From Streptomyces sp. NBC_00569 (GTDB lineage Bacteria; Actinomycetota; Actinomycetes; Streptomycetales; Streptomycetaceae), in assembly GCF_036345255.1 (NCBI RefSeq), contig NZ_CP107783.1, positions 9,169,001 to 9,233,000 of the forward strand: DNA of 64,000 nt. The letters are read 5' to 3'. Of the stretch, positions 1-64,000 are shown piece by piece; positions within the stretch are counted from its first letter, which is position 1; every line of letters begins with the position of its first letter. Under the pieces are notes generated by a model, which worked only from the letters and a program-made list of their open reading frames with translations, was not told the DNA's origin and did no database searches. The translations under genes and the position numbers were made by a program.

Positions 1-26
1 TCGCACCGGTCGGGCTCGGTGCGTCG

Positions 27-1736
27 CTACAGGAAGTACAGGCGGTTGAGCGGGACTTCGGACGCCGGCTCCGAGCGGACCGGCGCCCCGTCCAGCGTGA
101 CGAGGCCGCTGTCGGCGTCGACCTGGACCTCGCCCAGGCGCGCGTTGTTCACCATGTCGGCCGGGCCGATCCCGCGGGTGCCGCGCACGGCCACCCGCCG
201 GCGCCGGGTCGCCAGCGCGTCGTACGGCCGGCCGAAGGAGCCGGACTCGGCGGCGGCCCGGCTGACGAACGCGACCGACAGATCCGCAGCGGTCGCCCCG
301 TGTCCGCCGAACAGCGGGCCGAGGACGAGCGGTTCGCACCGGTCGTCCGCGGCATTGGGATCGCCGGTCACCCCGTAGGCGGGGAAGCCCGCCTTGAGGA
401 CCATCTGCGGTTTGGCGCCGAACGAGTCGGGCCACCACAGCACGATGTCCGCGAGCTTCCCGCTCTCGATCGAACCGACCTCGTGGGACAGGCCGTGGGC
501 GATCGCCGGATTGATGGTCAGCTTGGCGATGTAGCGCAGCACGCGCGCGTTGTCGTCGTCGAGCCCGTCGCCCTCCATCGGGCCGAGCTCGGCCTTCATC
601 TTCCCTGCCACGGCGAAGGTGCGGCGCACGGTTTCCCCGGCCCGGCCCATGCCCTGGGCGTCGGACGAGGTGATGCCGATGACACCGAGGTCATGCAGCA
701 CGTCCTCGGCGCCCATGGTTCCCGCCCGGATGCGGTCCCGCGCCATGGCGGCGTCGCCCGGGAGGTCCGGCTGCAGGGCATGCGCGCTGAAGATCATCCC
801 GTAGTGCTCGGCGACCGCGTCCCGGCCGAAGGGGAGGGTCGGATTGGTCGAGGAGCCGATGACATTCCGTACGCCTGCCATCTTCAGCACGTTGGGCACA
901 TGGCCGCCGCCGCATCCCTCGATGTGGAAGGCGTGGATGGTGCGACCTTCGAGGACGGCGAGGGTGTCCTCGACGGAGAGGCACTCGTTCAGGCCGTCGG
1001 TGTGCAGGGCGACCTGGACGTCGTGCTCCTCGGCGACCCGGAGCGCGGTGTCGAGCGCCCTGGTGTGCGCGCCGAGGTCCTCGTGCACCTTGAAGCCGCT
1101 GGCGCCGCCCTCGGCGAGCGCCTCCACCAGGGGCGCCGGGTCGGAGGACGACCCCCGGCCCAGGAAGCCGATGTTGACCGGCCAGGCGTCGAAGGCGTTG
1201 AACGCGTGCCGCAGCGCCCAGGGCGAGTTGACCCCGACGCCCCAACTGGGCCCTATTTCCTGGCCGATGACCGTGGTGACGCCGGAGGCGAGCGAGGCCT
1301 CCATGATGCGCGGCGACAGCAGGTGTACGTGTGTGTCGATCGCACCCGCCGTGGCGATCATGCCCTCTCCGGAGACGATCGTCGTCCCGGTGCCGACCAC
1401 GACGTCCACGCCGGCCAGGGTGTCCGGGTTGCCCGCGCGGCCGACGGCGGCGATGCGCCCTTCCCGGATGCCGATCGACGTCTTGCGGATGCCCTGCGCC
1501 GCGTCGATCACGAGCACGTTGCTGATGACGACATCGCAGGTCTCACGGACGGCGGCGGCCTTCAGGTGCAGTCCGTCGCGGGCGGTCTTGCCGAAGCCGG
1601 CCAGGAACTCGTCCCCCGGGGCCTGCGAGTCGGACTCGACCCGTACGACGAGTCCGGTGTCGCCGAGACGGACCCGGTCGCCGGCGCGCGGGCCGTGCAC
1701 GGCGGCGTACTCCTGCGCATCGATGGTGGTGCTCAC
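27..1736 (-). CDS. ureC: Urease subunit alpha (divergent flap)
   Basis: Catalytic subunit of urease, a cytosolic nickel enzyme that hydrolyses urea to ammonia and carbamate. The protein has 569 residues, the usual family length. The nickel ligands and the carbamylated lysine are visible: His136 and His138 (THVHLL), Lys216 (GFKVHED), His245 (ALHTDG), His271 (HIEGCGGGH) and Asp359 (TSSDAQ). The mobile flap, normally MVCHHL, reads IFSAHAL around residue 319, so the catalytic His is kept while the flap Cys and the second His are Ala. The GTG start overlaps the ureAB stop (GTGA), indicating translational coupling. No accessory gene (ureF, ureG, ureD) is in view; they could lie left of the window. 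The urease family call is very secure; normal activity is inferred from the retained metal ligands. Confidence 0.96.
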   Translation of the reverse strand: MSTTIDAQEYAAVHGPRAGDRVRLGDTGLVVRVESDSQAPGDEFLAGFGKTARDGLHLKAAAVRETCDVVISNVLVIDAAQGIRKTSIGIREGRIAAVGRAGNPDTLAGVDVVVGTGTTIVSGEGMIATAGAIDTHVHLLSPRIMEASLASGVTTVIGQEIGPSWGVGVNSPWALRHAFNAFDAWPVNIGFLGRGSSSDPAPLVEALAEGGASGFKVHEDLGAHTRALDTALRVAEEHDVQVALHTDGLNECLSVEDTLAVLEGRTIHAFHIEGCGGGHVPNVLKMAGVRNVIGSSTNPTLPFGRDAVAEHYGMIFSAHALQPDLPGDAAMARDRIRAGTMGAEDVLHDLGVIGITSSDAQGMGRAGETVRRTFAVAGKMKAELGPMEGDGLDDDNARVLRYIAKLTINPAIAHGLSHEVGSIESGKLADIVLWWPDSFGAKPQMVLKAGFPAYGVTGDPNAADDRCEPLVLGPLFGGHGATAADLSVAFVSRAAAESGSFGRPYDALATRRRRVAVRGTRGIGPADMVNNARLGEVQVDADSGLVTLDGAPVRSEPASEVPLNRLYFL

Positions 1737-2446
1737 GATGAAGCCTCCTGGTCGTCGTCCGGCCTGGCGCCGAGATATCCGCAGGCGGCCGCGCGGATCA
1801 GCGCGTCGCGGCGGGCGCCCGGCGCGTCCAGCGGTCCGTCGACCAGACCGGCGAACCCGATCACGACGCGGTCGCCGCCGATGGGGATGAGCCCGACCTC
1901 GCTCCGAGAGCCCGGCGCGAACCGGGTGGACGCTCCGGCCGGCATGGCCAGACGCATCCCGAAGGCGGTGGACCGGTCGAAGTCCAGGCGCGGGTTGGCT
2001 TCGAAGAAGTGGAAGTGCGAGGTGACGCTGATCGGTACGGAGGCGGTGTTGCGGACGCTGACCGTGCGGACCGCAGCGGGCTGCCCGGCCGGGGCCTTCG
2101 CCGCGGGCAGAACGGCACCGGGCGCCTGCGCCCCCAGGCTGCCGCCGCCGAACGGATCGCTGACCACGGCCAGCCGGGTCCCGTCGTCGAACACGGCCTC
2201 GACGTGGATCTCGGTGACCACGTCGGGCACGCCGGGCAGGACGTCGTCGGGCCCGAGGGCCTTGCGTGCGGCGGCGACGGCCTCCGCGAGGCGGGCGCCG
2301 TCACGCGCGGCCTCGCACACCGTGTCGGCGACGAGCGCGGTCGCCTCGGGCACGTTCAGGCGGAGACCGCGGGCGCGTCGGGCGCGGGCCAGTTCGGCGG
2401 CACCGAACAGCAGGAGCCGGTCGCGCTCCGTCGGGGTCAGCCGCAT
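1733..2446 (-). CDS. ureAB: Urease gamma-beta fusion subunit
   Basis: Structural urease subunit in which gamma (about residues 1-100, beginning MRLTPTERDRLLLFGAAELA) and beta (about residues 110-237, with the SHFHFFEANPRLDFDR block) are joined in one 237-residue chain, a known arrangement in some actinobacteria. The start at 2446 is chosen because it begins exactly at the conserved gamma N-terminus. The longer reading frame to 2608 runs through the promoter and operator at 2548-2581. It is the first gene of the urease transcript and overlaps ureC by four bases. Control is probably by the TetR-type operator just upstream. Confidence 0.94.
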   Translation of the reverse strand: MRLTPTERDRLLLFGAAELARARRARGLRLNVPEATALVADTVCEAARDGARLAEAVAAARKALGPDDVLPGVPDVVTEIHVEAVFDDGTRLAVVSDPFGGGSLGAQAPGAVLPAAKAPAGQPAAVRTVSVRNTASVPISVTSHFHFFEANPRLDFDRSTAFGMRLAMPAGASTRFAPGSRSEVGLIPIGGDRVVIGFAGLVDGPLDAPGARRDALIRAAACGYLGARPDDDQEASS

Positions 2447-2547
2447 ACCGGCGGCTCCGCGGATCTGCCCCGGGCGGGCTCGTGGATGGTGGAGTCGTCG
2501 AGGTGCATGGTGGTGAGTCGCTCTCTGTGGCGGTTCATCTCGTGCTG

Positions 2548-2581
2548 ACCTGAAGATGTCACTGACTGAAAATTCAGTCAA
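2548..2581 (-). promoter_or_regulatory. Urease promoter with TetR-type operator (site 1)
   Basis: On the minus strand TTGACT (2581-2576) is followed by 17 bases and CATCTT, a good sigma-70-like promoter. The palindrome TGACTGAA-N2-TTCAGTCA at 2563-2580 covers the -35 box and most of the spacer, the position expected for a repressor. The same palindrome occurs at 4333-4350 and, with one mismatch, at 5731-5748. Confidence 0.75.
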
Positions 2582-2647
2582 TACATGTGACGTGAGTTCT
2601 ACGGGCATTCGCCGGGCGGGGCCGCCGGACGGTCCGGCGGCCGTTCG

Positions 2648-4246
2648 TCAGGCGGTCTTGCGGTAGTGACGGACGGAGATCGTCACGGACTCGCTCGTCG
2701 TCGGGGCATCGATGAGATGCACGATCGCGATGTCCTTGCCGTTCGCGCTGCGGACGCAGAACGGACGCCATTCCTCCAGGTCGTCGAACTTCAGCGTGGT
2801 GACCGGCTCGCTGTCGATTCCCTCCTCGCAGCCGCCGGGGGAGAGGGTGTCGTCGTAGGCGATGTAGGCGTCGCTGTCGTCGGAGAACTCGAACTCGTCG
2901 GCGGTGCGTGCCAGGTACCAGGCGGCGATGGATTCGGGGGCGACGGTGCCGTTGCGGAGGTCGAACTCGTAGCTCGGGTCGGGCGAGGTCAGCTCGGTCT
3001 CGGCGTACACCTGCCGGTATCCGGCACCCGTCGAGGCGGTCGACTTCGAGGGTGGCGACGAGTGCGGCCGCGACGGTGGGGCCGAGCCCCGGTCGCGCCT
3101 GCCGGGGCCGGCCGCCATCGGCGGGTCGCCGTGCGAGTCGCTCAGGCGGTAGACCGTCGCTCCGGCGACCAGGACGGCCACTGTCACCGCCGGCACGACC
3201 CAGCGACGGCGCCTCCTGCGCCGGGGCGGCGCAGGAGGTGGTGCGGGCTGTGCGGTGACGGCGGTGTCCGTGCGGGCCGGGGCCGTGGCTGTCATCGTGG
3301 GCTGCGCATGGGACGGCTGGATCGGTTCGGGCAGATCGCTGCGGCCGGCTATGTCGGCACGGATCGAGTGCGGCAGCCAGCCGTCGGTGAACCGCAGCTG
3401 CGCGCCCGCGGCCGGATGGTGGCGCACGGCCTCGATCAGGGCGCCGGTGGTGGGCCGATCCTCGGGGTTCTTCGCCAGGCACTGCCACAGCAGGTTCCGC
3501 AGTTCGGGCGGTACGTGCGTGAGGTCGGGCTCTTCGTGCACCACTCGGTACAGGGCCGCGGACTGGGGGCCGCCGCCGAAGGGTGGCGCGCCGCACACCG
3601 CGTACACCGCCAGAGCGCCGAGCGCGAAGACGTCCGTCGCGGGCGTGGCGGCTCTGCCCAGGGCCTGCTCGGGGGCCATGAAGGCGGGTGTGCCGATCTG
3701 CAGGCCCGCGCCGGTGAGCGCGACAGCGTCGGCGGCCCGGGCGATGCCGAAGTCGATCACCCGCGGGCCGTCGGAGGCCAGCAGTACGTTGGCGGGCTTG
3801 AGATCGCGGTGGACCACGCCCGCGGCGTGGATCGCCTGCAGCGCTTCGGCGATGCCGGCCATGAGCAGCAGCACCGTCGGAACGGGCAGCGGACCGTGCC
3901 GGTGGACCACCTCGTGCAGCGAGGGTCCCGGCACGTAGGCGGTGGCCAGCCAGGGCGTCGCGGCGTCGGTGCCGGAGTCGATCACCGGGGCCGTGTACAG
4001 GCCGTGGACGCGCTGCGTGTTCGTCACCTCCTGGGCGAACCGGTGGCGGAAGGCGGTGTCCCCGGCCAGCTCAGGGCGTACCGCCTTGAGGGCGACCGGC
4101 CGGCCTCCCGGTGTGAAGGCCAGGTAGACATGGCCCATGCCGCCCGAGCCGAGCCGGGCGCACAGCCGGTAGCCGCCGATCTCGTGCGGATCGTCCGCGG
4201 ACAGGGCCTCGAAGGCGGGTGGCGCGGCGCGTCGGTCGGAGGTCAT
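2648..4246 (-). CDS. Membrane Ser/Thr protein kinase
   Basis: Hanks-type kinase of 532 residues. The glycine loop GSGGMG is at residues 33-38, the ATP-binding Lys near 54, the catalytic HRDLKPAN with Asp148, DFG at 165-167 and an APE-type motif (MAPEQ) further on, so the kinase domain looks active. A linker of Pro/Ala and an Arg run leads to one membrane segment (VVPAVTVAVLVAGATVY). A secreted domain of about 150 residues follows, with an acidic stretch, which I do not recognise; it may sense an external signal. The start at 4246 has GAGAG upstream; the longer frame to 4351 reads through the operator at 4333-4350. It is monocistronic and shares its operator type with urease and agmatine deiminase. 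Its substrate is unknown. Confidence 0.9.
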   Translation of the reverse strand: MTSDRRAAPPAFEALSADDPHEIGGYRLCARLGSGGMGHVYLAFTPGGRPVALKAVRPELAGDTAFRHRFAQEVTNTQRVHGLYTAPVIDSGTDAATPWLATAYVPGPSLHEVVHRHGPLPVPTVLLLMAGIAEALQAIHAAGVVHRDLKPANVLLASDGPRVIDFGIARAADAVALTGAGLQIGTPAFMAPEQALGRAATPATDVFALGALAVYAVCGAPPFGGGPQSAALYRVVHEEPDLTHVPPELRNLLWQCLAKNPEDRPTTGALIEAVRHHPAAGAQLRFTDGWLPHSIRADIAGRSDLPEPIQPSHAQPTMTATAPARTDTAVTAQPAPPPAPPRRRRRRRWVVPAVTVAVLVAGATVYRLSDSHGDPPMAAGPGRRDRGSAPPSRPHSSPPSKSTASTGAGYRQVYAETELTSPDPSYEFDLRNGTVAPESIAAWYLARTADEFEFSDDSDAYIAYDDTLSPGGCEEGIDSEPVTTLKFDDLEEWRPFCVRSANGKDIAIVHLIDAPTTSESVTISVRHYRKTA

Positions 4247-4321
4247 GCGGTGGCTCTCTCGGGGTGTGACGGACAGGGGGCTGCGTGCGGCACGCGCGGG
4301 GCAGGGGAGGGGATGGGACTG

Positions 4322-4351
4322 CATGGTGCCCGTGACTGAAGTTTCAGTCAA
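4322..4351 (-). promoter_or_regulatory. Kinase promoter with TetR-type operator (site 2)
   Basis: On the minus strand TTGACT (4351-4346) is separated by 17 bases from CACCAT (4328-4323). The perfect palindrome TGACTGAA-N2-TTCAGTCA fills 4333-4350. It lies between the kinase and the divergent tetR gene at 4396 and may regulate both. Confidence 0.72.
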
Positions 4352-4395
4352 TATGGGGTGAGGTCCGGCCCGCGAAAGCGGTTAGGGTAGGAATC

Positions 4396-4977
4396 GTGGG
4401 CGACCGTAGAACAGCGATCATGGAGGCAGCCGCGCGGGTCATCGCCCGCCGCGGAGTGCGCGGGCTGCGGGTGGAGGAGCTGGCCGCCGAGGCCGGGGTG
4501 TCCACCGCGCTCATCTACTACCACTTCAAGGACCGCGCCGGGATCCTGCGCCGGACCCTGGAGTTCATCAATGACCGCGCCGAGCGCTACACCACGGAGC
4601 GCGACGCGGACGCCGAGCCCCTGACCCCGCGTCAGGAGCTGGAGCGCACCCTTCTCCTGGAACTCCAGGACGATCCGGTCGTGCGCGAGAACAGCACCGC
4701 GTGGGGCGAGCTGCGCGCCAGCGCCATCTTCGACCCCGATCTGCGGGAAGACCTGGCCAGGGCGACGTTGGTCTGGGTGCAGGAAATCTCCGAACTGCTC
4801 GGCCAGGTACGGCCGATGGCCACCGTCACCACCCTCGCGACCTCCGCCGAGCGGCTGACGCTTCTGGTGGAGGGCATCAGCATGCGCTGGCTCAGCGGCA
4901 TCCTCCCGCTGGAGCACGCCCGCGAGCTGATGCTGGACGCCGTCGACGCCGAACTGGGGCGACTGGAGCGCCGGTAG
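4396..4977 (+). CDS. TetR/AcrR-family regulator (first of a tandem pair)
   Basis: DNA-binding repressor of 193 residues. The N-terminal helix-turn-helix is clear (about residues 20-48, VEELAAEAGVSTALIYYHFK), followed by a ligand/dimer domain carrying an ENS.AWGELRA block shared with the next gene. The GTG start lies a few bases after TAGGGT, so the message may have little or no leader. It is transcribed away from the kinase, with the palindrome at 4333-4350 between them, and 63 bases separate it from its paralogue. I infer that it binds the TGACTGAA palindromes; the ligand is unknown. Confidence 0.9.
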   Translation: MGDRRTAIMEAAARVIARRGVRGLRVEELAAEAGVSTALIYYHFKDRAGILRRTLEFINDRAERYTTERDADAEPLTPRQELERTLLLELQDDPVVRENSTAWGELRASAIFDPDLREDLARATLVWVQEISELLGQVRPMATVTTLATSAERLTLLVEGISMRWLSGILPLEHARELMLDAVDAELGRLERR

Positions 4978-5040
4978 GTGCTGCCCGCCCCGGTGGTGTG
5001 CGTCGCGCCGGCGCCCTGACCTGCTGGTTACAGTACGGGC

Positions 5041-5625
5041 GTGAGTACTCGACGCGCCAAGCTGCTGGAAGCCACCTGCCGAGTGATCGCCCTGCGCGGA
5101 GTGAGAGGACTGCGGGTCGAGGAGGTCGCCGCCGAGGCGGGTGTGTCCAAGACCCTCATCTACTACCACTTCCGTGACCGGTCGGGACTGGTCACGAGCG
5201 CGCTCGAGTACGTCAACGACCGCGCCGAAGGGTATGCGGGCGTCCCCGGCGACGATGACGCCCCCGTCCGTGAGCTGCTGCTCCGGCTGCTGGTCGGGGA
5301 GTTCCAGGACGACCGGGCCGTGCGGGAGAACTCCGCGGTGTGGGGCGAGGTGCGAGCGGCCGCCACCTTCGACGAGGGGCTGCGGCCGGTCCTGGCGACG
5401 CTGACCGAGCGCTGGCTCGTCGAGCTGGCCGAGGTGATCGAGGACGGTCAGGACGAGGGCGACATCCCGGCCTCGGTGGACTCACGGGCCGCCGCGGTCC
5501 GGCTGACCTCGCTGGTGGAAGGGCTGAGCGGGCGCTGGCTCGCCGGCCTGCTCACCACCGCCGAGGCCAGGTCACATGTGGCCGCCGCCCTGGAGCGCGA
5601 GCTGCAGCCCGATCCGCAGGGCTGA
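5041..5625 (+). CDS. TetR/AcrR-family regulator (second of a tandem pair)
   Basis: Paralogue of the preceding regulator (194 residues). The recognition region is nearly identical: GVRGLRVEE, AEAGVS and LIYYHF occur in both, so both probably read the same operator. The ligand domains differ more, which suggests different effectors or a heterodimer. GTG start at 5041, with TTACAGT a few bases upstream that could be the -10 box of a near-leaderless transcript. The last codons fall inside a 13-base tandem repeat (5611-5649), and the stop codon lies across a repeat junction. Confidence 0.9.
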   Translation: MSTRRAKLLEATCRVIALRGVRGLRVEEVAAEAGVSKTLIYYHFRDRSGLVTSALEYVNDRAEGYAGVPGDDDAPVRELLLRLLVGEFQDDRAVRENSAVWGEVRAAATFDEGLRPVLATLTERWLVELAEVIEDGQDEGDIPASVDSRAAAVRLTSLVEGLSGRWLAGLLTTAEARSHVAAALERELQPDPQG

Positions 5626-5649
5626 TCCGCAGGGCTGATCCGCAGGGCT
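5611..5649 (+). repeat. 13-base tandem repeat, three copies
   Basis: GATCCGCAGGGCT is repeated three times without interruption, starting inside the last codons of the second tetR gene and continuing past its stop. Copy-number change would alter only the final residues or the spacing to the next promoter. Confidence 0.9.
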
Positions 5650-5729
5650 GATCAGCAGCACTGGTCCACGAGGCTGTACGAAGCGTCGGGCCTCACCGGC
5701 ACTGGACGCGCAGGGCCCCGCGTGGCTCT

Positions 5730-5758
5730 TTGACTGAAAATCCAGTCAGTGTCACAAT
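5730..5758 (+). promoter_or_regulatory. Promoter with TetR-type operator (site 3), agmatine deiminase leader
   Basis: TTGACT (5730-5735), 17 bases, CACAAT (5753-5758). The palindrome TGACTGAA-N2-TCCAGTCA at 5731-5748 has one mismatch from the other two sites and sits in the same register over the -35 box. The message would have a leader of roughly 260 bases before the deiminase at 6025. The leader holds only an unconvincing 43-codon frame from 5765 and a short GAGCCG/CGGCTC hairpin. Confidence 0.7.
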
Positions 5759-6024
5759 GAGGGCATGGCGACACCGAGCCGCTCGGCTCGCTCCCTGCCC
5801 GGGCCGCGTCCTGCGACCCTGGGGATACGGGTGAGTGCGGCAGCCGCGCAGGCGCCGCAGGCCGACGGCTCCCGTCACGGCGTGGGGCGACGGTGATCAC
5901 CGCAGAGGCTTCCGGCCCGCCCCGTGCGAGCCCCCGACGGATCCCCTGTCGCCGTCCATCCCTCCCTGGCGTTTCCCTGCGCCCCAACAGCCGGTCACTA
6001 CACCGCACTTGATGTGGAGCCCCC

Positions 6025-7119
6025 ATGAACGAACCTCCCCTCGGCAGACGTCTGCTCGACGCGGTCTTCGGGGCGAGCCCCTCGCGTCAGGCCGGCTACG
6101 GCAACGCGGACGACGACGGATGGCACGTGCCGGCGGACGACGTACCGCACGTGCGCACCTGGATGTCCTGGCCGGCGAGCAGATCCATCTGGGGCCGCCA
6201 ACTGTCAGGAGTCCAGCAGGACATCGCCCTCATCGCCCGCACGGTCGCCGCCTGCGAGCCCGTCATCATGTGTGCGCCGGACGAAGACACCGCCGGGGAC
6301 GCCAGGGCCGCCTGCGGGCGGGACGTGACCGTCATCACCTCGATCCCCACCGACGACCTCTGGATGCGCGACACCTGCGCCGTCTTCCGGCGTGACGGCC
6401 GGGGCAACCGTGACGCCGTAGGCCTCAACTTCAACGGGTGGGGTCACAAGCAGACCCATCGAGACGACGCCGCCGTGGCCGAGTGGGTCGCCGAATTCAA
6501 TGAACTCGACTTCGAACGGGCGGACTTCGTCGGCGAAGGCGGGTCGATCGAGACCGACGGTGACGGGACGGTGATGGCCACCGAGAGCAGCCTCGTCAAC
6601 AAGAACCGCAACCGCGGCATGAGCCGGACGCAGATCGAGGACGCCGTACTGCACGCATACGGCGCCGAAAAGATGATCTGGGTCCCCGGTGTCCGCGGCC
6701 GGGACATCACCGACAACCACATCGACGTCACGTCCCGCTTCGTCCGCCCCGGCGTCGTCATGGTGCAGATGCCGCCCGACGACAGGGGAGACATCTGGGC
6801 CCGCGACGCGCGCGAACAGTTCGCGATCATGTCCGGTGCGACCGACGCCCGAGGGAGAAGACTCCAGGTCATCCAGGTCGACGGCCCCGACACCGTCCGC
6901 TCGCGCAGCTCTCAGTTCGTCGACTCGTACCTCAACTTCCACGTCGTCAACGGCGCTGTCATCACGGCGCAGTTCGGGGACCGGGCGAAGGACCACGCCG
7001 CCCGCCAGGCCCTCTCCGACGCCTTCCCGGGACGCGAGGTGATCCAACTCGACGTCGACCGCCTCATGGGCGGAGGCGGCGGCATCCACTGCTCCACCAT
7101 GCACGAACCCGTGCCGTAG
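6025..7119 (+). CDS. Agmatine deiminase, cytosolic
   Basis: Member of the peptidylarginine-deiminase-like family (agmatine iminohydrolase), which converts agmatine to N-carbamoylputrescine and ammonia. It has 364 residues. The nucleophile Cys sits in the C-terminal GGGGGIHCSTMHEP motif; the WMRDT, GEGGSIE and DNHID segments supply the other expected active-site residues. No signal peptide is seen. GGAG lies about 9 bases before the ATG. It is followed by a paralogue with an export signal. Placed after a TetR-controlled promoter shared with urease, it probably helps recover nitrogen from guanidino compounds. A related guanidino substrate is possible. Confidence 0.9.
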   Translation: MNEPPLGRRLLDAVFGASPSRQAGYGNADDDGWHVPADDVPHVRTWMSWPASRSIWGRQLSGVQQDIALIARTVAACEPVIMCAPDEDTAGDARAACGRDVTVITSIPTDDLWMRDTCAVFRRDGRGNRDAVGLNFNGWGHKQTHRDDAAVAEWVAEFNELDFERADFVGEGGSIETDGDGTVMATESSLVNKNRNRGMSRTQIEDAVLHAYGAEKMIWVPGVRGRDITDNHIDVTSRFVRPGVVMVQMPPDDRGDIWARDAREQFAIMSGATDARGRRLQVIQVDGPDTVRSRSSQFVDSYLNFHVVNGAVITAQFGDRAKDHAARQALSDAFPGREVIQLDVDRLMGGGGGIHCSTMHEPVP

Positions 7120-7297
7120 CCCCCACGCGCGCAGGTAACTGAAAACGCATCCAGATTACCCAAAGGGCGCCCGTCTCAAGGCGCGCCCAGGCGGCCGAAA
7201 AGGCGGCCGGCGTCGGATGTTTTCTGTCCCCAGGGCTGCACGATTCAGGATCCGGCAATCCTGAAAGTGGCCCCTCAGCCGAATTCCGGAGTTCTCA

Positions 7298-8458
7298 GTG
7301 CCCCAACCCCCCATGTCCCGTCGCAGCGCCCTGCGTTCCTTCGCCGGCCTCGGCGCGCTCGCCCTCGGAGCCGCGGCCTGCGGTCCCGGCGACGAACCGG
7401 GCTCCTCCGCGTCCTCGTCCTCCGCGAGCGGGGCGAAGGCGTCAGGCCGCAGGTTCGGCGCGGAGTGGGACAGCCACACCCGCACGTTCATGTCCTGGCC
7501 CGCCCTGGAGTCGGTGTGGTTCGAGGATCTGCCCGCCGTGCGCGCGGACATCGCCCGCGTGGCGCGGGCCGTGGCGGAGTACGAGGCGGTGGTGCTCATG
7601 GCACGGCCGGAACAGGTCGACGCCGCCCAGCGTGCCTGCGGTTCCCAGGTCGAGGTCATCCCCCTCGAGGTGGACGACCTGTGGGCGCGCGACATCGTCC
7701 CGGTCTTCGTCGAGGAGTCCGACGGCCGTCTGCTGGGTGTGGACTTCAACTTCAACGGCTGGGGCGACAAGCAGGAGCACCGCAACGACGCGCAGGTCGG
7801 CCGGCTCCTGCTGGCGAAGTACGACATCGCCCGCTCGAAGGCCCCGCTCGTCGCCGAGGGTGGCTCCTTCGAGACCGACGGCGAGGGCACCCTGCTCGTC
7901 ACCGAGAGCTCGGTGGTCAACAAGAACCGCAACCCCGGGAAGAGCCGCGACCAGATCGAGGCCGAGCTCAAGAGCACCCTGGGCGTCGAGAAGGTGCTCT
8001 GGCTGGCCGGAGTGCGCGGCCAGGACATCACCGACGCGCACGTCGACAGCCTCGTCAGGTTCACCGCGCCGGGGGTCGTCCTCGTGGACCAGGCGTTCCC
8101 CGGCAGCCCGCCGGACGTCTGGTCGCGCTCGGCGGACCAGGCCAGGTCCGTCCTCCTGAAAGCCACGGACGCCCGCGGCAAGCGCCTGGAAGTCATCGAC
8201 CTGCCCCAGCCGGACCTCGACAGGATCACCGGCATCGGCGACGACTTCGTGTCGACGTACGCGAACTTCTACGTCGCCAACGGCGCCGTGTTCATGCCGC
8301 GCTTCGGTGACACCCGGGCCGACGACCGCGCGAAGGGGATCCTCCAGGACCACTTCCCGACGCGCGACATCGTGCCCGTGAAGATCGACACCATCGCCGG
8401 AGGCGGCGGCGGAATCCACTGCTCGACCCACGACCAGCCGGGCAAGCCGGCCGCCTGA
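7298..8458 (+). CDS. Agmatine deiminase-like Tat lipoprotein
   Basis: Second deiminase of the same family, 386 residues from GTG 7298; ATG 7313 (MSRRSALRSF) is an equally good start. The N-terminus has a twin-arginine motif and ends in a lipobox (LGAAAC), followed by a Ser/Ala-rich linker. The mature enzyme should therefore sit outside the membrane as a lipoprotein. All catalytic segments are present: WARDI, EGGSFE, DAHVD and GGGGGIHCS. The catalytic domain resembles the upstream cytosolic copy throughout, so the pair probably arose by duplication. An exported deiminase would act on external agmatine or a similar compound. Confidence 0.88.
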   Translation: MPQPPMSRRSALRSFAGLGALALGAAACGPGDEPGSSASSSSASGAKASGRRFGAEWDSHTRTFMSWPALESVWFEDLPAVRADIARVARAVAEYEAVVLMARPEQVDAAQRACGSQVEVIPLEVDDLWARDIVPVFVEESDGRLLGVDFNFNGWGDKQEHRNDAQVGRLLLAKYDIARSKAPLVAEGGSFETDGEGTLLVTESSVVNKNRNPGKSRDQIEAELKSTLGVEKVLWLAGVRGQDITDAHVDSLVRFTAPGVVLVDQAFPGSPPDVWSRSADQARSVLLKATDARGKRLEVIDLPQPDLDRITGIGDDFVSTYANFYVANGAVFMPRFGDTRADDRAKGILQDHFPTRDIVPVKIDTIAGGGGGIHCSTHDQPGKPAA

Positions 8459-8763
8459 CCCCACGCCACGCACGGGGCCGCCAGGTCAGGGACGAGCTGT
8501 CGCATGCCGAGCGGCAGGCGTCCGCCCGTTCCCTGCCTGGCGGCTCTGGCGGGGAAGGCAGGTCGGTCCGGTCTGGCGGCTCGGGCAAGTCAGGCAGGTC
8601 TGGCGGCTCCCGCGCGGACGCCTTCGATGTCGCGGTCCGTGAGGTGACCGTCGTTCCGGTCGGCGTCAGGGCCGGGGTGAGCGTCGGAGGCCGGCTGCCT
8701 CCTGACCATGAGGTATCGGCGGTGCGGCCTCCGCTGTACCGCGATCGTATTTCCGGTGAACCC
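8459..8763. other. Gene-free stretch with degenerate CTGGCGGCT repeats
   Basis: No convincing gene. Between about 8535 and 8610 the unit CTGGCGGCT recurs three to four times with GGCAGGTC spacers, a degenerate short repeat. The right part leads into the promoter at 8764. Confidence 0.5.
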
Positions 8764-8819
8764 TTGACGTCCCGCGACCCTCCGCTATTAGATCTCCTCT
8801 ATTGGGCATGCGGCCAATA
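8764..8819 (+). promoter_or_regulatory. Promoter and TATTGG-N8-CCAATA operator of the permease operon
   Basis: TTGACG (8764-8769), 16 bases, TATTAG (8786-8791). Immediately downstream, over the expected start of transcription, is the inverted repeat TATTGG (8800-8805) / CCAATA (8814-8819) with 8 bases between the arms. The spacing suits a dimeric regulator such as a GntR-family protein. It differs from the TetR-type palindrome, so the permease operon probably answers to another regulator, not found in this window. Confidence 0.6.
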
Positions 8820-8860
8820 AAGCCGTTCGCTCATGCCGTGACGCTTCAAGGGAGGACGCG

Positions 8861-10294
8861 ATGGCGACCAGAGACCTGACAGCCACCGTCGGCAGCGACG
8901 CGGCTGCGGCCGTGGAACAGGCCGGACAGCTGGAAGCGCACGGGATCGACTACATCCCCGAGGACGAGCGGCACGGCCGCCCCCGAGAGCTGTTCGCGGT
9001 GTGGGCGGCGCCCAACGTCAGCTACCTGAGCCTCGTCGTGGGTGCGGCGATGGTCCTGATGGGCCTCACCCTCGGCCAGGCGCTGGCGGTGATCGTCGCC
9101 GGCAACCTGCTGTGGGCGCTCACCGGAGTCCTGGCCGTCAGCGGACCGGCCGCGGGCACGCCGGGCTCGGTCGTCTCCCGTGCCATGTACGGAGTCCTCG
9201 GGAACAAGGCCGTCATCGCGCTCACGGGCTGGCTGATCTCCGCGGCCTATCTGGCGCTGAACTGGTCAGCAGCCTCGGTCGCCGCGTTCGGGCTCGCCCG
9301 GCGGCTCGGCGCTCCCGACAGCCCCGTGCTCGACGGCGTCATCATCTGCGCCATCGCCGCGGCCACCCTCGTGGTCAGCGTGTACGGCCACGCCACGATC
9401 GTGCGGCTGTACTCCGTGCTCAGCGTCGCCCTCACCGTCGTGTTCGTCGTCGTGAGCGGCTACGTACTCGGGCACACCGACTGGTCCTACCAGCCCGCCG
9501 AGTCACTGCACGGCACCCAGCTCTGGGTGACGCTCATCGGCGGCTTCGCGATCGTCGCGTCCACCCCGCTCTCATACAGCAACAGCCCTGACCTGGCGCG
9601 ATACCTGCCGCGCGACAGCAAACCGATGGCGGTGGCAGGGTGGACGGCGCTCGGGGCCTTCCTGCCGAGCGTGCTCTTCACCGGCGTCGGTGCCCTGGCC
9701 GCCACCACACTCGACATGAACGACCCGGAGGCGGCGCTCGAGGGGATCCTCCCGAGCTGGTTCATCCCGGTGTTCGTCATCGCGGTCGTCCTCAACACCG
9801 TCGCCAACAACGGGCTGACCGCGTACAGCGCGGGTCTGACCCTCCAGTCCATCGGCGTGCGTCTCGGCCGGATCCCGTCCGTCCTGATCATCGGCATCCT
9901 GGCCACGGCGATGACCCTGTACGCCCTCCTCGTCTTCGACTTCCTGACCAGCGTGAACACCATGCTCGAACTCGTCGTGGTGGTCACTGGACCCGCCGTC
10001 GGCGTGTACGTCGCCGACATCTGGATCTGCCGCAACCGCTACGACGGCCCGCAACTGCTCGACGAGCGGCGCGGCAGCCCGTTCTGGTACGACGCGGGCG
10101 TACACCGGGCGGGAGTGGCGGGGTTCCTCGCCGGTGCTCTCGCCGGGGTTCTGTGCGTGAGTACGAGCTTCTGGACCGGCCCCGTCTCGTCGTCGCTCGG
10201 CGGCGCGAACCTGTCCCTCGTCGCGGGACTCGTGGTCTCCGCCGTCGTGTACGGGGGGTTGGGGCGCACCCGGCGCCGCGCGGTGACCCCGTGA
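8861..10294 (+). CDS. NCS1-family nucleobase/cation symporter
   Basis: Integral membrane permease of 477 residues with about 12 hydrophobic segments, of the purine/cytosine permease family (NCS1), which imports cytosine, allantoin, hydantoins and related compounds with a cation. Recognisable features are the N-terminal GIDYIPEDERHGRPRELF, the LxxNW-type segment (ALNWSA) in the middle and the SYSNSPDLARYLP loop. GGGAGG precedes the ATG. It starts an apparent operon with the C45 protein (77-base gap) and the isochorismatase-like hydrolase. The context of urease and deiminases suggests a nitrogen-rich substrate; the exact one cannot be read from sequence. Confidence 0.88.
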   Translation: MATRDLTATVGSDAAAAVEQAGQLEAHGIDYIPEDERHGRPRELFAVWAAPNVSYLSLVVGAAMVLMGLTLGQALAVIVAGNLLWALTGVLAVSGPAAGTPGSVVSRAMYGVLGNKAVIALTGWLISAAYLALNWSAASVAAFGLARRLGAPDSPVLDGVIICAIAAATLVVSVYGHATIVRLYSVLSVALTVVFVVVSGYVLGHTDWSYQPAESLHGTQLWVTLIGGFAIVASTPLSYSNSPDLARYLPRDSKPMAVAGWTALGAFLPSVLFTGVGALAATTLDMNDPEAALEGILPSWFIPVFVIAVVLNTVANNGLTAYSAGLTLQSIGVRLGRIPSVLIIGILATAMTLYALLVFDFLTSVNTMLELVVVVTGPAVGVYVADIWICRNRYDGPQLLDERRGSPFWYDAGVHRAGVAGFLAGALAGVLCVSTSFWTGPVSSSLGGANLSLVAGLVVSAVVYGGLGRTRRRAVTP

Positions 10295-10371
10295 ACCGGG
10301 CGCGTGACCGACGCACGGCAGCCATGTCCCCACGCCCCGGCATCCCCACACCCTCCGAGGAGAACGCAGTC

Positions 10372-11484
10372 ATGATCGCCCGTCCCGCCGAACGCCTCCA
10401 CGTCGAGGTCGCGTCGTCCGACCCGTTCGCGCGCGGAGCCGCCCGCGGTGAGCGACTGCGCGACACCCTGCCCGGAGGGATCGCCGCGTACGACCGCTTC
10501 TTCCGGCTCGGCGCCATCACCCCGCAGCAGGTCCGCGACGACGCCGAGCGTGCTCTCGACACCATCGACGCGTTCCGCCCCCATGCACGGGCGGAGATCG
10601 AGGGCATCGCCCACGGCGCCGCAGTCGACGTCTGGCATATCGCGGCCCTCAACGCACGCACCGAGATACTCGCCCGCAGCGCCACCGTCCCACCCGGCGA
10701 ATGCTCGACGATCGTCCGCCGCACGGACGGTGCATGCGCCACTTTCGGCATCCAGACGTGGGACTGGCATGTCGAGCTCAACCCCTACTGGCACACCCTG
10801 GAATCCCGCGGCGGCACCCACGACGTGGTCGGCCTCACCGAGCACGGCATCCTCGGCAAGATCGGCATCAACAGCGCAGGCCTCGCACTGCACTTCAACA
10901 TCCTCGGTCACCGCCGAGACGGAGTCGGCGGCGTTCCCATGCACGTCCTGGCCGCCGTCGTCCTGGAGGAAGCCGGGAGCGTGGCGGAGGCCATGGAGAT
11001 CGTGCGCGGCGCTCCGATCGCCTCGTCGGGATCGTTCGCCCTCTTCGACACCTCCGACGCCGTACTCCTCGACCTGAGTCCCGAGGGTGTGTTCGCGGTG
11101 GACTCCGACCCGGGCACGCTCGTGCGCACCAACCACTTCCTCACGCCGGCCCCCGCGGCCGGGGAGAAGACGTGGCTCTACCAGCCGGACTCGGGCGAGC
11201 GGTACGACCTCATCCGCAAGCGCCTGACGCCCACCGCTCTTCCGCAGACACCCGACGACCTCGTCGCTCTCCTCGTATCGGGTGAGGGCGAGGCGGCCCT
11301 CACCTGCCTGCCCGACATGAGCCTTCCCGAGGGACAGCGGTGGGCGAGCCTGGCCACGGTCATCCTCGAACCGGCCATGAGCACGGCCCGCATCCTGGAC
11401 GGCACACCGGCCGACTCCGGTTCACGGCCCTGGCGCCAACTCGCAGCACAGCGTGGCTCGGACACCGCATCCGGTACGCGGTGA
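10372..11484 (+). CDS. C45-family autoproteolytic acyltransferase/hydrolase
   Basis: A 370-residue protein of the C45 group (isopenicillin-N acyltransferase-like, Ntn hydrolase fold). These precursors cut themselves before a Cys that becomes the N-terminal nucleophile. The candidate is the Cys of PGECSTIV near residue 107. The downstream TWDWH and GINSAGLALHFN segments fit the family. The start at 10372 has GAGGAGAA upstream and begins the conserved region; earlier in-frame sequence overlaps the permease gene. It probably cleaves or transfers an acyl-amide group on the compound taken up by the permease (inference). Confidence 0.78.
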   Translation: MIARPAERLHVEVASSDPFARGAARGERLRDTLPGGIAAYDRFFRLGAITPQQVRDDAERALDTIDAFRPHARAEIEGIAHGAAVDVWHIAALNARTEILARSATVPPGECSTIVRRTDGACATFGIQTWDWHVELNPYWHTLESRGGTHDVVGLTEHGILGKIGINSAGLALHFNILGHRRDGVGGVPMHVLAAVVLEEAGSVAEAMEIVRGAPIASSGSFALFDTSDAVLLDLSPEGVFAVDSDPGTLVRTNHFLTPAPAAGEKTWLYQPDSGERYDLIRKRLTPTALPQTPDDLVALLVSGEGEAALTCLPDMSLPEGQRWASLATVILEPAMSTARILDGTPADSGSRPWRQLAAQRGSDTASGTR

Positions 11485-11575
11485 ACTCTTCATCGCACCG
11501 GACCCTGCTGCCCATCCCGTTCTGATTGCATGGAGGCCCAGCTCGAGGGCCACTATGAGGGAAGGGACAGCAAGC

Positions 11576-12151
11576 ATGGTGAAGGCGAACAGCGCTCTGC
11601 TCGTGATGGACGTCCAGCGGGACGTCGTCCGCATCGCCGACGACGGGACCGGCTATACGGCCCGCCTGAAAAGGGCGATCGCGGGCGCCCGCGCGGCGGA
11701 TATCCCCGTGATCTACGTGGTCATGCGGCTGCGCCCGGGTCAGCCCGAAGTGAGCCCGCGCAACAGGACGCTCGCCACCGTTCTGCAGGCGGGCCTGTTC
11801 ACCGACGGGGCTCCCGGCACCGAGATCCACGACGATGTGGCGCCCCGGCCGGGGGACATCGTGGTCGCCAAGAGGCGGGCGAGCGCGTTCTCGGGCAGCG
11901 ACCTCGACTCGGTGCTCAGGGCTCGCGACATCAACAGCCTTGTCCTGGCGGGCATCGCGACCAGCGGCGTGGTGCTGCACACCCTGTGCCAGGCCAACGA
12001 CCTGGACTTCGGCCTCACCGTCCTGTCGGACGCCTGCCTCGACCTCGACCCAGAGGTGCACCGGACCCTCATCGAGAAGCTGTTCCCGCAGTGGGCTGAG
12101 GTCGTCACCGTCGAGGACTGGGTCGGCTCCCTGGCCCGCAGTGGCAGCTGA
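11576..12151 (+). CDS. Isochorismatase-like hydrolase without the usual Cys
   Basis: A 191-residue member of the isochorismatase/cysteine hydrolase superfamily, which includes N-carbamoylsarcosine amidohydrolase and biuret hydrolase. The catalytic Asp (LLVMDVQ) and Lys (VVAKRRASAFSGSDLD) are present. In the third motif the sequence is GIATSGVVLHT, so the position of the nucleophile Cys is Val. Isochorismatases themselves also lack this Cys, so the protein may not be an amidase. GAAGGGA precedes ATG 11576. It is the third gene of the permease operon, 91 bases after the C45 gene. Confidence 0.8.
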   Translation: MVKANSALLVMDVQRDVVRIADDGTGYTARLKRAIAGARAADIPVIYVVMRLRPGQPEVSPRNRTLATVLQAGLFTDGAPGTEIHDDVAPRPGDIVVAKRRASAFSGSDLDSVLRARDINSLVLAGIATSGVVLHTLCQANDLDFGLTVLSDACLDLDPEVHRTLIEKLFPQWAEVVTVEDWVGSLARSGS

Positions 12152-12298
12152 CGTCGCATGCCGTATCTCGCAGGTCAACTCACCGACGGGGTCCCGCACT
12201 CGGGCTTATGGACCCTGTCGGGGTCTGGTGCTACCGGGCGATAAGGTGATCATGCTGCCCCGCTCGGGGCGGGCGGACGGACTCGGGGGAGTACGAAC

Positions 12299-12523
12299 AT
12301 GGCCAAGCCGGTACGCGCGTCGCTGGGGGAGATGTGGATCACCTGTCAGGTGTGCCGCAGCGAACTCTTCCGTGAGCGGGGCATCAAACTCAACAGCACC
12401 GGTATGGAGTTCATGAAGCTGGCGTGGGCGGACGAAACGGCGACGGGTCTGATCTGCTGGAAGTGCGGATATGTGCACCTCTTCGTGAACCGTGAGATCC
12501 GGCTTCATCGCGCCGAGGACTGA
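12299..12523 (+). CDS. Small zinc-ribbon protein
   Basis: A 74-residue protein with two CxxC pairs (TCQVC near residues 16-19 and CWKC near 53-56), which should bind one zinc ion in a rubredoxin-like knuckle. No membrane segment. GGGGGAG lies just before the ATG. It is read in the same direction as the upstream operon but after a 147-base gap, so co-transcription is uncertain. I do not recognise the family and cannot give a function. Confidence 0.7.
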   Translation: MAKPVRASLGEMWITCQVCRSELFRERGIKLNSTGMEFMKLAWADETATGLICWKCGYVHLFVNREIRLHRAED

Positions 12524-12666
12524 CCCGGCGAGGGGAGTCGTAGCCCTCCCCGATACCAACACCATGGGTTCCGTGCGAGATTCGGGCCGGAAGCGGGAAC
12601 AGACGGCGGGGGCGGACCGTTCTTGCTGACAATGCAGTGTGTGCCGGCGTTGAGGGGAGGGCGGTC

Positions 12667-12783
12667 ATGACCCAGGTGTCCCGCCTGTGCGCCCTGGTTC
12701 TCGCCCCGTACCGCCCGGTGCACCTGTACACCCGCGCCCATATCGACCTCCAGCGCTTCGCCGGCGCGCTCTGTTGTTCCTGA
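12667..12783 (+). CDS. Cysteine leader peptide (attenuator uORF)
   Basis: A 38-codon frame ending YTRAHIDLQRFAGALCCS, preceded by AGGGGAGG seven bases before ATG 12667. Its C-terminal half fits the pattern of actinobacterial putative leader peptides (R-x-H-[IV]-D-L-x-R-x-x-x-A-x-C), which precede sulfur and cysteine genes and stall when Cys-tRNA is scarce. It ends with two adjacent Cys codons (TGT TGT), 74 bases before a monooxygenase operon of the type used to obtain sulfur. The stop codon belongs to one arm of the fold at 12781-12842. The role is inferred from this match and context. Confidence 0.75.
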   Translation: MTQVSRLCALVLAPYRPVHLYTRAHIDLQRFAGALCCS

Positions 12784-12849
12784 TCGGATTCTTCGCCGTC
12801 GCACCCTCCGCCTGAGGGTCGCTCATCTCGTACGGTCGATCAGGAAGGC
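12781..12849 (+). promoter_or_regulatory. Candidate attenuator fold before the LLM operon
   Basis: An outer stem TGATCG (12781-12786) / CGATCA (12837-12842) encloses a hairpin ACCCTC-N5-GAGGGT (12803-12819). The left arm is the stop codon of the leader peptide. The right arm runs into AGGAAGG (12842-12848), the ribosome binding site of the first monooxygenase. A ribosome paused on the Cys codons would cover the left arm and free the binding site. This is a prediction from base pairing only. Confidence 0.55.
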
Positions 12850-12857
12850 ACCCTTTC

Positions 12858-14090
12858 GTGTCCTCGTCTTCTTCGCTGCCCTCTTCAACTCCCGTGCTGC
12901 ACCTCGCCGTTGCCCTCGACGGCGCCGGCTGGCACCCGGCCGCCTGGCGTGAGCAAGTGTCCCGGCCCCGGGAGCTGTTCACCGCCCGCTACTGGGCCGA
13001 CCTCGTCCAGGAGGCCGAGCGCGGGCTGCTCGACCTCGTGACCATCGAGGACGGACTCGGGCTCCAGTCCTCGCACTTCACGGAGCCCGACTCCCGCACT
13101 GATCAGGTTCGCGGGCGCCTCGACGCCGTCCTCGTCGCCGCCCGCGTCGCCCCGCTGACCCGGCACATAGGTCTGGTGCCGACCGTGGTGGCCACACACA
13201 CGGAGCCGTTCCACATATCCAAGGCGATCGCCACGCTCGACTATGTGAGCTCCGGGCGCGCGGGACTGCGCGTCCAGGTCTCGGCACGCCGGAACGAGGC
13301 CGCGCACTTCGGTCGCCGTACGTTCCCCGCCCTGCGCATCGAGGAGCTGGACAGCCCGGAGGCGAAGGAGCTGACGGGCGACCTCTTCGACGAGGCCGCC
13401 GACCACATCGAAGTGGTGCGGCGACTGTGGGACAGCTGGGAGGACGACGCGGAGATCCGGGACGTCGCCACCGGCCGCTTCATCGACCGCGACAAGCTGC
13501 ACTACATCGACTTCGAGGGCAGGCACTTCAGCATCAAGGGCCCCTCGATCACCCCCAGGCCGCCCCAGGGCCAGCCGATCGTCAGCGCCCTGGCCCACCG
13601 GAGCGTTCCGTTCCAGCTCGTCGCGCGTTCCACCGACCTCGGATTCGTGACCCCGCACGACGTGGACCAGGCGCGTGCCGTCGTCGACGAGATCCGTACG
13701 GCACAGGCCGCGGCCGGACGGGCGGACGAGCCCGTCCACGTCTTCGGCGACCTGGTGGTCTTCCTGGACGACGACCCGGCCGCGGCGGCGGCACGGCGCG
13801 AGCGGCTCGACGACCTGGCGGGCTACACGCACACCAGCGACGCCCGGATCTTCACGGGTTCCCCCGCTCAACTGGCAGATCTGCTCCAGGAGTTGCAGCA
13901 GGCGGGACTCACCGGATTCCGGCTGCGTCCCGGCGTCGTCTGCCACGACCTGCCCGCGATCACCCAGGGACTCGTCCCCGAGCTGCAGCGGCGCGGAGCG
14001 TTCCGGAGCGCCTACGAGGCCGACACCCTGCGCGGACTCCTCGGGCTCACACGCCCCGCCAACCGCTACGCGGCCACCGCCACCGTCTGA
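12858..14090 (+). CDS. LLM-class flavin-dependent monooxygenase
   Basis: A 410-residue bacterial luciferase-like (TIM-barrel) monooxygenase using reduced flavin from a partner reductase. The family features are the LLDLVTIEDGLGLQSS segment, the TRHIGLVPTVVATHTEPFHISKAIATLDYVSSGRAGLRVQ block and RPPQGQPIV. A Ser-rich tail precedes the conserved start. It follows the Cys leader peptide, and the next gene is a NtaA/SnaA-type paralogue 21 bases on, so the two form an operon. The likely role is C-S bond cleavage of an organosulfur compound for sulfur supply; the substrate is unknown and no flavin reductase is nearby. Confidence 0.88.
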   Translation: MSSSSSLPSSTPVLHLAVALDGAGWHPAAWREQVSRPRELFTARYWADLVQEAERGLLDLVTIEDGLGLQSSHFTEPDSRTDQVRGRLDAVLVAARVAPLTRHIGLVPTVVATHTEPFHISKAIATLDYVSSGRAGLRVQVSARRNEAAHFGRRTFPALRIEELDSPEAKELTGDLFDEAADHIEVVRRLWDSWEDDAEIRDVATGRFIDRDKLHYIDFEGRHFSIKGPSITPRPPQGQPIVSALAHRSVPFQLVARSTDLGFVTPHDVDQARAVVDEIRTAQAAAGRADEPVHVFGDLVVFLDDDPAAAAARRERLDDLAGYTHTSDARIFTGSPAQLADLLQELQQAGLTGFRLRPGVVCHDLPAITQGLVPELQRRGAFRSAYEADTLRGLLGLTRPANRYAATATV

Positions 14091-14111
14091 GCCGGAGGGA
14101 CCACCGACACC

Positions 14112-15485
14112 ATGCCTCGCAAGCAGATCCACCTCGCGGCCCACTTCCCGGGCGTCAACAACACCACCGTATGGAGCGACCCGAAGGCCGGCAGCCACGT
14201 CGAGTTCAGCTCCTTCGCGCACTTCGCGCAGACCGCCGAGCGGGCCAAGTTCGACTTCCTGTTCCTGGCCGAGGGCCTGCGTCTGCGTGAACAGGGCGGT
14301 GAGATCTACGACTTGGACGTCGTGGGGCGGCCCGACACGTTCACGATCCTCACCGCGCTCGCCGCGGTCACCGAGCGCCTCGGGCTGACCGGCACCATCA
14401 ACTCCACCTTCAACGAGCCCTACGAGGTCGCCCGCCAGTTCGCCAGCCTCGACCACCTCTCGGACGGGCGTGCCGCGTGGAACGTCGTCACCTCCTGGGA
14501 CGCGTTCACCGGCGAGAACTTCCGGCGCGGCGGGTTCCTGCCGCAGGACGAGCGGTACTCGCGCGCCAAGGAGTTCCTGACCACCGCGAGCGAGCTGTTC
14601 GACTCCTGGCACGGAGACGAGATCGTCGCCGACCGGGCGAGCGGCACCTTCCTGCGCGACGCCCAGGCCGGAGCCTTCGTCCACCAGGGACAGCACTTCG
14701 ACATCAGCGGCCAGTTCAACGTCCCCCGCAGCCCGCAGGGCCGCCCGGTGATCTTCCAGGCCGGTGACTCCGACGAGGGGCGCGAGTTCGCGGCGTCGAG
14801 CGCCGACGCGATCTTCAGCCGGTACAGCACCCTCAAGGAAGGGCAGGCGTTCTACACGGACGTCAAGGGCCGCCTCGCCCGCCACGGCCGTAGGCCCGAC
14901 CAGCTCCTGATCCTGCCCGCCGCGACGTTCGTAGTCGGTGAGAGTGACGCCGAAGCGGCGGAACTGGCCCGCGAGGTACGCCGTCAGCAGGTCAGCGGCG
15001 CGACCGCGATCAAGCACCTGGAGTTCGTCTGGAACCGTGACCTGTCCGGCTACGACCCGGACGGCCCGCTCCCCGACATCGACCCCGACCTCGGCGAGCA
15101 CACGATCGCACGCGGCCGCGCCCAGGTCCGCATGTACCGCGACCCACTGGCCACGGCCCGTGAGTGGCGCGAGCGCGCGGCCGCCAACAAGTGGTCGATC
15201 CGCGATCTTGTCATCGAGACCGGCAACCGTCAGTCCTTCGTCGGCTCCCCGGCCACCGTCGCCGAGACGATCGACGACTTCGTCCAGGCGGACGCGGCCG
15301 ACGGCTTCATCCTCGTCCCGCACATCACCCCCGGCGGCCTCGACGACTTCGCCGACACGGTCGTCCCGCTGCTCCAGGAACGCGGGGTGTTCCGCACGGA
15401 GTACGAAGGCAGCACCCTGCGCGACCACTTGGGCCTGACGGAGCCGAGCGCTGTGGAGGCCGGGACCCGCCGAGTGACGTCGTAA
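14112..15485 (+). CDS. NtaA/DmoA-family FMN-dependent monooxygenase
   Basis: A 457-residue monooxygenase of the NtaA/SnaA/DszA/SsuD branch, whose members cleave nitrilotriacetate, dibenzothiophene sulfone, dimethyl sulfide or sulfonates. Clear signatures are VVGRPDTFTILTALAAVTER, NVVTSWDAFTGENF and FQAGDSDEGREFAA. Translation is likely coupled to the upstream gene (GGAGGG before ATG). The pair, placed after a cysteine leader peptide, makes a sulfur-scavenging role most likely, but the substrate cannot be named. It is followed at once by a strong terminator. Confidence 0.9.
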   Translation: MPRKQIHLAAHFPGVNNTTVWSDPKAGSHVEFSSFAHFAQTAERAKFDFLFLAEGLRLREQGGEIYDLDVVGRPDTFTILTALAAVTERLGLTGTINSTFNEPYEVARQFASLDHLSDGRAAWNVVTSWDAFTGENFRRGGFLPQDERYSRAKEFLTTASELFDSWHGDEIVADRASGTFLRDAQAGAFVHQGQHFDISGQFNVPRSPQGRPVIFQAGDSDEGREFAASSADAIFSRYSTLKEGQAFYTDVKGRLARHGRRPDQLLILPAATFVVGESDAEAAELAREVRRQQVSGATAIKHLEFVWNRDLSGYDPDGPLPDIDPDLGEHTIARGRAQVRMYRDPLATAREWRERAAANKWSIRDLVIETGNRQSFVGSPATVAETIDDFVQADAADGFILVPHITPGGLDDFADTVVPLLQERGVFRTEYEGSTLRDHLGLTEPSAVEAGTRRVTS

Positions 15486-15516
15486 CGACCCGTCCCCCAA
15501 CGCGACGGGTACGCGT

Positions 15517-15555
15517 GCCGGAGACGGCGGTGGGCTTTTCGCCGCCGTCTCCGGC
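15517..15555 (+). terminator. Terminator of the monooxygenase operon
   Basis: A perfect 14-base stem, GCCGGAGACGGCGG (15517-15530) with CCGCCGTCTCCGGC (15542-15555), loop of 11 bases containing CTTTTC. It lies 31 bases after the stop of the second monooxygenase and just before the next gene. Confidence 0.85.
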
Positions 15556-15577
15556 GTTGCCCGATACTCTGCACCGC

Positions 15578-16369
15578 GTGATCAACTCATCTGCTGGTTC
15601 TGACGATTCCGTGGTCGCGACAGCCGCGGCGAGTGCCGGTGCCGACGTGGTGCGCAGCCTGTACGGGCGACGCCTCACCCGCATCGACAAGGGCGCGGGA
15701 GACTTCGCCACCGCTGCCGACGTGGAGGCCGAGAAGGCCATCGTCGACGTCATCCGCGCCGCCCGCCCCGACGACGCGGTGGTCGGTGAGGAAGGCGGGC
15801 AGCAGGGCGCGGCCGACGCCGTGCGCCAATGGCTCGTGGACCCGTTGTGCGGCACCCTCAACTACGCCGTCGGCAGCATGCTCGTCGCCGTCAACGTGGC
15901 GCTGCGCGACGGGGCGGCGGCGGTGGCCGACCCGTTCAGCGGCGAGGTGTTCTTCACGGACGGGACGAGCGCGTGGGTGCGGCGCGACGGGGTGGACGAG
16001 CCGCTGGTCCCGACGTCCGCCACCTCGCTCGTGGACGTCAACCTGGACCCGCCGTTCATCAACCGACCAGGCTTTCGGGCCGTCGACCTGCTGGCCCACC
16101 CCGCGTTCGTCGAGCGGTTCCGGCCGCGGGTCGTGTCGACGACGCTGGCGCTGGCCTGGGTCGCCGCCGGCAAGCGCGCCGCGTATGTCACGGACGGCGC
16201 CGACCTCACCGGCAGCGTGCATTTCGCTGCGGGAATCGCCCTGTGCCGGGCCGCCGGCTGCGTCGTCACCGGGATCGATGGCGCCCCGGCCGGGGCCGAG
16301 GGGCGGGGGCTGGTGGTGGCCGCCGACGCCGAGACCCATGGGCAGTTGATGTCGATGATCCGCAGCTGA
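15578..16369 (+). CDS. Inositol monophosphatase-family protein with altered metal sites
   Basis: A 263-residue protein of the FIG/IMPase superfamily of Mg-dependent phosphomonoesterases. Recognisable parts are DFATAADVEAEKAI, VGEEGG (Glu ligand) and WLVDPLCGTLNYA. In the last, the second Asp of the DPxDGT motif is Cys. In the C-terminal WDxAAG motif the sequence is VHFAAG, so the ligand Asp is His. Two metal ligands are therefore changed, and activity on the usual substrates is doubtful. GTG 15578 lies 23 bases past the terminator and begins the alignable region. It appears to be transcribed alone. Confidence 0.78.
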   Translation: MINSSAGSDDSVVATAAASAGADVVRSLYGRRLTRIDKGAGDFATAADVEAEKAIVDVIRAARPDDAVVGEEGGQQGAADAVRQWLVDPLCGTLNYAVGSMLVAVNVALRDGAAAVADPFSGEVFFTDGTSAWVRRDGVDEPLVPTSATSLVDVNLDPPFINRPGFRAVDLLAHPAFVERFRPRVVSTTLALAWVAAGKRAAYVTDGADLTGSVHFAAGIALCRAAGCVVTGIDGAPAGAEGRGLVVAADAETHGQLMSMIRS

Positions 16370-16375
16370 GACAGG

Positions 16376-16413
16376 CCCGCCGCCCCGGTGACCGTGATCA
16401 CCGGAGCGGCGGG
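16376..16413. terminator. Bidirectional terminator between convergent genes
   Basis: Stem CCCGCCGC (16376-16383) with GCGGCGGG (16406-16413), extended inside by CCGGTGA (16385-16391) / TCACCGG (16398-16404). It lies between the phosphatase-like gene and the convergent MMPL gene and can serve both. Confidence 0.8.
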
Positions 16414-16457
16414 TTCATGGCGGGGAGGAGGCCCGGACAGGGCCGGACCGTATGGGA

Positions 16458-18770
16458 TCAGCCGCGTACGGGCTCCAGTTCCCGATCCTCGTCGTTGTCC
16501 CTGTCCTCGCGCTCGTCCTCGGCTGCCGGTGACGACGCCGGCGTGAGCGACTTGTGCAGCTTCTCGCCTTCGACGTCCATGTTGGGCAGGAGCTTGTCGA
16601 GCCATCGCGGCAGCCACCAGGCCGACTTACCGAGCAGGGCGAGGACCGCCGGGACGATGGCCATGCGGACGACGAAGGCGTCGAAGAACACCGCGATGGC
16701 GAGCCCGAAGCCCATCATCTTGATCATGTCGTCGTTCTCCATGATGAAGCCGGAGAAGACACTGATCATGATGACCGCGGCCGCGCCGACGACCCGTCCG
16801 CCGTGCTTGAAGCCGGTGACGACCGCCTCGGCGGGACGGGCTCCATGGACGTACGCCTCACGCATCCGCGTCACGAGGAACACCTCGTAGTCCATCGCCA
16901 GGCCGAACACCACGCCGATCATGAAGATCGGCATCATCGACATGATGGGGCCCGGCTGGTCGACGCCGACGACGTCCGCGAGCCAGCCCCACTGGAACAC
17001 GGCGACGACGGCGCCGAGCGCCGCGGCGACCGACAGCAGGAAGCCCAGGGCCGCCTTCAGCGGGACGAGAACCGAGCGGAAGACCAGCATCAGCAGCAGG
17101 AAGGCGAGGCCGACGACGAGACCCAGGTAGGGCAGGAGGGCGTCGTCGAGGGTCTGGGAGAAGTCGATGGTCATCGCCGTCTGCCCGGTGACCAGGACAT
17201 CGGACTCGGTGTCCGCCTCCAGGCCGCTCGCCTCGGAGCGGATCGTCTTGACGAGCTCCTCGGTCCTGTGGTCGCTCGGCCCCGTGGTCGGGACGACCGT
17301 GATGATCGCGGTGTCACCGGCCGGGTTCACCGAGGCGGGTGTGACCGCCGCCACGCCGTCGACCTTGGCGAGGGACGTGCCCACCGTCTTGGCCGCGGCG
17401 GCGGCGTCCTTCGTTCCGCCCGTGTCGACGGTGACCATCAGCGGGCCGTTGAAGCCCGCCCCGAACGACTCGGACAGCAGGTCGTACGCCTTGCGCTGCG
17501 TGGTGTCCGGCGCCGACGTCCCCTCGTCGGGCAGCCCGAGCTCCAGGCTCGTCGCCGGGACGGCGACCGCCCCCAGACCGAGTACACCGATCAGCAGCAC
17601 GGTGACGGGGCGGCGCAGCACGAGGCGCGCCCAGCGGGTGCCGAGGTTGGGCTTGGTCTTCTCGGCGGCCGTGGTGCTGTGCGTGGCGCCAGGCTTCGTG
17701 AGGCCCCTGTCCTTGGAGTCCTTGCTGTCCGCGCGGCTCTTGAGGTTCTTGCGGTCCTTGCGGCGCAGGGCGCGCTTGCCCGCGAAGCCGAGCAGTGCGG
17801 GGATCATGGTGAGCGCGATGAGGACGGCGATGGCCACCGTGGCCGCGGCCGCGAGCCCCATCTTGGTGAGCATGGGGATGGTGACGACCGACAGACCCGC
17901 GAGAGCCACGATCACGGTCAGCCCGGCGAAGACCACGGCGGAGCCCGCGGTTCCGGTGGCCCGGCCCGCCGCTTCCTCCGGTTCCCGGCCCTCGGCGATC
18001 TCGGCGCGGTAGCGGGAGACGATGAAGAGGGCGTAGTCGATCCCGACCGCGAGCCCGATCATCATCGCCAGCGTCGAGGTCGTGCCCGAGAGGTTGAGGA
18101 CGCTGCCCAGGGCGGCGATGCCGGAGACACCGATCCCGACGCCGATGATGGCGGTCAGCAGCGGAAGCCCGGCGGCGATCAGCGAGCCGAAGGTGATGAC
18201 GAGGACGACCGCGGAGACGGCGATGCCGATGAGCTCGGCCGAGCCGCCCATCTCCTGCTCGGCCTGGACGGCGTCACCGCCCGTCTCGACCGTGAAGCCC
18301 TCGGCCCGGGTCTTGTCGGTGGCGTCCGTCAGCGCGTCATGCGTCTTGTCCGTGAGCTCCGTCGAGATCACCTTGTAGGTGACGGACGCGTACGCGGTGG
18401 TGCCGTCCTTGCTGACGGCGTTCGCCTTGTACGGGTCGGCCACACCGGCGACCTGCGCACCCTTGCCGAGCGCCGCGACAAGCTGATCGACCTCCGCCTT
18501 CGCGGCGGGGTCGGTTATCTTCTCGCCCTCCGGCGCGCGGATGACGACTCGGGCGGTGGCACCCTCCGCGCTGGCGGCGGGGAAGCGCTCGTCCAGCAGG
18601 TCGAAGGCCTTCTGGGAATCCGTACCCGGCATCGAGAACGAGTCGGCGGGCGGCGCAGGCGCGGCCGAGGACGCGTATCCGATGCCGCCCAGGAGCAGCA
18701 CCCACAGGAGTGCCACATAACGGCGCCGCCTGAAGGAGAGGCGCCCTAGTTTGTAAAGGAAGGTAGCCAC
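16458..18770 (-). CDS. MMPL-family (RND-type) transporter
   Basis: A 770-residue inner-membrane protein of the MmpL/RND group that moves lipids, antibiotics or other hydrophobic molecules using the proton gradient. An N-terminal membrane helix (YVALLWVLLLGGIGYA) is followed by an outer domain, then a block of five or six helices containing GIDYALFIVSRYR. This arrangement is repeated in the second half with AMDYEVFLVTRMRE. A charged Lys/Asp/Arg linker (about residues 355-390) joins the halves. GTG 18770 (ATFLYKLGRLSFRRRR) is preferred because upstream residues are not family-like. No regulator is adjacent and the substrate is unknown. Confidence 0.9.
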   Translation of the reverse strand: MATFLYKLGRLSFRRRRYVALLWVLLLGGIGYASSAAPAPPADSFSMPGTDSQKAFDLLDERFPAASAEGATARVVIRAPEGEKITDPAAKAEVDQLVAALGKGAQVAGVADPYKANAVSKDGTTAYASVTYKVISTELTDKTHDALTDATDKTRAEGFTVETGGDAVQAEQEMGGSAELIGIAVSAVVLVITFGSLIAAGLPLLTAIIGVGIGVSGIAALGSVLNLSGTTSTLAMMIGLAVGIDYALFIVSRYRAEIAEGREPEEAAGRATGTAGSAVVFAGLTVIVALAGLSVVTIPMLTKMGLAAAATVAIAVLIALTMIPALLGFAGKRALRRKDRKNLKSRADSKDSKDRGLTKPGATHSTTAAEKTKPNLGTRWARLVLRRPVTVLLIGVLGLGAVAVPATSLELGLPDEGTSAPDTTQRKAYDLLSESFGAGFNGPLMVTVDTGGTKDAAAAAKTVGTSLAKVDGVAAVTPASVNPAGDTAIITVVPTTGPSDHRTEELVKTIRSEASGLEADTESDVLVTGQTAMTIDFSQTLDDALLPYLGLVVGLAFLLLMLVFRSVLVPLKAALGFLLSVAAALGAVVAVFQWGWLADVVGVDQPGPIMSMMPIFMIGVVFGLAMDYEVFLVTRMREAYVHGARPAEAVVTGFKHGGRVVGAAAVIMISVFSGFIMENDDMIKMMGFGLAIAVFFDAFVVRMAIVPAVLALLGKSAWWLPRWLDKLLPNMDVEGEKLHKSLTPASSPAAEDEREDRDNDEDRELEPVRG

Positions 18771-19185
18771 GGCGAAAGAGACTCCCGTCGGGTGGAGGCG
18801 GAGGCAGGCGCGACCGCCCGGCGGTGCCCGTGGCACGTCAGGGAAGTCAGCAGGATTTCTCCCTCTATCGTCGCCGCATTCCGGAGCCCGGATGTCAGAC
18901 TCCGGGCCTGACTCCGACCCACGCCTGCGGTAGGCGGACGCGGCGGCCGGTCATCCCCCGGTATGACCGCAGAACCCCTTTTGTAGAGCGATGGGTGCAG
19001 GCGCGGGGTGGAGGCGAAGACCTGAGGACGAGTCCGCCTCAGGCGCCGGGCCCGCCACCGACCTCAGTGTTTACGCAGGTCAGGTGGGCTGTGGGGGCAG
19101 GCGCAAGGGAGTGAAAGGATCATGTCCAGCGACTGCGTGCCGTTCCGGTCCGGCGAAGTGGCCGGCCGCCGGAACCCGTTCTTCT
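18771..19185. other. Intergenic region, no gene seen
   Basis: About 415 bases between the MMPL gene and the right end of the TnpB element. I see no conserved frame. The part next to 19186 would be the DNA flanking the insertion and would supply the natural guide of the TnpB omega RNA. Confidence 0.4.
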
Positions 19186-19350
19186 CTTGAAGTGCTCTCC
19201 TCCCTTCGCAAGCTCAGGAAGGAGATTCCCACCTACCTTGCGGCGGCGGGCTTGACGCCACGGGTGCGCCTGACGACCGCCCTCCCGGCAGCCGGGATCG
19301 CCACGAGGCCGATCCGGTTCAGGTGCAAGATGTTCCGGGCCGCGTTCCAG
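19186..19350 (-). ncRNA. Candidate omega RNA / right end of the IS605-like element
   Basis: TnpB elements encode a guide RNA overlapping the 3' end of tnpB and ending at the element boundary. Just past the tnpB stop, on the minus strand, is GGGAATC followed by a hairpin (arms 19217-19224 and 19197-19204, 8 pairs with one G-U) and then CACTTCAAG. This matches the usual GGAATC-hairpin-TCAA layout of such ends. The boundary is placed near 19186; the guide would be the next bases at lower coordinates. The 5' end inside tnpB is arbitrary. Confidence 0.45.
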
Positions 19351-20561
19351 TCGGCGTTGCCGGACCAGCCGCAGTCGGGGTTCTTGCACACGAACGTGGC
19401 CTGGTCCTCCCTGCTGCCCGCTGTGGTCAACCCGCAGGCTGAACAGCGCAGGGAGGTGCCAGGGGCGGGAACCTTGGCGAGGGTGCCGCCCTGACGGGCG
19501 GCCTTGTACGTCAGCATGGTCACGGTGCGGCCCCATGCCTCTTGACTGATGGAGCGGTTCAGGCCGGACTTCTGCGCGACGTTCTTCCCGGGTTCCTCGA
19601 TGGTGCCCTTGGCCGACTTGACCATGTTCGTGATGGTGAGTGCTTCGACCACGACCGTGCCGTACTGCCTGGCGATGCTGGTGGTGGTCTTGTGCTGCCA
19701 GTCAACGGCACGGCGCGTGGCTTTTGCGCGGAGCTGCTTGATCTGGTCGTAGGTGTGGTTCAGCCGGTTGGAGCTGCGCTCCTTCGGCTTGCGGAAGGAC
19801 TTGCGGTGCGCAGCCCGTTGTTCGAGGCGGAGCAGCTTGGCCTTTTCCTCCGGGTTCAGCCACTTGTCCCGGTCGGCAGTGCCATCCGGGAGCCGGGCGG
19901 GCCGTCCGTGATCCTGATGGTTGCCATCGGACAGGGCAAGGGGAAGGCTGACCCCGGCGTCGATGCCGATCTCAGGGCCCTTGTGCGGGGCAGGCTTTGA
20001 TTCCAGAGTCTGGACGCGGAAGGCGATATGCCATCCGAGTCCGTCTTTGACCAGCCGTGCCCCGGTGATCCGGTTCTCCCTGTCGGCGAGCTTGCCGACA
20101 GGGAGGTCCTTGGTCCAGCGGAAGCGGACACGTCCGACCTTGGGGATGTTGACCATGCCCCATCGGCGGTGCACCCGCTTGATCTGGAGATCGCGGCCCT
20201 GCGGGATGTCGACGGACATGACGGTGCGCAAACGGGCCTTGAAGTTCGGTGCGTCAGCGCGGCCGTTCCAGCAGTTCTTCCACGCCTGGACGTACGTCTT
20301 CAGCACCGCCTGTCCGGCCTGGGCGGGGAGCACGGTGAGCCAGTCGATCTCCTTACGGGCCTGGCGGATCGCCGCATCAGCCGCAGTCAGGGAACGCTTC
20401 TCCTTCGGGAGCATCGTCCACCAGTCGTGCAGGCAGTTCCACATGGTGCGGGCCGCGTGCGCCTGGCCGTCCATAAGCCGGGCCTGTGCAGGCGTCAGCG
20501 CCAGCCGGGCACGATGCCCGAACTGCCGCTTCTCCCAGACAAGTTCGTCCATCACGATCAC
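19233..20561 (-). CDS. tnpB: IS605-family TnpB (RNA-guided nuclease), intact
   Basis: A 442-residue TnpB, the ancestor-type of Cas12 nucleases. The three RuvC acidic residues are present: Asp201 (EIGIDAGVS), Glu306 (GTVVVEALTI) and Asp404 (GNADWNAARN). The zinc finger is intact (Cys373, Cys376, Cys392, Cys397). The N-terminal region has the expected helical wedge and HTH-like part. Length is normal for the family and no frame break is seen. The neighbouring transposase is dead, so the nuclease is kept without mobility of its own. It would cut DNA matching its guide next to a target-adjacent motif. Confidence 0.9.
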   Translation of the reverse strand: MIVMDELVWEKRQFGHRARLALTPAQARLMDGQAHAARTMWNCLHDWWTMLPKEKRSLTAADAAIRQARKEIDWLTVLPAQAGQAVLKTYVQAWKNCWNGRADAPNFKARLRTVMSVDIPQGRDLQIKRVHRRWGMVNIPKVGRVRFRWTKDLPVGKLADRENRITGARLVKDGLGWHIAFRVQTLESKPAPHKGPEIGIDAGVSLPLALSDGNHQDHGRPARLPDGTADRDKWLNPEEKAKLLRLEQRAAHRKSFRKPKERSSNRLNHTYDQIKQLRAKATRRAVDWQHKTTTSIARQYGTVVVEALTITNMVKSAKGTIEEPGKNVAQKSGLNRSISQEAWGRTVTMLTYKAARQGGTLAKVPAPGTSLRCSACGLTTAGSREDQATFVCKNPDCGWSGNADWNAARNILHLNRIGLVAIPAAGRAVVRRTRGVKPAAAR

Positions 20562-20578
20562 TCTACTGCGGTTGGCTT

Positions 20579-20784
20579 ATCTCACCACGATGGAATCCAA
20601 ATCCTGATATGCGCACCGGGTGCCACGTCGTTTACAACCTGCTCATCCACTTGGTTCTTTTGTCACCAAGTACCGGCGCAACGCATTCATCGATGCCATG
20701 CTGACGCGCACCGAGGAGATCATGCGTGAGGTCTGCGGGGACTTCGAGACCGAACTCAAGCAGTTCGTCGACGACCGCACCTGA
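20579..20784 (+). pseudogene. TnpA (Y1/IS200-type transposase) remnant
   Basis: The + strand reads ISPRWNPNPDMRTGCHVVYN...IHLV and then, after a shift near 20653-20665, KYRRNAFIDAMLTRTEEIM...CGDFETELKQFVDDRT and a stop. These match the start of IS200/IS605 TnpA. The sequence stops before the HUH motif and the catalytic Tyr, and carries a two-base insertion relative to the expected frame. It is divergent from tnpB, as in IS605. It cannot encode an active transposase. Confidence 0.85.
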
Positions 20785-20807
20785 GGCACGCCGACCGGCA
20801 CGGCGGT

Positions 20808-20845
20808 GTGCCCGAGCCCGCCACGTGCGCGGCAGGCTCGGGCAC
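20808..20845 (-). terminator. Terminator of helR
   Basis: A perfect 11-base stem, GTGCCCGAGCC (20808-20818) with GGCTCGGGCAC (20835-20845), lies 37 bases beyond the helR stop on its strand. Confidence 0.7.
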
Positions 20846-20881
20846 TCACCCTACGACGGCGATCACACCGGCTCTCCCAGC

Positions 20882-23071
20882 TCACGAACTCGTCAGGATG
20901 ACGAGCTGCTGCGTAGCCCTGGTCATCGCCACATAGCGGTCGACCGCTCCCTCGATACCGTCGCCGTACTCCTGCGGGTCGACGAGGACGACCAGGTCGA
21001 ACTCGAGGCCCTTCGACAGTTCCGGGGTCAGGGACCGGACGCGTGACGTCGCCCGGAACGTGGGGTGGCCGATGACGCAGGCGATCCCGTCGTCGTGTGA
21101 GGCGAGCCACGTGTCGAGGATCGAGTCCAGGTCCGTGACCGGTCCGTGGACGACGGGGATGCCGCTGCTGCGGACGGACGTCGGAACGTTGGCGTCGGGG
21201 AGCTCGGCCCGGATGACGGGCTCGGCTTCCGTCATGACCTCTTCCGGAGTGCGGTAGTTGATGCTCAGAGAGGCCTGCTTGATCCGGTCGAGCCCGGCCC
21301 GCTCCAGCCGTTCCTCCCACGCCTCCGTGAAGCCGTGCCTCGCCTGGGCACGGTCACCGACGATGGTGAAACTCCGGGACGGGCAGCGCAGGAGCAGCAT
21401 CTGCCACTCCGCGTCGGTCAGTTCCTGCGCCTCGTCCACGACGATGTGCGCGAACGGTCCCGCGAGCCGGTCCGGGTCGGCGGTGGGCAGCGCGCTCTCG
21501 TCGATCAGGCTGTCCTGGAGGTCCTTCCCGCGCAGCATCCGCACCGCGCCCTCGCTGTCGTCGCCGGCCGAGTTGAAGTCGGCCGCCGAGATGATGTCGT
21601 CGATGACGAGGGCCATGCGCTCGCGCTCGGCGGCGACCGCGGCGTCGTGCTGCCGCTTGCGCCGGGCGGCCTCCGGGTCGCCGAGCCGCTGCCGGGCCGC
21701 GTCCAGGAGTGGCAGGTCGGACACCGTCCAGGCCTGGGGCGCGTCCTTGCGCTGCAGCTTGGCCACGTCGTCGCGGTCGAGCCAGGGGGCACACATGCGC
21801 AGGTAGGCGGGGACCGTCCACAGGTCGGAGACCAGGTCGGCGGCCTCGAGCAGCGGCCACGCGCTGTTGAGGGCCGCGACCAGATCCCGGTCCTGCCGCA
21901 GCGAGCGCAGGAACAGATCGGGCGAGACGCCGTCCTCGTCCTCGTCCATGCCCTGCTTGTCCATGAGGATCGAGGCCAGTTCCTCCCAGACCTGCTCGCG
22001 CGCCTCGTTGTGCGCGGCGCCCGGACCAGGTGCCTTGAACGCCTCGGCCCAGTCGTCGGCGCTCACCCAGATGTCGGACCAGGCCGTCGTGGCGGTCATG
22101 CCCTTGGTGGGCGGCTCCTCGTAGAACCTGACGGCCTTCTCGATCGCTCGCACCATGTCCGCGGACGACTTGAGGCGGGCCACGTCCGGGTCGGTCTCCA
22201 CGGTCGCCGCGGCGCCTTCGGTGACGAGGTCCTGAAGGATGCAGGTCTGTACGCCGTCCTCTCCGAGGCTGGGCAGGACATCGGCCACGTAGTCCAGGTA
22301 GGGCCGGTGCGGACCGACGAACAGCACCCCGCCCCGGCGGTGGCTGAGGCGCGGGTCGGAGTAGAGGAGGTACGCGGAGCGGTGCAGGGCGACGACGGTC
22401 TTGCCCGTGCCGGGGCCGCCGTCGACGACGAGGGCACCACGCGAACCGGCGCGGATGATGGCGTCCTGGTCGGCCTGGATGGTGCCGAGGACGTCGCGCA
22501 TGCGGGCCGAGCGGTTGCTGCCCAGGCTGGCGATGAACGCGGACTGGTCGTCGAGCGCGGCGCGTTGCTCCAGGCCGTCGGCGGTGAACACCTCGTCCCA
22601 GTAGTCGCTGATCCGGCCGCCGGTCCAGCGGTACCGGCGGCGGCTCGCCAGGCCCATCGGGTGGGCGTGGGTCGCCCCGAAGAACGGCTCGGCGGCGGGG
22701 GAGCGCCAGTCGACGAGCAGTCGGCGTCCCTCGCTGTCGGTGAGGCCGAGCCGCCCGATGTACAGGGGTTCTGCGTCGTCCGCGCCGACGACGCGGCCCA
22801 GGCACAGATCCAGGCCGAAGCGGCGCAGGGCGCGCAGGCGGCCGGTCAGCCGGTGGATCTCCGAGTCCCGGTCCATCGCCTCGCGGCCGATGCCGCCGGG
22901 GGCCCTGCGCAGGGTGTCGAGACGGTCGGAGAGTTCGGTGATCGTCTGGTCGAGGCTGCTCGCGATGGCCGCGAAGTGCGCCTCGTCGCCGGAGATCAGG
23001 TTCGCTTCGGCCTTGGAGGAGAGACGCTCGGGAAGGTGGAACGCACTGGTGGTCGTGGAGGTCAAGGTCAT
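20882..23071 (-). CDS. helR: HelR-type RNA polymerase-recycling ATPase
   Basis: A 729-residue superfamily-1 helicase-like ATPase of the HelD/HelR class. These proteins bind RNA polymerase, dislodge it from stalled complexes and, for HelR, protect it from rifamycins. An N-terminal coiled coil (about residues 20-85) is followed by YIGRLGLTDSEGRRLLVDWRSPAAEPFF and Walker A GGPGTGKT at 218-225. The DEAQELTDAEW motif and the final VAMTRATQQLVIL follow. The start at 23071 opens the conserved region; upstream codons run through the leader. A sequence matching the rifamycin-associated element lies about 200 bases upstream, which is the strongest argument for HelR rather than general HelD. Confidence 0.9.
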   Translation of the reverse strand: MTLTSTTTSAFHLPERLSSKAEANLISGDEAHFAAIASSLDQTITELSDRLDTLRRAPGGIGREAMDRDSEIHRLTGRLRALRRFGLDLCLGRVVGADDAEPLYIGRLGLTDSEGRRLLVDWRSPAAEPFFGATHAHPMGLASRRRYRWTGGRISDYWDEVFTADGLEQRAALDDQSAFIASLGSNRSARMRDVLGTIQADQDAIIRAGSRGALVVDGGPGTGKTVVALHRSAYLLYSDPRLSHRRGGVLFVGPHRPYLDYVADVLPSLGEDGVQTCILQDLVTEGAAATVETDPDVARLKSSADMVRAIEKAVRFYEEPPTKGMTATTAWSDIWVSADDWAEAFKAPGPGAAHNEAREQVWEELASILMDKQGMDEDEDGVSPDLFLRSLRQDRDLVAALNSAWPLLEAADLVSDLWTVPAYLRMCAPWLDRDDVAKLQRKDAPQAWTVSDLPLLDAARQRLGDPEAARRKRQHDAAVAAERERMALVIDDIISAADFNSAGDDSEGAVRMLRGKDLQDSLIDESALPTADPDRLAGPFAHIVVDEAQELTDAEWQMLLLRCPSRSFTIVGDRAQARHGFTEAWEERLERAGLDRIKQASLSINYRTPEEVMTEAEPVIRAELPDANVPTSVRSSGIPVVHGPVTDLDSILDTWLASHDDGIACVIGHPTFRATSRVRSLTPELSKGLEFDLVVLVDPQEYGDGIEGAVDRYVAMTRATQQLVILTSS

Positions 23072-23273
23072 CAGCTCCGATCCGAGGTCACGCCTGCGAA
23101 GTCCGACGGTGCGCACACGCGCACCTCGGCACCGAGCGTCCACACCGGTGACGCGAGTCCCACCACCGGCTCGACGCCACCGCGCGACCCATCGACCGAC
23201 AACAACACATGCACTTCGTTGATCTCCCATTTCCGCAGGTTCGGGCCTCGGCCAGCGATTGTGCGGCAAGGTG

Positions 23274-23293
23274 GGGGCCTTGCCGCAAGCCCC
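23274..23293 (-). promoter_or_regulatory. Rifamycin-associated element (RAE)
   Basis: GGGGCCTTGCCGCAAGCCCC, the reverse complement of the published RAE inverted repeat as I recall it (GGGGCTTGCGGCAAGGCCCC), with every base matching. RAEs precede rifamycin resistance genes in actinobacteria and are needed for their induction. Here it lies upstream of helR on the same strand. Confidence 0.85.
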
Positions 23294-23340
23294 CCAGTGC
23301 GCTATAAGTTAAGAGTGGCAAGGAGTGGGAAGACCTCCTT

Positions 23341-23376
23341 GCCTTTCTTGCGCTCTACGCCTTTCTTGCTCTCTAC
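23341..23376 (+). repeat. 18-base tandem duplication
   Basis: GCCTTTCTTGCGCTCTAC is followed directly by the same 18 bases with one change (GCTCTCTAC ending). It lies between the RAE and the gene at 23482. Function unknown. Confidence 0.8.
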
Positions 23377-23481
23377 GGACGGGCACATCTTTCAAGCAGT
23401 GGCGACGCGCGCAGACAGCGGCGGGTTCCCGCGCCGAAGATTGCCGGGCACAGGCAGTGCGGCAGGACTCACCGAGCAGGC

Positions 23482-24099
23482 ATGCTGATGCCCTTCGGCA
23501 GAGACGGGGCGGCAGTGGAAGCAAGCACAACCCGCAGCGTGACGCGTGCGCGCGTGGGATCGGGACTGGCGGTGGCTGTCCTTCTGCTGCCCCTCGCCGG
23601 CTACGGACTGGCCCGTACCGGGGCAGTCCCTGAAGGCACACCGATCGTGCTCGCCCTGCTGTGCGGGATCTTTGGCTTCGTCCTCCTCACCGAACTGGGC
23701 GAGGAACGAGCCCCGTTCGGGCACTCGTCGTCGCACCTGACCGCGCACACGCTGACCGGGGAACGCTCCGTCGACCTGAACCGCATCGCCACCGTCCGCC
23801 TGCTCACGACCTTTTCGTACAGCGGCCCGCACCGCACCCTGGTGGTGTGCGACGCCCATGGTGTGCGCCTGGGCATCACGACGAAGAGAGCCCGCGGAAA
23901 GGTTCGCCGTGCGATCGAGAAGGCCGACGCGAACGCCGCGCGAGGAGTCCCCCGCCCCCGGGTGAGCCGAGCGGCCCGGGCATTCCTGGGCCTCGCCCCG
24001 GGACAAGGGCTCGTCGTCCACACGGTTCTCGCCTTTCTGCTTGTGACGACGTCCGCGATCCTGTACTTGGTCGTTGCGCTCCGGCTCGGCGGGCAATGA
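23482..24099 (+). CDS. Predicted membrane protein, unknown function
   Basis: A 205-residue protein not recognised. It has two hydrophobic segments near the start (VGSGLAVAVLLLPLAGYGLA and TPIVLALLCGIFGFVLLTEL). A middle soluble domain of about 100 residues, TAHTLTGERSVDLNRIATVR onward, resembles the PH-like fold of short bacterial membrane proteins. One C-terminal helix follows (VVHTVLAFLLVTTSAILYLVVAL). The start may be ATG 23482 or 23488. It diverges from helR; whether the RAE also affects it is unknown. Confidence 0.65.
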   Translation: MLMPFGRDGAAVEASTTRSVTRARVGSGLAVAVLLLPLAGYGLARTGAVPEGTPIVLALLCGIFGFVLLTELGEERAPFGHSSSHLTAHTLTGERSVDLNRIATVRLLTTFSYSGPHRTLVVCDAHGVRLGITTKRARGKVRRAIEKADANAARGVPRPRVSRAARAFLGLAPGQGLVVHTVLAFLLVTTSAILYLVVALRLGGQ

Positions 24100-24213
24100 G
24101 AGCTGGGAGCATCTACGTTCCCTATCGCGAGACGTACTGAGGCAACTCGGCCCGGAGAAAGTGAACTTCGCTCCCCAGGCGACCTTGCTCGCCGCGCTCC
24201 TCGCACCGCCGCT

Positions 24214-24441
24214 CTACGAGGTGCCGCACCGTCTGCGCCTGCTGGTGCGCCCGGACACGGTCTTGCGGTGGCGTGCGCCGGCGGTGTCGACGAACTCGGC
24301 GAAGTCGCCGGACGGGTCGGCCGGCGCCGCCGCGGCAGAGCTGGTGCGGGCTGGTGCGGCGGCGCCCTGGGTGACCACGGTGGTGGTCGGCTGGGCGAGA
24401 GCCAGGGCGAATGCGGCCGCGCCGGCCATTAGCGGACCCAT
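24214..24441 (-). CDS. Possible small secreted protein
   Basis: A 75-codon frame starting MGPLMAGAAAFALALAQPTT, which looks like a signal peptide, followed by an Ala/Thr-rich stretch and an Arg-rich end. No ribosome binding site is obvious and no family is recognised. It may be the start of a longer gene whose 3' part has been lost, or not a gene. The rest of 24100-24588 shows nothing I can assign. Confidence 0.25.
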   Translation of the reverse strand: MGPLMAGAAAFALALAQPTTTVVTQGAAAPARTSSAAAAPADPSGDFAEFVDTAGARHRKTVSGRTSRRRRCGTS

Positions 24442-24588
24442 ACACCGGCTCGCCCGAGATGGACGCTGCGGCGGGTGCGGTGGAGGTCGAGACCGGCCGC
24501 GGTCGGCGGCGGTCTCAACGGAAGGTGCCGGCATCGGTGAACTCCCGGAGCAAGAGCAGCGGTTGACGCCATGAACCAACCCAGCAGG

Positions 24589-24668
24589 GCGTACCGGTTT
24601 GCGTACCGGTTTTTTGGGGCCTGCAGTTGCGAGTTGGTTGCGTTGGACCGGTACGCAAACCGGTACGC
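24589..24668. repeat. First A block: paired 12-mers in inverted orientation
   Basis: GCGTACCGGTTT is repeated twice in direct contact (24589-24612). After 32 bases come GGACCGGTACGC and AAACCGGTACGC (24645-24668), the same 12-mers inverted. The whole could form a cruciform or bind two dimers. Confidence 0.85.
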
Positions 24669-25280
24669 GCTTCGGCACGCACTTCTTCACCCAACGTGTC
24701 GAAACTCCGGGACGGCAAGACGTCCGACGGCCGCTGCGCACCCTCGTACTCAGAAGCTGCGCAGTGTGGTGCGCAGCCTCCACACGACCCGGTGCGCAGT
24801 GACCGGTGCCGGGGTGCGGCCCACGACTGCGCAGCGTCCTATGGAACTCGTATTCGGGGTGCAGTGCGCAGGTGCCCGAGCTCGCTGCGCAACGCGGTCC
24901 TGGGAGATGCGCAGCACGCTCGCCCGGCACTGACTCCGGCTGCGCACTGCCAACTGAGGCGCGTTGCGCACCGGGTAGTGCGCAACCCGCACCGGTCGTC
25001 TGTGAACGGTTGGTACGCCCTTGTGGCGCCTACCAAAACGCGTACCGGGCGGCCGGAGCGGTACGGCAAGAACGTGTACCGGTACCTGAGCGACCGGTTG
25101 CTCTCTGCTGGCCATGGGGTCATCTGACAGGTCTGTGACCTGTGGGTTCTGTAGACCGGTACGCGTTTCGGTACGTGCTTGTCCGCCCCCGCAAAACGCG
25201 TACCGGTCGGCGGTTGGCAGAGGGCGCGGTCAGTCGCCGCAGCGCCCTGGAAACCGGGTGGCACGGAATCGGCCGAGGCT

Positions 25281-25315
25281 GCCGGTACGCGTTGGGAAAC
25301 CAAACGCGTACCGGC
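25281..25315. repeat. Perfect 13-base inverted repeat in the second A block
   Basis: GCCGGTACGCGTT (25281-25293) and AACGCGTACCGGC (25303-25315) are perfect inverted arms with a 9-base loop. This is the longest uninterrupted version of the A motif. Confidence 0.85.
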
Positions 25316-25551
25316 GCGGACAGTGCGCAGTTGCCGCGAAAGGAGCGCCCACGGTGCTGCGCAACCTCCGCTGCGCACCCTGACTGCGCACCTTGTGGTC
25401 CCCGCCGCGCAGGGTTCCGGCCGGTGCTGCGCAGTGGACGATCGGGTCGTGCTGCGCAACCATCCGCGAGCCGTTGCGCAGCCGGTGACAGGCGGGTGCG
25501 CAACCAGTGCGCAGTGGCGCCCGGCGGCGTGGGGCAGCCAGAAGCGTACCG

Positions 25552-26366
25552 GTGTGCGTAACGGCTGGCTGTGACGGACGGTGATTCAGCCGTGATCGCG
25601 GGGCTCCTTTTCGGCAAGGCTTCGGTGCGCCCTGCCGGGCGTCAACACCGGCATTGACCAAGGCCCGCAGTCCCGGTCGGGATGCGGATCCGGACACCAT
25701 TGGGATGGCCTGTAAGCCAGGTGGACAACCTCACTGCCCGGGATCAGCCGGTACGTCGGACGGAAGACAATGGGGACCAGGCGACCCGCCGGACCCGGTG
25801 AAGGTTCTGATCGAGCTGTTGATCATGAAGCGGTCGCGCCTGGGTGGGGGAGGCTTAACGCTCGCCGGCGACCCCGGCCGCCGGAACCGGCATCGCCGAC
25901 AAAGTAACCCTCAAAATCAGGAGCAAAGTCACCCGCAAACCAGTCCTCAAAGCCCCTAGTGCAACCTTCACCGCCTGAAACAGGAAAGCGGCAGGTCAGG
26001 CCCACTGGTACGGGCGTACCGGTCTCGCCGACAACCCCTCTCACGCACACTCCGGCCCGGCACCAGGTGGGGAAAGAAGAGAAAGAGCAGGCGGCAGGAC
26101 CGGGCCGGCGCGTGCGTGCTCGGGGTTCGGAGCCGCGATCTGTCTTGGGGGAGGCCACCACCTTCACCCTGCTTCGGCAGGCACCCGGCGGCCCGACGAT
26201 GTCAGGATCGATGCCGAGCGCCCTCAGCTCTCCCAGCCACGCGCCTCCACGTGGCGCTGGCCGCGCAACGCGCCCTGCCAGCCTGGCGGCGAGGGATCGG
26301 CTTGTCCGGCTGATGGCGGCCATGATCTAAGTCCCCATGGGTCATTCCTTGCCGTCTCCGTACTCG
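25552..26366. other. Gene-poor region right of the array
   Basis: About 815 bases. A minus-strand frame of 166 codons (25823-26323) is open and contains an aromatic/acidic repeat (DWFAGDFAPDFEGYFVGDAG), but it has no recognisable family and no clear ribosome binding site. I see no RNA gene. Treated as unassigned. Confidence 0.35.
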
Positions 26367-28202
26367 TCAGTCGTTGATGTCGACTCCGTAGCCGCGCGCG
26401 AGGGTGTCGAGTCCGTGGTCGTATCCCTGTCCGACGGCGCGGAACCGCCAGAGCGGTCCACGGCGGTAGAGCTCGGCCAGGATCAGCGTGCGCTCGCTGG
26501 TGGCGGCGTCCAGTGTCGCGCGCATCAGCGGGGCGGCGCTGCTGCCGGGCGCCGCGGCCACTTGGACAGCGCCGACGTCGCCGAAGGACAGGCTGCCGTC
26601 GATGGCCGCGGCGATCACCACCCGACGTGAGGACGGGGGCAGGGAAGCGACATCGACGGTGATGGTCTGTTCGGCCGGGCCGTTGGTGAGCAGGTGAACG
26701 GTGCCGCCGGGGTTCTCCGGGGCGCCGTAGAACACGAAGTCCTCGTCGAAGGTGATCTGTTCGTCCTCGTCGAGCACGAAGGCGACGACGTCGACCTCAC
26801 CGTGTTCCCGGGGTGCCCAGGACGCGGTGACATGCCACTGGGAAACAGACGTGGGCAGGTCGATGACGCCGCCGCGGGGAAGGACGCGGGGTGCCGCAGC
26901 ATTGATGGACGTCTCCGCTGCTCTGGCCCCTGCCACCTGGGCACCGGCATTGGCGACGGAGATGGTCGCGGTGGCGGCGGTCACAGACGGATCGACGAGC
27001 CACCGCTCATCGCGCACCGAGAGCCCCAGTTGCGTGATCCGGGGCATGCGACGGTCGTTCTCCCCACCGGAGAGGACGACGACGTCGGTGACGCTGCGCG
27101 AGAGATTGACCGCTGCGGATCCGCCGAGCTCGACGACGCGGCCGCGCGCGTCGGCTGCCTCCGCGTGCGCACCACCCAGGACGAGTACGCGATGTCCGGC
27201 CAGTGGCCTGTCGCCCGACCCGACGGAAACGGGCTTGGTCTGGCGTGGGGCAGGGATGGCCGGTGCCGGTCCGGGCGCCTGATGCGTCGCTCCGGGTTCT
27301 ACGTGGCTGAGCAGTTGGAGGAAGATGTCCTCGTCGAGGACGGGCACCCCCTCGGCGGCGGCCCGCCGAGCCTTCGCCGATCCGGACGTGGGCTCGTTGG
27401 TGACGAGGACGCTGGTGTGGTGGCTGACCGAGCCCATCATATTGAGTCCGGCGGCAACGCCCCGGCCGATCAACTCGGCCCGGGCACAGGCGGTTTCACC
27501 GGTGATCGCGACCTTCATGCCCTGCCGAAGCGGTGCTCCCGGAGTCAGCCGGCCGGGATTGCGGTAGGCGCAGGGTGTCTTGGGCGGCTTCGGCGTGAAC
27601 TGAGACTCGGCCCGGGGCGGGCAGCTCACGAAAGGCAACGGCAGCGCGAGCCGTGCCGCCTCACGCAATGACGCCCGCAGGATCCCGGCCAGCACCCGGG
27701 TGTCGTCCAGCGCGTCGTGCGCGTGCTGCTGCGGTACGCCGTAGTGGGCGGCCAGCGTGCCCAGCTTCATGTCGTGCGTCGGCGGATCCACTTGGCGGTT
27801 CAAGGTGAGGGTGCACAGCCGCTGCGAGACGGGCAGCCACATGCGGGCCCGGGCAAATTCGTAGGCGAGGAAGTCGTAGTCGAACTGTGCGTTGTGGGCG
27901 ACCAGGATGCGGTTCTGCAGCATTGCGCCGATGCGTTCGGCCACCTGGTCGAAGGTCGGCGCCCCGCGCAGCCGCTCAGCGGTCAGCCCGTGCACATCGA
28001 CCGGCCCCGGATCGCACCCCGGATCAAGCAGCGTGGAGAACTCCCCGGTCTGCTCGCCATCCGGCCCGACGGTGACCACGGCGACCGACAGCACACGGTC
28101 CCGCCGAGGTATCAGCCCGGAGGTCTCCACGTCGACGAGAGCCCAGTCGTGGGCGTAACCGTCCCCAGAGATGAGGTCGAAGAAGGGCGAGGCGAGACTC
28201 AT
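26367..28202 (-). CDS. DEDDh exonuclease - BRCT - TerD fusion protein
   Basis: A 611-residue three-part protein. Residues 15-180 are a DnaQ-type 3'-5' exonuclease with the motifs VDVETSG (Asp24, Glu26), HNAQFDYDF and HDALDDT, so all four acidic residues and the His are present. Two BRCT-like regions follow at about 225-300 (GMKVAITGETACARAELIGR) and 345-425 (LAGHRVLVLGG). The last 170 residues are a TerD-family domain (WHVTASWAPREHGEVDVVAFVLDEDE), a calcium-binding module of stress and tellurite-resistance systems. No partner ter genes are adjacent. A role in DNA damage or stress response is likely; the substrate is not known. Confidence 0.88.
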   Translation of the reverse strand: MSLASPFFDLISGDGYAHDWALVDVETSGLIPRRDRVLSVAVVTVGPDGEQTGEFSTLLDPGCDPGPVDVHGLTAERLRGAPTFDQVAERIGAMLQNRILVAHNAQFDYDFLAYEFARARMWLPVSQRLCTLTLNRQVDPPTHDMKLGTLAAHYGVPQQHAHDALDDTRVLAGILRASLREAARLALPLPFVSCPPRAESQFTPKPPKTPCAYRNPGRLTPGAPLRQGMKVAITGETACARAELIGRGVAAGLNMMGSVSHHTSVLVTNEPTSGSAKARRAAAEGVPVLDEDIFLQLLSHVEPGATHQAPGPAPAIPAPRQTKPVSVGSGDRPLAGHRVLVLGGAHAEAADARGRVVELGGSAAVNLSRSVTDVVVLSGGENDRRMPRITQLGLSVRDERWLVDPSVTAATATISVANAGAQVAGARAAETSINAAAPRVLPRGGVIDLPTSVSQWHVTASWAPREHGEVDVVAFVLDEDEQITFDEDFVFYGAPENPGGTVHLLTNGPAEQTITVDVASLPPSSRRVVIAAAIDGSLSFGDVGAVQVAAAPGSSAAPLMRATLDAATSERTLILAELYRRGPLWRFRAVGQGYDHGLDTLARGYGVDIND

Positions 28203-28407
28203 GAGGCCAAGGATGAACGGGCATACACGCCACCTTCAACCGGCATGCACTTTTATCTCAATATGAGACAGGGCGACGGTGGCCCGGCAACCAAGGGGGT
28301 GCGCTGAAACTTCGGGACGTCTTCTGGAATGAGGCGCCCCCGGCAGGTCGTGCGACTCATGCTGGCGGACAGCCCCCACAGCTCGTGACCAGTGATCATT
28401 GCTTGGC

Positions 28408-28613
28408 TGTCTCGCCTTGGCGAAGCTCGCTGAGGGGACGTCTTGAATTATCTGCCATGGCGGCATCAAGTCGCGTCCCTCGAGAGTGTTGCAGCCGACG
28501 TTCTGCGCGACGGCCTGGATGCGGATACCGCGGTCTCCTAGTTCGATGCCCACGATGATGAGGTACTGGATGGCGTGGAAGAGCCGGTCGAGCCGGGTGA
28601 CTTTGATGGTGCC
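28408..28613 (-). pseudogene. Serine recombinase (resolvase) remnant
   Basis: On the minus strand the sequence reads GTIKVTRLDRLFHAIQYLII, GIELGDRGIRIQAVAQN and NTLEGRDLM. This matches the middle of Tn3-type resolvases/invertases (the V-TRLDRLGRS...GxxLxxRGI...T.EGRL block). The N-terminal catalytic Ser region and the C-terminal HTH are missing. It is a fragment left from a mobile element. The rest of 28203-28632 shows nothing else. Confidence 0.7.
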
Positions 28614-28632
28614 CTGAGGAGCACGACTCGGC

Positions 28633-29463
28633 TCAACTCATCCACTTCGCTTCGTACTTGGCGTACGTTCCGTCGTGCGTCGCCAGATGCGCGAACTGGG
28701 TCACGTACTCCTGGAAGTCGCGGTCGCCGCGCGGCGTCGCGTACGCCTTCTCGGCGAACGTGAACGGCTTGTCGGGGTGGACCGAGCACAGCTCCGGATG
28801 GAGCTTCGCCTGGTAGAGCGTCTCGCTCGCGTCGGTCATCATCACGTCCGCCCGGCCCGCCACGATCTCGTCGAAGATCGTGGTGTTGTCCGGGTGGACC
28901 TTGATGGTGGCGTGCTTGATGTTCGCGCGGGCGAACTGCTCGTTCGTGCCGCCCGGGTTGACGACCACGGTCGTCCCGGCCTGGTCGATGTCCTTGAGCG
29001 TCTGGTACTTGTCCTTGTCCGCGCAGCGCACGATCGGCGTCTTGCCGTCCTCGCGGGTCGGCTCGCTGAAGTACACCTGGCGGGCGCGGGCAAGCGTGAT
29101 CGAGACGCCGCCGACGCCGATTTCACACTTCCCGCCCGCCAGGTCCTTCGTGAGATTCGCCCATGTGGTGTCTACGAAACGGGCCTTGGCGTCCAGGCTC
29201 TTCGCGAGGTCCCGGGCCATGTCGATGTCGATGCCGCTGTACGAACCGTCCTTCGGATCCTTGTACGTGAATGGGCGGTAGTCGCCCGTGGTGCACACGC
29301 GCAGCACCTTGGACTTCGGCACGGCGTCCAGCAGGCTCCCCTGCTGCTTCTTCGCGGGGCGGTCCACTCCCGACGGCTCGCCGGGCGCTGCGGCGGTCAC
29401 GGCCAGCAGGCAGGCCAGTGCGGACAGGGTGGCAGCACGTTGTCTGGACGCACGGCGGCTCAT
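28633..29463 (-). CDS. PheC-like secreted protein (cyclohexadienyl dehydratase / solute-binding fold)
   Basis: A 276-residue exported protein with periplasmic-binding fold II. The signal peptide starts MSRRASRQRAATLSALACLL; GAGGAG precedes the ATG. The body is unusually close to cyclohexadienyl dehydratase (PheC), an enzyme that evolved from amino acid-binding proteins. It has TTGDYRPFTY, DGKTPIVRC, VNPGGTNEQFARAN, VHPDNTTIFDEIV, DVMMTDASE and LHPELCSVHPDKPF. No ABC permease or ATPase is adjacent, which favours an enzyme (prephenate or arogenate to phenylpyruvate or phenylalanine) over a transporter subunit, but this is not proven. Confidence 0.8.
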   Translation of the reverse strand: MSRRASRQRAATLSALACLLAVTAAAPGEPSGVDRPAKKQQGSLLDAVPKSKVLRVCTTGDYRPFTYKDPKDGSYSGIDIDMARDLAKSLDAKARFVDTTWANLTKDLAGGKCEIGVGGVSITLARARQVYFSEPTREDGKTPIVRCADKDKYQTLKDIDQAGTTVVVNPGGTNEQFARANIKHATIKVHPDNTTIFDEIVAGRADVMMTDASETLYQAKLHPELCSVHPDKPFTFAEKAYATPRGDRDFQEYVTQFAHLATHDGTYAKYEAKWMS

Positions 29464-29868
29464 CGCGACTCCTCGGCACAATAGTTGCAGCATGAAGTGA
29501 TCACCCTGACAGAAGAGTTCACGCAGGTGAAGACGGCGTCCACGGGTCGGGAAGACTGAGCCGCGCGGGGCGCGTCCTACCTGGGACACAGAAGCATGAC
29601 GCGCATGGAGGCGCCGCTACTACACACACCGCACCGACGGACACCTCACCGGCATCGACGACCTCCACGCCGACTGGCGCCGCTTTGACCTCGACCCCCA
29701 GGCCGCGTCACGCCCCGTGCGAGCGGCGAACTGGCGACCGAGACCTGCGCCTACGACGCGATGGACAACCAGGCCGACGCCAACCGGCCCGCCCGCCACG
29801 CCGGACAGGACGCCACCTTCCAGCGTCAGCGCAGCCCCCATCGCGCTCGGACGACGGGGGCCGTTTCG
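29464..29868. other. Gene-poor region with broken coding fragments
   Basis: The + strand around 29610-29850 shows protein-like pieces in changing frames (THRTDGHLTGIDDLHADWRR, then SGELATETCAYDAMDNQADA). They look like a decayed gene I cannot identify. Otherwise nothing is seen. Confidence 0.35.
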
Positions 29869-30413
29869 TCATGCCCGCTCGGCCAACTCCCGCGCGGCGG
29901 CGAGCGCCGCATCCCACGGGTATGCCTTCGGCTTCCCGGATCCAGCCGGGTTGGGCTCAAACCCGCCATCGCCGCACAAGACCGTGACGCCCTGCTCGCG
30001 CAGTTCGGTGACGCTGCGGTCAAGCTGCCGGTGCTGGGCATACACGGCATTCACGCACGGCATCGTCACTGTCGGAATGCCCTTGCCGATGCCTTCGGCG
30101 ACGACACCGACCACGAATGACGACGTGATGCCGAGCGCCCACGAGTTGATGCTGCTGAAGGTAGCCGGGGCGAACAGGATGACGTCGGCTTTGGGCCAGA
30201 CATCCGGCTGACCCGGCAACTTGTACTCGCTACGCATTGGTTGATTGGTCATTGCTCCAAGCCGTCAAGGCTCTCGTCGAGCCAACGCGCCGCGGTCGGC
30301 GTCAGCCCGAGGCAGACGTCCCACCCGTCGGCCTGTGCTGTCTCGATGACTCGCGCCACGTCGAACGCAGGGGGTGCGGCTGACACGAACAGGTACAAGG
30401 TCCGTGAGGGCAT
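29869..30413 (-). pseudogene. Flavoprotein split by a frameshift
   Basis: Two frames together make one flavoprotein of the phosphopantothenoylcysteine decarboxylase-like type. The first (30413-30249) encodes 54 residues, MPSRTLYLFVSAAPPAFDVA to WLDESLDGLEQ. The second (30252-29869, 127 residues) continues with RSEYKLPGQPDVWPKADVIL, APATFSSINSWALGI and MPCVNAVYA. They meet at an ATGA overlap, so the second part could still be made by reinitiation, but neither half alone is a full flavin-binding domain. The divergent HTH gene is also damaged. Confidence 0.75.
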
Positions 30414-30543
30414 GCCCTCATCTCATCCCGCACCGTTGATCACACGCAACCGCACCCGCTCCGAGGGCAACGAGGGCGATTGCCGGTCCGGCCACGGAGC
30501 GCGGGTGTTGTTCCAGGCGGTGAGTCAGAAACGGAGTTCCAGT

Positions 30544-30870
30544 ATGCCCAGAGACGACCATGCAGGGGCGCGCATCGCGGAAGGTCGCAAGCTCGGCGGA
30601 TATACGCAACGCGGGTTCGCCGACGTGATCGGCTTCTCCTACAGCCAGCTCCACCAAGTCGAGGGCGGCCTTTTTCGGGAAGCCAGAAGCCGCCTGGAGT
30701 CGTTTCCAACCGGAGCCCTCTCTGCGCCCGTCTGGCAGACCTCATCCGGTCGGCTGCCTGCGTATCACGCCCCTGACCAGCAAAAAGGCCTCCCGAAGCA
30801 GAGCCTGTCAGCAGGGCCCCGGCATGACTCCAACCTGCGGCCAAGCGCTGAACAGACCTCGTGCAGTTGA
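30544..30870 (+). pseudogene. Truncated XRE-type HTH regulator
   Basis: The frame from ATG 30544 begins MPRDDHAGARIAEGRKLGGY and contains a helix-turn-helix (TQRGFADVIGFSYSQLHQVE). The sequence then loses family resemblance after about 45 residues and ends at 108. Full-length relatives are about 280-400 residues and often sit divergent from this type of flavoprotein, as here. Likely a broken gene. Confidence 0.6.
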
Positions 30871-31307
30871 AGGCCAGTAAAACAGCTCAAGCACCGGGCA
30901 GGCGTCCAATGGCTCGTCCGGCCGGTCCACCCAGCCGCACAAGGTGCGCCGGCCGGCACAACTCCAGCCGAGCGAGCCTGACTTTCCGGTCGCCGCCGTC
31001 TCTCAGGCGAAGCCCACGTTCGAGGGCTCCCCAACCTCAGGCACTACGCCCGCTCGTGAAGACCTGTCAGCGCGGCTTCGACGTCTGGCAGGCGCAGCGT
31101 CGTACGGTCTCCCGTTGGCGCCCTGATCGTCGAGATGATGACCACGTGAGCGCCAGTCGCCATGTTAGGGGGCGTGCCCTGGGTTACGGTCAGGCGCCTC
31201 CGCCCCTGAGGGGCGGCCGGCTCTCGGGCATTGGCAGCCAAGTCATCAAAACTCAGTACGAGTTGGCTCGCCCCACCAGCACACTGGACGACACGGATGG
31301 ACAAAAT
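30871..31307. other. Gene-poor region
   Basis: No gene recognised. A 39-codon minus-strand frame (31163-31044, starting MATGAHVVIISTIRAPTGDR) is open but has no ribosome binding site. The + frame upstream of the HEPN-type protein stays open here without showing conserved features. Confidence 0.3.
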
Positions 31308-31889
31308 GTGGTCAGGCATGAGCCGACCTGGCGCGAGGAGCCGGAGTCAGACGACGAGTACGACAACGGCACGGATCACAAGACCCTGTACGCCCTCTTC
31401 GGGCTGGCCATCTACAAGGCCAACGTCCTCGAACACTCTCTCGTCAACGCTCTCGCGCTCACCAAGCTCGTTACGGCGAGAGAGCAGGGAGAGCAGCTCA
31501 CGCGCGACCCCTGGGCTCAAGGCTTCAAGGACATGATGGGGAGACTCATCAAGCGCGTCGAGGCGCACACAAGCGCCTACCCAGAGGTCGGCAACGACCT
31601 CACCAGGAGCCTGAAGCGGCGTAATGACCTGGTTCACAACTTTTGGCGCGAGCGCATCCAAGAGACGATCACCGACGCGAGCCGGGCCAAGCTGTGCGCA
31701 GACCTGAAAGCGGACTGCCGACTGTTCACTCAGACGGACGAACGCTTCAGCGAGTGGGTCCTGAACCCCATCATGGCGAAGGTCGGGGTCACGCCCGAGG
31801 ACGTCGAAGCCCAGTACTTGAAGGAGCGCCGCGAGGTGATGGCGCGCTATGAGACCGAGGCGTTCACGGCCGAAGAGAACCCGACCTGA
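31308..31889 (+). CDS. HEPN-motif protein, unknown function
   Basis: A 193-residue helical protein. The diagnostic feature is RNDLVH at residues 105-110 (SLKRRNDLVHNFWRER), the R-x4-H motif of HEPN ribonucleases, in which the polar residue after Arg is Asn, as in many toxins and abortive-infection proteins. A preceding helix LFGLAIYKANVLEHSLVNAL fits the first HEPN helices. The start is uncertain: GTG 31308 with GGATGG upstream is preferred, and GTG 31146 is possible. No MNT-type antitoxin is next to it. The HEPN call rests on one motif and helical context. Confidence 0.6.
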   Translation: MVRHEPTWREEPESDDEYDNGTDHKTLYALFGLAIYKANVLEHSLVNALALTKLVTAREQGEQLTRDPWAQGFKDMMGRLIKRVEAHTSAYPEVGNDLTRSLKRRNDLVHNFWRERIQETITDASRAKLCADLKADCRLFTQTDERFSEWVLNPIMAKVGVTPEDVEAQYLKERREVMARYETEAFTAEENPT

Positions 31890-31967
31890 TGATCTGAGTC
31901 AGGGTGAGTCCAGCCGCAGGGCCATCGATCTGCCGCTGCGGCTGGACGGTGCAGTCTGACGTCTCCG

Positions 31968-32455
31968 TCACACGGTCGTGGCTGCACGATCCATGTCCAC
32001 CGGATGCCGGTTCCCGTAGAGCCGCCTCTCGATCTCGTCCAGGCTTCTGTTCTTTGTCTCCGGTACGAGGGCGACAGCGAAGAGCAGAGCGAGCAGGGAG
32101 ATGCCGGAAAAGATGAAGAAGGTGCTGGAGGAGCCGATGCCCTCGACGAGCATCGGGAAGAACTGGGATACGAGGTAATTGCCGCCCCAGAGGCCGAAGG
32201 TGGCGATGGAGGCGGCTACGCCGCGGATGTGCGTCGGGAAGATCTCGGAAATGATGACGTAGGTGATCGTGCCGAAGGAAACCGCGAAGAACGCCACATA
32301 TCCGAGGATCAGTGCCAGCAGCAGAGGCGCGTTGGGGTGGGTGCTGCGGAAAACCAGGCCGATCGAGACCAGCAGGACGGTCATCGCGCTCGCACCGGTC
32401 AAAAGGAGTGTGCGGCGGCCGACCCGGTCGATGAGCCACTCCTTGCAGCGGCGTT
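31968..32455 (-). pseudogene. Sugar-porter MFS transporter, C-terminal remnant
   Basis: The frame reads IDRVGRRTLLLTGASAM, then membrane helices with VIISEIFPTHIRGVAASIAT, and ends with the family signature PETKNRSLDEIERRLYG. This is the last third of a sugar porter (MFS). Upstream of about 32455 the homology stops, so the first eight helices are lost. It is not functional. Confidence 0.8.
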
Positions 32456-32565
32456 GGTCTGTCGCTGATCGGTGCTTTTGCCAGGATCATCATGCGGAGC
32501 GGGTTCGTCAGGTCGTTCAAGGACTCGCCGTCCAGGCCGCTTCGGGAGTGCCCCGCGGGGTACTC

Positions 32566-32797
32566 CTTACTGTCACGGAGCAGACGGCGATATCGACGAA
32601 CTCGCCCGCTCCTACGCGCGACCCGACGCGTTCAACGGCGCGGCCGGACTGTACCGATCGAAACTCCGCGAAGGTGACGAAATCCGCCAACTGGCATCCC
32701 GGATACTCACCATGCCCGGCTCGCCGTCGGCGGCAGATCGGGAAAGTTCACCCCGACGACAATGCGCCTGGTCGCCGAGGACGTCAGCACCCTCTCC
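32566..32797 (+). pseudogene. Alpha/beta hydrolase remnant with frameshift
   Basis: The + strand reads GDIDELARSYARPDAFNGAA and GLYRSKLREGDEIRQLA. After a frame change near 32715 it reads LAVGGRSGKFTPTTMRLVAE. This is the cap and C-terminal part of an epoxide-hydrolase/haloalkane-dehalogenase-like alpha/beta hydrolase. The catalytic His region and the whole N-terminal half are absent. Confidence 0.65.
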
Positions 32798-32883
32798 CAC
32801 CGTTCTCATCGGAGTGACGCTCGTCGCCGCCACGCTCGTGTCAGGTCAGAGTTCGGTCGTCCAGATTCTGACGGCAAGCGGCT

Positions 32884-33813
32884 TCAGCGAGTGAACAGGT
32901 CGGGGTTCTTGCGGACCCAATCGGCTACTCCTGCAGCGGACCGCCCGGTGACGTCTGCCATGCCGTCCGCCTGGCGGTCATAGCGGCCGGCCGCGTGTAG
33001 GCGAGCCATGGTGGAGATGTGCTGGAGGACATGGTCCGGCAGTCCCAGCGCCCCGAGATCGTTGTCGAGCCATTCCTGCAACGGGACGTCGGTGTAGCCG
33101 ACCGTGCGGTGCAAAGCATCGGAAATCTCGGCGGCCAAAGCGGCGATGTCCTGTGATCGGGGACCGGTCAGCTCATAGGTCCGGCCGATGTGCCCGGCCG
33201 GATTGGCCAGAATCTCCTCGACGACCGCGGCAACGTCACCGGCCGCGATCGGGGAGGTTTTCGCCTTGCCGAAGGGCCACCTGATGGTGCCGTCCTTGGC
33301 GATCGAGGAAAACACGGTCTGGAAGAGCGGGTTCTCCATGAAGACGGTGGGCCTGACCTGGACCATGGGCAGGCCTGACCAGTCGAGAACCTGCTCGACC
33401 AGCCACTGCTGACGATGCTGATGCGACTCGGAGCCGCTGGTGGCGTCCATCTCGGAGACGGTCAGCTGTGACATGTTCACGAACGCCTCCAGCCTTCCGT
33501 AGGCGCGCGCGACCGCCGCTGTGGTCACGGCGGCCAGCAGATACTGTGCCGACACGGCCATGCCGAAATACATCCGACCGCAGCCGTCTAGGGCGTCGGC
33601 GACATCACGGGCACGCGTCAGATCCCCGACCACGACTTCGGCACCCGTCGCGCGCAGCGCCTGGGCACGGTCGTCATCTCGGTGCACCAGAGCGCGGACC
33701 TGGAGGCCCCGGCGCCGTAGACCTTGGACGACGGTCCTGCCGACGGCCCCGACGCTGCCCGCAGCACCGGTCACCAGGATGGGCCGCACGCCTGCTTCCG
33801 GGCTGTAGTCCAT
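32884..33813 (-). CDS. NmrA-family NAD(P)-binding protein
   Basis: A 309-residue atypical short-chain reductase of the NmrA/HSCARG type. The N-terminal Rossmann motif ILVTGAAGSVGAVGRTVVQG binds NAD(P); AEVVVGDLTRARDVADAL and the VRPTVFMENPLFQ segment are typical. Such proteins act as redox sensors or as quinone/isoflavone-type reductases. The gene is complete and surrounded by remnants. A 9-codon frame starting MTTPALQAA (33883, + strand, after GGAG) lies opposite and may be the stump of a former regulator gene. Confidence 0.8.
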   Translation of the reverse strand: MDYSPEAGVRPILVTGAAGSVGAVGRTVVQGLRRRGLQVRALVHRDDDRAQALRATGAEVVVGDLTRARDVADALDGCGRMYFGMAVSAQYLLAAVTTAAVARAYGRLEAFVNMSQLTVSEMDATSGSESHQHRQQWLVEQVLDWSGLPMVQVRPTVFMENPLFQTVFSSIAKDGTIRWPFGKAKTSPIAAGDVAAVVEEILANPAGHIGRTYELTGPRSQDIAALAAEISDALHRTVGYTDVPLQEWLDNDLGALGLPDHVLQHISTMARLHAAGRYDRQADGMADVTGRSAAGVADWVRKNPDLFTR

Positions 33814-33955
33814 GGGGGCAGCCTGCGGACGGCATGGCCAGGGCGCAACTGGGGTGACGTCCAGCCCGGAGAAGAGATCGTCATGACCACACCGGCCCTC
33901 CAGGCCGCGTGACCGAACCTGTCACCCGAACCTGCATCAGACCCGGACGCCCTCG

Positions 33956-34190
33956 TCACGATTTCCTGGGGATCCGAGTTCGGAGAAGCGTGAACGATGC
34001 ACGGCCGTACATGGCCCTCTTCAGCGTTTTGGCCCTGTTGACGTGACCTTCGACGACGCCTGAGCTCCTTCCAGTAAAGGATGAGTCCAGCGGTGACGGC
34101 GTCGAGGTCCTGACGGAGCTACACGGCGAAGCCGCTCATCGGTTTCGGGGCGCCTTGCTCGGCCTGGAGGATCCATTCGAGGAGCGTCTC
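33956..34190 (-). pseudogene. ISL3-family transposase, C-terminal remnant
   Basis: The minus strand reads GETLLEWILQAEQGAPKPMS, an in-frame TAG, LRQDLDAVTAGLILYW, then in a shifted frame SSGVVEGHVNRAKTLKRAMY and GRASFTLLRTRI before a stop. The VEGHVNR-KTLKR-MYGRA block is the hallmark C-terminus of ISL3-type (DDE) transposases. One stop and one frameshift prove inactivity. The rest of 33814-34373 holds nothing I recognise. Confidence 0.8.
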
Positions 34191-34373
34191 CCCCCTCGGG
34201 CCCGGCGACACCACCTGCAGATCATCTCGGACAGGGGGACACAGTCATACCGGGCCCGGAGGCCAGCGGCCCTCTTGCAGGACCGCGAAGAAGATAACGG
34301 GGGCGGCCCGGGTGGACTCGGCCGAGCGGGGGTTTTGGGAGTGTGAACCGGTGCCGGTGCCGCCATTGCGGGT

Positions 34374-34838
34374 ATGGCGGCGCGCATGAGCGGAATTGAA
34401 CTCAGCAGCACCGCGTTCGACGATGAAATGGTGATTCCTCGTCGGTACAGCGGGGAGGGTGAGAACATCTCACCGCCCCTGACCTGGTCGGGGGTCCCCC
34501 ACGAGGCCACGGAGCTGGTCCTCCTGTGCGAGGACCCGGACGCGCCGGGGACGACCTTCCTGCACTGGCTGGTGACCGGCATCGATCCGGGGACCACGGG
34601 GGCGGCGGAGGGCCAGAAGCCGCAGGCGGGTCTGCCGTGGCCCAACGACTTCGGCCGCGTGGGCTGGGGAGGGCCGATGCCTCCACCGGGACACGGGCCG
34701 CATCGCTATGTCTTCCGCCTGTACGCCCTGTCCGAGCCGCTGCCCCTGCACGACCACCCGGGCGTCGAGGACGTGCACCGTGCCCTGAAGGGCAGGGAGC
34801 TGGCCTCCGGCACCCTGGTCGGGACGTATCAGCGCTGA
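34374..34838 (+). CDS. YbhB/YbcL-family (PEBP/RKIP-like) protein
   Basis: A 154-residue cytosolic protein of the phosphatidylethanolamine-binding/Raf-kinase-inhibitor-like family. Clear motifs are YSGEGENISPPLTWSGVP, CEDPDAPGTTFLHWLVTGID and PPGHGPHRYVFRLYAL, which make the ligand pocket. ATG 34386 (MSGIELSS) is an alternative start. It is convergent with the methyltransferase gene, only 5 bases apart. The bacterial role is unknown. Confidence 0.88.
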   Translation: MAARMSGIELSSTAFDDEMVIPRRYSGEGENISPPLTWSGVPHEATELVLLCEDPDAPGTTFLHWLVTGIDPGTTGAAEGQKPQAGLPWPNDFGRVGWGGPMPPPGHGPHRYVFRLYALSEPLPLHDHPGVEDVHRALKGRELASGTLVGTYQR

Positions 34839-34843
34839 GCGCG

Positions 34844-35488
34844 TCACGGCTGGTCGTAGCCATGGGCGCCGTACAGCCGGACGAACCGGGCCGCGGTGAC
34901 CATGCTGCGGTGCACCAGGTTGTGGCCCCGCCGCTCGTACAGCTCGACGCGCTCCTGCCCGCCCTGCCCGATCGGCTGGACGAGCCGGCCACCGGTGCGG
35001 AGCTGATCCACGAGCGGCTCAGGCACTCGCGGGAAGGCCGCGCAGACGATGACGGCGTCGAACGGGGCACGGGTCGGCATGCCGAGGGTCCCGTCGCCGA
35101 GTACGACGTCGGCATTGCCGATGCCCTGCCGGGCCAGCCGCAGGCGGGCCTCGTCGACCAGGTCGGGCCAGCGCTCGACGCTGACGACGTACGCGGCCAA
35201 GCGGGCCAGCAGCGCGGTCTGCCAGCCGTATCCGGTCCCTACCTCCAGGACTTGTTCGTCTCCGGTGAGGCCGAGAGCGGAGACCATCATGGCGACCAGC
35301 GAGGGCTGGGTCGTCACCTGCCCATGGGGGAGCGGAACGGGCGTGTCCCGGTACGCGGATGCCACCTCGTCCGCGGGGACGAATTCCGTTCGGGGAACGC
35401 TCCGTACGGCCTCCAGGAGACGGACGTCGGTCACGCCCACGGCGCGTGCCGCGCGGACCAGGTCCTCGGAGGTCCCTTTATGAACCAT
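34844..35488 (-). CDS. Protein-L-isoaspartate O-methyltransferase-family protein
   Basis: A 214-residue SAM-dependent methyltransferase of the PCMT type, which methylates isoaspartyl residues to start their repair. The SAM-binding motif is VLEVGTGYGWQTALLA, preceded by the conserved SAYRDTPVPLPHGQVTTQPS and followed by VVLGDGTLG and FDAVIVCAAFPRVPEPLVDQ. Its start overlaps by 11 bases a small open frame (35594-35478). Actinobacterial PCMT homologues also modify ribosomal peptides, so a repair role is likely but not certain. Confidence 0.88.
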   Translation of the reverse strand: MVHKGTSEDLVRAARAVGVTDVRLLEAVRSVPRTEFVPADEVASAYRDTPVPLPHGQVTTQPSLVAMMVSALGLTGDEQVLEVGTGYGWQTALLARLAAYVVSVERWPDLVDEARLRLARQGIGNADVVLGDGTLGMPTRAPFDAVIVCAAFPRVPEPLVDQLRTGGRLVQPIGQGGQERVELYERRGHNLVHRSMVTAARFVRLYGAHGYDQP

Positions 35489-35594
35489 TGGACCGCGGCG
35501 CCGTGGCGGTGGCGCCGGTGGACCCGCTCGTGGTGCGCTCCAGAAGCCGCGAGGGGTGATCGTGCTCGCCGCCCGATGTCGCCTCGTTGCTCAC
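35478..35594 (-). CDS. Small Ser/Thr-rich open frame coupled to the PCMT gene
   Basis: A 38-codon frame (MSNEATSGGEHDHPSRLLER, then TTSGSTGATATAPRSNGS) on the same strand as the PCMT-type gene and overlapping its start by 11 bases. AAGG lies about 10 bases before GTG 35594, and about five sixths of its codons end in G or C, as in real genes here. A small peptide translationally coupled to a PCMT homologue recalls precursor-methyltransferase pairs of ribosomal peptides. It has no Cys and only one Asp, so this is speculative. The rest of 35595-35909 shows nothing. Confidence 0.35.
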   Translation of the reverse strand: MSNEATSGGEHDHPSRLLERTTSGSTGATATAPRSNGS

Positions 35595-35909
35595 GTGCTT
35601 GGTGCCTTCTCGCAGGCCTCGTTGCGGTGCCGGTGAGGGGGGTCCGTTTCCGGCCGGGCACAGCCCTGGCAGTCCAAGGAGTACCGCAGGGTTGGCCACC
35701 GCTGGCACGCCTACCGCGCAGGTCTTCGGCGGTGTGATCGAGACGTCCGTCTCCTCCGCGCCGCTCCTGCTCCTGTCCATGTACCCATCCGCCGCTCATA
35801 CGCCGCGCTGCCGCTCCAGCCCAGTGTCGGCATGTTCCGCGCGCGGCGCGATCCGGGGCGGTCGGTCGCAAGGGGCGCCCCGTGATCCGGGAGGCACAGC
35901 GCGTCGGCG

Positions 35910-37007
35910 TCAGGACGGGGTCCCCAGGTCGGTGTACCGCAGCAGGGCGCCCAAGCCCTCGTACAGTCTCAGCTCGCTCTCCGGCACGACGACCAGCTCG
36001 GCACCGGTGCCGACGAGGGCCCGGACGAGGGCCACGTCGGCCGGTTCCTCGCGCGGGGCCCGCACGCCGAAGGACATCAGCTCCGCCTCGGTCAGGGCGA
36101 GCTGAGTGGGCTGGGAGCCCGCCCAGAGCCGCAGCGAAGAGCCTGGCGGTCGGTTCAGCAGCAGTGCCGCGACCTGGGCACGCTGGAGGGCGGCGACGGT
36201 GGCGGCCAGCCCGTCCGTCATGGGTCCGTCCAGAGCACGCCGGCCGATGAAGGTGTCCACGAGTTCCCGGTCGTGCGCGGCCATGCGACCGCGAAAGACG
36301 CCGTCGAGCTGCGGCTCCAACAGAGCGCGTCCCGTGTCGGTGGGGGTCCGGCCGCCCACGCGTACGACCTTGTCGCGCAGGGTGTGCGGCAGGCGGCGGA
36401 TCAGGACGTTGCACGCCCACTCGTCCCCGCCCACCACGACAGTGTCGGCATGGGCGCGCCGCGCCCGGTCGTCCAGCCGGTGACCGAGCCGGAGAGAGAT
36501 GCGGTGCCAGGTCGCCACCGCCACCCTGCGGTGCAGCCGCTCACCCGGGGTGACGGTGGACGCGGGCCAGGTGCCGGTCTCCGCCTCCAGAGTTACCCAG
36601 CCGTGGGTCTCGGCGGTCGGAAGGCCGCCGTAGTGGACGACTACGGCCATGTAGGGGATCTCTGGAAGGTGCTGGGTGACCAGGGGCATTGCGTCCGGCA
36701 GGGTGCTGTAGCGCGCGGAGTCGTGCTCGGGCGGCCTGGGCAGCTCCCCGTCCAGGACGAGCGTGTCGTGGGCGGCGAAGATGGCCTGACCGTGCACCCC
36801 TGGCACCTCTGTGTCGGCGCCGACCACCTCCTCCAGTACGTTGAGCAGCGCCCGCTCCGAGCCCTGACGGGACAGACTCTCGCGCAGCCGGCTCCAGCGC
36901 AGCGCGATCGCCTGCTCGGGATGCTCGACGTTTCGGGAGGTGTCCAAGTACACGGAGGCGAACGGGCCCGGCTCCGCGTAGAGGGGTTCAAGGAACGACA
37001 GCCTCAT
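35910..37007 (-). CDS. baeRF-type (Vms1/eRF1-like, Rv2629-related) protein
   Basis: A 365-residue protein of the bacterial-archaeal eRF1/Vms1-like superfamily (baeRF2/Rv2629 type). The N-terminal part (FASVYLDTSRNVEHPEQAIA, then LRWSRLRESL), the middle WHRISLRLGHRLDDRARRAHA, the VVVGGDEWACNVL beta-strand and the C-terminal AELVVVPESELRLYEGLGALLRY follow the family order. Such proteins are thought to act on stalled ribosomes or peptidyl-tRNA; Rv2629 belongs to the hypoxia regulon. The ATG at 37007 is preferred over GTG 37013 because it forms an ATGA overlap with an upstream open frame ending EGETIDEEWR. Confidence 0.72.
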   Translation of the reverse strand: MRLSFLEPLYAEPGPFASVYLDTSRNVEHPEQAIALRWSRLRESLSRQGSERALLNVLEEVVGADTEVPGVHGQAIFAAHDTLVLDGELPRPPEHDSARYSTLPDAMPLVTQHLPEIPYMAVVVHYGGLPTAETHGWVTLEAETGTWPASTVTPGERLHRRVAVATWHRISLRLGHRLDDRARRAHADTVVVGGDEWACNVLIRRLPHTLRDKVVRVGGRTPTDTGRALLEPQLDGVFRGRMAAHDRELVDTFIGRRALDGPMTDGLAATVAALQRAQVAALLLNRPPGSSLRLWAGSQPTQLALTEAELMSFGVRAPREEPADVALVRALVGTGAELVVVPESELRLYEGLGALLRYTDLGTPS

Positions 37008-37372
37008 CGCCACTCCTCGTCGATGGTCTCCCCTTCTTTCATGATGCGCGCCCCGGGGACGATGGAGCTTGACGAGCGCAAAGTGGTGCGGAATGCGGGG
37101 CGGTCAGGCGCCGGCAGAAGCTGGCCCATCGTGAGCATGGTGGCGGCGACCAGGCCGTCCAGCATCGCCGAGCCGCGGGCCGGGACTGCAGGCCGCCAAG
37201 CAGCCCGAGCTCCGTAGCCGGACGGAGAGGCAGTCTGCGCGGGAGTACCAGATCGTGGTGGGGGCCGCCTTGCCCAACGTGCATACCGGTTTCTGGGCCG
37301 TATTCGACAGACCGAGCGGCGCGCTCGTGAGGTGAGGATCCAGCAGGGCCCACCCATCCGGAGGCCATCGGG
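37004..37372 (-). other. Unassigned open frame upstream of the baeRF gene
   Basis: The minus frame ends AATMLTMGQLLPAPDRPAF...EGETIDEEWR and overlaps the next start by four bases, which suggests a real 3' coding end. Upstream of about 37160 it no longer looks like protein. It may be the tail of a damaged gene; no family is recognised. Confidence 0.3.
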
Positions 37373-37816
37373 TTGTCTTCGCGGTGGTACTGCCAGTTGC
37401 GGCTGGCCTTCGCCATGATGGGGCTGCGAGGCCTGGGCGGCGGAATCTTCTCTGCCGCCATGCCAGCCGCGAACCTCGCCGTCACGCCGAAAGAAGAGAC
37501 CTCGAGCGCGATGAGCTTCAACCAAGTCGTCCGTAGCGTGGGATTCTCTGTCCGCAGCGCACTCGGCGGCCTGGTGACTGCCGCCCACACCGGTACGACA
37601 ACGGCCTACCCCGCAGAATCCGGATACACCACAGGGGCCTGGACCGGAGCCGCGTCAATGGCGGTGACCGTGGCGATAGACCTGCTCCTGCAGCGCGCCG
37701 GGCGCGAAGCCTGCGGTGACGAAGTGCCCGCCTGCACGATGACCTGCGGCGGCTCTCGGGAGCGGCAAGCCTCCGGTCGCATCCACGGCCGAGCTCACGC
37801 TCGATTTCCAGCCTGA
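37373..37816 (+). pseudogene. DHA2-type MFS drug transporter, C-terminal remnant
   Basis: The + frame contains GLGGGIFSAAMPAANLAVTP, KEETSSAMSFNQVVRSVGFS, ALGGLVTAAH and ESGYTTGAWTGAASMAVTVA. These are the last helices of a 14-helix MFS exporter. Everything before is missing and the tail after about 37700 is not family-like. Confidence 0.75.
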
Positions 37817-37831
37817 GGCGCTCATCTGGCG

Positions 37832-38689
37832 TCACTTGCCGCTGTAGACGGGGAACATGCTGTGCTCGCCGTAGTCCACGTTGCGCAGGCTCCGCAGGGC
37901 GTCCATGTCATCGCCGGAGATCTTGAAGTCGACCTCGGCGTTGGAGCGCATGTGTTCGGGGTTCGCCGTCTTGGGCAGCGACACCGTGCCCAGCTGCAGG
38001 GTGTAGCGGATGCACAGCTGCGGGACGGACACACCGTACTTCACTGCCATCGCCTGGACCTCGGCGTTCTGCAGGATCGCTCCGTGTGCGATCGGCGAGT
38101 ACGCCTCGACGAGGATCTGCTTGCCCTCGCAGTAGTCCAGGAGCTCCCAGGGGGTGTTGCCGGCGTGGACGAGCAGCTGGTTCACGTGCGGCACGACGGT
38201 CGCGCCCTGCAGGACGTTCTCCAGGTCCTGCTGCTGGAAGTTGGACACCCCGATGGAGCGGATCTTGCCGGCCTGATGCGCCTCTTCGAGCGCGCGCCAT
38301 GCTTCGCGGTTGCCCTCGGCGTAGTCGCCGCCGCGGAAGTCGTTCCACGGCTGCGGACTGTGGATGAGCATCAGGTCGATGTACTCGATCCCGAGTTTCT
38401 CCAGTGACCCGTCGATCGCGTCGACGGCCTGGTCGTGGTCCTTGATCTCAGCAGCGAGTTTGGTCGACACGAACAGCTTGTCGCGGGGCACGCCGGCGGT
38501 GCGCACGCCCTCGCCGACGCCGCGCTCATTGCCGTAGGCCTGGGCGGTGTCGATGTTGCGGTAGCCGATCTCCACGGCTGCGCGGACCGCCTCGGCCGCC
38601 TGGGCGTCGTCGATGAACCAGGTGCCGAGCCCCAGCTTGGGGATCTCGACGCTGTTGGACAGCGTGTAGGTCTCGTCCAGGATGGTCAT
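37832..38689 (-). CDS. Aldo/keto reductase (AKR5-like)
   Basis: A 285-residue NADPH-dependent oxidoreductase with the TIM-barrel AKR fold. The catalytic tetrad is visible: Asp in RNIDTAQAYGNE, Tyr in the same motif, Lys in FVSTKL and His in LMLIHSP. The nucleotide-binding end has SLPKTANPEHMRSNAEV. Related enzymes reduce 2,5-diketogluconate and other carbonyls. The ATG at 38689 overlaps the cupin stop (ATGA). It is the last gene of the XRE-AKR-cupin-AKR operon. Confidence 0.9.
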   Translation of the reverse strand: MTILDETYTLSNSVEIPKLGLGTWFIDDAQAAEAVRAAVEIGYRNIDTAQAYGNERGVGEGVRTAGVPRDKLFVSTKLAAEIKDHDQAVDAIDGSLEKLGIEYIDLMLIHSPQPWNDFRGGDYAEGNREAWRALEEAHQAGKIRSIGVSNFQQQDLENVLQGATVVPHVNQLLVHAGNTPWELLDYCEGKQILVEAYSPIAHGAILQNAEVQAMAVKYGVSVPQLCIRYTLQLGTVSLPKTANPEHMRSNAEVDFKISGDDMDALRSLRNVDYGEHSMFPVYSGK

Positions 38690-39120
38690 GCGTTTGCTCC
38701 GTTCTTCGGCAGCTCGCCGTACACCTCGTCGGTGACGGGCTCGAGCCATTCGTTGCTGACGTCTTCGCCCGGGGTGATGAAGGCGACGTGGGAGAACCAC
38801 GAGTCCGCCTTCGCGCCGTGCCAGTGCTTCGTGCCCGCCGGGACGCGGACCACCGTTCCCGGCTCCATGCTGATGGGATCCTCGCCCTCGGCCTGGTACC
38901 AGCCGCTGCCTGCCGTGCACAGCAGGATCTGGTCACCGCCACCGCTCGTGCCGTGGTGGATGTGCCAGTTGTTGCGGCAGCCCGGCTCGAAGGAGACATT
39001 GCTGACGGGAACGCTCCCCGAGGCGAGCGGAGCCAGGTAGCTCTGGCCGGTGAAGTACTGCGCGAAGGCGTCGTTCTTCTCCCCGAGCGGGAAGATCTGG
39101 TCAAATCCGTTGACAGTCAT
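38686..39120 (-). CDS. Cupin-domain protein
   Basis: A 144-residue single-domain cupin. The metal-binding motif 1 is WHIHHGTSGGGDQILLCTAG (two His and a Gln/Glu-type ligand region), and motif 2 is PAGTKHWHGAK. Such small cupins are often found with carboxymuconolactone-decarboxylase-like proteins and aldo/keto reductases, as here, in stress-type redox operons. The start is fixed by the conserved GFDQIFPLGEKNDAFAQYF. It lies 89 bases after the upstream reductase. Confidence 0.88.
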   Translation of the reverse strand: MTVNGFDQIFPLGEKNDAFAQYFTGQSYLAPLASGSVPVSNVSFEPGCRNNWHIHHGTSGGGDQILLCTAGSGWYQAEGEDPISMEPGTVVRVPAGTKHWHGAKADSWFSHVAFITPGEDVSNEWLEPVTDEVYGELPKNGANA

Positions 39121-39209
39121 TTCGTTCGTTCCTTGTGTTTCAGCGCGTCCCGCCGTGCGCGGTACGCCAACGGCGTCCTGGGTCCAGCCGGTCAGGCTGC
39201 GCAGCCTCC

Positions 39210-41102
<1,893 letters not shown>

Positions 41103-41244
41103 CTAAAGCGCGAAGCCGCTGTGAGGGATGCCCTGCCAGTACGCCCCTCACCAGGAACTCCCTCGCTCGACATGTCTGGCGCTGCCATTGGCATTGCACC
41201 TACAGAGATCGACCGACGGACGTCGACGCAGGCAGGGAGAGACC

Positions 41245-41580
41245 ATGGCTGAGAACACAAGCACCGGCTGGACCGGCGGGAAGAACGCCTTCGGCGACTT
41301 CGCCCCGGGGATGGTCCATTACACCGACAGGGTCCTCTTCGACGAGGTCTGGGAGCGCAAGGGCCTGTCCAAACGCGACCGCAGTCTCGTCACCATTTCC
41401 GCTCTGACCGCGCTCGGGAAGATGGATCAGCTGCAGTTCCACCTCGGCTTCGCCCGCCAGAACGGCGTCACCGACGAGGAGCTGCAGGAGGCCCTGCTGC
41501 ACTTGGCGTTCTACTCCGGCTGGCCCAACGGCATGGGAGCGACGAGCGTGCTGAAGAGCATCGTCGAGCAGCAGGACTGA
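41245..41580 (+). CDS. Carboxymuconolactone decarboxylase (CMD)-family protein
   Basis: A 111-residue CMD/AhpD-like protein. The segment RSLVTISALTALGKMDQLQF, FHLGFARQNGVTDEELQEAL and HLAFYSGWPNGM are the family core. The CxxC pair of AhpD-type peroxidase partners is absent, so it belongs to the decarboxylase-like branch. AGGGAGAG precedes the ATG. It diverges from the XRE regulator and is probably controlled by it. Confidence 0.9.
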   Translation: MAENTSTGWTGGKNAFGDFAPGMVHYTDRVLFDEVWERKGLSKRDRSLVTISALTALGKMDQLQFHLGFARQNGVTDEELQEALLHLAFYSGWPNGMGATSVLKSIVEQQD

Positions 41581-41635
41581 AGCGCCCCAGGCGCGGCCGC
41601 CGCGTCGGCCGGATGGTCGGCGACGGCCTCCCCGA

Positions 41636-41838
41636 TCACAGCTCGCGGCCTCGGGCGGCGCCCAGGCTCCTGGTGGCCAGCGCCGCCAGGAGCGCGATGG
41701 CAGCGGCCGGAACGAGACGGATACGAAGCCCGGGTTCGAATCCGGACGTGCCGGCGATCAGGGCGCCGAAGACGACGACGGCCAGGGCGCCGCCGATCTG
41801 GCGGCTGGTGTTGAAGACACACCGCCGGCGGTCCGATG
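41636..41838 (-). pseudogene. MFS exporter, C-terminal remnant
   Basis: The minus strand encodes CVFNTSRQIGGALAVVVFGA, LIAGTSGFEPG and further hydrophobic residues ending LAALATRSLGAARGREL and a stop. This is the last part of an EmrB/QacA-type exporter; everything before the last two helices is missing. It directly adjoins the partial ROK copy. Confidence 0.75.
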
Positions 41839-42004
41839 TCGTTCTCTGGGATTCGGTGCGAGATTCGGTGCGAGTGGATTAGCTGGCTACTGAGCGGCCG
41901 GCGTCGCGGAGAAGACCTGGCTGTGGCCGTGAGACACAAGCCCAACGGCCACACTGAGACAGATCGAAGACCAGCAGGTCACGACGGCAGGAAGTGCCAT
42001 GGGC

Positions 42005-42283
42005 TCTGCGGCGGCCCAGGAGTCGGGCTGAGTGGCCGATTCCGCGATCGGGACAGCCGAGCACGGGCCCGCTGGGCTGACTACCGTCGGAACGGAAGTG
42101 GATTCCTCGAACCGGATCAAGCCGACGGGATCGGCGAATGCGCGGAGTTGGCAGGCGATGGCGGGGCGGCGGGGAGTTCTGACCGGGGAGCCGGTGACGA
42201 CTGAGAGGGTGCCCCGGGTGACCAGGGTGTTGAGCACTGAGGTGACGACGGTCCGAGACAGGACGGTGCGCCGGGTTGCGGGG
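42005..42283 (-). pseudogene. Partial duplicate of the ROK gene at 48690
   Basis: This segment matches 49510-49788 at a constant offset of 7505 bases with no gaps. By eye there are about 14 differences in 250 bases, roughly 95% identity. It carries only the end of the HTH and the start of the ROK domain (LNTLVTRGTLSVVTGSPVRT, FADPVGLIRFEESTSV). Flanking sequence on both sides is unrelated. It cannot encode a regulator. The region 41839-42004 and 42284-42418 shows no other gene. Confidence 0.88.
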
Positions 42284-42418
42284 CGACGTGCGTGGGAGTC
42301 GTGAAGAGTTCTTGCACGATTCCCGGGATTCCGTCACGGGACCGGAAGACTCGGAGGGCTCACTCGGCGCTTCCGAACAGGTCGGGCGCCGCCCCATGCG
42401 ATGGGAGACCGATCAACG

Positions 42419-43336
42419 ATGTTCACTCTGGTACGGAGCAGAGCCCGGACGGCCGCGCTCGCGCTCTCGGCCGTCGCGGCCCTGGCCTTCGGTACGACCA
42501 CCATGACGAGCGCGACAGCCGCTCCCGCGCCCGCGAAGCAGGGGCCGACCTCGGTGGCGTACGTCGAGGTGAACAACAACAGCATGCTGAACGTCGGCAA
42601 ATACACCCTCGCCAACGGCGGAGGCAACGTCTTCGACGTTGCCGTGATCTTCGCGGCGAACATCAACTACGACACGGGCACGAAGGCGGCGTATCTGTCC
42701 TTCAACGAGAACGTGCAGCGCGTCCTCGACAACGCCGCCACGCAGATACGGCCTTTGCAGCAGAAGGGCATCAAGGTCGTCCTCTCGGTGCTTGGCAACC
42801 ACCAGGGCGCGGGCTTCGCCAATTTCCCGTCCCAGCAAGCGGCTTCGGCGTTCGCCAAGCAACTGTCTGACACCGTGACCAAGTACGGCCTCGACGGCAT
42901 CGACTTCGACGACGAGTACGCCGAGTACGGCAACAACGGCACCGGTCAGCCCAATGACAGCTCGTTCGTGCACCTGGTGACGGCGCTGCGCGCGAACATG
43001 CCGGACAAGATCATCAGTCTCTACAACATCGGCCCGGCCGCGACGCGTCTCTCCTACGGCGGTGTCGACGTCTCGTCCACATTCGACTACGCCTGGAACC
43101 CGTACTACGGCAGCTGGCAGGTCCCCGGCATCGCACTGCCCAAGTCGAAGCTGTCACCGGCGGCTGTCGAGATCGGCCGGACCTCGCAGAGCACGGCAGC
43201 CGACCTCGCCCGCCGCACCGTCAGTGAGGGGTACGGCGTCTATCTGACGTACAACCTCGACGGCGCCGATCGCACCGCCGACGTTTCCGCGTTCACCAGG
43301 GAGCTGTACGGCAGTGACGCTGTCCACACGCCGTAA
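42419..43336 (+). CDS. Endo-beta-N-acetylglucosaminidase H-type (GH18), secreted
   Basis: A 305-residue secreted glycosidase of the Endo H type, which cuts between the two GlcNAc residues of N-linked high-mannose glycans. The signal peptide (RTAALALSAVAALAFGTTTM) ends near AAPAPA. The GH18 motif DGIDFDDEYAEYG places the catalytic pair at Asp164 and Glu166. GPTSVAYVEVNNNSMLNVGK and FDYAWNPYYGSW also match Endo H. Length is near that of the S. plicatus enzyme. ATG 42419 begins the signal peptide. It may work with the secreted GH3 enzyme further right in glycan use. Confidence 0.93.
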   Translation: MFTLVRSRARTAALALSAVAALAFGTTTMTSATAAPAPAKQGPTSVAYVEVNNNSMLNVGKYTLANGGGNVFDVAVIFAANINYDTGTKAAYLSFNENVQRVLDNAATQIRPLQQKGIKVVLSVLGNHQGAGFANFPSQQAASAFAKQLSDTVTKYGLDGIDFDDEYAEYGNNGTGQPNDSSFVHLVTALRANMPDKIISLYNIGPAATRLSYGGVDVSSTFDYAWNPYYGSWQVPGIALPKSKLSPAAVEIGRTSQSTAADLARRTVSEGYGVYLTYNLDGADRTADVSAFTRELYGSDAVHTP

Positions 43337-43954
43337 GGCGACCGCACGCCCCGGCGCGTGGTGCCCCCGCGGTGCTTGCCGCATCGCATAGGGCCGCGAC
43401 CCGTGCAGCCGTGCTCTCGACAACGATGTCGGGGGCACGGTGGCGCGTCATGGCCACGTCGATGTCGTCCGCACCTTCCGGTCCATGCGGGTCAGGCCGA
43501 CGGCCGGATCGTGTCCGTGACGAGTCCGGCCACGACATCGGCCGACAGGCGTGTGAGCGTCACGCCCGGGAACGGCGGGTTCGTGCTCATCGGCCAGGAC
43601 AGCGCAGAAGCCTTCGCCTGCCGGCGGGGGCGAGGTCTTCGTCGACGAGGCGCGGAGCGGAGACGAAGCCGGAGACAAGGCCTTGCGCGGGGTCGGTGGC
43701 GGACAAGGGGACCTTCCTGAGCGAGGGGACGGGCCTGCGCGTGGGACGGTCTGAGGGAGGAGATGGATCGAACGGTGGGACGGGCTTGCGCGAGCCGCGA
43801 TCGGCGTGCTGAATCAGGACGGCCGATTCGGGTGTGGCTGGTGCCCGATCTGCTCAGTGCGGAGGGCCTGATGCCGGGAGCCATCCCGTCGGGCGCTCAC
43901 AGTTCCGGCAACTCGTGCCCGCTGTCACGGCCACGGCAACAAGCCTGCACGCGC
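43337..43954. other. Gene-poor region
   Basis: About 620 bases between Endo H and the MFS exporter. Minus-strand pieces (SGFVSAPRLVDEDLAPAG, TNPPFPGVTLTRLSADVVAG) look protein-like but lie in different frames. They may be a decayed gene; no family is recognised. Confidence 0.3.
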
Positions 43955-45172
43955 TCATTGGGCCGCGGTGACCTGATCGGCTTCCGTCGGGTGTTCCGCA
44001 CGCGACGAGGTGACCACCTCCGAGCGCCGGGTGCCCCGGTCCATGAGGCCTCCCGTGAAGGCGAGGCCCAGACCGGCCAGGGCGAGAGCCGCCCCGACCA
44101 GGTTGGGTGAGGTCCAGCCCCAGCCCGCCGAGATGGCCAGGCCACCGAGCCAGGCACCGCCCGCGTTGGCGAGGTTGAAGGCGGAGTGGTTGGAGGCGGC
44201 CGCCATCGTCGGAGCGTTCTGCGCCTTGGCCATGAGCAACATCTGGACGGGCGTGGTGATGAGAGAACCCATCGCACCGATGAAGGCGATCGTCACCAGC
44301 GCGGGCACCGTGCTGTGGACGGTGAAGTAGAACGTCACCAGCGCCGCGGCCAGCAGAGCGAGCCCCGCGTACAGCGTGGGCCTGAGGGCACGGTCGGTGA
44401 GCGGGCCCGCGACCACGGTGCCGAGCGTCATGCCGACGCCGTAGAGCGCGAGGACCAGCGTGGTGGAGGAGTCGGAGATGCCCGTCACGTTCGTCAGCAT
44501 GGGCACCAGGTAGCTGTAGACGGCGAAGAACCCGCCGAACCCGACGACGGCCGTGGCCAGGCCGATCGCGACCTGCTTGTTGCCCATCGCCCGCAGCTCG
44601 TGCCGGATGCCGGACTGCCGGCCGCGAGGCTGGTGGGGAACGAAGAGGGCCAGCGAGGCGAGGGCGACGATGCCGATGACGGCGACCGCCCAGTAGGCGG
44701 ACCGCCAGCCCAGGTGCTGCCCGAGGGCCGTACTCGCCGGCACACCGACGATGTTCGCGATGGTGAGCCCGAGGAACATCTTCGAGACGGCACGTGCGGC
44801 ACGTTCGGGGGCGACCAGCCGGGAAGCGACGACGGCACCCACACCGAACAGCGCTCCGTGCGGCAGACCTGCCAGAAAGCGCGCGGCGAAGAGCAGTCCG
44901 AAGTTGGGAGCGAGCGCGGACGCGATGTTGCCGACCACGAACAGCCCGGACAGGAGCAGCAGCAGCCGCTTGTGGGGAACGCGCGCGCCGATGCCCGTCA
45001 GCACGGGGGCGCCGACGACGACACCGAGCGCGTAGGCCGATACGAGGTTGCCGGCATGCGGCACTGATACGTCGATGCCGTCAGCGATCTGGGGCAGCAG
45101 CCCCATCGTCGCGAACTCGGTCGTGCCGATGCCGAACGCGACAACAGCAAGGGCCAGCAGGGCCAGCGGCAT
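43955..45172 (-). CDS. DHA1-type MFS exporter (chloramphenicol-exporter-like)
   Basis: A 405-residue proton-driven exporter with 12 predicted helices. The start MPLALLALAVVAFGIGTTEF, the GARVPHKRLLLLLSGLFVVG loop (motif A) and LPHGALFGVGAVVASRLVAP place it with Streptomyces CmlR/AraJ-like exporters of chloramphenicol or sugars. ATG 45172 is the conserved start; AAGG lies about 12 bases upstream. No regulator is adjacent. The substrate is uncertain. Confidence 0.9.
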   Translation of the reverse strand: MPLALLALAVVAFGIGTTEFATMGLLPQIADGIDVSVPHAGNLVSAYALGVVVGAPVLTGIGARVPHKRLLLLLSGLFVVGNIASALAPNFGLLFAARFLAGLPHGALFGVGAVVASRLVAPERAARAVSKMFLGLTIANIVGVPASTALGQHLGWRSAYWAVAVIGIVALASLALFVPHQPRGRQSGIRHELRAMGNKQVAIGLATAVVGFGGFFAVYSYLVPMLTNVTGISDSSTTLVLALYGVGMTLGTVVAGPLTDRALRPTLYAGLALLAAALVTFYFTVHSTVPALVTIAFIGAMGSLITTPVQMLLMAKAQNAPTMAAASNHSAFNLANAGGAWLGGLAISAGWGWTSPNLVGAALALAGLGLAFTGGLMDRGTRRSEVVTSSRAEHPTEADQVTAAQ

Positions 45173-45439
45173 GGTGCAGGAGACCTTTCGAAGACAGAGG
45201 ACAGTGGTCCATGAGCGGGTGGGCGTGGAGGGGACCGGGAAGGTCTCCGACCGATGCTCTGTCGCGCTGAGCACCATGGCCCGGCGCCACCTTGGAACAG
45301 GGGTGGGCAGGGGTAAGCCCACAAGGCTCAGCAGTGCGAGGGACCCGCGCATTCCAAGATCGACCAGAACGTGCCGGTGACCTCCGTCACCCGTTGTCGC
45401 CCGTCCTGTCATGCGCTCGTGGTGCCCGTCGCCTTTCTG

Positions 45440-45841
45440 GGCAGTCACTCCCGGACGCCCTGGCGCTGACCGGCTTCGAGCGGCTCGCCGAGGCCATCAC
45501 CGCCTCCCAGGAAAACGCCGTCGAGACCTTACGCCGAGCGCCTGGACGCCGCAGGCCGTGCCGACGTGGACTCCGCCATAGGCAATGCCGAACTCCTCGA
45601 CCTGCTGTTCTCGATCAAGCACGACGCCGAGGCGTCCCAAGCCCTTTACGCGGCGGCCCACGGCTGGCCCTACGACCTGCCCACGGCCGGCCCTCCCTCC
45701 CGCGAAGGAGTGCGTGAGGTCGGCGTAGCCGTGCAACGCGGAGAAGATCGGCGGCGCGACAAGTTCCAGCGGCCCAACACCGGGGTGAGCCCAGCCGCAC
45801 CCAGCCGTCACTTCACGTGGGACCTGCCCGCCCGTGCCTGA
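45440..45841 (+). pseudogene. Frameshifted gene of unknown family
   Basis: Two frames join into one protein-like sequence: TGFERLAEAITASQENAVET, then, after one extra T near 45530, YAERLDAAGRADVDSAIGNA and ELLDLLFSIKHDAEASQALY. The second part could be translated from GTG 45566 as 91 residues. I do not recognise the family. The region 45173-45439 left of it shows no other gene. Confidence 0.5.
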
Positions 45842-45931
45842 ACGATCACCGGAGGCCGCATGGGGCGAGGGATATCGGGCCGCCTCCTGTATGAGGGGCG
45901 TGAGAAGGCCTCGGCGGGGCGCCCGAGGCCG

Positions 45932-47002
45932 TCACTGACCGAGGGAGGTATCCGGAACCGGCAGCATCTCGAGATGGGCGATGTCCGCGGGCGGAGGCGT
46001 GGAGATGGACCAGAGCCGGGGCGGGCACCCGTCGGCGACGGCGGCCGGGGCGTCGGTGAGGTTCATCCTCTCGCGCAAGCGGCCGTAGAAGTCCATCGAT
46101 GCGAGGCGTACGGCCCGCAGGCGGCGTGGGGCGGCGTACACCGCGATCCAGTCGCCTGGATCCAGCACGCCTCGGAGCTGGCCGTCGATGCTGACGGCTG
46201 CCTGCCCGGATCGTTCGAGGATGCGCAGGGCGACGGGTTCGTCGAGGGCGGCGACGATGGACCGGTTGAACGCCATGTGCGGGGCCACCGGTGTGAAGAC
46301 GAGGGCGTCGGCGCGAGGTGAGACGACGGGCCCGCCGGCGGCGAAGCTGTAGGCGGTCGAGCCTGTCGGGGTGGCCACCAGGAGCGCGTCGGCGGAGTAG
46401 GAGGCCAGCAGTCGGCCGCAGATGTAGACGCCGACCGACACTTGGCGGTCTCTGGTGAGCTTTTCCACGACGATGTCGTTGAGCGCGGTGACGTTCAAGG
46501 GGGTACCCCACTCGTCGTCGCCCTTGAGGTCCGGGTGTACCGGGGGCGGCCGCATCAGTCGCCCATGGCCGTACTGCACCCAGTCCTCCACGTCCTTGGG
46601 AACCTCCAGGCGACGGGAGGCCCGCAGCGCGAGCAGCATGCGACTGTCGACCTCGAACCGTCCCTCGTGTACCGCGTCCAGCGCCGAACGCACGTCCTCG
46701 GCCGACACATCCGTCAGAAATCCCACACGCCCCAGGTCGACTCCCAGAACCAGCGCATCGTCCTCCACGGCGAGCCGTGCACCGCGCAGGAAGGTGCCGT
46801 CCCCGCCCAGCGTGACGATGAGATCGGGATGGTCGGCGGCATCGAGCTCCGTACGGTCGTCAAGTGGCCCGCCGTTGTGCCACACATCGATGTCCGTGGA
46901 CCGCACGGCGTTCTCATCGCACCATGCACGGACGACCCGACCTGCTTCTACGGCCTCCGCGCGCCCGCCGTGAACGACGAGGCCGACTCGGCTCACCGAC
47001 AA
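45932..47002 (-). CDS. NAD kinase
   Basis: A 356-residue NAD(+) kinase making NADP. The motifs LIVTLGGDGTFLRGARL (GGDG), ALNDIVVEKLTRD (NE/D) and LLVATPTGSTAYSFAAGGPV are intact. The protein is longer than the usual 300, with an insert (PKDVEDWVQYGHGRLMRPPP) before the NDIVVEK motif and a C-terminal extension of about 40 residues. It may be a second NAD kinase besides the housekeeping one. The TTG start at 47002 is chosen because GGAGG lies five bases upstream; GTG 46996 is possible. Extra NADPH would suit the many aldo/keto reductases nearby. Confidence 0.9.
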   Translation of the reverse strand: MSVSRVGLVVHGGRAEAVEAGRVVRAWCDENAVRSTDIDVWHNGGPLDDRTELDAADHPDLIVTLGGDGTFLRGARLAVEDDALVLGVDLGRVGFLTDVSAEDVRSALDAVHEGRFEVDSRMLLALRASRRLEVPKDVEDWVQYGHGRLMRPPPVHPDLKGDDEWGTPLNVTALNDIVVEKLTRDRQVSVGVYICGRLLASYSADALLVATPTGSTAYSFAAGGPVVSPRADALVFTPVAPHMAFNRSIVAALDEPVALRILERSGQAAVSIDGQLRGVLDPGDWIAVYAAPRRLRAVRLASMDFYGRLRERMNLTDAPAAVADGCPPRLWSISTPPPADIAHLEMLPVPDTSLGQ

Positions 47003-47157
47003 TTTCGCCTCCGAAGGTGACCGCGCGCCTCGACCGATCCGGCCGGCCGCGTCTCGTTGTGACTGTTGCCCCGGTGAGTGCAGCGGTCACGACGGCGAGG
47101 TCGCCGCGCGCCGCGCCGACCGGACGCGCTTTTGGCTCGTACGGCTCATCGGGTGCC

Positions 47158-49880
<2,723 letters not shown>

Positions 49881-50104
49881 GATCGTTCCTCTTGCGCAGG
49901 TGACTGCATGCGTCTTCGCCGGGGTGAGACGAGCAGGATTGGTCGGGCAGGCCCGCGTTCGTGGCGGTGGACGCCGACCGCGGGCCCCTGTCTGAGGTGT
50001 CGGTGTCTTGCGGATACGTCAGCGTGCCCGGTGAAACGTCCGTCCGTGTCGAACGATGTCTGTCGGTGTGACAGTGCATGCCGCCTGTATCTCGGTAACT
50101 CGTC

Positions 50105-51259
50105 TCACTTCTGGGCCAGTTCACCGGCCAGTACCGCCGCGCCGACCAGTTCCGCGTTCTCCCCGAGCTGGGCCGGCAGGACGTCCAGGGAGGCGGCGAT
50201 CGCGGGCTGGGCGTCGCGCTTCACCGTCGCATCGATACCTTCCAGAAGCGGGCCACCGGTTGCTCCCAGTTCGCCTCCGATGATGAGTGCGGCCGGGTTG
50301 AGAAGATTGCTCAGGACGGAGAGAACACCTCCGAGCATGCGGCCGGCGTCGTTGAGGATGCGCCGGGTCGTGGGGTCGTCGGGTTGCCCCTGGAGCGAGG
50401 CGTCGGACCGCAGGCTCGGATGAGTGTGGGCGACCTGGGCCATGATCGAGGAGACGGAGACGACAGCCTCCAGACAGCCTCGTCTGCCGCACCGGCACAG
50501 CTCCGTGTACCCGGGCAGTGGTGTGTGACCGATCTCCCCGGCGAAGCCGAGCGAACCCCTGTAGGGCTCGCAGTTCAGCACCATGCCCGCCCCGATGCCG
50601 TGGGAGACCTTCACGTACAGGAAGTCTGTGTAACCCCTGCCCGCGCCGCGCCGCAGTTCACCGTAAGCACCCAGCACGGCGTCGTTCTCGACGTGGACCG
50701 GCAGGTCGAGTCGGCGGATCAGTTCCCGTCCGGGGTCGAGTCCGACCCAGCTGGAGAGAATCGTGGGTGAGCGCACCAGACCGGATGCGGAGTCCAGCGG
50801 CCCGGGAATCCCTACAACCACGGTGGAACCGGCGTCGATTTCGTGGTCCTGGCGAAGTTCCCTCAACATGTCCGCGGCGGCGTCCATGGCTTCTGCCGCG
50901 TACAGGTCGACATTCAGATCGACGCGTCGCTGGGCGACCATGTGGCCGGAGCCGTCGACGACGGCGACCTTGACGTGTGTGTGTCCGAAGTCGATCGCCG
51001 TGGCGTTGCCCTGGCGGGGCACGCAGCGCAGCACGCCGGCGGGGCGGCCGCTGCCGCTGCCCGGTCCCTTGACCGCCGGATCGTCCTCCGTCACACGCCC
51101 CTCGGTGATGAGCCGCGAGACGGCATGGTTCACCGTGCTGCGAGACAGGCCCGTGGTCTCGACGAGGTGCGCGCGCGTGATGCTGCCGCCCTGGAGGGCG
51201 CGGAAGATCTCTTCGCGGGTTCTGTTGCGTGGTGAGGAGCGATCGGAGGTCACGTCCAT
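50105..51259 (-). CDS. ROK-family regulator of the divergent GH3 gene
   Basis: A 384-residue ROK regulator. The HTH (ITRAHLVETTGLSRSTVNHA) is followed by the ROK domain with AIDFGHTHVKVAVVDGSG, VENDAVLGAYGELRRGAGRG, GFAGEIGHTPLPG and the zinc motif LCRCGRRGCLEA. It is divergent from the secreted GH3 gene, with an inverted repeat at 51309-51331 between them, the common layout of a sugar-responsive local repressor. The inducer is probably a sugar released by the GH3 enzyme. Confidence 0.92.
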   Translation of the reverse strand: MDVTSDRSSPRNRTREEIFRALQGGSITRAHLVETTGLSRSTVNHAVSRLITEGRVTEDDPAVKGPGSGSGRPAGVLRCVPRQGNATAIDFGHTHVKVAVVDGSGHMVAQRRVDLNVDLYAAEAMDAAADMLRELRQDHEIDAGSTVVVGIPGPLDSASGLVRSPTILSSWVGLDPGRELIRRLDLPVHVENDAVLGAYGELRRGAGRGYTDFLYVKVSHGIGAGMVLNCEPYRGSLGFAGEIGHTPLPGYTELCRCGRRGCLEAVVSVSSIMAQVAHTHPSLRSDASLQGQPDDPTTRRILNDAGRMLGGVLSVLSNLLNPAALIIGGELGATGGPLLEGIDATVKRDAQPAIAASLDVLPAQLGENAELVGAAVLAGELAQK

Positions 51260-51308
51260 GCGCTGATGATAGGCACCTCCCTTTATTTAGCCAATGATGG
51301 GCGAATTT

Positions 51309-51331
51309 GTTTTGCAGAGTTAACGCAAAAC
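51309..51331. promoter_or_regulatory. Candidate ROK operator between divergent ROK and GH3 genes
   Basis: GTTTTGC (51309-51315) and GCAAAAC (51325-51331) are perfect inverted arms with 9 bases between (AGAGTTAAC). It is in an AT-rich island unusual for this DNA, 49 bases upstream of the ROK start and 26 bases before the likely -35 of the GH3 promoter. Confidence 0.7.
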
Positions 51332-51357
51332 CCGGGAATCGTAGCTGTTTTCAGTTA

Positions 51358-51386
51358 TTGACGGGCCAAAAGTGGCTCCATAGCCT
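51358..51386 (+). promoter_or_regulatory. Promoter of the GH3 gene
   Basis: TTGACG (51358-51363), 17 bases, TAGCCT (51381-51386). The transcript would start about 45 bases before ATG 51438, which has GAGAGAGGA upstream. Confidence 0.55.
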
Positions 51387-51437
51387 CCTCTTGCGTCCGG
51401 CTCTCAGCCGGACTTGGACAGAGAGAGGACGCTGTCG

Positions 51438-54400
51438 ATGACCTTCGCCCCGCGCTACCCCCGGAACAGACCCATGATCGTGGCCGCCGCAGCCTCGGTC
51501 GTGGCGTCGACCCTGATGTTCGGCGGACTGATCCCCGCCCAGGCAGCGACGACCGACCCGCAGCCGACCGCCCTCGAGCAGGCCAACGCGGCCCTGTCCC
51601 GGAAGGCGGCTGAGCAGGGCATGGTCCTGCTGGAGAACCACGGCCAGGCTCTCCCCATCGCCTCTTCGGGCAACATCGCCCTGTACGGAGTCGGCGCCTA
51701 CCGGACCGTCAAGGGCGGCACCGGCTCCGGCAACGTGAACAACCGGTACACGATCACCGCTCGCCAGGGGCTGGAGAACGCCGGCTACAGCGTGACCACC
51801 AGCGACGCCTACTGGTCCGCCATGACCAGCGCCTACGACACCAAGTACGGCACCCCCACCGGCGGCATCTTCGGCCCCACGATCGACTACGCCTCCGTGG
51901 AGCAGCCACTTACCACGGACACGGTGAAGCCGACCGCCAAGACCGGCACCGCCGTCTACGTCATCGCCCGCAACTCCGGTGAGGGATCGGACCGTTCCTC
52001 CGGCAAGGGCGACTACCTCCTCGGCGACACCGAACGGGCCAACCTCGAACTGCTGGGCCGCACCTACCAGCACGTGGTCGTGGTCATCAACTCCGGCGGC
52101 ATCATCGACACCAGCTTCTACCAGCAGATCAACGCCGCGGAGAAGGACTCGTCCGGCGGGCAGGCCCTGGACTCGATGCTGCTGATGAGCCAGGCCGGCC
52201 AGGAGAGCGGCAACGCCCTCGTCGACGTCCTCAACGGCACCACCGCCCCCTCCGGGAAGCTCACCGACACCTGGGCATCCAGCTACTCCGACTATCCGGC
52301 CTCCGCGACCTTCGCCAACAACGACGGCAACTCCGCGACCGAGGAGTACGGCGAGGGCATCTACGTCGGATACCGCTACTTCGATTCCTTCTACCGCTCG
52401 ATCAACAAGAGCGACCCCGCTTCCGTCGTCAACTACCCCTTCGGTTACGGCGGTTCCTACACCGACTTCAGCATCCGGGCGCAGAAGGTGACCGCGAGCG
52501 CCAAGCAGGTGTCGGTCACCGCCGAGGTCACCAACACCGGGCACCGTTACAGCGGCAAGGAGACCGTGCAGGTCTACGTCTCCGCCCCGCAGACCGGCGC
52601 GGACAAGGCCTACCAGCAGCTCGCCGGCTACGCGAAGACGGACGACCTGGCCCCCGGTGCCTCGCAGACCGTGACGGTCACTTTCAACACCTCCTCGCTG
52701 GCCTCCTACAGCGAATCCCGGGCCGCATGGGTCCTCGACGCCGGTGACTACCTCGTCCGCGTCGGCAACTCGTCCCGCAACACCCACGTCGCCGCCAGGC
52801 TGAACCTCGCCAAGCCCGTCGTGACCGAACAGGACCACAACGAGCTGAACGATCAGAAGCCCGCAAGCGAACTCACCAGTAAGCCCGCGGACTTCTACAC
52901 CTACGCCGACGAGCAGAAGGAGATCGCCCACGCCCGGCGCATCAACCTGGACCCCCGCTCGTTCCACACCGCGAGCGCCGCCTCCGACGGCGAGCAGGAC
53001 GTCACCGTCGACTCGACCTCGCCCTACTACGCCCTCGACGGGGACAAGATCTCCTCCACCACCGTCTATCTCGACCGCGACGAGAAGGACTGGGAGGGAA
53101 CCGGCGCCCCCTACGCACCCAAGACCGGAGAGAAGGTCAAGCACGTCAGGACCAGCTCCGGCAGCACCCTCTACGACGTCGCCAAGGGCAGGACCTCGAT
53201 CGAGCAGTTCGTCGCCGGACTCACGGTGAAGCAGCTCGCCGACATCGTGGAAGGCTCCAGCGTCGGAGGCACCACTCCTTCAGCCGTCGGAGCCGCCGGA
53301 TACACCACGGGAGCCCACGAGGACCTCGGCATCCCGAGCATGACCCTGTCCGACGGACCCGCGGGACTGCGGCTCACCCAGCAGATCGCCACGACACCAC
53401 CCACCTACCAGTACGGCACCGCCTGGCCCATCGGCACCCTCCTGGCCCAGACCTGGGACCGTGACCTGGTCGACAAGGTCGGCACCGCCGTCGGCAAGGA
53501 GATGAACGAATACGGGGTCTCCCTCTGGCTGGCCCCCGGCATGAACATCCACCGCGACCCCCTGAACGGCCGCAACTTCGAGTACTACTCCGAAGACCCC
53601 CTGATCTCCGGACTCACGGCCGCGGCCACCACCGAGGGCGTTCAGAGCAACCCGGGCGTGGGGGTGACCATCAAGCACTTCGCCGCGAACAACCAGGAGA
53701 CCGCCCGTAACTCCAGCAACGCCGTGGTCGGCGAGCGGGCCCTGCGCGAGATCGAGCTCAAGGGCTTCGAGATCGCCGTCAAGGCCGCCCAGCCCATGTC
53801 CGTCATGAGTTCGTACAACAAGGTCAACGGCACCTACGCCTCCGGCAACTACGACCTGCTCACCGACGTGCTACGCGGCGAATGGGGCTTCAAGGGCACC
53901 GTCATGACCGACTGGGGCGGAGCGCACGGCGCCACCAACACCATGTATTCCGGCAACGACCTCATAGAGCCCGGCGGCAAGGCCTCCGACATCGTCAACG
54001 CCACGGTCAAGGCCGCACCGACCCTCGACGTCCACGGCCTGCCCGCCTACACCAAGACCGTCCGGAGCACCGGGTCCACCAGCTACACCTTCCAGCTCGG
54101 CGGACTCACGCTGGCCGCCGGCGGCACCACCACCGTCTCCTCCACCGTCGACGGCACGACGGACCTGTCGAAGACCCCGCTGTCCGGGACCACGACGATC
54201 GACGCGATCAACAACCAGACCTACACGGCTCACCCGAAGTTCACCTCGGTCGACGACGCCTACCAGGCCGTGCAGGACCTGCTCGCCTCCTCCGCGCTGA
54301 CCGCGACCCAGAAGGCTGCTGTCACGGTCTCGGACGTGCAGCACAGCACGGCAGGGGACTCGACCAGCCCCGTAACCTCCTACACCGTCACCCTGACCGG

Positions 54401-54626
54401 TAACTACCCTGCGGCCGGCGCGTACACGATGCGACTGGGTGACCTGCAGCGCAGCGCGATCCGGATCCTCACCACGGCGTCCAAGACCGCCTCGTTCCAG
54501 CAACTGGCCCAGTCCCAGAAGGTGAGAGGCATCTCGGTGGGCTCCTACACCGACCAGTTCAAGAACCTCGACCCGACGGTCACCTCCGTCAACGGCCGAG
54601 TCCAGCAGCCCCACCACAAGCGCTGA
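51438..54626 (+). CDS. Secreted GH3 glycosidase with inverted domain order
   Basis: A 1062-residue secreted beta-glycosidase of family GH3. After a signal peptide (MIVAAAASVVASTLMFGG, ending AQA) the order is reversed from most GH3 enzymes. The alpha/beta C-domain comes first (AALSRKAAEQGMVLLENHGQ, about residues 48-300), then a fibronectin-III-like domain (VSVTAEVTNTGHRYSGKETV, about 350-455). The TIM-barrel is last (SDGPAGLR, PGMNIHRDPLNGRNFEYYSE, TIKHFAANNQE), with the nucleophile Asp825 in VMTDWGG. About 200 residues follow, interrupted by an insertion rich in Thr/Ser/Gly. The sugar specificity is not clear. It is regulated by the divergent ROK gene (inference). Confidence 0.9.
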   Translation: MTFAPRYPRNRPMIVAAAASVVASTLMFGGLIPAQAATTDPQPTALEQANAALSRKAAEQGMVLLENHGQALPIASSGNIALYGVGAYRTVKGGTGSGNVNNRYTITARQGLENAGYSVTTSDAYWSAMTSAYDTKYGTPTGGIFGPTIDYASVEQPLTTDTVKPTAKTGTAVYVIARNSGEGSDRSSGKGDYLLGDTERANLELLGRTYQHVVVVINSGGIIDTSFYQQINAAEKDSSGGQALDSMLLMSQAGQESGNALVDVLNGTTAPSGKLTDTWASSYSDYPASATFANNDGNSATEEYGEGIYVGYRYFDSFYRSINKSDPASVVNYPFGYGGSYTDFSIRAQKVTASAKQVSVTAEVTNTGHRYSGKETVQVYVSAPQTGADKAYQQLAGYAKTDDLAPGASQTVTVTFNTSSLASYSESRAAWVLDAGDYLVRVGNSSRNTHVAARLNLAKPVVTEQDHNELNDQKPASELTSKPADFYTYADEQKEIAHARRINLDPRSFHTASAASDGEQDVTVDSTSPYYALDGDKISSTTVYLDRDEKDWEGTGAPYAPKTGEKVKHVRTSSGSTLYDVAKGRTSIEQFVAGLTVKQLADIVEGSSVGGTTPSAVGAAGYTTGAHEDLGIPSMTLSDGPAGLRLTQQIATTPPTYQYGTAWPIGTLLAQTWDRDLVDKVGTAVGKEMNEYGVSLWLAPGMNIHRDPLNGRNFEYYSEDPLISGLTAAATTEGVQSNPGVGVTIKHFAANNQETARNSSNAVVGERALREIELKGFEIAVKAAQPMSVMSSYNKVNGTYASGNYDLLTDVLRGEWGFKGTVMTDWGGAHGATNTMYSGNDLIEPGGKASDIVNATVKAAPTLDVHGLPAYTKTVRSTGSTSYTFQLGGLTLAAGGTTTVSSTVDGTTDLSKTPLSGTTTIDAINNQTYTAHPKFTSVDDAYQAVQDLLASSALTATQKAAVTVSDVQHSTAGDSTSPVTSYTVTLTGNYPAAGAYTMRLGDLQRSAIRILTTASKTASFQQLAQSQKVRGISVGSYTDQFKNLDPTVTSVNGRVQQPHHKR

Positions 54627-54630
54627 CCAT

Positions 54631-54669
54631 GCGGGCGGCGGCCGATCACACAGAGGCCGCCGCCCCCGC
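54631..54669 (+). terminator. Terminator of the GH3 gene
   Basis: Stem GGGCGGCGGCC (54633-54643) with GGCCGCCGCCC (54655-54665), loop of 11 bases, starting six bases after the stop codon. Confidence 0.85.
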
Positions 54670-54803
54670 GCTTGTCGGCGGACTGTTCATGGGCGGCACG
54701 TCCGATACGTTCGAGGGCTGTGCCCGCCATGTCCCTGATGTGGCGGGTACAGCGCAGGAGGGCCCTCATGGGCCCGGAGTACGTAACGCCAGTCGACGGT
54801 CCC

Positions 54804-56246
54804 TCAGCTCGTGGCCGCTGATGCCTCGACGTCCGGCGCCCTGCCGCCGGTCTCGCTCCCGTTCGCGCCATGCCGGGGATCGGCGGGGCGTGTGTCCCAG
54901 GTGGCGAGGTCGACCACCTGGCCGTCCGGGAACAGGGCGCAGGTGCGGTCCTCTGCGACGAAGACGCTGGACGGCTCGGCGCCCAGTACCGACGCGGCGA
55001 CGAACGCGCCGACGATGCGCGGGAAGTCGCAGACCGCGCCGATCCGGAACAGGGACTGCGAGTCCGTCGTGACCTCGTCGCTTCCGGCGCGCAGGATGAT
55101 CCGCTGGTCGGGGGCGACGGCCCGGGCCGCGACCGCGACGGCCATGTTCGCCAGACTGTCCGAGCCGACCGCGGCGAGTCCGCGGGCTCGCAGGACGGAG
55201 AGGCGTTCGAGCAGGAAGCGGTCGCCGCCCCGGCCGAGGACGACGGGGATGTTCAGGGAGCGGGCCAGGGGGAGGCATGCCGCCTGGGGGTTGCGTTCCA
55301 CGGCGACGACCTTGATGCCGAGGTCCTTCAGCCGCGCGGACAGGCGCAGGCCGACCTGTCCGAGGCCGACGACGATGACGTGGCCGCGGCGGGGGATGGA
55401 GCGGGCGCCCAGGATGCTCGTCATGCGGTGTCCGGTGAACCGGTCGACGACGCTCGCGGTGAAGATGGCCGCCAGTACCAGGACGGCGAGCATGGAGACG
55501 GCGGACAGGACCTTGTACCAGCCGGGTCCGTGCTCGGCCGCCGGCGAGGAGCCGATCGTGGTGAGGGCGCGGGCGGCGTTCCACACGGAGTCGGTCCAGT
55601 GCTCGTGCAGGACGAGGACGCCGAGTGCGATGTCCACCGAGAAGGCCACCGACAGAGCGGCCAGGCTCGCGATGAGTGCCTTGGCCGAGGTCCCGAGGGA
55701 GCGCAGCCATGCACGGAAGGACGCCCGGGGGTGAACGGGCGTATGGGCCACGAGGGCACGTCCGTGGAGGTGCTCGACGGAAGTGGTTCCGTCCTTCCGC
55801 CGGACCGCGATGACGCCGCCGCCGTCGGGCTGGAGCATGGCGTAGCTCGGTGCGAGGCATTCGGCCAGGAGGCTCGGCACGATGGCATCGGTCATGCTCA
55901 GGACGGTGCAGTTGGGGACCGTGCGGGAGACCTCGTCGGCGACCGTGCGGTCGAAGAGGGTCACGACCAACCGGATGCCCGGCTTGAGATGTTCGGCCAG
56001 CAAGGCATAGCGCAGGGCGACGATGTCGTCACGGGAGACGACGGCGACGGCGTCGACGGACTGATCGAGGTGCTCGCGCAACGTGTCGTCGTCGGGTCGC
56101 GGCAGGCGGTGCACAGTGCCGTACCAGCGGCCGATGTGGGCGGCGGCGGAGCGCCCGAGCGCCTCGTCGTCCTCGATGATCACAATGCGCTGACCCGGCG
56201 CGGGTATGTGGGGAGGTGCCTCGTCCTGAAATGTCTGCGGGTTCAA
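54804..56246 (-). CDS. Two-RCK, channel-like NAD-binding protein
   Basis: A 480-residue membrane protein. Residues 19-140 form a first, worn TrkA/RCK-like domain (QRIVIIEDDEALGRSAAAHI). Helix 1 is at about 189-213 (KALIASLAALSVAFSVDIAL) and a pore-like loop TTIGSS at 229-234. Helix 2 is at about 246-268, and a second RCK domain has the NAD motif VIVVGLGQVGLRLSARL. The layout RCK-TM-pore-TM-RCK fits a ligand-gated cation channel, but the filter is TIGSS rather than TVGYG. The TTG start at 56246 has AAAGG upstream and opens the conserved part. Confidence 0.75.
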   Translation of the reverse strand: MNPQTFQDEAPPHIPAPGQRIVIIEDDEALGRSAAAHIGRWYGTVHRLPRPDDDTLREHLDQSVDAVAVVSRDDIVALRYALLAEHLKPGIRLVVTLFDRTVADEVSRTVPNCTVLSMTDAIVPSLLAECLAPSYAMLQPDGGGVIAVRRKDGTTSVEHLHGRALVAHTPVHPRASFRAWLRSLGTSAKALIASLAALSVAFSVDIALGVLVLHEHWTDSVWNAARALTTIGSSPAAEHGPGWYKVLSAVSMLAVLVLAAIFTASVVDRFTGHRMTSILGARSIPRRGHVIVVGLGQVGLRLSARLKDLGIKVVAVERNPQAACLPLARSLNIPVVLGRGGDRFLLERLSVLRARGLAAVGSDSLANMAVAVAARAVAPDQRIILRAGSDEVTTDSQSLFRIGAVCDFPRIVGAFVAASVLGAEPSSVFVAEDRTCALFPDGQVVDLATWDTRPADPRHGANGSETGGRAPDVEASAATS

Positions 56247-56741
56247 ACCGTCGGCCTTTCTGCACGGGTGGGGGCTGCTGTGAGCCGCCTGTCGATCAGT
56301 GCGCCCGGCATGCCTGGTCGAGGCTCGGTGCGGGGGCTTCGGCGCGGGCCGGTCCGGCCGGCACATCTGTCTCGTGAGCCGTGTCCGATGAGTGAGGCAC
56401 GGTCGGGAGGAGCCGAAGACGTGTTCTTTGTACCAGGGTGACGGTGGTTCGTATCTCGCTCCACAGGGGCGTCGGTTCCCCGGCCTGTCCGACATTGTGT
56501 ACAAGAAGTCGAAGTCCTTTGTGCGGTACGGGAGTCACTGTTGTCCGGGGCGGTGACCTCCCGGCGAAGACGCCGGGAACGCGGAGCAGCGGTTCCGGAG
56601 CGGTCGTGCGGCCGCCCGTTCCGGGTTGGCGGCGGGCCGTGGCTTAACCACTCGTGAGGCGATCCTCAAGCCCGCCTTAAGGATCAGCGCGAAGGCTCTG
56701 ACCTGGCCTTCTTAGCCCGTCCCCGCCCCTACTGTGGCTGC
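56247..56741. other. Divergent intergenic region
   Basis: About 495 bases between the channel-like gene and the flavoprotein gene. Near the right end are CTTAAGG-type palindromic bases (56670-56685) and TACTGT (56730-56735) six bases before the GTG start, so the right-hand message may be leaderless. No gene is seen. Confidence 0.4.
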
Positions 56742-58196
56742 GTGACGACCGAGGCCGCCAGCGCATCCGAACTCTCCAGGTACCCCGCACTGAACGCGTA
56801 CCTGCGCCACGTCGAGGGTCCAGGAGCGGAACTCCCGCCCATACCCCCGCGGCCCACCCGCCGGCCCCGCATCGGCCGCCCCGCCGCGTCCGTTCGCATC
56901 TCGCCCCGCGCGCTGCGTGCCGGCATCGTCGCGGGCGGCATCGGTGTCGGCGCCCTGTGGGCCGTGCAGGCCGAACCGTCGGCGCGCCTCGACGTGCTCT
57001 TCGCGACCGGCGCGCACCTCACCGGGCTGCTCGCCGGCTACGGCGTCCTCGTGATGCTCTTCCTCATGGCGCGCATCCCCGCGGTCGAGCACGGAGTCGG
57101 CGCCGACCGTCTCGCCCGCCGTCACGCCACCGGAGGCCGTCATGTCCTGGAGCTGTGCGCGGCCCATCTGGTCCTCGCGGTGTGCGCGTACGCCACCCAC
57201 GCCGGCACCGATCTCGTCTCCACCGTCGTGGACCTCCTCGGCTACCCGGCCCTCGCGGCCGCGTGCGCCGGTACGGGCCTGCTCGTCGCCGCCGGCGTGA
57301 GCAGCGCCCGTGCGGTGCGACGCCGCGTCACCCACGAGACGTGGCGGGCCCTGCATCTGCTCACCTACCTGGGGGCCGCGCTGGGCTTCGTGCATCAACT
57401 CGCGGGCCCGGACGTGGCGAGCGCCGTCGTCACGCGGTGGCTGTGGGCCCTCCTGCACGCGACCGTCGCCGTGCTGCTCGTCTGGTACCGGCTGGTCGTG
57501 CCCATCCATCAAGCGCTACGGCACAGCCTGCGCGTGGTCGCCGTCCGCGGCGAAGGGCCCGGCGTCTTCTCCGTCGTCATGCAGGGCATCGGGCTCGACG
57601 GACTGCGGGCCGAGCCCGGTCAGTTCTTCCGCTGGCGATTCCTCCGGGGCGGGCTCTGGCACACGTCGCTCCCGTTCTCCCTCTCGGCGCCGGTACGCGG
57701 CGACGAACTGCGTATCACGGTCAAGGCACTTGGCCGGCACACGCGCCGCGTCCGCAGAATCGCGCCGGGCACGCGCGTCCTGGCCACCGGCCCGTTCGGC
57801 GCGCTCACCGCACACCGCCGCACCCGGCGCAAGGTGCTGCTCCTCGCGGGCGGCGTCGGCATCACGCCCCTGCGGGCCCTGTTCGAGACGTTGCCGGGAG
57901 CGCCGGGCGACCTCACTCTCCTCTACCGCGCGAGCACGGCCGAACATCTCGTCCTGAGCGTGGAGTTGGAGGCGATCGCCCGCAGCAGGCAGGCGGCCCT
58001 GCACTATCTGCTCGGCCCGTCGGACGCCTCGTTCGACCCGCTCGCACCGCAGGCTCTGCGCAATCTCGTACCCGAACTGGCTGAGCACGACGTGTACGTG
58101 TGCGGGCCGCCCGGCATGACGGCCGCGGCCACGACGGCTCTGGTACGGGCCGGGGTGCCCGAGGGCCATATCCACGCAGAGTGCTTCACGTTCTGA
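56742..58196 (+). CDS. Ferric-reductase-like membrane flavoprotein
   Basis: A 484-residue protein joining a heme-binding transmembrane part with a ferredoxin-reductase-type domain. Six membrane segments (about residues 58-260) include His residues in ELCAAHLVLAVCAYATHAGT and ALHLLTYLGAALGFVHQLAG that should ligate b-hemes. The C-terminal half has the FAD motif SLPFSLSA, the NADPH motif LLLAGGVGITPLRALFETLP and the end VYVCGPPGMTAA. It would pass electrons from NADPH across the membrane to iron or another acceptor. GTG start. The small gene at 58228 follows closely. Confidence 0.88.
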   Translation: MTTEAASASELSRYPALNAYLRHVEGPGAELPPIPPRPTRRPRIGRPAASVRISPRALRAGIVAGGIGVGALWAVQAEPSARLDVLFATGAHLTGLLAGYGVLVMLFLMARIPAVEHGVGADRLARRHATGGRHVLELCAAHLVLAVCAYATHAGTDLVSTVVDLLGYPALAAACAGTGLLVAAGVSSARAVRRRVTHETWRALHLLTYLGAALGFVHQLAGPDVASAVVTRWLWALLHATVAVLLVWYRLVVPIHQALRHSLRVVAVRGEGPGVFSVVMQGIGLDGLRAEPGQFFRWRFLRGGLWHTSLPFSLSAPVRGDELRITVKALGRHTRRVRRIAPGTRVLATGPFGALTAHRRTRRKVLLLAGGVGITPLRALFETLPGAPGDLTLLYRASTAEHLVLSVELEAIARSRQAALHYLLGPSDASFDPLAPQALRNLVPELAEHDVYVCGPPGMTAAATTALVRAGVPEGHIHAECFTF

Positions 58197-58227
58197 CCCG
58201 GCCCGGACCGAAACGGAGAGACCCACC

Positions 58228-58401
58228 ATGGGACGCCACCGCAAGCCCGCAGGCCCCACGCCCCTGCCCACCCTCACGGCCCGCCGCCGTCTTGCGGCCG
58301 GGCTCGCGGGGGCCAGCGCGCTCGTCGCGACGTTCCTCGTCCTCACCGTCGACCCGGCGGCCCCGCCCGCCCCCGACCGGACCACGGCGACGGCGCCGTA
58401 G
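58228..58401 (+). CDS. Small single-span membrane or secreted protein
   Basis: A 57-residue protein, MGRHRKPAGPTPLPTLTARR, then a hydrophobic segment LAAGLAGASALVATFLVLTV and a Pro/Ala/Thr-rich tail. CGGAGAG precedes the ATG by about 8 bases. It lies 31 bases after the flavoprotein stop, so it is probably co-transcribed and may be an accessory subunit. No family is recognised. Confidence 0.6.
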   Translation: MGRHRKPAGPTPLPTLTARRRLAAGLAGASALVATFLVLTVDPAAPPAPDRTTATAP

Positions 58402-58426
58402 CCATATGACCCGGGTGAAGGCGGGG

Positions 58427-59143
58427 TCAGCTCGCCTGCCGGTACCGGTCGGTGATCGCGGTGCGCAACGCCGGGGCCGAGGCGCCGAGCGCCGACAGGA
58501 CTGAAGGCACGAGGCCGCCGGTCATGGTGACGAGGCTGAGCCCGAGGTGCTCGACGCCGATGTGACGGTCGTGCCGGGCCTGTGCCTCGCGGACGGTGTT
58601 CGCGAGGCTCTCCTTGGCGCGAGGGGAGAACCGGATGTGCCCCCCGGAGCGAGCGTCGGCGGCTCGGTACAGGCCGGTGGGGGCGGCGGCCGCCGCCGTG
58701 AGGACGGGGCGTCGGGCCGCGCGCCGCCGGCGCCAGTGGCGGGCGAGGGCCGTGGGAACTGCGCGACGCGGGCCGCGCCTCGACGGTCGGCGCCCCCTGT
58801 GGACGACGCTCTCGGCGCGCGCGAGGGCTTCCGGTCCGAAGGACTCCTCGATCCTGGCGCGGACCGCGTCGATGTCGATCCCCACGGACGCCAGAGCGTC
58901 CCGGTTGAGGGTGCCGAACAGGTGGGACCCGGCGCCGAGTCCGACCAGACGCACGATCTCCTCCTCCACGCCCTCCGGCGTCACGCCGTGCTCGCGCAGG
59001 GCGGCGCTCGCGGGCTGGTCCAGGGAGACGAGGGCGAGCAGGAGATGCTCGGGGCCGATGTGGTGGTGGCCGAGCCGGCGGGCGTGTTCCTGGGTGTGGA
59101 CCACCACGGTGCGGGCGTCCGGGCTGAAGCGTTCGAACATCAT
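58427..59143 (-). CDS. Clp N-domain protein
   Basis: A 238-residue protein with two Clp-N repeats (MFERFSPDARTVVVHTQEHA, GHHHIGPEHLLLALV; IRFSPRAKESLANTVREAQA, GVEHLGLSLV) separated by an Arg-rich linker of about 60 residues. It has no AAA+ domain, so it resembles ClpS/ClpX-adaptor-like or ClpC1 N-domain proteins rather than an ATPase. Stand-alone Clp-N proteins may bind substrates or small molecules. Its start overlaps the stop of the HTH gene, so the two are coupled. Confidence 0.85.
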   Translation of the reverse strand: MMFERFSPDARTVVVHTQEHARRLGHHHIGPEHLLLALVSLDQPASAALREHGVTPEGVEEEIVRLVGLGAGSHLFGTLNRDALASVGIDIDAVRARIEESFGPEALARAESVVHRGRRPSRRGPRRAVPTALARHWRRRRAARRPVLTAAAAAPTGLYRAADARSGGHIRFSPRAKESLANTVREAQARHDRHIGVEHLGLSLVTMTGGLVPSVLSALGASAPALRTAITDRYRQAS

Positions 59144-59361
59144 CGACTCCCCATCAGGCGGCCGTACTTGCGGTGCACGGTCTGTTTGGTGACGCCGAGC
59201 CGCTCCGCGATGTCCTGCCAGGACCAGCCCAGCTTGCGGGCGTTCTCCACCTGGAGGATCTCCAGGCGTTCGGCGAGTTCTCGTAGGGCGGCCACGGCGC
59301 GGAGCCCCGTGTCCGGGTCGCTGCTGGCGGCGCCCTCGGCGATTTCGAGTGTGCTCTCCAT
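59140..59361 (-). CDS. Small HTH regulator
   Basis: A 73-residue DNA-binding protein. The helix-turn-helix is GWSWQDIAERLGVTKQTVHRKY (about residues 46-67), with a preceding amphipathic helix (AVAALRELAERLEILQVENA) likely for dimer formation. The ATG at 59361 directly adjoins a 24-base perfect palindrome, so it probably represses its own operon with the Clp-N gene. In-frame codons upstream of 59361 run through that palindrome and are unlikely to be used. Confidence 0.8.
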   Translation of the reverse strand: MESTLEIAEGAASSDPDTGLRAVAALRELAERLEILQVENARKLGWSWQDIAERLGVTKQTVHRKYGRLMGSR

Positions 59362-59410
59362 GGCCGTCAGCATATGCTGACGGCCGACTGGCGTCAACAT
59401 ATGCTGACGC
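59362..59410. promoter_or_regulatory. Two adjacent palindromes at the HTH/Clp-N promoter
   Basis: Copy 1 is a perfect 24-base palindrome at 59362-59385 with the centre GTCAGCATATGCTGAC. Copy 2 is GCGTCAACATATGCTGACGC at 59391-59410, one base pair away from perfect symmetry. Their centres are 27 bases apart. Position and symmetry suggest binding by the small HTH protein. Confidence 0.75.
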
Positions 59411-59482
59411 GGGCGCGAGGTGCGCGAATCGATCGGAGCATCAGATCGGGCCGGACACCCCAGGCCTTCCTAGCATCGGCAT

Positions 59483-60703
59483 GTGGAACACCTCGCACCC
59501 GAGCGGACGGCTGAGCGGACGGCTGAGCGGCCACCTGCCGCGGCCTATCGCAACCTGGCCGTGGCCACCGTCGGGTTCGCCCTCACCTTCTGGGCGTGGG
59601 CCCTCCTCGCCCCGCTCGGCGGCGACTTCGAGGAACGTCTGAACCTGAGCTCGTTCAACCAGTCCTTCCTCGTCGCGGTACCTGTCATCGTGGGCGCCCT
59701 CGGCCGCGTACCGGTCGGCGCGCTGACCGACCGCTACGGCGCCAGGCTGATGTTCCCGCTGGTCTCCGCCCTGACGATCATCCCTGTGCTCCTGGTCATC
59801 CCCGCCAGGCACTCCTTCGTCGCGATGCTCGGTGTCGGCTTCCTGCTCGGCATCGGCGGCACCACGTTCGCCATCGGTATCCCGCTCGTGAACTCGTGGT
59901 TCCCGCCCGCCCGTCGAGGGTTCGCGCTCGGAATCTTCGGCATGGGCATGGGCGGCGTGGCCCTGTCCGGCTACTTCACGCCGCGCATCGCCAAACACGG
60001 TGAGAACCTCCCGTTCCTCGTCGTGGCCGTCGCGCTGGCCGTGTACGCGCTGCTCGCCCGGGTCCTCATCACCGACCGCCCCGACCGGCCGATCCCCAGC
60101 AGCCCCCTCGCCACCCGGCTCGGGCAGGCGGGGCGTCTGAGGGTGACGTGGGAGCTGTCGTTCCTGTACGCGATCGGGTTCGGCGGCATCGTCGCGTTCG
60201 GCGTCTACCTGCCCACGTATCTGAAGACCTGGTACGAACTCGACTCCACCGACGCGGGCACCAAGGCGGCCGGGTTCGCCCTGGTGACTGTCGTCTTCCG
60301 GCCCATCGGGGGCTGGCTGTCCGACCGGATCCACCCGGCTACCGTCACTGCCTGCGCCTTGGCTGTCGTCGCGCTCTTCGCGATCGTCCAGGCCTTCGAC
60401 CCGAAGCTGAACCCCGTGGGTACGATCTGTTTCCTGCTGATGGCCGCCGGACTCGGCACGGCGAGCGGCAGCGTCTTCGCGCTCGTCTCCCAGGTCACTC
60501 CGCAACCGCGGGTCGGCTCCGTCACCGGCATCGTCGGCGCGATGGGCGGCCTCGGCGGCTTCGTGCCACCGCTCGTCATGGGCGCGGTCTACAGCGCCGA
60601 GAACTCGTACTCCATCGGATTCATGCTGCTGTCCGACCTCGCTCTCGCCGGCTGCGTCTACGCGTACGGCCGCATGCGGAACATCGGGGCGGAACGGACG
60701 TAG
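59483..60703 (+). CDS. NarK-type nitrate/nitrite transporter (MFS)
   Basis: A 406-residue MFS protein with about 12 helices. The motifs WAWALLAPLGGDFEERLNLS, GALGRVPVGALTDRYGARLM, GIFGMGMGGVALSGYFTPRI and GNxxG-type GIGGTTFAIGI place it with nitrate/nitrite porters. The GTG start at 59483 is followed by a 12-base tandem repeat (59501-59524) coding ERTAERTA. It leads a cluster with a cytochrome-b-like protein and a molybdopterin oxidoreductase, which supports nitrate uptake for assimilation or respiration. Confidence 0.9.
   Translation: MEHLAPERTAERTAERPPAAAYRNLAVATVGFALTFWAWALLAPLGGDFEERLNLSSFNQSFLVAVPVIVGALGRVPVGALTDRYGARLMFPLVSALTIIPVLLVIPARHSFVAMLGVGFLLGIGGTTFAIGIPLVNSWFPPARRGFALGIFGMGMGGVALSGYFTPRIAKHGENLPFLVVAVALAVYALLARVLITDRPDRPIPSSPLATRLGQAGRLRVTWELSFLYAIGFGGIVAFGVYLPTYLKTWYELDSTDAGTKAAGFALVTVVFRPIGGWLSDRIHPATVTACALAVVALFAIVQAFDPKLNPVGTICFLLMAAGLGTASGSVFALVSQVTPQPRVGSVTGIVGAMGGLGGFVPPLVMGAVYSAENSYSIGFMLLSDLALAGCVYAYGRMRNIGAERT
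59501..59529 (+). repeat. 12-base in-frame tandem repeat
   Basis: GAGCGGACGGCT occurs twice in succession and begins a third time (GAGCGG). It lies within the first codons of the narK-type gene; change in copy number keeps the frame. Confidence 0.85.
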
Positions 60704-60750
60704 GGGTGCGCGTGCCACCGACACGTCCCTCGTGCGCTGCCCAAAACGGG

Positions 60751-60762
60751 CATAATACGTAT
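60751..60762 (+). promoter_or_regulatory. Likely -10 region of the nitrate reductase genes
   Basis: CATAAT (60751-60756) followed by the palindrome ATACGTAT (60755-60762) forms an AT-rich island just before the gene at 60785. No good -35 is seen at 17 bases, so an activator or another sigma factor may be needed. Confidence 0.4.
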
Positions 60763-60784
60763 AAAAGTCCCTATCGTGGGCCGG

Positions 60785-61888
60785 GTGACTGAGCCACCCG
60801 CACCCCTCGCCGCCCCCGCCCTGGACGAGCCACCGCCCGCCCGCGTGGCCGGCGGGCGAGGACCCCGTTCGGTCGCGGGGCGGGCCACACTCGCCGGCAC
60901 CATCGTGTCCGTACTGCTCATCCTGGCCATCGTGTTCGGCAGCCGGATGCTCAAGGACTTCGACTCGGCGCTCCTGCCGTACGCCGTCGCCACCGTGTTC
61001 CTCGCCTTCGGCGTCGCCTACCGCTACACCGTGTGGATCTCCGCCCCGGGCGCCCGCCGCCTGTTCAAGCAGGGCTGGCGCAGCCTCTTCTCGGCCGACA
61101 ACTTCCGCAAGGCGCCCACCGCGCTGCCGAAGATGATCGCCACCTACCTCGGCTTCCAGAAGTTCCTCGGCGCCCGCTCGCACGCCCGCTGGGCAGCCCA
61201 CCAGCTGATCTTCTGGGGCTGCATCCTGGCCGCCCTGATCACCTTCCCCCTGACCTGGGGGTGGTTCACGTTCACCTCCCCGTCCGGCGCGGGCCCCGGC
61301 TACGCGATGCGGATCTGGGGCATCAAGATCATCGGCTTCGACTCGCTGAACATCCTCGGCTGGCTGATGTTCCACGGCCTGGACATCGCCGCCGTTCTCG
61401 TGATCCCCGGCGCCTCCTACTTCCTGTGGCGGCGCATGAAGGACCGCGGCGCCATGACCGGCCAGCGATTCGCCTACGACCTGGTCCCGCTGATCGCCCT
61501 GATCGTCATCTCGGTGACGGGCCTGCTCCTCACCTTCTCGTCGATCTTCCTGCACGGCGGCGGCTACGAGTTCCTGGCGGTCCTGCACATGGTGTCGGTG
61601 GTCTTCACCCTCATCTACATCCCGTTCGGGAAGTTCTTCCACATCGTGCAGCGGCCGGCCGCCGTCGGCATGCAGCTGTTCAAGTACACGGCCCGCACGG
61701 ACGAACAGGTCTTCCACTGCAAGCGCTGCGGTCAGCTGATCGACACCGCCCCGTACGTCGAGAACCTCCAGGGCACCATGCGCGACCTCAAGCTCGACTT
61801 CGACACCTGGACCGAGTACTGCCCGCGCTGCAAGCGCGTGCTGCGCGGTACCGCATACCTCAGCGACGTGAAGAAGGGCTTCAAGTGA
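60785..61888 (+). CDS. Cytochrome-b-like membrane subunit with CxxC ribbon
   Basis: A 367-residue membrane protein (a GTG nine bases earlier, 60776, is an alternative start). Six hydrophobic segments carry His residues in pairs (AAHQLIFWGC, MFHGLDIAAV, VLHMVSVVFTLIYIPFGKFF, then HIVQ), like NarI-type di-heme cytochromes b. The soluble C-terminus has two CxxC pairs (FHCKRCGQL and YCPRCKRVL), which could hold zinc or an iron-sulfur centre. Its stop overlaps the start of the molybdopterin oxidoreductase (GTGA), so both are made together. It probably anchors the reductase and passes quinol electrons to it. Confidence 0.8.
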   Translation: MTEPPAPLAAPALDEPPPARVAGGRGPRSVAGRATLAGTIVSVLLILAIVFGSRMLKDFDSALLPYAVATVFLAFGVAYRYTVWISAPGARRLFKQGWRSLFSADNFRKAPTALPKMIATYLGFQKFLGARSHARWAAHQLIFWGCILAALITFPLTWGWFTFTSPSGAGPGYAMRIWGIKIIGFDSLNILGWLMFHGLDIAAVLVIPGASYFLWRRMKDRGAMTGQRFAYDLVPLIALIVISVTGLLLTFSSIFLHGGGYEFLAVLHMVSVVFTLIYIPFGKFFHIVQRPAAVGMQLFKYTARTDEQVFHCKRCGQLIDTAPYVENLQGTMRDLKLDFDTWTEYCPRCKRVLRGTAYLSDVKKGFK

Positions 61889-64000
61889 CCCGGCAGTACA
61901 TCCCGCTTGACCCCTCCATCGCGCCGCCCGGCACCCGCAACTTCCGTGACGCGGGCGGCATCCCCGCCGACCAGTGGCACGCGGACCAGAACGGCGAGAC
62001 CCTCGTCCCCACACACTGCTGCTTCTGCGGCGTCCAGTGCGGGATGTATCTGCGGGTCGACAGGGGCGGCAAGGTGTTCGGCGTCGAGCCCCGCAACCAC
62101 GACATCAACCGCATGCGGCTCTGCCCCAAGGGCATCAACGCCTACCAGCAGATCAACCACCCGGACCGGCTGACCGCCCCCCTCATGCGCCGCTCCCGCG
62201 ACGAACCCTTCCGCGAGGCGACCTGGGAGGAAGCCCTCGACTTCACCGTCTCCGAGATCCGCCGCATCCAGTCCGCCCACGGCAATGACGCGTTCGGGCT
62301 GCTCGGCGGTGCGAGCCTGTTCTCCGAAAAGACGTATCTGGTCGGCAAGTTCGCGCGCGTCGCCCTCAAGACGAAGCACGTCGACTACAACGGCCGCCTG
62401 TGCATGGTCTCCGCGGCCGGAGCCAACAAGCTGTCGTTCGGGATCGACCGGGCCGGCAACCCGTTCTCCGACATCCTCCTCTCCGACTGCCTGCTGATCG
62501 CCGGGTCGAACGTGGGGGAGTGCTTCCCGGTGATGACCCAGTACGTGTGGGGCGCCCGCGACCGCGGCGCCGTCCTCATCGTCATCGACCCGCGCGAGAC
62601 GGCCGTCGCCCGCACGGCCGACATCCACGTCGCCCTCAAGCCCGGCACAGACTCCGCGTTCTTCAACGCCGTACTGAACGTCGTCATCCGCGAGAACCTC
62701 GTCGACGAGGAGTACGTGGCCGCCCACACCACCGGCTGGGACGAGGTCAAGGCCACCGTCGCGACGTACACCCCGGAACGGGCCGCCGAGATCTGCGGGA
62801 TCCCCGCCGCACAGGTCGTCCAGGTCGCCAGAGCCTTCGCGGGCGCCAACAACGCCATGGCCTGGCACGCCCGCGGCATCGAGCACCATTCGCAGGGCGT
62901 CGAGAACTGCCTCACCGTCATCAACCTCTGCGTGGCCACCGGCAACATCGGCAAGCCCGGCGCCGGCTACGGCACCATCACCGGTCAGGGCAACGGCCAG
63001 GGCGGCCGCGAGCACGGCCAGAAGGCCGACCTGCTGCCCGGCGGGCGCTCCATCCTGAACCCCGACCACCGACGGCAGATCTGCGAGATCTGGGGCATCG
63101 AGGAATCCGAACTCCCCACCGCCGGCACGTCGATGATGGAAATGGTCTGGCAGATGCAGCGCCAGGAGATCCGCGGCCTCATCGGCATCTGCAACAACCC
63201 GTTCGTCTCCCTCCCCAACTACAAGACGGTCAAGGACGGTTACGACCGCCTCGAGTTCCACGCCCAGTTCGACTTCTTCCTCTCCGAGACGGCGGACAAC
63301 GCCCACGTCGTCTTCCCCGTCACCACCTGGGCCGAGGACGAAGGCGTGATGGCCAACGCCGAGGCCCGGGTGGTCAAGCACAACAAGGCCCAGGAGCCGC
63401 CGGAGGGCGTACGCACCGACACCTGGGTGATGTGCCAGCTGGCCCAACGCCTCGGCGTGGGCGACAAGTTCGACTTCCCCGGCTGCCGCGAGGTCTTCGA
63501 GGAACTGCGCATCGCGTCGGCCGGCACGGTCAACGACTACTACGGCATCACCTACGACCGCCTGGAAGAGACCGGCGGCATCGCCTGGCCGTGCCCCACC
63601 ACCGACCACCCCGGCACCCCCCGCCTCTTCGAGGACGGCAAGTCGTACCACCCCGACGGCAAGATCCACCTCCAGACCGTGGAGTGGCACCCGCCGATGG
63701 ACCCGTACGACGACGACCACCCCATGTCGCTCACCACCGGCCGCACCGTCGCCCACTTCCTGTCCGGCAACCAGACGCGCCGGCTCGGCGCCCTCGTCGA
63801 ACAGACCCCGCGCCCATGGGTGGAAGTGCACCCCTCGCACGGCTTCAAGAACGGTGACCCGGTACGCGTCGTGACGCGCCGGGGCAGCGAAGTGTTCCCC
63901 GCCCTGGTCACCGAGGCGATCCGCCCCGACACCGTCTTCGTGCCCTACCACTGGCCGGTCCCCACAGCCGCCAACGCACTCACCATCGACGCCCTCGACC
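61885..64000 (+). CDS. Molybdopterin oxidoreductase (nitrate reductase type), partial
   Basis: The first 705 residues are present; the gene runs off the right edge. The N-terminal iron-sulfur site is complete (THCCFCGVQC, then RLCPKG), giving a C-x2-C-x3-C-xn-C [4Fe-4S] motif. The molybdenum ligand is probably Cys in GSNVGECFPVMTQYVW. GNIGKPGAGYGTITGQGNGQ and MSLTTGRTVAHFLSGNQT bind the two pterin cofactors. The GTG start overlaps the preceding stop. With a NarK porter upstream it is most likely a nitrate reductase of the assimilatory (NasA/NarB) type. A formate-dehydrogenase-like role is less likely. Confidence 0.88.
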   Translation, partial: MTRQYIPLDPSIAPPGTRNFRDAGGIPADQWHADQNGETLVPTHCCFCGVQCGMYLRVDRGGKVFGVEPRNHDINRMRLCPKGINAYQQINHPDRLTAPLMRRSRDEPFREATWEEALDFTVSEIRRIQSAHGNDAFGLLGGASLFSEKTYLVGKFARVALKTKHVDYNGRLCMVSAAGANKLSFGIDRAGNPFSDILLSDCLLIAGSNVGECFPVMTQYVWGARDRGAVLIVIDPRETAVARTADIHVALKPGTDSAFFNAVLNVVIRENLVDEEYVAAHTTGWDEVKATVATYTPERAAEICGIPAAQVVQVARAFAGANNAMAWHARGIEHHSQGVENCLTVINLCVATGNIGKPGAGYGTITGQGNGQGGREHGQKADLLPGGRSILNPDHRRQICEIWGIEESELPTAGTSMMEMVWQMQRQEIRGLIGICNNPFVSLPNYKTVKDGYDRLEFHAQFDFFLSETADNAHVVFPVTTWAEDEGVMANAEARVVKHNKAQEPPEGVRTDTWVMCQLAQRLGVGDKFDFPGCREVFEELRIASAGTVNDYYGITYDRLEETGGIAWPCPTTDHPGTPRLFEDGKSYHPDGKIHLQTVEWHPPMDPYDDDHPMSLTTGRTVAHFLSGNQTRRLGALVEQTPRPWVEVHPSHGFKNGDPVRVVTRRGSEVFPALVTEAIRPDTVFVPYHWPVPTAANALTIDALD

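Follow-up and report, generated by a model that had tools for sequence, protein, structure and literature searches.

What is the role of two short DNA words that alternate in blocks over nearly 1 kb of a Streptomyces chromosome? The question is raised by positions 24589-25551 of the window, that is, of the whole 64,000-nt stretch that we analysed (9.169-9.233 Mb of the 10.32-Mb single-contig genome of Streptomyces sp. NBC_00569), where copies of GCGTACCG (hereafter A) alternate with copies of TGCGCA (hereafter B). A first-pass annotation, made from the letters alone, had suggested two kinds of reading: a site where proteins bind and act in cis on replication, transfer or partition, or a chromosomal feature such as a decoy or the target of a nucleoid protein. 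To our knowledge, little has been established about how the large type IV conjugative plasmids of Streptomyces, to which the question leads, are copied, segregated and switched to transfer.

Results

Two words in alternating, phased blocks

Word counts confirmed the numbers and the A-B-A-B-A order first described: ten A (four, five and one) and twenty B (eleven and nine), all exact copies (Table 1). The further claim that the two words never mix holds for perfect copies; when a single mismatch is allowed, B sites share bases with a few A-like words. B is indeed a perfect palindrome, and A occurs in mixed orientation with inverted pairs, the first A block forming a 25-nt inverted repeat with a 36-nt loop. 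Over the whole window, A was observed 20 times for 2.9 expected and B 46 times for 24.7 expected in dinucleotide shuffles, and across 200 order-2 Markov sequences, each 64 kb long, no 963-bp stretch held more than four B or three A. By these sequences and the genome scans described below, clusters of such density are not common by chance. The proposed helical spacing of B near 11 bp was also borne out, with R = 0.705 at 11 bp over the 18 gaps of the window; pooling the arrays gave R = 0.50 over 137 gaps, many of which share descent, a value reached in 0 of 2000 jitter controls.

The array proper is gene-free, as had been stated, but the DNA adjoining it holds a decayed tcpC fragment. Of the open reading frames that cross the array, three lack a Pfam match; on this basis a coding reading was rejected, and the first-pass proposal was not refuted by conserved translation. 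An RNA reading was rejected as well: no Rfam family reached its gathering score in 23000-27000, and the window contains no tRNA.

Table 1. Features of the array and its surroundings (window positions; a point marks features without strand).
Feature	Position	Strand	Description
Decayed tcpC fragment	24283..24555	-	Matches L021 TcpC residues 8-98, 44% identity, E 4.5e-8; DNA match to L021 tcpC start
A block 1	24589..24668	.	Four A: forward pair 12 bp apart, then reverse pair 12 bp apart
B block 1	24735..24984	.	Eleven TGCGCA
A block 2	25040..25313	.	Five GCGTACCG, orientation mixed, inverted pairs present
B block 2	25324..25513	.	Nine TGCGCA
A block 3	25544..25563	+	One GCGTACCG; one-mismatch copy 12 bp further
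DNA equivalent to the L021 stretch just downstream of the Replic_Relax gene	25717..26147	.	Pairwise blastn of copies and L021 gene positions

A dispersed family and its probable relic in the window

Do other such arrays exist? In a DNA search covering 61 genomes, four further places emerged in NBC_00569 itself, at 10.00 Mb (86%), 1.932 Mb (80%), 0.153 Mb (81%) and 1.937 Mb (78%, about 97 bp), which makes the array a member of a dispersed family; only short matches were found in the other genomes, in 4 of 60. Genome-wide, NBC_00569 contains 46 B triples (three TGCGCA with gaps of 4-34 bp), 45 of them inside array copies, and a reversed-pattern control gave none. An insertion sequence or transposable repeat was rejected, because the copies have no common exact ends and their homology stops at a different point in each.

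The best preserved neighbourhood lies at 1.92-1.94 Mb (locus L021), where one array separates a divergent tcpC unit from a shortened winged-helix gene. This tcpC (Pfam TpcC, 1e-11), which on the relatives opens a type IV transfer operon, is followed by a gene for a VirB4-like ATPase (AAA_10), whose NCBIfam TcpF match falls far under the cut-off. A second L021 array, adjoined by an IS630-type transposase, precedes an intact winged-helix gene and then Replic_Relax. In exact words, the array adjoining tcpC reads A-B-A-B-A; B comes first (B-A-B-A) in the second L021 array and at 10.00 Mb, and what remains at 0.153 Mb is five B with a single A.

When the copies were aligned pairwise by blastn and set against the L021 gene positions, the winged-helix and Replic_Relax genes proved absent from the window copy. 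Since tcpC is fragmentary and these two genes are lost, the window array is an orphan relic: by comparison with its relatives, it is almost certainly a decayed chromosomal copy of an intergenic control array from a family of Streptomyces conjugative plasmids.

Two other genes of the window deserve mention. At 19233-20561 (minus strand) lies a TnpB-like OrfB gene of the IS605/IS607 kind, with Cas12f1-like TNB and OrfB_IS605 domains, and at 26367-28202 (minus strand) a single protein combines RNase_T exonuclease, BRCT and TerD domains.

Motifs are kept while spacers change

The species-genome collection yielded one relative, Streptomyces sp. SID14478 (L031), in which tcpC and the winged-helix gene flank an array of these words, arranged as in L021. 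The block order there is A-B-A-B-A too, apart from a single A that strays into the first B block and a single B that strays into the last A block. When SID14478 is compared with the window, identity is about 50% in the spacers, 73-88% in A and 74-83% in B, both directions being reported because the motif sites are the exact words of one sequence of the pair. In Fisher tests, which covered 10 of 20 directed comparisons, B stood above the spacers in all ten (p ≤ 0.025) and A in eight, the failing ones being c2 to the window and c3a to SID14478. The array motifs are kept while the spacers change.

Sister arrays in the genus and on plasmids

Many Streptomyces and large plasmids carry a sister version in which TGCGCA is kept and CCGACCAC replaces A. 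Relatives of tcpC occur in 36 of 199 genomes of the genus, NBC_00569 counted. At nine loci (L064-L071 and L074), CCGACCA(C) words stand ahead of tcpC and are followed by six to nine B, most with A words again past B; L072 has the same pattern with inserted DNA. Fewer sites are found at L073 (three B only), L076 (four B) and L077-L081 (none or single sites), and the sequence of L075 ends early. L062 has scattered sites and L063 no B within 2.2 kb, with B clusters further away on both contigs. That of L062 (about 10911-11503, genome G083) is several kb distant from tcpC and from the winged-helix gene alike. L063 (5205-10315, G147) has an enlarged array: its tcpC and winged-helix genes are separated by several blocks with about 33 CCGACCA in all, and TGCGCA groups stand between some of these blocks.

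On the linear plasmids NZ_CP109230.1 (103 kb) and NZ_CP107763.1 (171 kb), the array fills the gap between two genes annotated as 'hypothetical protein' (the winged-helix gene) and 'conjugal transfer protein'. In total, 32 plasmid records match the sister region, the only version matched in the plasmid collection; neither the window array nor that of L021 has a match there. No match to tcpC was found among phage records. Nine more TGCGCA are clustered on NZ_CP109230.1 (L084, 33529-33936) at a distance from tcpC, where an unannotated open reading frame (a DUF2637-type membrane protein, judged by eye) ends and ahead of the following gene. Among the plasmids, the 41.5-kb linear NZ_CP108035.1 (L094, 1-41475) is annotated as a mirror image, nearly all genes being present twice, with identical protein accession and in inverted order.

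The winged-helix protein itself had matches, mostly weak, in 284 of 392 genomes. Among the 30 loci listed, the sister type accounts for 24 (L101-L124), with at least nine B in the richest 900 bp, which may include tcpC, in 18 and at least four CCGACCA in 19 of them; the others are L095 (NBC_00569 itself, twelve B) and L096-L100 (one to three B).

Genomes that lack a close tcpC seldom have dense B clusters. In the 15 genomes besides NBC_00569 with a close tcpC (E 1.4e-60 or better), the median is 12 B triples and 11 of them have at least eight, against a median of one both in the 20 genomes with a distant tcpC (at least eight in 1) and in the 163 without a match (at least eight in 2). The exceptions are G203, G086 and G185. 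G086 and G185 contain 11 and 10 triples without a tcpC match and possibly harbour other array-bearing elements.

B sites inside tcpC, and A and B as separable parts

Fifteen of the 19 tcpC genes tested contain five to nine B, nearly all within nucleotides 170-450. Protein-preserving codon shuffles of this stretch gave a mean of 0.3-1.2 B, and in these 15 genes the observed count was reached in 0 of 1000 tries. The exceptions are L021 (no B), SID14478 and G083 (one each) and G147 (two, reached by 18 of 1000 shuffles); L021 and SID14478 have two intergenic B blocks in place of the coding block. As the sites inside tcpC occupy two reading frames, no repeated peptide accounts for them. From the positions of its sites, the coding block seems less regular by helical turns. 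Seen from the winged-helix side, both array types have the plan A-B-A-B, and it is the tcpC start that shifts. This common plan argues for a DNA site that would be independent of gene borders.

A 7-mer scan covered the DNA ahead of tcpC at 30 loci. A is the commonest word in 12 of the 14 close loci, and B in L032 and L036. Of the divergent loci, L049 and L052, which lack B arrays, have A-like clusters (ACTCACC and GCGGCCA, respectively); no significant cluster was found in 13 others (L047, L048, L050, L051 and L053-L061), L050 showing GTGGTAA/CTTACCA with p 0.13, nor in the incomplete L046. A thus seems to go with the transfer operon and to drift, and B seems to go with the closer type of tcpC and winged-helix gene. 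In the loci split by insertions (L063, L069 and L072), one A block remains with each gene; B lies closer to tcpC in L069 and closer to the winged-helix gene in the other two.

The winged-helix protein beside the array

In PHROGs, the winged-helix protein matches replication initiators and a DnaD-like loader. The best fold matches of a one-winged model are RctB domain 1 and the primosome protein DnaB, none at E ≤ 0.001 and with generic winged helices matching the predicted fold equally well; the weak matches of a double-winged-helix model include TubR, a winged-helix plasmid segregation protein. The structure models are partly of low confidence, and no PDB entry matched the sequence of the sister protein. 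On NZ_CP108648.1, a homologue lies directly ahead of dnaB. There are 666 relatives above threshold, and the 120 listed are named only as hypothetical, helix-turn-helix or DNA-binding proteins. Gene and array do not always go together: two small plasmids with a related gene have no array ahead of it, pSSFR2, with a homologue of the C-terminal part, has no such array there, and G073 has the array without the gene.

Discussion

A chromosomal function, be it as a nucleoid-protein target or as a decoy, is not supported: all but one of the B triples of NBC_00569 lie in element copies, dense B clusters are seldom seen in genomes that lack a close tcpC, and the window copy is a plasmid relic. A cis-acting site for replication, transfer or partition fits the position on the relatives, between an initiator-like winged-helix gene and a conjugation operon. 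Which of these processes is controlled? We give a probability of about one half to a joint control site for plasmid replication and transfer. In this reading B would act as an iteron-like site, its copies stacked along one side of the helix and bound by the initiator-like protein or a partner to start or restrain copying. A would act as operator at both divergent promoters and set the expression of the transfer genes and of the initiator, and its faster-changing word may give each plasmid its own specificity. The matching gene order and closely similar array in L021 and SID14478, and the adjoining of the sister arrays to the same gene pair, speak for this reading, as do the conservation of both motifs over the spacers, the phasing of B, the initiator-like matches of the winged-helix protein, its homologue ahead of dnaB and the excess of B inside tcpC. 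Against it stand the small plasmids that have a related gene and no array, the array of G073 that lacks the gene, the place of B near tcpC in the split L069, and the weak fold matches with models of partly low confidence.

Is the array, then, an iteron origin? In site density, in its phasing by helical turns and in its initiator-like neighbour, present on the relatives and absent from the window and G073, it resembles one and would work like one. However, its repeats are not head-to-tail, B being palindromic and A of mixed orientation. Neither a DnaA box (two patterns) nor a 50-bp stretch above 54% AT was found in 12 array regions, the GC skew of NZ_CP109230.1 gave no origin signal, and the array is off-centre on 9 of 13 plasmid records (topology seen for two). 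With no unwinding region or DnaA box, the mixed A and the off-centre place, we have not filed it as an iteron origin.

The adjoining Tcp-type operon also suggests an origin of transfer, in which A (perhaps B) would be boxes for a winged-helix relaxosome accessory protein, for example the Replic_Relax product, with a nick site in or near the array. The position within the transfer locus, directly ahead of tcpC on the relatives, would suit an oriT, and A-like clusters hold this place even in the divergent L049 and L052. Replic_Relax lies within about 43 kb of tcpC, on the same contig, in 9 of 12 genomes examined. The pCW3 study describes a winged-helix protein, TcpK, that binds tandem 9-nt boxes in an oriT inside the tcp locus (PMC6137059). 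Yet the oriT described there measures 150 bp (PMC6137059), while the array reaches nearly 1 kb with dozens of sites. No annotated relaxase gene was found within 20 kb of it on L082 or L083 (the plasmid of L083 being typed MOBF), and G128 has an A-like word without a Replic_Relax match. We regard an oriT as unlikely, if still worth weighing. The clt of an FtsK-like (TraB) transfer system was rejected, because the adjoining operon is of type IV (tcpC and a VirB4-like ATPase) and not a single FtsK-like tra gene.

A pure transcriptional operator, where two regulators on A and B would silence the divergent transfer operon and winged-helix gene with no role in replication, would account for there being one A block per divergent gene, for the block that stays with each gene in the split loci, and for the prevalence of A words ahead of tcpC in the close loci. 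It is a distinctly unlikely explanation to our mind, since a B block within tcpC and nearly 1 kb of sites would be unusual for an operator and the adjoining protein is initiator-like rather than repressor-like by PHROGs, although generic winged helices fit its fold equally well. We consider it very unlikely that the array is a centromere or partition site, bound by the winged-helix or another centromere-binding protein: no annotated parA, parM or tubZ lies beside it on L082 or L083, and on NZ_CP109230.1 the nearest annotated ParB is at 89.8 kb and the array at 59 kb, about 30 kb apart. On SCP1, three parS inverted repeats surround each parAB operon (PMC13245405). What such a site would explain is the short, helically phased repeats in two clusters, and TubR among the weak model matches.

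Short-site arrays beside rep or tra genes are already known in Streptomyces, as in pWTY27 (PMC3583192), and the array has likenesses to several systems. One is ori2/RctB of Vibrio cholerae chromosome 2, with short sites of two distinct classes next to the gene of a winged-helix initiator and a 12-mer array of regular 10-11 bp spacing (PMC6090056); RctB domain 1 is the part weakly matched by our one-winged model. But ori2 consists of head-to-tail 12-mers with GATC, an AT-rich region and a DnaA box (PMC6090056), whereas B is palindromic, neither of the latter two was found in the array, and a transfer operon adjoins it. The repAB/iteron and clt sites of pWTY27 are likewise cis sites of short direct and inverted repeats beside rep or tra, but replication and transfer have separate sites there, with few repeats and a clt for the FtsK-like TraA (PMC3583192), in contrast to the type IV operon and the two words in alternating blocks here. 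The pCW3 boxes share the Tcp-type locus, the short repeated boxes and the winged-helix binder, and differ in being one tandem pair of another sequence without a second alternating word (PMC6137059). The pIJ101 sps (SpdA2) and SCP1 parS1/parS2 are conserved inverted-repeat words bound by plasmid proteins on Streptomyces plasmids, one parS1 even lying inside a gene, but they have few copies each and the SCP1 sites surround parAB operons (PMC4170104, PMC13245405). The sps is a different 12-bp word (PMC4170104) and was rejected as the array word.

Our searches of open PubMed Central papers gave nothing on this array, nor any account of two alternating words, one constant and the other drifting, that a rep-like gene shares with a type IV operon and that extend in part into tcpC. 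We propose, tentatively and as something short of probable, that they define a bipartite control site of a new kind in Streptomyces conjugative plasmids, in which blocks for two proteins would alternate, a fixed TGCGCA would be combined with a drifting word, and copy control would be tied to transfer, part of the site lying in the tcpC coding sequence regardless of frame.

In conclusion, the array offers a short DNA target together with a candidate protein, both of which can be tested. tcpC provides a case of a putative binding-site array maintained inside a coding sequence, and the array family a case of a constant motif beside a changing neighbour motif.
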